Shown here: positions 1 through 40,234 of the stretch, one piece after another
Layout of the letters: each line of letters starts with the position of its first letter
Position numbering within the stretch: position 1 is the stretch's first letter
From: a virus
Virus record (IMG/VR): IMGVR_UViG_3300005264_000874
Coordinates: 1-40,234 of that record
Strand: one strand, 5' to 3'
Length of the DNA: 40,234 nt
Made by a program: the position numbers and the translations under genes
Notes under the pieces: generated by a model
What the model was told of the DNA's origin: nothing
Seen by the model: the letters and a program-made list of their open reading frames with translations, nothing else
Databases searched by the model: none

Positions 1-104
1 TACTATTAATATGAGTTTTAGCTTCCTTGCCACTAACAAGAAAGCTTTTTTGTGAGTCTAAGGCTTCGGCTGGGGTGTTATATTGATTGTTGTAAACAAT
101 ATAT
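1..104. repeat. Terminal direct repeat, left copy (identical to 40131-40234)
   Basis: The first 104 bases are identical to the last 104. This means either a circular molecule with assembly overlap or a true terminal redundancy. An RNA hairpin arm at 40101-40113 pairs perfectly with bases 40137-40149 (= 7-19), so the sequence is functionally continuous across the join. Unique length is 40130 bp. Confidence 0.95.
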
Positions 105-448
105 GTATCGCATAGCGACATCTGATTATATGACTTTAAAGAATTATCGGAGATTTTACAACCATACGGCACACTCAAAATACGGCAAGTATGAAAAGCT
201 ATTCAGGAATTATTAAATTAATTACTCCTTAGAACGAGTTAAAGGCTTAATCTAAAAACCTGACCAGTAATTTACTCAAAATGAAAACTATGAAAAATAG
301 TGAAGTAAATGAAGTTAATATATCTCTATTCTATAGGGGGATATAAGGGGGGAGATAAACTCCGATTGCAACCTAAACTCGGCAAGTATACATTTATAAA
401 ACAAAGCAATAAATACTTTATTTTAATTTATAATTTAATAAAAACATT
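52..448 (+). other. Noncoding leader region, possibly structured
   Basis: I see no convincing gene in this stretch. It lies directly after the terminator-like hairpin ending near 51 and before the first protein gene. Local hairpins are visible: TATATTG/CAATATA (79-85/97-103), TCGC-ATA-GCGA (108-118) and CATAC/GTATG around 162-192. CGGCAAGTAT occurs twice (near 184 and 382). Two G-runs (GGGGG, GGGGGG) near 336-353 stand out in AT-rich DNA. A 21-codon ORF from ATG 281 (ending TAA at 346) is open but unremarkable. It could be a long 5' leader or a second noncoding RNA. Confidence 0.4.
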
Positions 449-667
449 ATGATAAACCTACTCCAAGCCCAAGCTCCAAGAAAACTAACCCAAGCAGAAC
501 AGCAAAACAAAGATATAATAAAACAGAAAATGGAGGCTTTAAATAAAGATACATATAAGAATATAAGGAAGATAATCAAGCTGTCAGCAATTGAAATGGA
601 GTTAAAAGACCCTGCGACACCCGATACAGATAAATGCAAGCTTATGCAGATATTAAATAATTTATAA
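449..667 (+). CDS. Hypothetical 72-aa charged protein
   Basis: I do not recognise this protein. It is 72 residues, rich in Lys, Gln and Glu, and predicted helical. The start follows the typical AT-rich leader (TTTAATTTATAA...CATTATG). It is the first gene after the noncoding leader and is followed after 11 nt by the next small gene. It contains no TGA codon. Confidence 0.7.
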   Translation: MINLLQAQAPRKLTQAEQQNKDIIKQKMEALNKDTYKNIRKIIKLSAIEMELKDPATPDTDKCKLMQILNNL

Positions 668-678
668 ATAAAACTATT

Positions 679-837
679 ATGAAAAAAGAAAACATAAAAA
701 ACATATTAATAAATGAAGCATTAACAACAAGAAATCTTGAAAACTACAAGATATGAGATAGAGTATGAGCACAGATAGTGGGTACAGATAAGTTTTGAAA
801 GCTTGCTTTAATTGACAAATCATTATTTTATAATTAA
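679..837 (+). CDS. Hypothetical 52-aa protein
   Basis: This is a small unrecognised protein. Reading it requires three in-frame TGA codons as Gly (for example Y-K-I-G-D-R-V-G-A). The start ATG follows AAACTATT, the usual leader form here. It sits 11 nt after the preceding gene. Confidence 0.6.
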
Positions 838-855
838 AAAGTTATTATATTAAAA

Positions 856-945
856 ATGAATAAAATAAAAACACTCCTAGTCTGGACGATAATAATAGTT
901 GTATTGTTACATTTGTGTATTGATATTTATATTTTTATAAAATAA
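856..945 (+). CDS. Very small single-pass membrane protein (29 aa)
   Basis: The 29 residues begin with a short Lys-containing head (MNKIKT), followed by a hydrophobic stretch through residue 28 that could span the membrane once. It is too short for family assignment. Position and spacing fit the cluster of small genes around it. Confidence 0.45.
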   Translation: MNKIKTLLVWTIIIVVLLHLCIDIYIFIK

Positions 946-950
946 TAACT

Positions 951-1098
951 ATGAACTACAAACAATTGAGAAAAGGCAGTAGACTTTGATGATTACTGTC
1001 TAGAAACCTCATATAATTTTGACACAACAGAGAATTTTGATTATAATAAAATAGCTTTAGATTTTAAAAAATGATTATGAAATACAAAAAAGAAATAA
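951..1098 (+). pseudogene. Small ORF apparently split by a +1 frameshift
   Basis: ATG 951 has a normal leader but stops after 21 codons (TAA at 1014-1016). The +1 frame from about 960 to 1098 reads as a better protein (E-K-A-V-D-F-D-D-Y-C-L-E-T...) but has no ATG. A +1 shift within the first dozen codons would join them. Either a frameshifted gene, a sequence error, or an unusual start. It overlaps the next gene by 28 nt. Confidence 0.3.
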
Positions 1099-1478
1099 AA
1101 ATAGAATACAGAAAAACAGGTGTTCTAACTCCACAAATGAAAAAAATACTTCGTGAAAAGTGAATAATTAACTGATTTTGACCATCTAATATTTCTTGAA
1201 TTGCAAAGTTTTTAATAAATAAATTAAAAAAAATAGCAATAAAAAGCGGAAGAACCAGATTTGAATCCGATGCAGACTACCACGACTACAACTACTATCT
1301 AGGAGGCTCTGAGAACGACAGGAAAAAAGCAGATAGGGGTTTTTTTCAAAGATTAATTAAAGACACCCTAGAGCTTGATTTATGATGATTTAGTGAATTG
1401 TATTATGTGGGTGTGTGTATTATAGCTTATAGATTAGTTAGGAGATTTGGAAAAAAGCATTTTAATTATAAAAAATAA
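1071..1478 (+). CDS. Phospholipase A2-like protein
   Basis: This 135-aa protein carries the segment D-Y-H-D-Y-N-Y-Y-L-G-G-S followed by D-R-K-K-A-D-R-G-F at about residues 70-95. It resembles the HD...Y...D signature of small PLA2-like domains found in bacterial and viral proteins, where the His-Asp pair is catalytic. The N-terminal part is basic and contains several TGA-encoded glycines. ATG 1071 and an in-frame ATG 1077 are both possible. It is the last gene before a strong terminator. Family assignment rests on the motif only. Confidence 0.5.
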
Positions 1479-1490
1479 AATTATGATAAA

Positions 1491-1528
1491 AAAGCCCCTT
1501 AATATGTCAAGGCATATTAAGGGGCTTT
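1491..1528 (+). terminator. Strong intrinsic terminator
   Basis: A perfect 16-bp inverted repeat (1491-1506 with 1513-1528, arm AAAGCCCCTTAATATG) with loop TCAAGG is followed by an AT-rich tail. It closes the first small-gene cluster just upstream of the next promoter. Confidence 0.85.
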
Positions 1529-1562
1529 ATTTATTAAAATTAAAAGAAAACACAAAAAAGAT

Positions 1563-1591
1563 TTGACAAAACATATAAAAAAGAATATACT
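1563..1591 (+). promoter_or_regulatory. Sigma70-type promoter P1
   Basis: TTGACA (1563-1568), a 17-bp spacer and TATACT (1586-1591), preceded by AAAAAAGAT. From 1554 to about 1589 it is nearly identical to the promoter at 10525. A 6-bp hairpin ATTAGG/CCTAAT with loop GAGAA (1600-1616) lies at the predicted 5' end of the transcript. Confidence 0.85.
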
Positions 1592-1642
1592 AGTATCACA
1601 TTAGGGAGAACCTAATATATTTATTTTTTTAACTATTTTATT

Positions 1643-1771
1643 ATGAATACATATAAAGTCGAGACAAACAAAAGAATTATAAATACAAGAGCTTCTTATA
1701 GAGAAGATGTGGTAGGTAATGCAAACATAGAAGAATGAGAAAAGGTTTTATCTATTAAAATTCAATATTAA
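1643..1771 (+). CDS. Hypothetical 42-aa protein
   Basis: This small protein has one TGA-encoded Gly and no family I recognise. It is the first gene after promoter P1, the same position the 41-aa gene at 10601 occupies behind the matching promoter. A structured RNA element follows immediately. Confidence 0.6.
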
Positions 1772-1773
1772 CC

Positions 1774-1852
1774 ACAAGCCTCTGAACGGCTCTAAACTTG
1801 CCATACTCACTCTCCCAGTGAGTAATCCTAAGCAAGATGTGAAACTGCTTGT
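1774..1852 (+). ncRNA. Structured RNA element between two small genes
   Basis: Three nested helices are visible. A closing ACAAGC/GCTTGT (1774-1779/1847-1852) encloses CTTGC/GCAAG (1797-1801/1832-1836), which encloses a perfect hairpin TACTCAC/GTGAGTA (1804-1810/1818-1824) with loop TCTCCCA. No ORF crosses it. It could be a cis-regulatory element for the gene at 1899 or a processed RNA. I cannot match it to a known riboswitch. Confidence 0.5.
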
Positions 1853-1898
1853 AATTTTATTTATAAATTTATAATAAAATGATTTTAATTAAATAACT

Positions 1899-2150
1899 AT
1901 GAACACTAAAATAAAAGAATATGAAATAATCCTAAATGATAATGCATTAGGAGAAATAACGGTATATGATAAAGAAAAATCGGCAGTAGATTTGAAATAT
2001 TATTATAAAGTGAAAATAGATTATTGAAATTGGAGTGAGTACAAGTATTTTGAAGCCAGAAAAGAGGCTTTATGATATGCTGAGAGGTTGATTAAATCTG
2101 TGAGGTTTTGTGAAAAAACTTATACCAAAGAGGCTTTATATAAGAACTAG
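1899..2150 (+). CDS. Hypothetical 83-aa protein
   Basis: This is a small charged protein with two TGA glycines (Y-G-N-W, L-G-Y-A-E-R). It follows the structured element with leader TTTTAATTAAATAACT. After its TAG, the -1 frame stays open to 2215 with a protein-like reading (L-G-K-Q-R-L-I-D-L-S-N-E) but has no ATG there, so a longer frameshifted product or sequence error is conceivable. Function unknown. Confidence 0.65.
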
Positions 2151-2239
2151 GAAAACAAAGATTAATAGATTTGTCGAATGAAATAATAGAATTAGATGAG
2201 TGGAACAATTGTTAATTTAATACTTAATAATTTAATCTT

Positions 2240-2662
2240 ATGGAACTAACAAAAGAGAAAATAGAAATAATTAGTCATATAAAACCATTTATGGATAAAA
2301 CATTAAGTGATGGGTGTTTAATTAGATTTGACAATTCTTGTTACAGAGTAATAGAGAATTTATCAAATAGAAGCCTTAAATATTTAGAAAATATCAAAGT
2401 ATTGATTGATAATAAATGAACTATTTGAGAAATAAACTATCAAGATTGAATTTATGAAATAATTTGACATTATGAGATAACAGCAATATATAAATTCTGT
2501 TATAATGAAATAACAAACTGGGATGAGAAGTTTTTTTATTGTTGAAAAATTAATAAGAAAATTCCAAACAAACATTTATCATTATATTTACAAGAAGAGG
2601 ATAAAGAAATTTTAGAAATTTTAAATTTAATTAATAAAAGGAAAAATTTTGGAAATCAATAA
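2240..2662 (+). CDS. Hypothetical 140-aa protein
   Basis: I do not recognise this protein. It is mixed alpha/beta in character, with the end rich in Lys and Asn. In-frame TGA codons (for example N-K-G-T-I-G-E-I and I-I-G-H-Y-E) read sensibly as Gly. It precedes the replication genes by 127 nt of AT-rich noncoding DNA, which holds a TATAAT at 2704-2709 without a good -35. Confidence 0.65.
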
Positions 2663-2789
2663 ATAAAGCAGTTAAATAAATTTAATTTTTAAGAAAAAAT
2701 TAATATAATAGCTAAGAGTTAAAACGAATTAAATTGTGTCGCAACAATATTATAGACAGTGTTTTTGGGGTTTTTAATTATATAAAATT

Positions 2790-3398
2790 ATGGAACAAAG
2801 AAAATCATTTATATTACATTTTGATAGCTTAGATGTTATAAATGAATTGTCAAAGGAACAAATATGAGATTTATTTATAGCTATAAGAGATTATAATTTA
2901 TGAAATAACATAAAATTAAAATGATTAATGAAAGCGATTTTTATACCTTTTAAAAATCAATTTGATAGAGATTTAAAAAAGTATAAAAATATTTGTAATA
3001 GAAATTCGCTTAATGGTGCTAAGTGATGAAGACCCAAAGAAACCAAAGAAACCCAGTCGGTTATTCCAAAACCCAAAGAAACCAAAGAAACCCAGTCGGT
3101 TATTCCAAAACCCAAAAAAGCCGATAATGATAGTAAGAATAAGAATGATAGTAAGAATAAGAATAAAGAAGAATTAGAAAAAATAATAATACATCGGAAT
3201 AATGTTTTTAAAGAAAAAAGACAAGTGACTCCTGATTTATTAAAATATTATAAGATATTAAGAAAAAAATATAGTATTGAAGAATTTAAGATTTGATATA
3301 GTAATTTTTGTAAGAAAAAAGAAAATAAAGATAAAGAGTTTATACTTAGTCCTGTATGATTTATGAAGCAATCAAATTGATTTATTAGTTATTTATAA
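2790..3398 (+). CDS. Replisome-organizer-like protein (DUF6291 type)
   Basis: The 202-aa protein begins MEQRKSFILHFDSL and contains L-S-K-E-Q-I-G-D-L-F-I-A-I and, near residue 78, NGAKGGRPKE. That pattern is characteristic of DUF6291/replisome organizer N-terminal domains. The NGAKGGRPK linker needs two consecutive TGA codons read as Gly, strong evidence for code 25. A low-complexity middle with a 39-bp tandem duplication is followed by a C-terminal helical region. It lies 15 nt before the helicase gene and probably loads it at the origin. Confidence 0.75.
3032..3109 (+). repeat. 39-bp tandem duplication inside the replisome-organizer gene
   Basis: Two exact 39-bp copies (3032-3070 and 3071-3109) encode two 13-residue units (PKETKETQSVIPK). 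A partial third copy follows. The length is a multiple of three, so the frame is kept. A shorter AGTAAGAATAAGAATGAT-type repeat follows at about 3130-3165. Confidence 0.95.
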
Positions 3399-3413
3399 TT
3401 TAATTATTAAAAT

Positions 3414-4640
3414 ATGAAAAAATTACCATATTCATTAGAAAGTGAAAAAGCAATATTATGATGTATTATTTTTGATAATTCTATTTTATCAAAAACAGAT
3501 GCAAAAGAACAAGATTTTTATGATGACAGAAATAAATTAATATTTAGAATATTTAAAACCCTAAAAGAAAATAATAAAGATATTGACGTTTCTATTCTTA
3601 GAGATTTTATATATGCAAAGAAACTTGAAAGCAAAATTTGAGGTTATTTATATCTAACTGAGCTAGATGAGGCTTGTTCGCATTCTACTTTTTGGCAAAC
3701 TTATAATGATGAAATAATTCAAAGTTCACAAGAAAGACAAATAATTTTAAAATGAAAAAAATTACAAGAACTTTGATATGAGTGAAAAATAGATGAGGCT
3801 TTAAGTGAAATAGAATTTGATTTTGAAATAAAAAAAAATAAATGAGCGGATATAATAGAATTAACTAATAGTTTTACTGATTTTGTAGATAATATTAAGA
3901 AAAATTGATGACTATGATACAAATGACCTTTCCCTATATTAGACAAATATATATGAGGAATAATAAAAGCAAAGGTATATACAATAGTTGCATACTCAAA
4001 TGTTTGAAAATCTAATTTTTCTTATTCTTATGTAGTTGACGCTTTGCAAAAATGAAAAAAAGTATTATTCTATTCTTTGGAAGTACAAAAAGATTTATTA
4101 TTTATGCAAATACTGAAAGCTTATTACTGAATAAATCAAAATGAATTATTAAAAGATGATTTTGTTTATGATATGGAGGATTTTAAAAATTTAATTGTAT
4201 ATGATGATGTATATGAATTAGAAGAAATAAAAAACATAACCCGAACACAAAAGCCTGATTTAATATTTATTGATTTTATTCAAAATGTTAAAACAAAATG
4301 AAACTGAGAATATGAGCAGATGACAACTATAGCTCAAGAGTTGCAACGATTTGCTATTATGAATAATATAACTATATTTTCAATTAGTCAAGCGAATAAT
4401 GAAAGCAGATTTAAAAATGCAAACAAAATACAACCCAAAGGAAGTTGAGCAATATTTGCAAGTAGTGATGTAATACTAGCTTTAACTAGAGACTGACAGA
4501 ATTTAAATTTAAATATATTGAAAAATAAATTTTGACCAGCAGATAAAAATTTTCTTGTTGTTCCTGATTTTACAAAAATACAGTTTAAAATTTCGAATGA
4601 AGTTCAGGAAAAAGAAATAAAAACTAATTTTAATTTATAA
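3414..4640 (+). CDS. DnaB-like replicative helicase
   Basis: This 408-aa protein has the two-domain plan of DnaB: an N-terminal helical domain (YSLESEKAILGCII) and a RecA-like ATPase. Walker A is A-Y-S-N-V-G-K-S around residues 193-200, where the Gly at 198 is a TGA codon. Walker B is P-D-L-I-F-I-D-F-I-Q. The S-I-S-Q-A-N motif and a glycine-rich KGSGAIFASSD segment follow. It unwinds the replication fork as a hexamer using ATP. The adjacent replisome organizer upstream and nuclease downstream support a replication operon. Confidence 0.9.
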
Positions 4641-4689
4641 CTTTAAAAAATGAAACACATAAAACAAATAATAAAGCACAAATATTGAA

Positions 4690-4908
4690 ATGACTTCTTG
4701 GGAAGAATTGCAAAATGAATGAGGTTGGGAGAAATGTTGTTTTTCAGACTTTTATGAATGAAGATTTTGAATTCTGAAAATATGGATTAGTGCAATATGG
4801 AATCCATCAGATGAACCAAAAAACTTTATAGAAATAATCTGAAATAAGTTTGAAAATCCTAATTTATTAAATAAACAACTATGAGAAAAAAAGAAATACT
4901 ATGGATAA
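4690..4908 (+). CDS. Hypothetical 72-aa Trp-rich protein (start uncertain)
   Basis: From ATG 4690 the frame gives an acidic, Trp-rich protein (MTSWEELQNEGGWEK...). An ATG at 4650 has the typical leader but opens a different frame, giving a 46-aa peptide ending at 4790. The +1 relation between the good start and the better coding frame resembles the ORFs at 951 and 39933. Function unknown. Confidence 0.45.
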
Positions 4909-4955
4909 ACTGTTTGGATTTATTTGCAAAAGAAAATAAAATTCTATCTACTTAA
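4881..4955 (+). CDS. Possible 24-aa peptide
   Basis: This short ORF begins with the common AAACAACTATG context and overlaps the end of the preceding frame by 28 nt (MRKKEILWINCLDLFAKEN...). Little supports it beyond the start context and position. Confidence 0.3.
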   Translation: MRKKEILWINCLDLFAKENKILST

Positions 4956-4971
4956 TAATAAATAAATAATT

Positions 4972-5355
4972 ATGATACCAACAGAACAACAAGAAGGCGA
5001 AAGACTAGCAACACGGTTAAGGATAAAAAACTATAAATCAACACATATAGCGAATGAAATAGGAATAAGAGGAAAAATCTGAATGCTAGTAAATAAAAAA
5101 AAGAAAAAACAATGATTGTCAAGAGGGTTTCCTGACTACTGTATAATTTTGAAAAGTAAGAAATTGTTATTTATAGAACTGAAAAGACAAAGAAGAGTTT
5201 TAAAAAACTGAAAACTAGGAGCCTCCCCGTCTGTAACTTCACAAGAGCAAACAGAATGGATTGAGTGCTTAAATGAGGTGTGAGGGGTGCAAGCAGAAAT
5301 ATGCTACGGTGCAGATGAGAGTATTGAGTTAATTGAGAGGTTGGAACTAATTTAA
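4972..5355 (+). CDS. VRR-NUC family nuclease
   Basis: The 127-aa protein shows the PD-(D/E)xK core of VRR-NUC nucleases: G-F-P-D-Y-C-I-I-L, then L-L-F-I-E-L-K-R, then a Q-E-Q-T-E-W-I segment and G-V-Q-A-E-I-C. The Asp of FPD and Glu-Lys of IELK are the expected metal and catalytic residues. Family members are small structure-specific DNases often found in phage replication operons, consistent with its place after the helicase. Several TGA codons fall at glycine positions. Confidence 0.8.
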
Positions 5356-5363
5356 TAAATAAA

Positions 5364-5391
5364 TTGTAAAAACTAAAAAAGGAGATATAAT
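5364..5391 (+). promoter_or_regulatory. Candidate promoter upstream of the cysteine peptidase
   Basis: TTGTAA (5364-5369), 16 bp, TATAAT (5386-5391), with AAAAAAGGAGA in the spacer. It is weaker than the conserved promoter family but well placed 30 nt before the gene at 5421. Confidence 0.5.
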
Positions 5392-5420
5392 ATAATTAAT
5401 TTATAATTTTAAAAAACATT

Positions 5421-6272
5421 ATGGGAAATAAAAAATTACAATCAATAGGGGGTTATAATAGGGATGCTGTTATAGATGTGATAGATGAAAGAGATTATAT
5501 CTATGATGAGGTGTTTGGGGTCTCAGGTTGGCCTTATCCTGATTCTAAGATAATTGATGACTGAGAGGTGCAAAACCAGTGACTAGAAGAAATTACAAAA
5601 TATATGTGTGTGTATTATTCTAGTTCACACGGAACTAATATAGAGAATTTTCTTGAAAAAAGCTGAGTAAAAACAACTTGAAAAGCTTTATGATTGGAAG
5701 CGATAAAAAAAGAAATGTTAGACTCTAAGAGAGGGACAAGTCTTTCAAATTGACCTAGATTATTGAAAGAATTATGATATATAACAGGGTGGACATTAAT
5801 AACTAGTCTAGATTCATACAAGGATTCTATTTGTAATAATAGACCTGTTAATCTATGAAGTAATAAGATTAATTGGGAAAAAACATCAAAAGCACCTTAT
5901 TATGCTATATTAGGGTCTAGCTACTGACATTGATTTATCTGAATCGGATATAATGACGAAAAAAAGGTAATAATTTGTAAAAATTCATATTGAGACGGAG
6001 TATTTGATGACTGAATATTCTACATACCTTACAGTGCTTTTAATGTTTTATTATATCAAAACAAATATTCATTAATAGACAAGATAAACGGTGGACAAGC
6101 TGTATTAGACTATAAACAGTCAATAGTTGATAATATTAATCTAGAATCAGCGAAAGAGGGGTACAAGAAAGGTATTTGGAATTGATTAAACCCTAGACAG
6201 CCAGCAAGTAGGCAAGAAGTAGTTACAATGTTAATGAGAGGATTAGAACTTAATAATAATAAAAAATGATAA
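5421..6272 (+). CDS. Papain-like cysteine peptidase with C-terminal SLH-like segment
   Basis: This 283-aa protein resembles C1-type papain-fold peptidases. Likely nucleophile is Cys63 (M-C-V-Y-Y-S-S), His170 lies in G-H-G-F-I-G-I-G-Y, and Asn188 in K-N-S-Y-G-D-G, matching the papain KNSWG motif. The C-terminus (G-I-W-N-G-L-N-P...P-A-S-R-Q-E-V-V-T-M-L) matches the S-layer-homology-like tail seen on phage lysins and surface enzymes. It could cleave host envelope or surface protein, act as a lysin, or process phage proteins. No signal peptide is visible. It ends in TGA (Gly) TAA. Confidence 0.7.
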
Positions 6273-6394
6273 TAGAGATTAAAAAAAATAAAATAAAATA
6301 TAAAAACTCTAAGTACAATTATTTATTTAAATATTCAAAAAAATGAAATGGAGAAACAGTAAGTTTTATAAATCGTGGAGGAGACAGACTATAG
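6266..6394 (+). CDS. Possible 42-aa protein overlapping its neighbours
   Basis: The ATG overlaps the end of the peptidase gene (AAATGATAA), a coupling form also seen at 22566. The ORF is Lys-rich and overlaps the HNH gene by 52 nt. It may be real through translational coupling, or simply an open frame. Confidence 0.35.
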
Positions 6395-6645
6395 ATAGAG
6401 ATAAGCAGTGTGTTATATGTGATTCTAATGACAATCTAGAGGCTCATCATATATATCACTCTACTTACTACATAAACAAGAGATATAAGCTTGATAACTG
6501 AATAACTCTATGTGATAAGTGTCATTCTCAGTTTCACAATAATTTCAAAAATTCTTGCAGGGAAAAGTGTGATAAGAAAGACTTTAATAATTTTTTAAGG
6601 CTTTCTTTTTATTATAAAAATATATTTTCTAATAAGTCAAGATAA
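6343..6645 (+). CDS. HNH endonuclease
   Basis: The 100-aa protein has a compact HNH fold signature: C-V-I-C, then L-E-A-H-H-I, N-G-I-T-L-C-D-K-C and H-S-Q-F-H. The two Cys pairs would bind structural zinc and the H-H/N/H residues the catalytic metal. The N of HNH is preceded by Asp and followed by a TGA-encoded Gly. Such proteins nick or cut DNA; in HK97-type phages they assist packaging, but this one lies far from terminase, so recombination or homing roles are also possible. Confidence 0.85.
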
Positions 6646-6660
6646 AAACACAAAAAAGAT

Positions 6661-6688
6661 TTGACAAAAATAAATAAATAAATACAAT
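6661..6688 (+). promoter_or_regulatory. Sigma70-type promoter P2
   Basis: TTGACA (6661-6666), 16 bp, TACAAT (6683-6688), preceded by CACAAAAAAGAT like the other family members. It starts the recombination block. Confidence 0.8.
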
Positions 6689-6696
6689 AGCCTTAC

Positions 6697-6849
6697 ATTA
6701 AAAAAATAATGAAAAGGTTGTTTGTTTTAAGTGAGCTTCTAGGTGAATATAAATAAATATATGCTTAGAACTTCCCTTGAACCGTACGATAACAAGTGAA
6801 GGATTTTAATTAAATAAATTTAAATTTATACTAACCAAACAATAAAAAA
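6697..6849 (+). other. Long untranslated leader of the recombination block
   Basis: About 150 nt separate P2 from the first clear gene. They hold a 15-codon ORF (ATG 6709 to TAA 6756) and a hairpin CTTCCCTTG/CAAGTGAAG (9 bp with one mismatch, about 6772-6805). This could be a leader-peptide or regulatory UTR. I cannot assign it. Confidence 0.35.
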
Positions 6850-7110
6850 ATGAAAACAACTATAATTGATGAGATAACATTCGATTTAGCGAATGTGGAA
6901 TTTAACAAATTCAACTATTACATAGATTATCAGCTTAAAGAATTGGAAAACCAAATAAAAAAAGCTAAAAATGGGAAAAAAACAAAATATGAATTAGATA
7001 TTTTGAGAAGAAGAAGAGATGAAATAAAAACAACTCAAAAAGAGTTAAATGCTTTTATTGAATTATCAAGACAAGAAGAAAGAGACTCAATAGATTGAGT
7101 AGAAGACTAA
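6850..7110 (+). CDS. Coiled-coil protein, 86 aa
   Basis: A mostly helical charged protein with a long predicted coiled coil from about residue 22 to 75. It runs four codons past a TGA glycine near the end. It is the first gene of the recombination block, 22 nt before the annealing protein, and could be an accessory to it. Family not recognised. Confidence 0.7.
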
Positions 7111-7132
7111 TTTATTTTTATAACTATTTTTT

Positions 7133-7711
7133 ATGGAAAATTATTTTAAAAAATTAAATACAATAAAATGTATTGTTGAAAAGAAAAATAATTTGAATTA
7201 TGTTTCTTGGGCAGATTCTTGGGCAGAAGTAAAAAAGCAATTCCCAGAATCTAATTATATAATTTATGAAAATTCAGAATGATTCCCTTTTTGGGAAAGT
7301 TGTTTTTGAATTGATGTAAAAGTATGAGTCACTATTAATGCTATAGAGCATATAGTAAGGCTCCCCGTAATGGACGGAGCGAATAAGTCAATGAAAAAAG
7401 AAAAATATACATATAGCACAAAATATTGAGAAAAAGAAGTGCAATCAGCGAGTTCTTTTGATATTAATAAAGCTATACAAAGGGCTTTCACAAAAGCTAT
7501 TGCAATGCACTGAATAGGGTTGTATATATATAGAGGTGAGGATTTACCAGAAGAACCTGAAAAACAAGATTTTTCTGAAAATGATTTTGAAAATCTAAAA
7601 AAAAGAACAAATTTCAAAGATTTTGAAGAGGCGAAAAAACAAATAATGGTAAAATATAATTTATCATTAACAATGGAAAAAAAGGTAAAAAAATATTATG
7701 AGGAAAAATAA
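7133..7711 (+). CDS. DUF1071/Sak-type single-strand annealing protein
   Basis: The 192-aa protein carries the family pattern: L-N-Y-V-S-W-A-D-S-W-A-E-V-K near residue 20, V-R-L-P-V-M-D-G-A-N-K-S-M in the middle and F-T-K-A-I-A-M-H-G-I-G-L-Y-I-Y-R-G-E-D toward the C-terminus. DUF1071 proteins are Rad52/Erf-like annealing proteins that pair complementary single strands in phage recombination and replication. The length is usual for the family. The neighbouring coiled-coil and NinB-like genes fit a recombination module. Confidence 0.85.
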
Positions 7712-7713
7712 CA

Positions 7714-7878
7714 ATGATATTAATAATTATTTTTACAAGTTTATATATTATGAGCTGAGAGAGTGGTTTTGATAAGCACGAAAAATGTGCTAAAAAATAT
7801 AAATGAATAGAAATAAAAAATATTCCAGTAGATGAAGATAATTGTTATTATTATTATTTAACAAATACTAGAAAGTAA
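7714..7878 (+). CDS. Small secreted or membrane-anchored protein (54 aa)
   Basis: It starts 2 nt after the annealing protein. The first 13 residues are hydrophobic (MILIIIFTSLYIM), resembling a signal peptide or N-terminal anchor. The rest is polar with two Cys. No family recognised. Confidence 0.5.
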
Positions 7879-7908
7879 TTTTAATTTATATCATAAACAA
7901 TAAATAAA

Positions 7909-8310
7909 ATGGAAAAAATAATAGAGCAAATACAAGATATATCTGATTCAGTTATTGGATGAGATATAGACACTATGCAAGGATTCTTGCAACTGAAAGA
8001 GATTGAGAAAGCATTAAAAAACTCTTTCAAAGAAATTGAAAAAGAAGTTTATAATAAAATTGAAAATTATGATCTTAAAGACCTCCCTTATGGATACACT
8101 GGTACAGTGAATACAAGAACAATTATTAATTATTATAGTATTCCAGAGTATAAAGAAGAAAAAAGTAAATTACAAGAATTTGAAAAAACACTAAAACAAG
8201 CCGTTGAATTGAGCAAGCAAAATAAAACCCTTAATGATGAGGATTGAATGGTTATCGAGGTGCCAGAATATAAGATGAAAGAAAGTTTTATGGTTTCTAA
8301 AAGAAGATAA
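7909..8310 (+). CDS. Hypothetical 133-aa helical protein
   Basis: A charged protein with two predicted helical stretches (about residues 20-50 and 80-105). Two TGA codons read as Gly. Position in a recombination operon resembles phage accessory proteins of the Gp157 type, but I see no diagnostic motif. Confidence 0.65.
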
Positions 8311-8332
8311 TTTATAATTTAATTTAAGAAAA

Positions 8333-8398
8333 ATGGAAAAAATAATATATGTACCCACTGAGGCTAATATTCCTATACTAGAAGCGAAATGAAATTAA
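8333..8398 (+). CDS. Possible 21-aa peptide
   Basis: ATG with typical leader, short ORF overlapping the next start by 10 nt. It may act as a coupling leader for the downstream gene. Weak support. Confidence 0.3.
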
Positions 8399-8853
8399 CA
8401 AAGAAACAAATAATAGAAATGCTAATTTTCAAAAAAGAAACTGATTTGTTCTATATATTTGACTTACCTCTGACTGCTGAGCAAAGAAGTAAAAGTCAAA
8501 ATAGGACATTCCACAGGTTATTTTCTGAAATAGGTAGTAAGCTATGACATACAACAGAAGAAACAAAACAAGCTATGATGAAAGGTATATTTTGAACAAA
8601 AACAATAAAGATATGTTGAATGTGATTTGAAATTTCTAATATATCAAGTACAAAGAAATTAACAAAAGAGCAAGCTATATTATTAATTAATAGAATGATA
8701 GAGTTTTGAAAAAAGTTAGGATTATGAGAAATAATCCAAAGCGCAGAAGTTAGGGATTTATTTTATAATATTGATAAGAATGAGTGAAAGAACTATTGTT
8801 TTTGGGGTTGATGTTACAGGCTACAAGAACAAAGTCCTCTTGCAAGAGGATAA
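8389..8853 (+). CDS. NinB-like recombination protein
   Basis: The 154-aa protein includes A-E-Q-R-S-K-S-Q-N-R-T-F-H-R-L-F-S-E-I and E-E-T-K-Q-A-M-M-K, a pattern like NinB/HNHc-type phage recombination mediators that act on single-stranded DNA. Location behind the annealing protein agrees. Its C-terminus overlaps the next gene by 74 nt. If the TGA at 8785-8787 were a stop, the overlap would be only 8 nt, which suggests an ancestral stop that became sense. Assignment is tentative. Confidence 0.5.
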
Positions 8854-9076
8854 ATATATAAATATAAAAGAAAATATGCCGAAAAAAGGTATTTCTTATG
8901 ATAGATACTTGCATTATGCACGAACATATTTTGATTTATTAGATTTTAGAGGTAAAAAATACATAAAAAAAAGCGACTTTGTAAAAATAACAGAAATTTT
9001 AAATGAAAGACAGAAAAGAAAAAATGAAAGAAGCAAGTCTCTTTCTAAAAAAAACATTTGATTTAAAAAAATGTAA
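8780..9076 (+). CDS. Hypothetical 98-aa protein
   Basis: This begins MSERTIVFGVDVTG and has a basic C-terminal half. It overlaps the preceding gene by 74 nt and the next by 74 nt in other frames. The start at ATG 8780 is preferred over an upstream TTG. I see no family motif. Confidence 0.6.
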
Positions 9077-9230
9077 AACTATAAGAAAATATGTATGGAC
9101 GCTTGATTTATTAATTCAAGGTAAAACATATGAATTTGTTGGTGATGTAATGGATTGTAGTAGGCAAGCGGTACTTATATGAGTTAATAAGACCATACAA
9201 GACTGTCTTGATTTTAATAATAAAAAATAA
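9003..9230 (+). CDS. Small helix-turn-helix-like protein (75 aa)
   Basis: The C-terminal half (F-V-G-D-V-M-D-C-S-R-Q-A-V-L-I-G-V-N-K-T-I) looks like a helix-turn-helix with a recognition helix. The N-terminus is basic. An alternative start is ATG 9024, in the same frame. It could be a small DNA-binding regulator. Family uncertain. Confidence 0.5.
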
Positions 9231-9233
9231 TTT

Positions 9234-9668
9234 ATGATAAACAAAAAAATAACCATTATTGGTACTGTTGCATTAGTATTATTCATAATTTTATGAATAA
9301 TAATGAGTATATTAGTAAGTGCTTTGAATGATAAGAATTGAGAAATGTTGCTTATTACAGCCCAGCTAGAAGAAGCAAAAACAAAAACAAAAGAAAAGGA
9401 AAATATAATAAAAGAAGATAAAAAAGAGGAAAAAGAAATAAAAGAAATGACAATAAAAGCAAAAGAAATAAAAATTCAGATAGAAAATTATAAAATTGAA
9501 ATAAAAGAAAAAACAGAAATGGTGAATTATTTACAAAAAAAATATGAGTTAAATATTTGGAAAACTAGATGTATTGCAAAGAATGTAGAACTTGGATTAT
9601 TGAGCAAGAAGCCAGAAGATTGCACAAAAGACTTGAACAGATTTGCAAGTTATAATTTAGTAAAATAA
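9234..9668 (+). CDS. Membrane-anchored coiled-coil protein, spanin- or Rz-like
   Basis: This 144-aa protein has an N-terminal transmembrane segment (about residues 6-30) followed by a Lys/Glu-rich coiled coil to about residue 105 and a C-terminal part with two Cys. This layout and its place directly before a lysozyme match inner-membrane spanin subunits (Rz). A small ORF is nested in another frame near its end, as happens with Rz1, but the nested peptide lacks a lipobox, so the spanin reading is only an inference. Confidence 0.5.
9569..9655 (+). CDS. Nested ORF in phase with, and upstream of, the lysozyme frame
   Basis: ATG 9569 opens 28 codons (MYCKECRTWIIEQEARRLHK...) inside the preceding gene and ends at TAA 9653-9655. 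The same frame continues without another stop into the lysozyme. It may be a leader peptide, a decayed N-terminus of the lysozyme, or a readthrough product. Confidence 0.3.
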   Translation: MYCKECRTWIIEQEARRLHKRLEQICKL

Positions 9669-9763
9669 AGGCTCCGAAAAAAGAGCAGAAACTAAATAAG
9701 CTGAAACCTAAGAAGAAAGTTTATAAAGTTAAAATAGATTATTGAAAAATAGATTATAAAATA

Positions 9764-10153
9764 GTGCAAAAAACATCAAATTTTATAAAAAAATATGAAT
9801 GATTCAGAGCAAAAGCATACTGGGATTATAAGCATTATAGTATATGATACGGTAGTCATTCTTACAAGGGAGCAACTATAACACAGCAAGAAGCAGATAA
9901 AAGATTAAACGAAAAGGTAACTGATATAATTAAAAGATATAAATTATACAATTATCAAGAAAACATACAAACTGCTTTGTCTGCTTTTATTTATAATATA
10001 GGTAGTCCTCCTAAGGGATATAAACGGTATTTAGATAAATGATATTTAAAGTCATTATGAAATAAAATGAAGCTTTACAATAAAGCTAAATGAAAAGTTT
10101 TAGGTTGACTGGTAAAGAGAAGAAATGATGAGTTTTATTTATTAATAAAATAA
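9764..10153 (+). CDS. T4-type lysozyme (GH24 endolysin)
   Basis: From GTG 9764 the 129-aa product gives F-I-K-K-Y-E-G-F-R-A-K-A-Y-W-D near the N-terminus, then Y-S-I-G-Y-G-S. These match the GH24 catalytic Glu, Asp and Thr positions, with Thr replaced by Ser. The C-terminus G-L-V-K-R-R-N-D-E fits the family. It would cleave peptidoglycan at lysis. There is no in-frame ATG: the frame is open from 9656 and encodes a basic stretch before the domain, so GTG is a choice, not certain. Five or more TGA glycines are needed. Confidence 0.75.
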
Positions 10154-10221
10154 CTTATGGAAAAAATATATTGAATAACAGAATACTTTTGTTAGATTTA
10201 TTTTATAATCATTAAAAACAA

Positions 10222-10407
10222 ATGCAAACACTAATAATATTATGAGCAATAGGTGCTATTGTGAACTGACTACTAATACAGCCGTTGTGGTTCTTGTATA
10301 CACATACAAGAGAAAAAGAGAAAAAGGAATTTGAAAAGTTTTTATTAAATTATAATTTTAGTAAAAAGGAAAAAAAGGAATTAGATATTTTATTAAAAAA
10401 TAAATAA
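10222..10407 (+). CDS. Small membrane protein, possibly holin-like (61 aa)
   Basis: One hydrophobic segment (about residues 3-25, with three TGA-encoded Gly) is followed by a highly charged helical tail. Position right after the lysozyme is compatible with a lysis role. The topology is not diagnostic. Confidence 0.45.
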
Positions 10408-10410
10408 ATT

Positions 10411-10467
10411 ATGCAAGAAATTAAAAAAGTTGTGGCAGATGAAGATCTGTTTAATAGGCTAGCTTAG
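10411..10467 (+). CDS. Possible 18-aa peptide
   Basis: Short ORF with ATG 3 nt after the preceding stop. It begins MQEIK like the gene at 14844, which may hint at a truncated copy. Weak support. Confidence 0.25.
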   Translation: MQEIKKVVADEDLFNRLA

Positions 10468-10524
10468 GAGCAAAAAGCAGAATAATGAAAAATTTAGAAA
10501 AATATAAAAAAGTCTAAAAAAGAT

Positions 10525-10553
10525 TTGACAAAACATATAAAAAAGAATATAAT
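10525..10553 (+). promoter_or_regulatory. Sigma70-type promoter P3
   Basis: TTGACA (10525-10530), 17-bp spacer and a perfect TATAAT (10548-10553). It shares a stretch of about 35 bp with P1 at 1563, including the spacer AAACATATAAAAAAGAA. Confidence 0.9.
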
Positions 10554-10600
10554 AGACTTACATTATTAAATTAATGATTTTATTTTTAACTTTATAGATT

Positions 10601-10726
10601 ATGAACAATATAATAAAAAGAGTGGGGAGAGATACTTACACAGTGAAGTATAAAAAAAATACTAGACTTTTTACACAAGAAGAAGCGGTAGAATTAGAAA
10701 AAGAACTAAACGGGCTTGGTATATAA
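10601..10726 (+). CDS. Hypothetical 41-aa protein
   Basis: A small charged protein (MNNIIKRVGRDTYTVKYKK...) with no TGA codon. It is the only protein gene between promoter P3 and a terminator-like hairpin that overlaps its stop codon. The P1 promoter likewise starts with a roughly 42-aa gene, but the sequences are not clearly related. Confidence 0.6.
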   Translation: MNNIIKRVGRDTYTVKYKKNTRLFTQEEAVELEKELNGLGI

Positions 10727-10737
10727 GCCCTTTTCTT
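10712..10737 (+). terminator. Terminator-like hairpin overlapping the stop codon
   Basis: GGGCTT (10712-10717) pairs with AAGCCC (10725-10730), loop GGTATAT, followed by TTTTCTT. It would terminate or attenuate transcripts from P3 just before the structured RNA. Confidence 0.6.
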
Positions 10738-10763
10738 GGCGGGGGTCTCATAATTAATTTTTA

Positions 10764-10916
10764 TTATTCTCTAGCCTCCACTAGAGAATAAACATTATCC
10801 ATTTTCTCCTGCTTTTCATAGGTATACAGAAAATAAACTCCTGTATCCTCTCTAGTGTGTCTGTATATCCGCAGGAGCTTAGTTAACATATTAGAGAGTG
10901 GGGGAAAGTGGATAAT
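10764..10916 (+). ncRNA. Highly structured RNA with crossing helices
   Basis: A perfect 11-bp hairpin (10764-10774/10781-10791, loop CCTCCA) is followed by a domain closed by a continuous 16-bp helix (10794-10809/10901-10916, two G-U pairs). Inside, 10821-10829 pairs with 10861-10870 (one bulge), CTCCTG 10838-10843 with CAGGAG 10872-10877, and CTCTCTA 10848-10854 with TAGAGAG 10892-10898. The last two helices start in the loop of the first and pair beyond it, so they form pseudoknots or alternative states. No protein frame crosses it. A switch, ribozyme or trans-acting RNA are all possible. Confidence 0.7.
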
Positions 10917-11016
10917 AATTTTATTTTTAACTAAATTATTATAAAAGCAAGTAGATCCTTATTGTTGATGCGTTTGATAATAATGAGTATTATTGTAATA
11001 ATTAATTAAAAGAAAA

Positions 11017-11076
11017 ATGATTAAAACAATAAACTTAGAATTATCAAAAAGGTTAGTACCTTGTTTTTACTATTAA
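11017..11076 (+). CDS. Possible 19-aa peptide
   Basis: Short ORF (MIKTINLELSKRLVPCFYY) after about 100 nt of AT-rich noncoding sequence downstream of the structured RNA. Weak support. Confidence 0.25.
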   Translation: MIKTINLELSKRLVPCFYY

Positions 11077-11096
11077 TTTTATGACTATTATAATTT

Positions 11097-11207
11097 ATGA
11101 AAATAAAAAAAATAAAAAAGTTAAATTATTATTGTGACATATGCGGAGAGCGGAGGATATGTTACAATAGGGGTGATGAGTATTTGTGCAAGAAGTGCAG
11201 GAAGTAA
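11097..11207 (+). CDS. Small zinc-ribbon protein (36 aa)
   Basis: Two Cys pairs, C-D-I-C and C-K-K-C, separated by about 16 residues form a single zinc ribbon, with a basic N-terminus. The whole protein is little more than this fold. It precedes the methyltransferase gene by 44 nt. Role unknown; nucleic-acid binding is likely. Confidence 0.6.
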   Translation: MKIKKIKKLNYYCDICGERRICYNRGDEYLCKKCRK

Positions 11208-11251
11208 TTAATAAATTATAAAATATAGACTTTAATTTTTAACTAAAAACT

Positions 11252-12439
11252 ATGTTTAAACTCCAAAAAGTAAAAACAAGTAAATTGAAATTAAATAAAT
11301 GACAAATTGAATGAGTTCCAAAGAATCCTCGTTTCTTAAAAGATGAGAGATTTGAAAAGCTTAAAAAATCAATACAAGAAGCTCCTGAGATGTTAGAACT
11401 TAGAGAAGTGATAGCATATGATAATAATTGAGAGTTAGTCGTTATATGAGGAAATATGAGATTGAGGGCTTTGAGGGACTTAAAAATAAAAGAAGTAATG
11501 ACAAAAGTGTTAGACACAGATACAACAGCAGACAAGCTAAGAGAATATGTTATAAAGGATAATGTGGAATTTTGAAATAATGATATGGATATATTGGCGA
11601 ATGAGTGGGATAGTGAGGAGTTGGAGGAGTGGGGAATGGAGATAGATTTTGAGGATATAGGAGAAGAGGAGGAAGAAAAAGAATGAGAAGATGAAGTGCC
11701 AGAAGTACAAGAAAATATTATAGTTGAGAAATGAGATATATTTCAGTTATGAGAGCATAGGCTATTATGTTGAGATAGTGCGAAAATTGAAGAGGTAGAG
11801 AAGTTAATGGATTGAGAGATTATGGATACTTGTTATACAGACCCCCCATATTGAATATCATATAAAGGAAAATGACAAACAGGAATAACCAAATGAAATA
11901 ATTTTTGAGAAATACTTTGAGATTGAAATGAGCAAGTTGCAATAGATGTTTATAATTTAATAGCAACACTAAATATAAAAAATATATACTATTGGTGAGC
12001 AAATTTTTATACAAACATACTTAATAACTGAAATAGTTGGATAATTTGGAATAAAGAAACAGTATGAGAAAATTATTCTGATTGTGAATTATGTTATACA
12101 AATAAACCTTGAAGATTAAAAATGGTTACTCATCAGTGGCATTGAATGATAAAAGCAAGTGAGCACTGACAAGCAAGAGTACACCCCACCCAAAAACCAG
12201 TATTTTTAGCTGAATATTGTATATGATTAGATAAAGATGTAAAAAATGTATTAGATTTATTTTGATGAAGTTGAAGTACATTAATTGCAAGTGAAAAAAC
12301 AAATCGTAAATGTTATATGATGGAATTAGATGAAAAATATATACAAGTAATATTAAAGAGATATTATAATTATACAAACGGAGAAAAAGAAATTAAATGT
12401 TTAAATAGAGATTTAGACTTGTCAAGTATATTAAAATAA
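11252..12439 (+). CDS. ParB-domain/DNA methyltransferase fusion
   Basis: The 395-aa protein has an N-terminal ParB/Srx-like nuclease-type domain (P-K-N-P-R, then V-V-I-G-G-N-M-R-L-R-A-L) and an acidic linker. A C-terminal amino-methyltransferase domain follows. Its catalytic motif is T-D-P-P-Y-G (residues 196-201), and the SAM-binding motif L-F-G-G-S-G-S-T lies at about 336-343. Motif order (DPPY before FGGSGST) marks the beta class, giving N6-adenine or N4-cytosine methylation. The glycines of both motifs are TGA. Such fusions are common in phages just upstream of terminase, as here, and may protect DNA or mark packaging sites. Confidence 0.9.
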
Positions 12440-12491
12440 TGCTTACTTGCTCTAAAAATCTTTATATTTTATACTCGTAAAAAACTCAACT

Positions 12492-12902
12492 ATGGCAGGA
12501 GAAATAGAAAACTTTGGAAAGAAAAGAAATAGCAACGGCTTTGCTGAGAGACCGTGAGACGCTTGAAGACCTAAAAAAGGGATTCATATATTAAATACAA
12601 AACTGAAAAAGCTTTGATATGATGAGATGAATAATCAGGATTATCAGAGTCTTATTAGGACCTTAATTAATATGAAAGAGAAAGATTTCAAAGATGTATT
12701 TAAGAATAAAGACCAGTATGTTTTAATTAAAATACTAGCTAAGTGATTGACTGGTGACAAGAATTTTGAGAATCATGAGAAGTTAATTGATAGGATGTTT
12801 GGAAAAGCCAAACAAGTAACCGAAGAAATATGAAAGGGTAGAGAAGTAAAGTTGGATAAGAAGGATGAGGAATTGATAAATAGTGTACTTGATAATAATT
12901 AA
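12492..12902 (+). CDS. Probable small terminase-like protein
   Basis: The 136-aa protein has an N-terminal R-P-G-D-A-G-R-P-K-K-G motif resembling the GNPxG-R-P-K-G motif of DUF5681 proteins found near phage terminases. The remainder is helical and charged. It follows the methyltransferase gene and precedes the packaging and head genes by 2 kb. DNA-binding small terminase subunit is the best guess, not certain. Confidence 0.5.
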
Positions 12903-12906
12903 TCCT

Positions 12907-13143
12907 ATGGTATACATTAAAAAATACAAAAAACCAAAGAAAATCCGTACAAGTGAAAGGAAGTCAATAAATAAAGCCTTACAGATCACACAAGAACAAA
13001 CGGGGTTGTCAGAGAGATTTATAAAAGAGTTATTAAAGGATTACACACACAGTGAGATAAGAGGATCTAAAATAGCTGATGGGGAAATTACTATTACTAA
13101 TAAAATAATGTTATGGAGGCTAAAAACTGGAGTGTATTATTAA
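12907..13143 (+). CDS. Hypothetical 78-aa basic protein, possibly DNA-binding
   Basis: It starts 4 nt after the preceding stop. It is basic, with a helical region (T-Q-E-Q-T-G-L-S-E-R-F-I-K-E-L-L) that could hold a helix-turn-helix. Not otherwise recognised. Confidence 0.6.
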   Translation: MVYIKKYKKPKKIRTSERKSINKALQITQEQTGLSERFIKELLKDYTHSEIRGSKIADGEITITNKIMLWRLKTGVYY

Positions 13144-13241
13144 CAGAAAAAGAGGTTAATGAATTAAAAAAAGATAAAGAAAAGCTATTGTTGAGGTGTA
13201 TAGAGCAAGATGAGGAGATAGAAATGAAATCAGTGTTGTAG
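13113..13241 (+). CDS. Hypothetical 42-aa protein
   Basis: A small charged helical ORF (MEAKNWSVLLTEKEVNELKK...) overlapping the previous gene by 31 nt. It has good amino-acid composition but no family. Confidence 0.45.
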   Translation: MEAKNWSVLLTEKEVNELKKDKEKLLLRCIEQDEEIEMKSVL

Positions 13242-13390
13242 TAATGAAAGGATAGAATGTAATATAAAAGAAAGATAGAAGAAAAATAAAATTGAAATCC
13301 TTATTCAAAGGGAAAATATTAAATTTTAGTGTTAATGATATTGACATTAAGTGTAAAAAAGATTTGCAAATATTAATAAAACATAATAAA

Positions 13391-13681
13391 ATGAAAATAG
13401 CAAAATGAATATGAAAGTATTGAGCTTATTTGTTACCTATTATAGATGTAGTAAATGAAGATAATTCTATAGATATAATATTATTTCAAGAACGAAACAA
13501 TATTAATAATGGTCAAATAAATAGATTAATAAAGGCATTTAAGGATAATAATGTTTTGCGAAAAAAAAGACATATATTTTATTTGAATCCTTTAATTGCA
13601 TTCAATGGTAAGGATATAAGACTAGATATTTGAGTTATATTTGAGGATGAATTAAATAAGGTATGAATAAAGGTTAAATAA
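13391..13681 (+). CDS. RepL-like winged-helix protein
   Basis: The 96-aa protein has a wHTH pattern: N-N-G-Q-I-N-R-L-I-K-A-F-K-D-N-N-V-L as turn and recognition helix, then K-K-R-H-I-F-Y-L-N-P-L-I-A-F-N-G-K-D as wing. The I-F-Y-L-N-P...F-N-G ending is typical of RepL-type plasmid replication proteins and related regulators. It may bind an origin or operator. TTGACA and TTGCAA boxes upstream (13341, 13364) are not followed by well-spaced -10 boxes. Confidence 0.55.
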
Positions 13682-13696
13682 AAACACAAAAAAGAT

Positions 13697-13724
13697 TTGA
13701 TATATAAGAATCAATTAATATAGT
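13697..13724 (+). promoter_or_regulatory. Sigma70-type promoter P4
   Basis: TTGATA (13697-13702), 16 bp, TATAGT (13719-13724), with the shared upstream CACAAAAAAGAT. It drives the zinc-ribbon membrane gene pair. Confidence 0.7.
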
Positions 13725-13801
13725 ACTCCTTGTATATTATTGGGTACTAAATATCTTGTAGGTTGGTAATATACATATTTTATTTATTAACTTTTAAAGT
13801 T

Positions 13802-14251
13802 ATGAAAACTGATACAAAGCTTTGTAGATTCTGTGTTTCTGAGATTCCTAAGAAGGCATCGAATTGTGCCCAGTGTGGTAAAGATGTAAGGAATTGATTC
13901 CAAAGACATCCATTTCTTACAATAGTAGTTCTTCCGTTTGTTCTTTGGATGGTTTATGTAGGGATTACTGACAAGACTCCTAGTTTTAAGGATACCTGTA
14001 GTAAAGAAATGCCCTATCAAATATGCTCTAGTATATCTGAATGGGACGGTGCCTATAGACCACTAGTAGAAGCTGTACAAGAAACACTTAAAGACCCTAG
14101 TAGTTTTGAGCATATAAGTACATCTTATAATGTGAAAGATGACTATGTTGTATTCTTTATGAGATATTCAGCAACGAATAGTTTCTGAGCTAGAATAGCT
14201 GGGTCTAAGTCTGTAAAAATAGATAAGAAAACTTTTACTATTGTTAAATAA
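13802..14251 (+). CDS. Zinc-ribbon membrane protein (149 aa)
   Basis: An N-terminal zinc ribbon (C-R-F-C...C-A-Q-C, residues 8-26) is followed by one transmembrane segment (about residues 40-58). The remaining domain contains K-D-P-S-S-F-E-H and Y-V-V-F-F-M-R-Y-S-A, a beta-rich motif seen in bacterial exported or membrane proteins. GC content is higher than in many neighbours and only two TGA codons are used, hinting at recent acquisition from a host. It has its own promoter. Could be a superinfection or host-modulating factor. Confidence 0.6.
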
Positions 14252-14256
14252 GAAAT

Positions 14257-14712
14257 ATGATAAACCTATTAAGAGTATTGTGGAGAAAGATAAAATATAT
14301 TAAAATTAGTAATATTAAGTATCACAATGATAATTATATCTTTCGAGCAAAGAAGAGATGGTGAAAAACCTGGACTCTTGTGTACAATGATAAAGAAGTA
14401 TGAAATAAGTTTTGGTATATACCTGACTATTTAATCAGTGAATACTGATACTGATGTGTAGGGGTTGTTTGAGGACAGTTTTACATTCAACAATTCTTAT
14501 TTGCAGATAAGGTTGGTGAGTTTGCTCCTAAGTGACTGCAAGTATATTGACCTGTACAAATGGTACTTCATTTCTTTATCTGAAAAAAAACTTGATGAGG
14601 TCTTGCTTCAATTATCAAGGAAAACAAAAAGAAATATTATTATTGTAACGGAGTGAAGGTAAAGATAGACGATGAGTGATATAAGCAATTTGTAGTAGAA
14701 TACAAATTATAG
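14257..14712 (+). CDS. Hypothetical 151-aa aromatic-rich protein
   Basis: It starts 5 nt after the previous stop, so it is probably co-transcribed from P4. Tyr, Trp and Phe are abundant and a Gly-rich centre (C-V-G-V-V-G-G-Q) is built from TGA codons. A hydrophobic stretch occurs near residue 105. A long hairpin follows the stop. Confidence 0.6.
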
Positions 14713-14717
14713 TGCAT

Positions 14718-14752
14718 AGATATAACAAGGGGGTACTTGCCTTGTTATATCT
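14718..14752 (+). terminator. Long hairpin, likely terminator of the P4 unit
   Basis: A perfect 13-bp stem (AGATATAACAAGG, 14718-14730, with 14740-14752) and a 9-nt loop lie right after the stop codon. No T-run follows, so it may act as an mRNA-stabilising 3' hairpin as well as a terminator. Confidence 0.65.
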
Positions 14753-14774
14753 TAGTAAATAAATTTAAACCAAA

Positions 14775-14837
14775 ATGAAAATAAAAATGATCATAAAATG
14801 TTGAGGGCTTTGAAAAAGTATTTTAAGGGTTAACTAA
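14775..14837 (+). CDS. Possible 20-aa peptide
   Basis: Short ORF with three TGA glycines (MKIKMIIKCGGLGKSILRVN), 6 nt before the next ATG. Weak support. Confidence 0.3.
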
Positions 14838-14843
14838 TTAATT

Positions 14844-14978
14844 ATGCAAGAAATAAAAACAGCAATAGCCTTATTGGAGATTGCTATATGAGAAGAAATA
14901 TCACCAAAAAAAGCAGATGAAGTGACAAAGCAAGTTATTGTTATGTTGCAAGGGGTGCTGGAAAAACAAAATAACTAA
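14844..14978 (+). CDS. Hypothetical 44-aa helical protein
   Basis: A small protein (MQEIKTAIALLEIAIGEE...) with one TGA glycine, predicted all-helical. It starts the operon leading into the packaging genes. Unknown function. Confidence 0.5.
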
Positions 14979-15011
14979 ATAAATATATTTTAATTTATAA
15001 CTTATTTTATT

Positions 15012-15311
15012 ATGAAAACAATAAAAAAAGAATTCCTTGAATACAAGGACGGTGCATTTGAAATTACAGAGACAGCGGAAAGAACTTTTAGTATTAATAT
15101 TGAAAGTGCCTTAGTACACTTGAAAGAAATAGAACAGAGAATAAATAAAATTCCTTTGGATATAGAGAAAATGCAAAAACAGAAAAAAGAACTTACAGCA
15201 CTATATAATGAGTCTTTGCAGATGTTAGTTGAAGCAAAAGAGCATTATGAGAAAGAGGGTGAATTGAAAGAAGAGTTTAAGGAACTGGAGTTACCTAAGG
15301 TGTTGATTTAG
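15012..15311 (+). CDS. Coiled-coil protein, 99 aa
   Basis: A Glu/Lys-rich protein with a coiled coil over about residues 30-80 and no TGA codon. It ends 16 nt before the large terminase, where packaging accessory or small-terminase proteins often sit, so it is an alternative candidate for the small subunit. No motif decides this. Confidence 0.65.
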   Translation: MKTIKKEFLEYKDGAFEITETAERTFSINIESALVHLKEIEQRINKIPLDIEKMQKQKKELTALYNESLQMLVEAKEHYEKEGELKEEFKELELPKVLI

Positions 15312-15327
15312 TTGTTAGTCTTAAATT

Positions 15328-16839
15328 ATGAATAAACAAGAATTTAAAAAAAACTTAGCATTAATCCTTTCTAGGTATGACACAAGAAAGGAGTATCTAG
15401 GTAAGGATTTTTATAATTTCTTTTTGTATTATTTTAGTGCTCATATACATTTTCCTAAAATGGCTACATTCCATAAAGAATGGTGCAGAACAGCAGAGAA
15501 AGGCACAAATATATATATTGAGGGGTGTAGAGGAATAGCTAAAACAACCATATTATGAATGGCATTTGAGATTTGGAAAATATGTTATAAAAAAACAAGT
15601 TTCATTTGTAATTTATGTTATGATAAGAAAAAAGCAATAGCCTTTAACAGAATGATTGTTACAGAATTAGTTACAAATATAAAGCTTGTAGGAGAGGATG
15701 GAGAGAGTGGAGATTTCTGAAAATTGTACAGTAAGTTATCAAGTAATCATAAGAACCCAGAAATAGCAGAAAAATGAATTGCTGAATTTATTACTACATC
15801 CTGAATTAAGGTAAAGGCTTTTTGAATGGGGGAGGCGGTAAGATGAGAAGTTTTTAATGCTCAATGAAAGTGAAATGTTAGACCTGACCATTTATTTGTT
15901 GACGATATTGATAATACAAAAAATACAAAGAATATTAATATTATTCAAGAAAACATGAATTTTATACATGGAGAAGTACTTGGATCATTGGCTCCTGATT
16001 GTCAAATAATCTGGTCTTGAAATGTAATTAGAAAAGATGGGAGAAATCCAAGACAGAAAAAGGCAGTTAAAAAAAATAAATATTGGAAAATATTTAGTAA
16101 TTTCTTGTACGGAGAAGCCTGAATAGCAAGTTGAAATATCCAATGGGAAAGATATGTTGAAACTGAAAAAGAGGCAAGGCAGTTGAATAAAAACATTTTA
16201 AACAAAAAGAATCAACATCTTTCTATTGAAAAAATAAAAGAATTATTACAGCATGATTATGCTTCGAATTTTTTATGAATACCACTATTGAAATGACAAA
16301 CAGCAGTTAAAGAAGAGTGGATACAATACACACAAGAGAAAGTAGAGTTTGATTATACACAAATAGGAATTGACCCCGCATTTAGTTTAAAGACTTGAAG
16401 TGATGCAATATGAATAGTAGTGACAGGATACAAGAGAATAAAAGAAGTGTGGTATAAATATGTTATTCTTTGTAAAAAATTAGAATGAGAAAAAAAAGAC
16501 GAGGATATTGCAGAAAAAATAATACACAGCTTGTATAATAAATATAATTGTAAAAGGGTGGTAGTTGAGAAAAATAATGGTTGAGAATTATTTGGTAGAT
16601 TATTACAAAAAAAATGAATGGCTGTTGAAGTACCTAGTGCAACTAAGGACAAGCTAACTAGATTTAAAGAACATGAGGGAATGTTAATGAGATGAGAGGT
16701 CTTATTCACTCCGGAAGCTGAGGAGTTAGTGGATGAATTGCTAGAGTTTACTGGTGAGGATGGATGAGAGGATAATCTAGTAGATGCATTTGTTTGGAGT
16801 CTGAAAGAATATAATAACAAAGGATTTTATTTTTGATAA
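15328..16839 (+). CDS. terL: Terminase large subunit
   Basis: The 503-aa protein has an ATPase domain with Walker A G-C-R-G-I-A-K-T-T (about residues 66-74) and Walker B L-F-V-D-D-I-D (Asp192). The C-terminal RNase H-like nuclease follows: G-I-D-P-A-F-S with Asp349, V-V-V-E-K-N-N-G-G, then D-N-L-V-D-A-F-V-W. It packages DNA into the prohead through the portal and cuts it. Length is typical. It heads the virion operon directly before portal and head genes. The reading frame ends in TGA (Gly) TAA. Confidence 0.92.
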
Positions 16840-16848
16840 TTATTTTAT

Positions 16849-17106
16849 ATGGATAGACAAAAACAATTAAGAGATATCTTTAAGTCAGTTAAAGAGATAA
16901 AAGATATAAAAGAGAAAAACACTTGTTTGTTTTTTAGGCTACAAAGAAAAAGGTTTTTACTAGAAGCTTGATTTGTTGAGAAGTTTTTTATAGAACGAAA
17001 AACAAACAAAGAAATCAAACAAGAGTTATTTATTAATTCTGAAACAACTTATTTCAGAAAAAAGAAGAAAATCATTAATTTTTATGAAAAACTCTCTATT
17101 TGGTAG
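16849..17106 (+). CDS. Late regulator-like helix-turn-helix protein (85 aa)
   Basis: It is basic, with F-I-E-R-K-T-N-K-E-I-K-Q-E-L-F-I-N-S-E-T followed by Y-F-R-K-K-K-K. That is an HTH layout like ArpU/RinA late transcription regulators that control terminase and head genes. It lies between terminase and portal. A TATAAT (about 17152) follows without a clear -35, so a regulated late promoter before portal is possible. Confidence 0.5.
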
Positions 17107-17171
17107 TTTTTTGTGTTGAATTAGAGCAATAAAAGACTACCCTTATTGTATATAATATTAATAAATTATGT

Positions 17172-18410
17172 ATGATAAGGGATTTTCTTAGTTCATTTTT
17201 TGTTAAAAAGCAAGGTAATATTGATAAAAGATTTGTAAATTCTATGTCAAATAATGGATATTCTTTTATTTGACAGAATTTGAATGACTGTTGAAAAGTA
17301 GTTATTTCTTTGAATACATACTATGAAATACAAGAATATAATACAGAAGCTCAAGCATATAAGAATAAAATTGTCAATTGGATAGGTAAAGACTGAATAT
17401 ACTTACAGAAAGAGAATTGAGAAGTATTAGAAGATCTTAAAACAACACAAAAAGTACAAGATATATTTTCTATTCCTACATTTAGACTATTCAAAGAGCA
17501 GTATTTTACTCATAACTTTTGTTCTGGAGATATTTATTTATATCCACAAAGAAATTATCTTGATGAAATACAGGTGCAAGTAGTAGATAGTAGAATAATG
17601 GAAAAAGAAATAGATAAAAAATGAAATATAACAGCATATAAACAAAGAAGTAAATGAGGAGTAACAGCTATAAGTCCTGATAGAATATATAATTCTATAG
17701 TAAGATTTAATGCAAGAAGTCCTTACTATGGAGAAAGTCTATATAAAAGTATTATATATGATGCAATGAGCGAAAAAGAAAGTGCAAGAAGAAGTTTCTA
17801 TTTTTTCAAAAATAATGCAATGCCAAATGTGTTATTTATGTTAGACCCTGAAATAGATAAAAAGAATTTTCAAGAAATAGAACAGAGAATAAATGATAAA
17901 TACAAATGAATAGAAAACAGTAGTAAACCTATGATATCAGGAGCAATACAAGACGCTAAGGTTCTACATGTAAACAATAAAGATTTAGATTTAATTAATT
18001 TAAGAGAGTTTTTAATTAAAAAAATGGGTATTGTCTTTCAGATAGATCCTAGATTGATTTGATTTATTAATGATGCGTGAGCATATAATGCTATAGTTGA
18101 AATAAGAAAGGAAGCCAAAGAAACTTTATCTTATTTATCTCAGCAACTAGAAGAGGATATGAATAACTTTTATAGAAAGTTTATAGATACAAAGGCTACT
18201 TTTAGGATAAAGATAAAAACAGAAAGTTTTGACGATAAAACAGAAATAGCAAAAAACCAAAGAAATGATTTAGTCTTATGATTAAAAACATTAAATGAAA
18301 TAAGAACTGAAAGAGGGCTAGAAAACTATAAGGAGGATTTTGCAAACAAGCCGATACTCCAAACTAATTTACAAACTTCGGATAAATTAACATCTGAACA
18401 AAAAATTTAA
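17172..18410 (+). CDS. Portal protein
   Basis: This 412-aa protein fits the HK97/PBSX portal family by length, order and pattern: an internal P-D-R-I-Y-N-S-I-V-R-F, then S-P-Y-Y-G-E-S-L-Y-K-S-I. The F-Q-I-D-P-R-L-I-G-F-I-N-D-A-G segment is typical of the central portal domain. It forms the dodecameric ring through which DNA is packaged. ATG 17172 is chosen; an ATG 4 nt upstream opens only seven codons. TGA gives many of its glycines. Confidence 0.8.
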
Positions 18411-18431
18411 TTAATAATAATAATATATATT

Positions 18432-19658
18432 ATGAAAAAAAATATACAGTTAGAAAAAACTAGTAAGAAAGAGTTGAAAAACTACATAAATGACAATGGT
18501 TTCTTTTTCCATATGGATTGTAATAAAATTACTACTGATGAGGTGGATAGTTTAAAAATAGCAGAAAATAAAATATTAATGGATACAGGAGTGGAAGCTC
18601 CTAAATGAGATAATATAGTTATAATGTCAGGAGTAGCCTCTGTGAACTATAAAGTATGAGAAAAGAATAGAAACGGTTATAAATATGATCCTAAAGCCTG
18701 GAGTGTTGATAATTACAAGAAAAATTCTCTGATATTATGGCAACACGACTGAGAATATGGAGGAATTTGAAATGCTTTGAAATTATGGCACGATAAACAA
18801 GACAATATGAATATATTATTTTTTGTTGACTTAGATACTTTGGATGATAAATCTAGAATACAAGTAGAAAGAGGTTATGTAAAATCAATAAGTACAGGAG
18901 CTATAAGTAAAGAAACTAAATTTGAGGATACAGAAAGCTGAAAGTTATACACAGAAGCAGAAGCAGAAGAGAAATTTGGATATGAAAATGTTTTTATGTC
19001 TTACTTGGGAGTAAATGACAATCTTATTGCTGTTATAACTAATGCGGATTTATTAGAAAATAGTTTAGTTACTATATGAAGTAATTGATGAGCGGTAGCG
19101 ATGAAAGACTGAATTTGAACACATTTAAAAAAGAAAGCAGATGAGTATAAATTAAAATATGAAAAAAATAATACAGAAGAAGAAAAGGAAGAAGAAAAAA
19201 CAGAACAAGAAGAGGATAAAAAAGAAACAGAAGTTGAAGAAAATAAAGATGTTACAGAAAAAGAAGCGGAAGAGTGAAAAGTAGAAAAAGAAGTGGAGGA
19301 AGAAAAAACTGAATGAACTAAAAAAGATGATACAGAAGAAAATGAACCAGATTGAAATAAATCTGATATGGTTGAAAAAACCATAAAAAATAAATTTTCT
19401 AATTTATCAAAAGATTTAGATAAGAATTTTGTTAGTAATGAAAAATTTACAAATGAAATAAAAGATTTGAAAGATAGTCTAAAAAAATATCAAGATAAAC
19501 TTGATGTTATAACTGGAGAAAATGAAGCAATGTGAGAAATAGTAACCTCATTATATTCTAAACTCCAAAACACTATATTTGATTCGGCTTGAACTTATCA
19601 AGAAGAACCAAAGAAAATAGAAAGCGATTTATACAAAAAATTAAAATCGTTAAAGTAA
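18432..19658 (+). CDS. Prohead protease with C-terminal scaffold
   Basis: The N-terminal half of this 408-aa protein matches HK97-type prohead proteases: V-I-M-S-G-V-A-S-V, L-I-L-W-Q-H-D with His105, and V-K-S-I-S-T-G-A with Ser152, the likely catalytic His and Ser. The second half is strongly acidic (Glu/Lys) and coiled-coil, as expected for a fused scaffolding domain. It would guide capsid assembly and then be cleaved out. It sits between portal and capsid genes, the usual place. Confidence 0.85.
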
Positions 19659-19681
19659 TTTAATTAATAATATTTATAAAA

Positions 19682-20809
19682 ATGCCAAAATTAATAGACA
19701 AACTAAAAGACCTAAGGGTAAAAATTGCCTGAGCAGAGGTTGCGGAAAATGAGCTTACAGCATATAAAAAGAATGCTAATGAAGTAGAACATACAAGTAA
19801 CACTGGGTATGGTAAAGAATTAATTCCAGTAGATGTACTAAGTGACCAGATCTATAACCAAATACCTAAATATGCTACATTTTTAGATACTTTACCAGGT
19901 TTCCACGGTAATAATATGTGAATTTCTGAAAAAAGATCAATTAAATGAGAAGTATGATTTTTTCAAGGTAATGCTGAATGGACAACAGGAGCTGGAGCAT
20001 TATCACAATGAACTAATAGACTCGCTACTGGAGATGTTACAATTACACAAGTTCCAATGATTCTAACTGTTGATATTTCAAAAAGACTACAAAACTACTC
20101 TATTTGAAATGTTGAAAACTTTGTAATTGAAAGTATAGCTTCATCAGGTGCAAGAACAATAGAGTCGATGATAATTAACTGAGATACAGTTGATACAGCG
20201 ACTTGAAATGTAAACTTAGATGATGCACAACCTAGTGCAACATTCACTGGATGAGCAGATGACCATAGACTATTAATTGATAATGGGTTAAGAAAACTAG
20301 CTTTATCTTGAACTGTTAATATTGACTATAAAGATGTTTGAACTTTAGATTTCAATGATTTTATTGAAGTAAGAAGCTTAATGTGAGATTATTCTTTTGA
20401 TTTAGATCAATTACTTTTAATCTTAAATGGTAATACTTACAACAAGACTTTGACTATTCCTGAATTTAAACAACAATATCAAAACGGTATATCTTCAACT
20501 ATTACAGACGGTAAATTGCAAAATAAATTAGCAAATGTACAATATGTAGTTAATAGAGATTTCCCACTTACAGAAGCGGATGGTAAAGTATCTGTTACAC
20601 CTACCAATAACACTAAATGAGGATTCTCATATCTTTATAAACCAGCTGTACAATGGGGATATGGACAAGCTATCGAAATTGATACAGTTAAAATTCCTGG
20701 TAAATGATACCAAGTTGTAGCAACTTTTGAAGTTTGATTTACTGTTGTAAATAGACTAGCAGGTGCAACTTCTCCTAGTACAGCTCTTGCAATTAATGCA
20801 ACTGTTTAA
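19682..20809 (+). CDS. Major capsid protein, HK97 fold (inferred)
   Basis: A 375-aa protein directly after the protease/scaffold. Its features fit HK97-like capsid subunits: a helical N-terminus, then a large mixed domain containing V-D-V-L-S-D-Q-I-Y and I-T-Q-V-P-M-I-L-T-V-D-I-S. The C-terminal domain follows (S-Y-L-Y-K-P-A-V-Q-W-G-Y-G). Identity rests on position, length and composition. It uses GGT, GGA and GGG as well as TGA for Gly. Confidence 0.8.
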
Positions 20810-20826
20810 TTCTTAACTTATAAATA

Positions 20827-21309
20827 ATGAGTAAAATAAAAGTAAGATATACTTGATTATGACATACTGTAGTTGACTTAGAATGAGTGGAAACTATAGT
20901 AAAAGAATGAGAAATAGTAGAAATACTAAATGACAAAGAAACAAAGCAACTATTCTTATCAAATTATTTTGTAGAAGTATGAGGAAAAGATATAAAACTT
21001 ATACAAGAGTCTATAGATTTAATTAAAAAAGAATTGAAAGCAGAAGAAAATAATTTTAAAATAACAGAAGCTTGAATAAAAGAAAAAGCAGAAGAAGAAA
21101 TAAAATTATTTAAAACTAAAAGCGAAGAAAGAAAAAATTGTATTTTATTTAAAATAAAATGATTAGAAGAAGAAATAGAAATTCAAAATAAAGATAAAGA
21201 ATTTTTATTAAAAAAAATAAAAGATGACGATGAGGAAAGGAAAAGAATATTAAAAGAAGAAGAAGCTGAGACTAGACTAAAAGCGATGAACAGCAAAACA
21301 AAAAAATAA
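20827..21309 (+). CDS. Hypothetical 160-aa protein between capsid and connector
   Basis: The N-terminal 50 residues look beta-rich (V-R-Y-T-G-L-G-H-T-V-V-D-L). They are followed by a long Glu/Lys coiled coil. Small proteins with this beta head are common after the capsid gene in siphophages. Could be a capsid decoration or head-completion protein. Confidence 0.6.
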
Positions 21310-21326
21310 TTCATAACTATTAAAAA

Positions 21327-21878
21327 ATGTCTATAGCAACAATTGATAATGTAAAATTAAAAATGTGAACTGAGACCTTGTCTACTTTTCAAGAAGCAAG
21401 GGTGCAATTCTATCTTGATTCTACTGAACCGTTACTAAAAGGCATTTTTTGAGATATGAATTTATCTGAAAAAACAGAAAGTATAAAAATATGTGATTTT
21501 GAGAAAAATAATTATTTTTATGCAGAAAACATAAATCCTGTTTCTATAGTATCTATTAATGGAACAGCTTATACTGGAGTATTATGAACGGATTATAAAA
21601 TAATTGATAGAAAAATTATTATAAATGATTTAAATTCATATCTAGTTAGTGACTTCCCTTATGTAGATATTACTTACAATTCTTGATTTGACCCCTTGCC
21701 TTGAGATATAGTCTACTTACATACTTGTATAGTAGTAGATGAATACAACAAGGAGGGTAGCAAAGATTTAAAAAACTATACGGCTTGACCTCGTAAGTAT
21801 GAATATTTTGATGTTTCTGAGCAAAGTCAAAAAGTAATAGAGGCTATAAAAAGTAAATATTTAATCCCATATGTTTAA
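21327..21878 (+). CDS. Head-tail connector, gp6-like (adaptor)
   Basis: The 183-aa protein sits first in the connector series. It has an N-terminal helical region (Q-E-A-R-V-Q-F-Y-L-D-S-T-E-P-L) and a middle beta region, compatible with HK97 gp6-type adaptors. It would bind below the portal. The stop overlaps the next start in TAATG. Confidence 0.6.
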
Positions 21879-22231
21879 TGAACGATTATCTTAATTATAC
21901 AGCTACAATATACAGAAAAGAACTTGTAAATAAGCAATGAACCTTAACTGAGAAGCCTTGTGAACTATATACTAATATTCCTTGTTCTGTGTACAGAATG
22001 AGCTGAAAACTTGCTGAATCAGATCTAAAAACTCTTGATAGAAGTGAAAAGTTTAAGGTTTTATTTAAGCATACAGATGTAAAAAGAGGGGATAATTTAA
22101 AAATTACAGATAGATTAGGTAATGAGGATAATTACATTGTGGATAATTTAATACTCCACGAGAAGCCAAATTGACTAATAGATAATATAGAATGTAATGT
22201 AAGTAGTATATGACGACAACCAAACAATTAA
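21878..22231 (+). CDS. Head closure (stopper)-like protein
   Basis: A 117-aa mostly beta protein coupled to the adaptor by TAATG. It contains F-K-V-L-F-K-H-T-D-V-K-R-G-D-N-L-K-I-T-D, similar in form to head-closure proteins (K-x-G-D-x-I motif). The assignment follows order and this motif. Confidence 0.6.
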
Positions 22232-22572
22232 TAGCTAAATTGCAAGGAGAAATACAAACTAAAATGATTATCAGATGAGGCTTGGCAATTAATCATATGT
22301 ATAATAATTTAAGAGAGTTTTCACCTGTGGATACAGGAACATATAAGAAAACTCATAGGATTAAATTCCCAGTTATTTGAAAAAACTTTTTATTATTCTG
22401 AATAGAATCTGTATGAGACTATGTTGAAAGAATAGAAACTTGATTTAGAAAAACTCCTGTTACTTGGCATATGGCTGACGGCTCTACATACAATTCTATA
22501 GGAGCAAAACCATATGAAAGAGCAAAACTTAAATCTTTACCTTATATACTTAATACTTTAAATAAATGATAG
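22210..22572 (+). CDS. HK97 gp10-like neck protein
   Basis: The 120-aa protein contains F-S-P-V-D-T-G-T-Y-K-K-T-H, the hallmark of HK97 gp10-like/minor tail proteins (SPVDTG). It overlaps the previous gene by 22 nt. It ends in TGA TAG because the next ATG is embedded there (AAATGATAG). Confidence 0.8.
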
Positions 22573-23006
22573 TCAATATTTGAACTCAATTAAATAATAT
22601 AGTAAATTATTTAAAATGAATAATTTCTATAAATAGCCTGTTTGATTGAAAAATATATGCTGAAATCCCTGCCATAAATATAAAAATAGAGTGAATCTAT
22701 ATGTATTTAGCACTAAGGGAAAATATACCAACAACAAATACTGATTTGAAAGATTGATTAAATATTATAAAAAGAGCCACAGTTTCATTTATAATAATTT
22801 GAGAAAATCAGCAAACTATATCACAAGAATTATTTGAAAAAATAGATACTATAAATAATCAAATAGTTTGACAATGAATGCAAATAATTTGAGATATAAA
22901 AGTATTATGAATATATGAAGGTAGACAAAGTGGAGTATTAAGGGATAAAAAAAATATACCCGTTATAGAAACTGAATTTGTATTTGATTATATTTCTAAC
23001 ATTTAA
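22566..23006 (+). CDS. Tail completion (terminator)-like protein
   Basis: A 146-aa protein starting in the overlap ATGATAG. Order after the gp10-like gene and before the major tail protein is that of tail-completion proteins. The sequence itself has no decisive motif. Confidence 0.6.
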
Positions 23007-23011
23007 AAACT

Positions 23012-23194
23012 ATGTTTAAAGAAAAAGAAAATAAAATAGAAAAAAAAAATATTTCTAAAAAAGAAAATAAAATAGAAAAAAAAGATTATATGTATGAGAT
23101 TTTAGAACCTTGTAGAATTTTAAACGAAAACTACAACAAGGGAGATAAAATAAAACTTCCACTTACTAAATCTATATTTTTAAAACAACTTTAA
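23012..23194 (+). CDS. Hypothetical 60-aa protein with internal duplication
   Basis: The N-terminal part repeats K-E-N-K-I-E-K-K twice, with matching DNA duplication. The C-terminal 35 residues (M-Y-E-I-L-E-P-C-R-I...K-L-P-L-T) resemble small SH3-like or tail-associated proteins. Function unknown. Confidence 0.55.
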   Translation: MFKEKENKIEKKNISKKENKIEKKDYMYEILEPCRILNENYNKGDKIKLPLTKSIFLKQL

Positions 23195-23215
23195 TATTTA
23201 ATATAAATTAAAACT

Positions 23216-24091
23216 ATGGCACTATGAACAAAAGCAGACTTTTCTTCGTCTTCGTGAACTGGAACAAGTGGGTCAGGGGTGTTACAATGGGCTAGCAATT
23301 ATGATAACGCTGTATATGATCATTGAGATGGAACAAATGAAGCAGCACAAATTGCAATAATAGAAAGCACTTATACTTTTGAATCAATGGGATTATTTGT
23401 TAACTTCACTCCTTCTATAACAAATGGAGATGAAAGAATAATTAATACTGATGTTTGTGATGTTTGAGAATTATTAAGAACACAAGAAAAAATAACAGCA
23501 GTATCTGTTGATTTACAAAACTTCTTTAATGTTGATTTAATAGCAAAAGCTTTTGGATTATCAAAACAAACTATTCCGTGAACTCTTGTAACAGGAGCAA
23601 GTCAAGTTACAGTATCTTGAGCTTATGCTTATAACCAATTTATAAAAATTGCAAATCAAAATGGGGATTGAAGCGCTGTATCTATTACATCTGTAACAGG
23701 TGCAATTGATTGACTTCTTGTCTCTGAAACAGATTATTTTGTTTGACCTAATGGAGTATGAGAAACTGGGATAACTATAATTGACAGCACAACTGTTACA
23801 ACAATGGCACAAGCTTTTACAATTGTATATAATTATACTCCTGCAGATACAAAAATTCTATCTATGAAAAGAAAACAATTAGTAGTACCAGGTCAATTAT
23901 TGAAATTTACATCTTGTCCTGATGCAGATTGAAAAGTAGATATATTATACTTTGTAAATGCAAAATTAAATAGTGATTATGAAATGCCAATGACTAATCT
24001 ACTTGATAATGATTTTACTCCTGCGAGTATAACATTTGAGGTAGCAAGAGGTTGAAACTTCCTTATGAGCAAGAAAAAACTAACTGGGTAA
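23216..24091 (+). CDS. Major tail protein (tube)
   Basis: The 291-aa beta-rich protein follows the tail-completion gene and precedes a terminator and tail chaperone. That is the usual place of the tube protein. It has Ser/Thr/Gly-rich strands and an inserted Ig-like segment in the middle (T-I-V-Y-N-Y-T-P). The strong terminator directly behind it fits high-level expression of a tube subunit. Confidence 0.75.
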
Positions 24092-24095
24092 TATT

Positions 24096-24115
24096 AGGGG
24101 GAATTCCCCCTTTTT
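24096..24115 (+). terminator. Intrinsic terminator after the major tail gene
   Basis: AGGGGG/CCCCCT with loop AATT (24096-24111) followed by a T5 run. It probably reduces expression of the downstream tail genes relative to the tube protein. Confidence 0.85.
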
Positions 24116-24130
24116 CTTAATAAATAAATA

Positions 24131-24778
24131 ATGAAAAATTTTTTTAATTTTCCTAAAACAAAAACATTTGATTTTATTATAAAAAATACACTTTGAGAAA
24201 AGCTTGCAGTTATTCATTATAAACAATCCACACTTCAAGAGTACCAAGATTTTATGGATTTAGAATCAACACAACAATGGGAATATTTAATAAACTTTAT
24301 TATTGACAATATACAATATACTTTTTTTGAGAAAATATTATTAAAATTATTCAAAAAAAACAAAAAGTATAAAAAAGTTTTAAATGTTTTAGAAAACTGA
24401 ACAAAGTTTTGATACACGGCAACAATGTTTTCAAAAATAATTGAATCACATTTTAGAAATAATAAAAGTATTTTTATAAATATAAATGCTCCTATTAAAG
24501 ACAGAAGACCCTCAATATTTTCAACAAATATACAGTCTGTTTGTAAATATTATAATATGAGTCCTGAGGAGGTTATGAATTCAACACTAGAGCAATATGG
24601 TTGGTATTTAGAGGGGTTAACATTCATTTGAAATGAGTACTCAAAAGAGGGTAAAAAAAGAAATGATATAGCAACTGATTTTAATAAACAGTTACAAGAA
24701 GAGGGAAAAGCTAACTCTAAGAGGATAAGAGAACAATTTGCTAAATTTGGTATTTTATTTCCTGAAAATAAAAAATAA
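24131..24778 (+). CDS. Tail assembly chaperone-like protein
   Basis: A 215-aa mostly helical protein between the major tail and tape measure genes, where siphophages encode their chaperones. It contains D-R-R-P-S-I-F-S-T-N and S-P-E-E-V-M-N-S-T. The stop overlaps the tape measure start (TAATG). I see no clear frameshift site in this gene itself. Confidence 0.65.
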
Positions 24779-27700
24779 TGGCTGAAAAAATAGAATTTGA
24801 TTTATGAATTGATACAAGTTGAGCTAAAAAAAAGATTAATTGACTTCGTGATGATTTAGAATGATTTAAGAAAAGGATTGAAAGTGAAGAGGCAATTAAA
24901 TTATCTTTGGATGCTTCTAAAATTGATTTACAAGTTGAAGAATTAAAGAAAAAATTAAGAAAAGCAAAAGCTGAATGAGACCAGTTTGCAATAATTGAAA
25001 TAAAAGCTGAAACTAAAAGACTATGATTAGAATTAACATCAGCTAACTGACAATTAAGGAATTTTGCTAAAACAGGAGAAAAAGATGTTTCTGTTTTGGG
25101 AAAAATGTTTAATTCTGTTAATGATAACATAGAAAAAAGCAGACAAACATTAATCAAATTTTGAGAATCTACGGCTTGATTAGATAAAATAGAAAAAGAA
25201 ATAAAAGAGCAAAAAAAGCTTGAGAAGAAATATCAACAACTTGAAAAATATTTGTATCAACTAAGCAAAGCATAGACAAGGCAAGAGAATCACTTGTAAA
25301 AATGTGAAAATCTACTAAATGACTTGATAAGCTAGAAAAAGAAGTTGAGGAATTGAACGCAGATATGAAAAAAGGAGCTATCACGGCAAAACAATATGGG
25401 AAAAGACTTTGAGAAATAGACAAAAAGGCAAAAAAAACCTGAACCTGAGTATCTTGATTGTGAGATTGAATGAAATGATTGTGAAGTTGAATGTGAGCAA
25501 TATCTTGATGAGCATTAGCAGCAGGTTGAGTAATAGCCTGAGTATGATTAGCTTTAGGATGAGCTATAAGAACAGCAATAAGTTTTGAGGATGCTTTTAC
25601 AGGAGTTAAAAAAACTATAGACTGAACACCTGAACAATTCAAAGAAATAACAGATTGAATTAAGGCATTAAGTGCTATAATTCCTGTATCTGTAGAAGAA
25701 TTGGCAAAAATAGCAGAATTATGAGGACAGTTAGGTATTGCAAGAGAAGATATAGTTTGATTTACTGAAACAATTGCAAAAATAGCCGTGACAACAAATT
25801 TAACTGCGGAAGAGGCGGCGGTTTCATTTGCAAAAATAGCTTGATTAACAGATACTCCTATAGAGAAGGTATGAGAATTATGAAATTCATTAGTTGCATT
25901 ATGAAATAATTTTAAGGCTACAGAAAGTGAAATAATGGCATTTGCTACTAGAATTGCTTGAACGGCTAGTATAGCTTGACTAACTGCGGATAATGTGCTG
26001 GCTATTTCAACAGCCTTTGTATCTGCTTGAATACAAGCAGAAGCTTGATGAAGTGTAGTAAATAAGGCTTTATTAACTATTTCAAAAGCAGCACAAAATT
26101 GATGAAAAGAGCTTGAATTGATTGCAAAAACAAGTTGAATGACAGCTAAGGAGTTTCAAAAACAATGGGCAGAAAAGCCAGCTGAGGCTTTTTCTAGTTT
26201 TACTGAATGATTATGAAAACAAGGGATTTGAGCTTCAAACACTCTAGCTAAATTATTTTGAAAAAGTAGTGAAGTATCTAGGGCTTTCCTAAGTGTTGCA
26301 AAAACTGGGGGGAGTATGAAAGAGGCAATTAAACTTGCAAATGATGAGTTTATGAATTGAAATGCACTACAAGAAGAAGCAGATAAGGCTTTTGATAAAA
26401 CTTCGTGACAATTAACATTACAAAAAAATCAATGGAAGTTATTTTGAAATGAATTAGTGGACTGAATATTGCCTGCCTTAACATTGGTAACTTGATTTTT
26501 TACAAAACGGCTACCTTTGGGGTTTTTACATGTAAAAAATTGAATAAATATGTTATGGGAACATATGAAAACCTGAATGATTATTATTTGAGTTGCGGTT
26601 GCAAAATGAGTTAATAATGCAGTTTGAAAGTTTACAGATTTTAAGGATAATATTTGAGCTATTTGAAAAAATATAGTGAAATTTTTTACTGATTGGCTTT
26701 GACCAAATATAAAAATATTTTGAGAAAATCTTCCTAGATATCTTAAGAGAGGATTGGATAAAGCAATTACCGCAGTAGAAAACTTCATTAATGCGGTAAG
26801 TCAATGAGTGAAAGATTTAGCAAGTTTTTTTTGATTTGACCTTAAAATATGAGAAGTTGTTTTGCCAAAATTTGGGGAAGCAGAAACAAAAGCAAAAGAA
26901 TATATTAAAAATTCAGAAGTATGATACTCCAAACTAACAACAGCTTGAAAAGATGCAGCAAAAGCACAAAATAAAATACTTGACCAAGCTGTACAATGAG
27001 CAATAAAGGCAAGAGATGCCGAAATAAAAAAATGATTTGATAGTATAGCTGAATTTAGCAAAATTACAGACGGTGTGGTAAAAGTTACAAAAGACGGACT
27101 CAAAAAAGAAATAACAGACAAAAGAAAGGCTTTAGTAGATTCTTTATGATTAGATGATGAAAAAACTAAATGAGTTTGACAATGATTAAATGATAGAGCA
27201 AAATTACAAGAAGAGGCTAGAAAGAAGCAAGCTAAAGCGGAAGAAACAGCCAGAAAAGAAAGAGAAAAAGCAGAGGAGGAGGCTAGGAAGAAAGAGGAAA
27301 AAAGAAAAGAAGATAAAATAAAAACTGAAATAAATAGAATAAAAGAGGCACAAAAAAATGTTAATGATACAATAAAAGAAAGTGAAAAAACTATTAAATG
27401 ATATGATAGTAAAATTAAGAAAGTTTGAGATACTTTTCAGAAATTAAAAGAAAATGCCACAAAAAATCTTGAAACTATAAAAAATAAATTACTAAATTTA
27501 TGAGAAAAAACAGCAAAGAATTTATGAGATAGATTTAAAGCAATTTGAGATAAAATAAAATGAATAAAAGATAAAATATTAGATATACCAGAAAACAAAG
27601 AAAAACAATTACAAGATTTAGCTTGAAAAGAAAGTATTACATCAAAGCTAGACGAAACTAAATCTGATGTTGATGTATGATTTGGAATAAGTGCAAAAGA

Positions 27701-28505
27701 ATTAAGAGAATATATAGCATTACAAAAAGAATTAAATGAACTAGAAAAAGAAAGGAAGTTAATCACTTGACCTACTAACGAAGAAATAGCAAGAGCAAAT
27801 AAACAACTTTGAAAAATACCTGAGGAAAATAGAAAAAATCTTGAAGAGTTGGTAAAATTATACTGAGATACACTAGACGAAAAAGAAAATCCCTTTGAAA
27901 GATTATGAAAATGAATAAATGTAGAAAAATTAAAAGAATTTATAGAATTACAAAAAATAGCACAATGAGGATGACAAGAGGTAGCAGATGTTGAGGAAGC
28001 TATCAAAGAAACAGAACTGAGTCCAACAGAAAAAATACTTGCAGATAAGAAACTTGCAGAAGAAGAGTTACTAGTGGAACAAGAAAAAATAGAAAATGAA
28101 TTAGCACTTGCGGAAGAGTCAAAGAATAATGAAATTGCTTTATTGCAAACACAAAAAGATGAGGAGCTTGCAATAAGAGATAATTATCAAAAATTAGCAA
28201 TCTGATTAGATGAGGTGCTAACCCAAACACAGTGAAGATTGTTAGAAAAGAGAATAGTTTTGTATGATAAAGAAGAGCTAAGGTTAAAAAGACTAATAGC
28301 ATTAAGAAGAAGTGCTTGATTAAGTACTTCTTGACCACCTCCACCACCTCTAGTAAGTAGTGGTACAACAAACACAAATAACAACACAAATACAAATACA
28401 GCAACAGTAAATATTAATGCAAATGTTAGAGATGATAATGATATAAATGCGATACAAGAGGCTGTAAAAACAGAGCTAGAATTGAATCAAAAGGGTATTT
28501 CTTAA
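24778..28505 (+). CDS. Tape measure protein (two frames joined by a -1 shift)
   Basis: The N-terminal part is read from ATG 24778. After A_AAA_AAG (25212-25218) the coding frame is -1 and stays open to TAA 28505, giving about 1242 residues. The first frame is a coiled coil starting F-D-L-G-I-D-T-S-G-A, typical of tape measure N-termini. The second contains a Gly-rich hydrophobic stretch, a TP901-type core (P-V-S-V-E-E-L-A-K-I-A-E-L-G-G-Q-L-G), further hydrophobic segments, and a long Glu/Lys coiled coil. It sets tail length. Unshifted translation would stop at 25275 after 165 residues. Confidence 0.75.
25212..25218 (+). promoter_or_regulatory. Candidate -1 frameshift heptamer A_AAA_AAG
   Basis: In the zero frame the codons are GAG CAA AAA AAG, so the heptamer is in the correct phase for classical simultaneous slippage, as in dnaX. 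The -1 frame opens at 25188 and contains the rest of the tape measure. A weak AT hairpin (AAATAT...ATATTT) lies about 10 nt downstream. A lost base in an A8 tract would look the same. Confidence 0.55.
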
Positions 28506-28516
28506 TTAATAAAAAT

Positions 28517-29380
28517 ATGTTTTCAAATAATCTATTTAGTTGAGCTTTATTCTCAGGTTGAGAACTTGCAGAAGTAACACAAGACAAGATAATGTTTAAT
28601 GATTTTTCATTAACTTCTTATTGTAAACAATGAGCAACTAGATGAATTGCAGTTATAACAATAAATGATAAAGATTTGCCAAATATTAACCTTTCGACAT
28701 TCACCTCTTGACTTTCTGATTGATGAGGTGTATTAAATAGGAGATTTACAAAGCTAAACATAAAAATGGATATACATTTTATTTGAGATGACCACAATGA
28801 TTTATTAACTTTAATCAGAAAATTTAAAGCAAATGTTTTATCTGTTGAATGAAATTTACAAATTACTACAGCAGATGACATAGTTATAACAGCAAAGGCA
28901 AGTTTAACAAAACTAGACATATGAAGTATTTCTATGTTAGACAATGATGTAACAATTGAATGAATAACCTTTACAATATTAGACCCGTTTTTTGTAAAAA
29001 AGAAAGTATCTAGTAAATTAATGAGTTGAATAACTGGAGCCCTACAAGAGGTGCTATATAATAATTGAGTTTATAAGATTTTTCCTAAGTTTATTTGTAC
29101 TTTCAGTGCTGGTACTGTTTGAATAATAAAAATATGATTAGAGTTGTTCAAAGCTGATGAAACTTCTTGATATATAGTAGAAGTAACCGAGAATATAAAT
29201 AGTTGAGATGTATTAATTATAGATTATAAAGAAAAAGAGGTGACTTATAACTGAACAATTATAAAAACCTGGACTGGGTATATGTCACCTTTGGAAGTAT
29301 GAACAAATATATTTAATGTAGATTTTACTGGAACTTCTGTAAATTGTGAAATGGCTGTAGTATATAACGAAATTATATAA
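28517..29380 (+). CDS. Distal tail protein (Dit-like)
   Basis: A 287-aa beta-rich protein right after the tape measure. The N-terminal half (F-T-K-L-N-I-K-M-D-I-H-F, later I-T-F-T-I-L-D-P-F-F) has the layout of Dit proteins, with a galectin-like second half. It forms the hub between tail tube and tip. The stop overlaps the next start in TAATG. Confidence 0.65.
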
Positions 29381-30432
29381 TGATAAGAAAATATTTAATT
29401 AAATTATATGATAAAGAATGAGCTTTAAAAGATGTTATTTCTGAAAAAATAATATCAAATCAAATAAGTTTTTGAGAAAATATGAATTGATGACAAGGTA
29501 ATATCAATTTAAGTCTAAACCTCAAATATTATGATACAACTTTTCAGGAAACTGACATAGTAGAAGTCAGGGAAGCACTAGAGGATAAAACCGTAATTGC
29601 TACATATACCTGAGTAGTGGAAACTATAGGAAGAACAGAAAACAGCAAATGACAACAGTTGACAGTCAGTATTCTTTGAGTTTGTAGTATCTTAAATGAT
29701 AATTTATACAAAGATTCTTGAAATTTAAGTTTTTCAAAAAGTGATACAGCTACAAATATATTAAAAGACATAATAGATAAGTTTCAAACAGATTATGGTG
29801 CTTTTGGTAGTACGGAAAATTTAACAAATGACATTATTAGATATACTGGAAGTAGTATAGCAACCACGAGTGAAACTTTAAATATAGAATTTAGTAAACA
29901 AAATTACTTACAAGCTATAAAAAAAGTAATAGAAAGCACAAATTTATATTTCTATATTTGACCTGACTGAGTCTTTTATGCAAAAGAAAAAAGCTGAACA
30001 CCTGAACATTACTTAACTTTTGAAAAAGATTTAATTGAGATAAAGCAAAATGATACTAAAAAAGATTTAGTAAATAAATTATATTTAGAAAGAGAATGAG
30101 GAACAGTAAAAATATACCAAGATACAGGGAACCAAACAACCTACTGAATCAAAGAAAAGTTTTTAAGTAAAACAGATTTAAAAAATGAGGATACACAAGA
30201 TGAATTTTGAATAAATTATATAAATGAAAATGCTAGGATAGTTTCGCAAGTGCAAATACAAATTAAAGCAACAAGCTGAATAATCCCCTGAGAAACTATA
30301 AGCACCCTGAATACAACCAACCCTATTAATAATTTACAAATTGTCAAAATAAGTAAATGACTTGAGAAAGACACATTACATTTAGATAAATTAACAAATT
30401 TATGAGAAACTATTTTAAAACTTAATAATTAA
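29380..30432 (+). CDS. Tail-tip hub protein (Tal/gp37-like)
   Basis: This 350-aa protein is coupled to the Dit gene. It has the beta-rich pattern of the gp27/Tal hub family, including Y-L-Q-A-I-K-K-V-I-E-S-T-N-L-Y-F-Y-I-G-P-D-G-V-type motif pieces around residue 190. It probably forms the trimeric hub to which fibres attach. Length is short for Tal, so enzymatic tail domains are absent. Confidence 0.65.
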
Positions 30433-30435
30433 AAA

Positions 30436-32043
30436 ATGACTTTTCAAAAATATAACAATACTGATTTATGATTTGCTAAACTTACGGCTCCTATCTGAAC
30501 TACAACAGTTGCATTCAGTGTAGATAATGGGGCTTTATTGCCAGCAAGTAATGCTGTAATGATGTTAGTTAGTAAGGATTCTGATTGAATTGTAACACAA
30601 AGAGAAATTGTTCATTATACAACAAGAACCTGAAACAGTATAACAGGAGTTACAAGAGCATTTGCTCCAGTGCCAAAAACAGATTCAGCAACAACAACAA
30701 CACAACAACCCTGGGATTTTACCGTTGATGACACTATTTGAAATTATGTTTGAGTTGATTTTGCTAAGGATATACAAAATGAAATTGAAAGACTAGAAAC
30801 TGATAAACTAGATAAAGATGAGTTAAGAACTTGATTATGAAATAATAAAATTCTTTATACAGATTCAAGTTGAAATGAAACAGAAATTGCAATATGAGCA
30901 ACAGATTCTGTTTTGACATCAAATTGACCAACTAGTGCACCTAGTATGAAGGCAGTAACAGTAAAAGTTGAAGTTGAAACATTAACAAAAACTGTTACAT
31001 TAGTAGAATGAGTAACTGTATGAGATTTTGTTTGAGTTGAGGATTGAGTTTGATTTTCTATGGTGGATGATTGAACAGTTTGAGGTTGAGCTTGAGATAT
31101 TTGTATATGAGATAATTGAACAAAATTATATAAACTTGACGCTGCATCTATTTCTCAGCATACATTATCTACTCCTTATGATGTAACAACTGCAAGTTAT
31201 GATAATGTAAGTTATGATACATCAAGTATTGTCTGATCATCTACTTATTGAATGTTTTTAAAGCCAGATTGAACAAAAATGTATATTGCTTCAAGACTAA
31301 ATTCTAAGATTTATCAATATACATTTTCTACCCCTTATGATTTATCAACATTAAGTTATGATGGCATAAGTTTAGATGTAACCCCACAAAACCCTGAACC
31401 TTATTGATTAACATTCAATCCAGATTGAACAAAGTTATACGTTGTTTGAACAATTAATGATAAAGTATGTCAATATAATTTATCCGTAGCTTGGGCTGTG
31501 TGAACAGCCGCATACAACAATAGCTTGTCGTGTACTACGCCAAACCCCACCTGAATAACATTTAAATCAGATTGAACAAAAATGTATCTTCGCTATTATA
31601 ATACAACTATAGTAAGCCAATATAATGTTCCTACTCCTTGGGACCTAACATCAGTAAGTACAACAGTTGAGGCAGAATGCTTTATGCCAGATAAATTTTG
31701 ATTTTGAATGCAAATTTGAAATTCTGATACTACTCTTTATATTGCACATTATTCCAAGACTCGACAATATAAATATTGAAATGCACTTTGATTTACTTTA
31801 ACAAATGCGACTATTCCTTGAAAAATAAAAGCTATTTGAGTTGCAAATGAAACAAGAACAGCTTGACAAGATGTAACATTAAATTTGTGTTTAGACGATA
31901 ATCAATCTTGATTAAGTATATGAAAAGATTATTATTTATCTAATACACCGTGAGCAATAAGTCTAACACCTTGAACAAATAATGTTAAAGTATGAGTAGC
32001 AATATCTGCTACAGAAATATTTTTAAATACTCCTATTATTTAA
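30436..32043 (+). CDS. Tail protein with beta-propeller repeats
   Basis: The 535-aa protein has an N-terminal attachment region, then at least four repeats of the type G-x-F-K-P-D-G-T-K-M-Y-I (residues about 255-430), separated by roughly 45-50 residues. This is a YVTN/NHL-like propeller. It likely binds a host surface ligand. The propeller Gly before the P-D-G-T turns is commonly TGA. Confidence 0.7.
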
Positions 32044-32053
32044 TTAAATTATT

Positions 32054-32569
32054 ATGGTAAAAAAACAAGAACAAATAACTTGAATTATAACAACAATTAC
32101 AGATAAATGAGATTATCTTTTTTGAGTGGATTATTCAAAAAGAAAGTGATATAAAAAAATTATTATCACAGAACAAGAAAAAGAAATACTAGAAAACTGA
32201 TGAGAAATAAAGGATTGAAAAGTTATTGAAACAGATGAGTCAAAACAAAATGAATTACAAAAATGAATACAACAAATAAATGATGAGTTTGACAATAGAG
32301 TAGATGAATATTTAAAAGGATGTTCAAGAGTAGAAAAACAAACATTTTTAAAGCAAGAAATGGAGGCTGATTATATTGTTTGAAAATCAAGATTAACGGG
32401 AAAACTTTCTGATTTTTTAGAAGAGTATGCTAAAACCCAAGGAATAGATATAAAAGAACTTGCAAAAGATGTAAAAAGAAAAGCAGAGGAATATAATAAA
32501 TTTCTTGCTATTGCATTATGAACAAAAAGGAAAAAAATAAAAGAACTAGAAAATACTTTTAATACTTAA
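32054..32569 (+). CDS. Hypothetical 171-aa helical tail-associated protein
   Basis: A charged, mostly helical protein between two tail fibre genes. It contains V-D-E-Y-L-K-G-C-S-R-V-E-K-Q-T-F and F-L-K-Q-E-M-E-A-D-Y. Such genes often encode fibre assembly chaperones. No decisive motif. Confidence 0.55.
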
Positions 32570-32579
32570 TTTTAAGCAA

Positions 32580-32642
32580 ATGTACACAACAGGAACAACA
32601 ACATTTACATCAGCTGAGTTAGTGGGGATATTTAGTAAATAA
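32580..32642 (+). CDS. Possible 20-aa peptide
   Basis: Short ORF (MYTTGTTTFTSAELVGIFSK) with its stop 8 nt before the large fibre gene. Weak support. Confidence 0.3.
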   Translation: MYTTGTTTFTSAELVGIFSK

Positions 32643-32650
32643 TATAAAAT

Positions 32651-35600
32651 ATGTCAAAAATAATAGATTATAAAACGAATTATATATCTTCAAGTATAGA
32701 TTGAGCTTGACCTCACCAGATAGATTATTTATCTGGGGTTAAAATTTGAGATTTATTAATTATGTACTGGTGAGCTAGTGATGACAATCTAGTTTCACTA
32801 GATAATCCAGGTTGGACTCAGTTGACAGGGGCTTCAATTACTCAAATTTCTTGCGAAATTAAATGTTATTATAAATTTGCTACTAGTGATAATGAGCAAC
32901 CAAGCCCTTTTTCTACTACAAGTACAAGTATTGTTATATATATGCACTGAATAGCAATAAGATGAGTAAACACAACAACCCCTTTTGCAGATTCACAAAG
33001 TTTTCAAGAAACATCAAATTCTACTACTATAAACTATCCAACAGTAACAGCAACAGCAGAAAACCAATTAGCTATTTATATGGCAAATAGTGATGGAGGC
33101 AATATTACACCAACAACAGAGCCAACAGTAAGGCTAATAACAAAATATAATGACAATAATTTACATCAGAAAGTTGTAAACACAGGAGTAGTTGCAAGTT
33201 TTACAGCTTCAATTCCGTGAGCTGACCAGTGGAACAGTAGTTGCTTTATTATTAACGATGATACTTCACTATTAAGACCCCTGGAAATCCACCCTATTAA
33301 AGCATTATCAACAGTTACTTGAATTACTCATAATGAGTGAGGGTGGAGAGAAGCAATTTACAGCTCTTGAAAATCAATATTTACAGGAGAAAATAGAGTC
33401 GTTTACAATCCAGCTTTTGAGGTTTTTAGTGCAACAAATCAATATGTTTTAAGAGTTGATAATTTTTCTGGAGTTGATTTTACATCTTGAGAAAATATCA
33501 CTATATGAAGTGAAACGGCTATTTTGTATAGAGTAGATATGTATACTTCTACTAGAGGGTATATGGTAGTATGAAATAGAAGTGGAAGTGGAATTGTTAC
33601 AGATAATACAACTATTTCTTCTACTACTACGACTGCTAGTTGTTTAATATTTGGTGGCTCTTCTTCATACCAACACGATGTAACTAATTATTTCAGAAGT
33701 GACAATAAATTAAATACTTATCAATTAGTAAAAATAAGTGCAATGACTAGTATTTCAATTAGTGATGGTATTTATTTCTTAAAAGAACACAGATGAGCAA
33801 ATAATAGCTCTGAATGATATTACTATAGCTTAACTTCCGATGCTGATGCTTTTGAAAACTGAACACTACAAACTCTAACAGCATGAACGGGAACAGCTAC
33901 AATGAACGAGTATAATATGTGTACTTATGATTATAATACTACTGATGATTTTGATTATCCTAGACCAGCAAACTGACAATTTTGACGGTTTACAAACATC
34001 ACTTGAAATTGTAGAAAATTCATAACTCCTAGAAATATGAGTGATAAAATTTTAGCAATATGGACAAGAGCAAGAAATTTATCAAGCACAAAAGCTGTAT
34101 ACTTTCTTGCAATTGACAATTCTAATGGTTGGAAATTATGGAAACTTTGGAAAAGATATTGACAAACTATAAATCCTGAACTTGCTATAATTAATTTAAA
34201 TTCAACAGAAACACCAATCACACAATCAGGAAGTTTTGATATAACAAATGTATCTTATTATTGAATACTTGCAACTTGAAATACAAACACTAGTAGAGAT
34301 TTATGTTATACATACGAACAGTATATTTTAGCAAAACAATATGTAACTTGATGATGAGTAACCTCTCCGGTAACTTTTAAAGATATTGATTTAATGCTAA
34401 GTAATGAAGAAAATAATTATTGAACTATTTATAATGAATCCATAATCTCAAATATAGAAAGTCAATATATACAAAATCAAAATTTAAGTTTGTGAGATGG
34501 TACAAAATATACTTATTTTGAAATGCAAAATAAAGCTTTGTCTTTACCAGCTCAAGCTGATTGAATTAATAACTTTATGTTTAATTTAGATAAAAATAAA
34601 GTTTGAATTGAAATAAATAATGTTAGTTGAAATATAACTAATAATATTATTTATGCAGATAAATGATGAATTTGGTATTCAAACAGTGGTGATACTCTAG
34701 ATTATTCTTGAAGCATATTCATTAAACAAAATTTTATTACTCAACACGGTAAAATTTATAATTCAATAAATTTAATTGATTGCTGAATAATTGAAAATAA
34801 AACAGCAAAATTTTTAAATTGTATTTTTGAAAATACTACTCTCGAAATTGATAGTAGTATTACAGAAAAAATAACAGATTTAAATTTTAAAGATTGTGAT
34901 TATGCTTTAAGAATTACTGGATCTGATGACTTTTATTTAGAAAATATAACAATTGAAAACTGCACGAAAGATTTATATTTTACGGCTACTACTTGAACTA
35001 TTAACATAACTATATGAAGTACTTCTACAGAGTCTCTAACTTATGACACAGCAGGTGTTACTGTAAACTTTATAACAGCTCCAAGTACCGTAGATGTAGC
35101 GTTCCACAATGCTTTTAACGGAGTAGTTTATATAGATGTAGATAATGGAATTGATAATAGTGCGGAGCCTTTTAATTGAACGGAGCTTTTGCCTTGTAAA
35201 ACATATGTAAGAGCTTTTGAGATTTCTCAAAATCCATTATTAAAAATAAATACATTTCAGCTAGCTTGAACTTTAATATTAGACCAGAATGTAGACTGAA
35301 AAGAGTTTATAGGTTGGAAAAGCTGAAAAATAGACCTAAATAATCAATCTATGTTGGCAACTAGATTTAGAGAATTAGAATTATATTGAACACAAAATAC
35401 AGTATGATTATTCTATGATTGCAGAATTGCTAACTTACAAGGATTAAATGGAGTTTATGAGGATTGTAAATTCTTAGTTGATACAGCACTTGAAGTACAA
35501 GCTAATGCTTGAATAATGATGAATAATTGTGTTAGTCAAGTGCCGTGAAGTAACAGCCCTACATTTAATTATGCAAACTGAAATATTTCTTTAAATATGA

Positions 35601-36469
35601 GAAATTATTGTTGAGGAATAAAAATAATAAATTCTGCTAATGCTAATAATGTTTCTACTTATGAATTTGTGGCTTGAAAGTTTAATTTTGACACTTCAAA
35701 TACACTAGGTTCGTTTGATGTTAGGGGTGTTATTGATGACACAAATATTAATAGTTGAGGTGCTACGGTTACCTTGAATGGTGCTGTAAGTTGAGGTAGT
35801 TGAGATAGTTGAGGTGCTACAGCTTCTGAAATATGGAGTTATGCAACAAGAATTTTAACAGGAACAGTAACAACAGATACAGCAAGTAGAACAGCAAGTA
35901 AGGCGGATATTTCTTGACTTGCAACCGAAAGTAACGCAACAACAAATAAAAATAGTATTATTACTGAAATTAATGCAAACGAAACTAAGCTTGATATAAT
36001 TGATACTAATGTTGATACAATAAACACAAACACGGCAAATGTAAATCAATATAAAGCTGATGTTTCTTGATTATCCACAGAGGCGAACGCAACAACAAAT
36101 AAAAATAGTATAATAGCCAAAGTAAATGCAAATGAAACTAAACTTGACATTATTGATACAAATATAGATAATATAAAAGTTGTTATAGATACTAACTTAG
36201 ATGCAAAAATAACTACAAGAAATGCGATTGCTCCTGATAATACTTGAATAAGTGATATCAAAACAAAAGTATTGACTTTGACTAATTATGATGACACAAC
36301 AACACAAGCTAAACTTGATATAATTGAAAGATTAAATAGATGAAGTATAAAAATAGAAAATAATAAATTAACATTATATGATAGTGTATGAACTATCCAA
36401 GAATGGAATTTATTTGATGAAAATAATGACCCTAGTAATGAAGACACATTTTACAGAATAAAAATATAA
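32651..36469 (+). CDS. Large tail fibre / host adhesin (1272 aa)
   Basis: The largest gene of the window. The N-terminal third is Ser/Thr-rich and beta (immunoglobulin-like in character). The middle has Asn-rich strands resembling a beta-helix. Near residues 1045-1080 an S-G-G-S-G-D-S-G-G linker leads to A-S-E-I-W-S-Y-A-T-R-I-L-T, a motif common in phage fibre stalks. Then two 51-residue repeats with N-A-N-E-T-K-L-D-I-I-D-T-N follow. The C-terminus (K-L-T-L-Y-D...F-Y-R-I-K-I) is a likely tip. It probably determines host binding. Confidence 0.75.
35906..36178 (+). repeat. Two-copy repeat in the fibre gene
   Basis: Units start at 35906 and 36059, spaced by 153 bp (51 codons). They share stretches such as AACGCAACAACAAATAAAAA and encode trimerisation-stalk-like sequence. 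Protein is better conserved than DNA, so the duplication is not recent. Confidence 0.75.
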
Positions 36470-36471
36470 TT

Positions 36472-36687
36472 ATGAGTACTCTGGTAACATTTTGATTATG
36501 AAAAAGCTGATGAACAAGCGAGATAGTAAATAATTATTATCAAAATCTAAAAGTAAAAATAGTCCCTCAGATAAAAATAAAAATAAATAATAATGTAAAA
36601 ATAAAAACAAATAAAGTTTTAAAATTGAAATTATCCAAAAATAAAATAATATTAGAAAAGAAAAATAAAATAATTATTAATAAATAA
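36472..36687 (+). CDS. Small fibre-associated protein (71 aa)
   Basis: The start M-S-T-L-V-T-F-G-L-G-K-S-G-G resembles a class of small phage proteins placed after fibre genes. The rest is very Lys/Ile/Asn-rich, partly low complexity. It starts 2 nt after the fibre stop. Confidence 0.5.
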
Positions 36688-36691
36688 AATT

Positions 36692-37021
36692 ATGCAAACT
36701 ATAACAATGAAAGAATGATGTACTAATCCGTTCAGTATTCAAGTTGTAAGTGATAAATGACAAGTAATAGACTTAACAGCTTATGATTGAGTGGATTTTA
36801 TTATGGTTGAAAAAGAAACAAAAACTGTTGCCATTAATAGTGCTTGAAGCTTTATTTGAGATAAAACAGATTGATATGTTTGATTTACCTTTACAGAAGC
36901 ACAGAGCTGAACTCCCTGAACATATATAGCTTATTTTATTCTTAAAACTGGTACTACTAAGGTTTTTGGTGCTCCAGCTGAAAACTTTAAAATTGTTATT
37001 ACTGAGGATTATATTGATTAA
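36692..37021 (+). CDS. BppU-like baseplate/receptor-binding N-domain protein
   Basis: A 109-aa protein with the beta pattern of BppU N-terminal domains: D-L-T-A-Y-D-G-V-D-F-I-M near the start and G-T-Y-I-A-Y-F-I-L-K-T-G later. It may attach a fibre or baseplate part. The C-terminal fibre normally joined to this domain is absent. Confidence 0.6.
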
Positions 37022-37031
37022 TTAAGAATCT

Positions 37032-37286
37032 ATGGAAGAAAACAACAAAGAATTGTTTTACAAAATGAACTCTAAGCTTGATTTGATTATAACAGGTCAA
37101 AAAGAGGCTTTTGCTCAATTAATGAAAGAACTTGACTTATTAGCTAATCAAATAAGGGAAAACAAAATAAATATTGATAGATGCTTTGAAGCAGATAATC
37201 AAATGCAAAAAACAATATGGGGGCATAGAATAGCTCTTATCTTTCTTTGAATTTGATTATTTATTTTACTTGTTTCAAAAATGTAA
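37032..37286 (+). CDS. XhlA-like coiled-coil membrane protein
   Basis: The 84-aa protein has an N-terminal helical coiled coil (to about residue 60) and one C-terminal transmembrane segment (I-A-L-I-F-L-G-I-G-L-F-I-L-L-V). This is the layout of haemolysin XhlA, which works with a holin at lysis. The TM extends past a TGA codon that would otherwise truncate it. A holin-like gene follows. Confidence 0.7.
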
Positions 37287-37288
37287 TT

Positions 37289-37603
37289 ATGGATGCAGGA
37301 ATAATAGAGAAATTACTTGAATTTTCAAAAATAGCTGGGAGCCATAGCATCCTTATTCTTATGATATTCTATCAATGGTTTTTAATAAACAAAATAAATA
37401 AAATGTTTGTTAAAAGAACAGAAAAAAAAGATAGTATTATTTTTAACTTACACGATATTAATAACAAACAAAATCTAATTTTACAAAAAGTAACCTCAAA
37501 ACTAGACACAATATTTACAATTATGTCTTCTTGTAGACTAAACACTAAGATTTGCACTAAATGTAAAAATAAAGAAGCAAAAAAGATTTGACAAAAAAAA
37601 TAA
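37289..37603 (+). CDS. Holin-like membrane protein with Cys-rich tail
   Basis: The 104-aa protein has one hydrophobic segment (residues 17-33) and a charged middle. The end holds C-R-L-N-T-K-I-C-T-K-C, a possible metal-binding cluster. The last codons overlap the -35 and spacer of promoter P5. Order behind XhlA suggests a lysis role, but a classic two- or three-TM holin profile is not seen. Confidence 0.5.
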
Positions 37604-37615
37604 TCTTAATATAAT
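37588..37615 (+). promoter_or_regulatory. Sigma70-type promoter P5
   Basis: TTGACA (37588-37593), 16 bp, TATAAT (37610-37615), with upstream AAAAAGAT. The -35 lies inside the end of the preceding gene. It starts the transcript containing the tRNA-like element. Confidence 0.85.
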
Positions 37616-37658
37616 GACTTTGCTTTTTTATGTATTTCCCTCTATTCATTAGGGGGAT

Positions 37659-37741
37659 TTCTCATACATTATCCAGTCATCCAATAGTAGGATATAGATT
37701 AAATTCTATGTATACTGGTTCGATTCCAGTCTGAGGAGCCA
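37659..37741 (+). tRNA. tRNA-like element with irregular anticodon arm
   Basis: The 3' half is a clear tRNA: T-arm ACTGG-TTCGATT-CCAGT (37714-37730), acceptor strand CTGAGGA, discriminator G and encoded CCA (37739-37741). The 5' strand TTCTCAT (37659-37665) pairs at six of seven positions. A D-stem ATCC/GGAT has an over-long loop. The anticodon stem is TATAG/CTATG with an 8-nt loop ATTAAATT, or ATAGA/TCTAT with a 6-nt loop. If U33 is 37699, the anticodon would be UAA (Leu UUA). It is not a UGA-reading tRNA. It could be functional, degenerate or a tRNA mimic. Confidence 0.5.
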
Positions 37742-37763
37742 TTTTATTTATTAACTTAAGCTT

Positions 37764-38321
37764 ATGAAAAAAACATTAAAAAAAATAAACAAAGAATTAT
37801 TTGTAATGGTGGAATGAGAAAAAATTATAATTACAAATGAAAATAAAAATGATTATAATATAAGTTGAAATATTAATAATATAAGGTGAAATATTAGTTA
37901 TATAAATTGAAATGTTAGTAATATATGGTGAGATGTTTATGATATAAATTGAAATGTTAGTAATATAAATTGAGATATTAGTGATATAAGTTGAGATGTT
38001 AGTAATATAAGTTGAGAGATTAGTGATATAAATTGAAATGTTAGTAATATATGGTGAGATGTTAGTTATATAAATTGAAATGTTAGTAATATATGGTGAA
38101 ATGTTTATGATATAAGTTGAGATGTTAGTTATATAAGTTGAAATGTTAGTAATATATGGTGAAATGTTTATGATATAAATTGAAGTGTTAATGATATAAG
38201 TTGAAATGTTAATAATATAAGTTGAGATGTTAGTTATATAAGGTGAAATATAGATGAATGTAAAATAACAAAAGAAGATTTAAAAAATGGGAAAATTGAT
38301 ATTAGTAATTTATTAACTTAA
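37764..38321 (+). CDS. Heptapeptide-repeat (beta-solenoid-like) protein, 185 aa
   Basis: After a 31-residue head, 19 tandem heptads follow (consensus [N/Y/D]-I-[S/N/W/R]-G-[N/D]-[V/I]-[S/Y/N], residues 32-164) and a 21-residue tail. Every repeat glycine is encoded by TGA. The regular I-x-G-x-V pattern suggests a narrow beta-solenoid or beta-roll. Its role could be structural or surface-binding. It is expressed from P5 together with the tRNA-like element. Confidence 0.7.
37857..38255 (+). repeat. 19 tandem copies of a 21-bp unit
   Basis: Copies of about AATATAAGTTGAAATGTTAGT with variable third and fifth positions, always keeping the frame and the TGA codon. Confidence 0.95.
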
Positions 38322-38389
38322 AAGCTTATGCTTTGATTTTTAGATAATATCATATACACTCTTATAACTTAATTAATAATTTATAAAAA

Positions 38390-38575
38390 ATGAACCTAAT
38401 ATTTATATGTTTAATTTATATTGTTCTTGCAATATTACTAGTATCTTTGATGTTCTGAGCAATAGCAATGATTGTGTGGGGAATTAGTTTAATACTATGA
38501 ATAGCATTCAATATATTTTTTGTTATTTGAGGATTTGTATTATTGATATTTTTATTTCTTTTTTTAATAAAATAA
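38390..38575 (+). CDS. Very hydrophobic 61-aa membrane protein
   Basis: Nearly the whole protein is hydrophobic, compatible with two transmembrane segments separated near residue 32. Four glycines are TGA codons. It could be a holin or holin partner; context near small regulatory genes leaves this open. Confidence 0.6.
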
Positions 38576-38731
38576 TGAATTTAAAAAAGTTAAAAAAATT
38601 GGTTAAACAATGAATTACTATTAATTAATAATATACTGATAGTGTAATGATACTATAATGATAAGTAACAAAATAAACAAACTACAAGATTATTTAAAGA
38701 GGTAGTGAACGTCTCAACTAATAAATAAATT
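38576..38731 (+). other. Short intergenic stretch with two tiny ORFs
   Basis: Holds a 17-codon ORF from ATG 38577 and a 15-codon ORF from ATG 38658 (MISNKINKLQDYLKR). Neither has convincing support. A TACTATAATGAT sequence near 38651 resembles a -10 box without a -35. Confidence 0.3.
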
Positions 38732-38872
38732 ATGAGCAAGCCTAAGTGTCATTACTGTAAGAACCTAGCAACCCACAGAAGAACGGTTGACATAGATATA
38801 AGAGGAGTACACTTATGTGATAACAAGGAATGTTTTAATAGATTTTTTATGATATTACATAAAATCAATTAA
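38732..38872 (+). CDS. Small zinc-binding protein (46 aa)
   Basis: Begins M-S-K-P-K-C-H-Y-C-K-N, with two further Cys (L-C-D-N-K-E-C-F), giving a four-Cys zinc knuckle-like arrangement of the type seen in treble-clef or MYM-like folds. It precedes the control region. Role unknown. Confidence 0.6.
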   Translation: MSKPKCHYCKNLATHRRTVDIDIRGVHLCDNKECFNRFFMILHKIN

Positions 38873-38877
38873 ATGAA

Positions 38878-38897
38878 TATTCATACTTGTATGAATA
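38878..38897. promoter_or_regulatory. Operator-like palindrome
   Basis: TATTCATAC-TT-GTATGAATA, 9-bp arms with a 2-bp centre, lies 14 bp upstream of the -35 box at 38912. A tight DNA palindrome next to a promoter suggests a regulator binding site. The winged-helix protein at 39425 is a candidate binder. Confidence 0.6.
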
Positions 38898-38911
38898 AAT
38901 TTATAAATTAT

Positions 38912-38939
38912 TTGCAATTATAAAAAAAATTTATATAAT
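38912..38939 (+). promoter_or_regulatory. TTGCAA-class promoter P6
   Basis: TTGCAA (38912-38917), 16 bp, TATAAT (38934-38939). It shares ATTTGCAATTATAAAA with P8 and P9, which also drive noncoding RNAs. Confidence 0.8.
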
Positions 38940-38945
38940 CCTCTT

Positions 38946-39010
38946 ACGAAATAAAATAATTTTTTGTAAGGCTTTAACAAAAAAAACACACTAACCAGTG
39001 TGTTTTTTTT
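38946..39010 (+). ncRNA. Small RNA of about 65 nt with terminator
   Basis: From P6 to a terminator (AACACACT-AACC-AGTGTGTT and eight Ts, 38985-39010) there is no ORF. A first hairpin CTTACGAAA/TTTTGTAAG (38943-38970, one G-U) begins at the predicted start site. Two-hairpin layout resembles the RNAs from P8 and P9, but its loops are not complementary to each other. Confidence 0.6.
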
Positions 39011-39017
39011 GTCATCA

Positions 39018-39050
39018 ATATATTGCCTATATATTGCCTATACAATGCGG
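39018..39050. repeat. 11-bp iteron-like tandem repeats
   Basis: Two exact copies of ATATATTGCCT (39018-39028, 39029-39039) and a degenerate third (ATACAATGCGG). The 11-bp spacing puts them on one helix face, as expected of protein-binding iterons near an origin or promoter. Confidence 0.6.
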
Positions 39051-39089
39051 ACTAGCAGTGTTATGAATTATTTTTTTTTGTTTTTTTAT

Positions 39090-39119
39090 TTGACAGAAAT
39101 TAAAGCGGCCCCTTATAAT
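39090..39119 (+). promoter_or_regulatory. Sigma70-type promoter P7
   Basis: TTGACA (39090-39095), 18 bp, TATAAT (39114-39119). The GC-rich spacer (AAAGCGGCCCC) and upstream T-rich run distinguish it from the common family. It lies just downstream of the iterons. Confidence 0.75.
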
Positions 39120-39163
39120 ATATAAGTGTTGTTAAGAAATAATAAATCCTTTATATAAATTAA

Positions 39164-39208
39164 TATATTAAAGCTTAAAAAGTTTAAAAAGTTTAAAGCT
39201 TTAATATA
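39164..39208. repeat. AT-rich inverted repeat
   Basis: TATATTAAAGCTT (39164-39176) pairs perfectly with 39196-39208. The loop is a direct repeat AAAAAGTTTAAAAAGTTT. In DNA it could be an unwinding element; in the P7 transcript it would be a hairpin. Confidence 0.65.
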
Positions 39209-39252
39209 AAAACTATAGATCTTAAAAAAAATAAAAAAAGTTTAAAAAAGAT

Positions 39253-39280
39253 TTGCAATTATAAAATAATTTTATATAAT
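39253..39280 (+). promoter_or_regulatory. TTGCAA-class promoter P8
   Basis: TTGCAA (39253-39258), 16 bp, TATAAT (39275-39280). The stretch AAAAAAGTTTAAAAAAGATT plus TTGCAATTATAAAA upstream and within it recurs before P9 at 40040-40073. Confidence 0.85.
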
Positions 39281-39286
39281 CATATT

Positions 39287-39414
39287 ACTTGGAAACAAGG
39301 TTGTTACAATCAAATTTTAGAAAAGCAACACCTTTTAAAATTTGATTGTAACAATAAAACATAACTGTTTAGAACTCTTGGATAGGTGTTGTTAAATATC
39401 CAAGAGTTTTTTTT
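39287..39414 (+). ncRNA. Two-hairpin RNA with complementary loops
   Basis: Downstream of P8, a 19-bp or longer perfect hairpin (39301-39319/39336-39354) has GCAACACC (39325-39332) in its loop. A second 12-bp hairpin (39373-39384/39397-39408) with T8 is a terminator and carries GGTGTTGT (39385-39392) in its loop. The loops can form 7 Watson-Crick pairs plus one G-U, an intramolecular or intermolecular kissing interaction. No ORF is present. It ends 10 nt before the winged-helix gene, so it could also control that gene by attenuation. Confidence 0.75.
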
Positions 39415-39424
39415 GCTTAAAAAT

Positions 39425-39919
39425 ATGAAAGACTTTATAGATGAAATACTTTGAGAATTATCACACCTAACACAAAAACAAGTTTACAGGCTATTTTGTT
39501 CTATGAACCAAAGAATAAAGCAATTCTGAGACTTCTGAATGTGAAAGAGGGATGGTATTAGATTTTGATTATCTGAAAGACAGATGCAAAAGTTTATCAA
39601 TCTAATGATTGACTATGGATTTTTAAAAATAAAAAGAAGAGTAAGATCTAATAGAGGTTTCTTATGCAGATTGTTTAGTGCTAGTGAGGAGTTATTAAAA
39701 TATTTTTGAGAGATAAGAAATTTTGTTTTAAAGAAATTTAAATATATAAATCCAAAGGAATATATGTTGGCTAGGTTCCCCGTAATAAGGGACAGGTATT
39801 GAAAACTAGAGTTCAGAGTAAATGGACAAAAATATTTTGTAAATAAGCGATGACGATTCAAGGATAAGATATATTGAGAAATAGAAAATAGAATTATTAA
39901 TCCTTTAGTTTTAATTTAA
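39425..39919 (+). CDS. Winged-helix DNA-binding protein (164 aa)
   Basis: The N-terminal 85 residues have a wHTH-like plan: L-T-Q-K-Q-V-Y-R-L-F, then G-L-S-E-R-Q-M-Q-K-F-I-N-L-M-I-D as recognition region, and G-F-L-K-I-K-R-R-V as wing. The C-terminal half is basic. It lies between two similar small RNAs and beside iterons and palindromes, so it may be a replication initiator or repressor. No specific family is certain. Confidence 0.6.
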
Positions 39920-39932
39920 TCATTAAAACATT

Positions 39933-40020
39933 ATGAGAAATTTAAATAGTTGATAAAAATAATAAAGGTAACATACAAGATTTAGCAGATGAAATAGCTA
40001 AACTAGAAAAGAAATTATAA
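39933..40020 (+). pseudogene. Small ORF apparently split by a +1 frameshift
   Basis: ATG 39933 has the typical leader but stops after seven codons (TAA at 39954). The +1 frame from 39946 to 40020 reads V-D-K-N-N-K-G-N-I-Q-D-L-A-D-E-I-A-K, clearly protein-like. A +1 shift at TTAA would join them. Error, decay or frameshifting cannot be told apart here. Confidence 0.3.
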
Positions 40021-40059
40021 TATTATGAATTATAATTTTTAAAAAAGTTTAAAAAAGAT

Positions 40060-40087
40060 TTGCAATTATAAAATTATTTACTATACT
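40060..40087 (+). promoter_or_regulatory. TTGCAA-class promoter P9
   Basis: TTGCAA (40060-40065), 16 bp, TATACT (40082-40087), with the same upstream element as P8. Confidence 0.8.
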
Positions 40088-40093
40088 AGACAC

Positions 40094-40181
40094 ACACATA
40101 AAAACTCATATTAGTGGTATGAAGTTACTCTACTATTAATATGAGTTTTAGCTTCCTTGCCACTAACAAGAAAGCTTTTTT
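40094..40181 (+). ncRNA. Second two-hairpin RNA, crossing the circular join
   Basis: A perfect 13-bp hairpin (40101-40113/40137-40149) with a 23-nt loop is followed by a terminator-like hairpin AGCTT-c-CTTG/CAAG-a-AAGCT (40150-40176) and T6. The terminator loop CCACTAA (40160-40166) is exactly complementary to TTAGTGG (40111-40117); four of these bases lie in the first loop and three at the top of its stem. The plan matches the RNA at 39287. The right half is also present as bases 1-51. Confidence 0.65.
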
Positions 40182-40234
40182 GTGAGTCTAAGGCTTCGGC
40201 TGGGGTGTTATATTGATTGTTGTAAACAATATAT
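40131..40234. repeat. Terminal direct repeat, right copy
   Basis: This is an exact copy of bases 1-104. It contains the second half of the RNA described at 40094-40181, including its terminator-like hairpin. Confidence 0.95.

Follow-up and report, generated by a model that had tools for sequence, protein, structure and literature searches.

A predicted short RNA, here called RNA1, in the 40,234-nt stretch of viral DNA analysed in this study (the window) is tentatively read as the 5′ leader of the gene at 39425, acting as a putative transcription attenuator that would also release a short RNA; we give this reading a probability of roughly 0.48. A segment in the loop of its first hairpin (K) is complementary to a segment in the loop of its intrinsic terminator (K′), and pairing between K and K′ in the leader looks like real on/off control, with the function itself being putative. 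Gene regulation is almost unexplored in phages of the candidate phyla that use genetic code 25, and a paper on code-25 phages makes no mention of small or noncoding RNAs (PMC10746230). If true, the reading would mean that sequence by itself has revealed a compact RNA switch, one in which a terminator is controlled via its own loop. Each of the elements described here has a different loop pair, and these pairs may determine specificity, which is the role of loops in plasmid copy control.

The genes of the window stay open and long only with genetic code 25, in which TGA encodes glycine. This code is used by Gracilibacteria and Absconditabacteria (PMC10746230), and it points to a member of one of these groups as the host of the virus. 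As the 104-bp ends of the window are identical, the viral genome is complete at ~40.13 kb, with circular permutation or terminal redundancy; RNA2, a sister element of RNA1, is interrupted by the contig break. TerL, portal, capsid, tape measure, DnaB, and Sak were recognised, no tRNA genes were found in the whole window, and no Rfam family matched within it at the gathering threshold. RNA1 is located between the late genes and the early genes, and its features are listed with those of its sister elements in Table 1.

Table 1. Positions of RNA1, its sister elements, and associated features in the window
Feature	Position	Strand	Description
Terminal repeats	1-104 and 40131-40234		104 bp, identical; sequence comparison
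RNA3	38912-39014	+	Same promoter as RNA1; hairpin and terminator
Consensus promoter TTGACA-N18-TATAAT	39090-39133	+	12/12 consensus positions; promoter 39090-39119, predicted start 39126
Shared extended promoter core TTTGCAATTATAAAA	39252-39266	+	Contains the RNA1 -35
RNA1 promoter TTGCAA-N16-TATAAT	39253-39280	+	10/12 consensus positions; -35 TTGCAA from 39253, 16-nt spacer, -10 TATAAT up to 39280
RNA1, predicted short transcript	39287-39414	+	Start ~39287, end in T-run, ~125 nt
Small 5′ hairpin CUUG-GAAA-CAAG	39288-39299	+	Folding
Hairpin 1, loop AAGCAACACC	39300-39355	+	23 consecutive pairs, 10-nt loop, -22.8 kcal/mol
K = AGCAACACCU	39324-39333	+	Hairpin 1 loop segment, complement of terminator loop
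Intrinsic terminator with U-run, loop GGUGUUGUUAAA	39371-39414	+	Hairpin 39371-39410, ~-17.7 kcal/mol; T8 up to 39414
K′ = AGGUGUUGUU	39384-39393	+	Terminator-loop segment, complement of K
ORF, 164 aa, code 25 (TGA = Gly)	39425-39919	+	Starts 10 nt after the U-run
RNA2	40060-40181	+	Same promoter as RNA1; hairpin 40101-40149; terminator 40150-40181, loop CCACUAA
RNA2 K = UUAGUGGUA	40111-40119	+	In upper stem of hairpin
RNA2 K′ = UGCCACUAA	40158-40166	+	Terminator loop region

The initial annotation had placed an RNA at 39287-39414 with an intact promoter, a hairpin of 19 bp or longer, and a terminator hairpin. The coordinates proved correct, and each of these components was recovered, hairpin 1 having 23 consecutive pairs. 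The whole RNA folds at -46.9 kcal/mol (z = -8.4), a value equaled by none of 200 shuffles, with a 15-nt linker between hairpin 1 and the 12- to 14-bp terminator stem. The loops had been said to pair over 8 nt; the complementarity itself holds and its length is 10 bp, made up of nine Watson-Crick pairs and one G-U pair, with the K:K′ duplex at -14.4 kcal/mol. Shuffling the letters of the loops gives p = 1e-4 for strict loops and 4e-4 when the loops are extended by 3 nt. No match to Rfam, including C4 and isrK, was obtained for RNA1 either at the gathering threshold or with the cutoff relaxed to E = 5. The idea of a peptide leader was abandoned, as 39287-39355 contains no ATG and only a 20-codon frame from a TTG.

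The attenuator reading, which had been proposed among others in the initial annotation, draws support from what lies behind the RNA. An intrinsic terminator sits between the RNA1 promoter and an ORF that begins only 10 nt downstream, no promoter-like site was found on the + strand in 39281-40058, and the layout recurs in a related phage, G001. With no usable promoter between terminator and ORF in either phage, expression of the gene from this arrangement therefore needs read-through. The ORF exists only under genetic code 25, and its product was earlier described as a winged-helix protein. That assignment could not be sustained, as the protein has no match in Pfam or PHROGs, relaxed thresholds included, and its single-sequence AlphaFold model is uninformative (pLDDT 42).

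Searches of viral contigs with single proteins (ORF 39425, DnaB, and TerL) returned nothing, apparently because TGA-containing glycine codons were missed; a generic terminase profile returned unrelated phages, and DNA similarity among annotated phages gave only AT-rich promoter-like matches with weak E-values. Relatives were found by a DNA pattern, an in-frame TGA inside the terminase motif. G001, of 46.4 kb, has a TerL ~60% identical to that of the window phage, a capsid protein 70% identical, and a DnaB 41% identical. Its promoter core is present as a single copy on the early-gene strand and is followed by a small 5′ hairpin, a hairpin 1 with loop GUUGUCUAGG, and a terminator with a loop containing AUCUAGACA. 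Complementarity between these loops extends over 8 bp (p = 0.0008-0.005 by shuffling, the RNA having been chosen only by its shared promoter), and the letters that pair are wholly different from those in RNA1. From the end of the terminator it is ~9 nt to the ATG of an 85-aa ORF, the best frame by codon statistics, which is followed by a 236-aa ORF and DnaB; a weak promoter-like site overlapping the terminator would initiate only within the ORF. Covariation in related phages had been named as a check on RNA1, and the differing letters of loops that still pair in G001 represent a compensated change of this kind. The observation is real and is better supported than from RNA1 alone, because the relative keeps the pairing with other letters.

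Within the window, the core TTTGCAATTATAAAA occurs at 38911, 39252, and 40059, in each case on the + strand and all within 1.2 kb. A reversed-pattern control has no match in the window and G001, and RNAs with a hairpin, a terminator, and K/K′ segments lie behind three of the four core promoters in these two phages. One of them is RNA2, in which K and K′ are complementary over 9 bp (p = 0.002 by shuffling, this RNA also being chosen only by its shared promoter). Its hairpin has 19 to 20 bp and a stability of -22.1 kcal/mol, and the terminator adjoins it directly, with a linker of 0 nt. Since K is placed within the upper stem and there is no linker, pairing in RNA2 can work only as an alternative fold. 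The stretch from K to K′, when taken alone, indeed folds into a nested structure of -19.2 kcal/mol that takes in the 5′ arm of the terminator and so forms an antiterminator. As hairpin 1 is more stable and outcompetes it, this antiterminator would need a trigger or help. There is no coding ORF behind RNA2 before position 449, ~400 nt further on, and codon statistics led to the rejection of read-through into a GTG ORF at 52. RNA3 was examined as a further case and lacks loop complementarity as well as a gene right behind it; given that it has the same promoter, it speaks against the attenuator reading, as does the distance from RNA2 to the next coding ORF.

Placed together, these features suggest how the leader might operate. 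RNA polymerase would start at the TTGCAA/TATAAT promoter and make hairpin 1 first, and by default transcription would stop at the terminator, with a stable ~125-nt RNA being let go. K could pair with K′ after K′ leaves the polymerase and before the 3′ arm of the terminator does, and this pairing would compete with terminator closure and set the fraction of read-through into the gene. We infer that its effect would be to lower rather than raise termination. The released short RNA, with K exposed, could in addition act in trans on nascent leaders and thereby provide feedback. The form that the pairing may take differs between the elements: a mutually exclusive antiterminator fold is available in RNA2 and is transient in G001, where folding of the growing chain up to K′ favors the nested K-K′ structure (-14.7 vs -13.3) and the terminator wins once its 3′ arm is made. 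The stability of hairpin 1 in RNA1 (-22.8) means that K and K′ can meet there only as a kissing pseudoknot and not as a nested antiterminator. By our own geometric estimate, a coaxial kiss across the 15-nt linker between the 23-bp and 12- to 14-bp stems would be strained, and it would therefore form only while the terminator is open, or between molecules. A permanent intramolecular kissing fold is doubtful because RNA2 has no linker and holds K inside a stem, so that the standing kissing complex put forward earlier is less well supported than the attenuator, and the same holds for a dimer. The suggestion that the leader senses a ligand cannot be argued.

The most serious alternative, although a distinctly less probable one, is that RNA1 is a free-standing phage small RNA. 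The terminator would then be an ordinary transcript end, the ORF would be read mainly from upstream transcripts, and the loops would kiss or bind other RNAs. RNA3 fits such a role, as does the RNA of L165, an unrelated code-25 phage, in which the same core precedes a single-hairpin terminated RNA (reverse complement of 11527-11620) that runs counter to the flanking terminase genes and is followed by no gene on its own strand. In two host-like code-25 contigs, L159 and L147 (the latter in G004), the core stands in front of structured RNAs of no assigned family with T-runs, the L147 core being one mismatch off and the L159 RNA ending in a strong terminator. As the core also fronts these other RNAs, the promoter is not special to the attenuator. 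The 16-nt promoter core has 12 matches in 353 host-class genomes, none of them with a matching-loop two-hairpin RNA, and the reversed-pattern control has one match in the same genomes. The motif GTGTTGT is rare on the + strand, yet it occurs in the loops of RNA1 (39386), the G001 RNA, and the L165 RNA, which also favors a free-standing RNA; it is found at 39126 as well, and its recurrence possibly reflects a common target or a protein site. What weighs against this alternative is that in the two clearest cases the terminator lies immediately before a start codon with no usable promoter between them, and that a standing intramolecular kiss is sterically implausible in RNA2 and strained in RNA1.

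Another potential target of K is present upstream of RNA1. The transcript predicted to start at 39126 begins with GUGUUGUUAA, in which the K′ sequence is repeated (K″), and the 8-mer GTGTTGTT has only two sites on the + strand of the window, namely this start, which belongs to a promoter with 12/12 consensus positions, and the terminator loop. As a second target of K, K″ is a lead only. It could be speculated that K is similar in role to seqB of the P4 CI RNA and pairs with both K″ and K′, so that transcription would stop early if the short RNA comes from a resident copy, and we regard such P4-like immunity or feedback as unlikely. The P4 CI RNA is processed, its targets are not known to include an intrinsic terminator loop, and P4-type termination is generally not located at one; K″ was moreover recognized only in retrospect, and neither RNA2 nor G001 has it, leaving RNA1 as the only element here with a second target copy (39126, 39384). 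The likeness lies in a same-strand leader with internal complementarity, which in P4 precedes the replication genes and governs premature termination (PMC4825925), and the order K″-K-K′ matches the seqA-CI-seqC order described there.

That an ordinary hairpin and terminator carry loops that match by accident is very unlikely, in agreement with the initial annotation. In blind scans for hairpin and terminator combinations in the window and code-25 relatives, the RNA1 pair ranks first with a score of 22.5, and the top three are the three promoter-linked RNAs (RNA1, RNA2, and the G001 RNA), with all pairs outside these at 16.5 or below. One background pair (among 36 in one scan, besides the other scans) reaches this 16.5, which is near the 17.5 of two of the three promoter-linked cases, and a close homologue fit for a true covariation test is absent; both points favor accident. 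They are set against p ~1e-4 for RNA1, p ~0.001-0.005 for each of two more cases defined by their promoter, and matching that is restricted to cognate loops. When all hairpins were compared with all terminator loops, the cognate scores of the three RNAs were 22.5 (RNA1), 19.5, and 17.5, and cross scores among them were 6-10, or at most 14 once RNA3 was added; the cognate assignment has the top sum among all six permutations of three hairpins and three terminator loops. Each K in these RNAs fits only its own K′, which is the pattern that would be expected if pairing is kept while the letters drift.

Least probable of all is intermolecular kissing into dimers or chains, with loop 1 of one molecule bound to loop 2 of the next as in phi29 pRNA, for the perfect loop-loop complementarity within the same molecule and the stability of its duplex (-14.4 kcal/mol) are offset by the burial of K in a stem of RNA2, by nested two-strand folding that favors RNA1 dimers, as had been suggested earlier, only slightly (-97.0 vs -93.8), and by the lack of linked packaging genes.

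In its logic, and not by homology, the proposed RNA1 attenuator is comparable to the P4 CI RNA, c4 of P1/P7, and IsrK of Gifsy-1. The phage c4 RNA, too, comes from the same strand as the leader downstream of it, to which it is complementary; it targets the region around a ribosome binding site, however, and RNA1 has no match to Rfam C4 up to E = 5. In antisense attenuators of the pT181 type, loop-mediated pairing decides whether the leader terminator forms, but the RNAs come from opposite strands, whereas here K and K′ lie on one strand and in one transcript. In phi29 pRNA, a single molecule has two mutually complementary loops. Both segments are in exposed loops in RNA1 and the G001 RNA; here there is no packaging context, and the segment in RNA2 is buried in a stem. 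IsrK, from a Salmonella prophage, is an operon-leader RNA whose promoter yields both a terminated short RNA and a read-through mRNA, and the short form pairs with the read-through transcript (PMC4825925). The likeness to RNA1 is that of a leader RNA with terminated and, for RNA1, putative read-through forms; IsrK differs in acting on translation of the read-through mRNA and in having no sequence or Rfam match with RNA1, and the description of IsrK followed here mentions no pairing of a hairpin with a terminator loop. The RNA1-type element is, with putative function, a new version of same-strand phage leader RNA control. A broader proposal would be a novel class of regulatory leader in phages of code-25 bacteria. 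Behind an early-region promoter, a 5′ hairpin would read the loop of its own terminator by loop-loop pairing, and the RNA that is let go would work in trans on copies still being made. The loop pairs would drift apart as a kind of specificity code, both from phage to phage and among tandem copies in one phage, and would set immunity or compatibility; this we consider rather unlikely.

So far the loop-pairing element has been seen in two phages only, that of the window and its relative G001, and this narrow spread also weighs against the attenuator reading. No such RNA was found on scanning other code-25 contigs and G233, a metagenome-assembled genome (MAG) contig that is the closest relative in the capsid module, and G233 is without the element because its early module is of another kind. 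This phage-like contig (L194-L196; G233:C55) has the same capsid module and a different early module, and its positions 18400-18760 are a bidirectional intergenic region full of AGTTAAC repeats.

Some additional features of the window were observed. Eighteen tandem 21-bp repeats at 37764-38321 encode a protein of 7-aa units rich in Asn, Ile, and Gly. The intergenic region 10720-10915 contains two large hairpins with very strong structure (z = -5.5) and no Rfam match, which makes it a further candidate for a noncoding RNA or an element resembling an origin. Four more promoters, at 1563, 6661, 10525, and 37588, have in common the context AAAAAAGATTTGACAAAA or one very similar to it, and the promoter at 1563 is followed by a short hairpin with a T-run and then an ATG.
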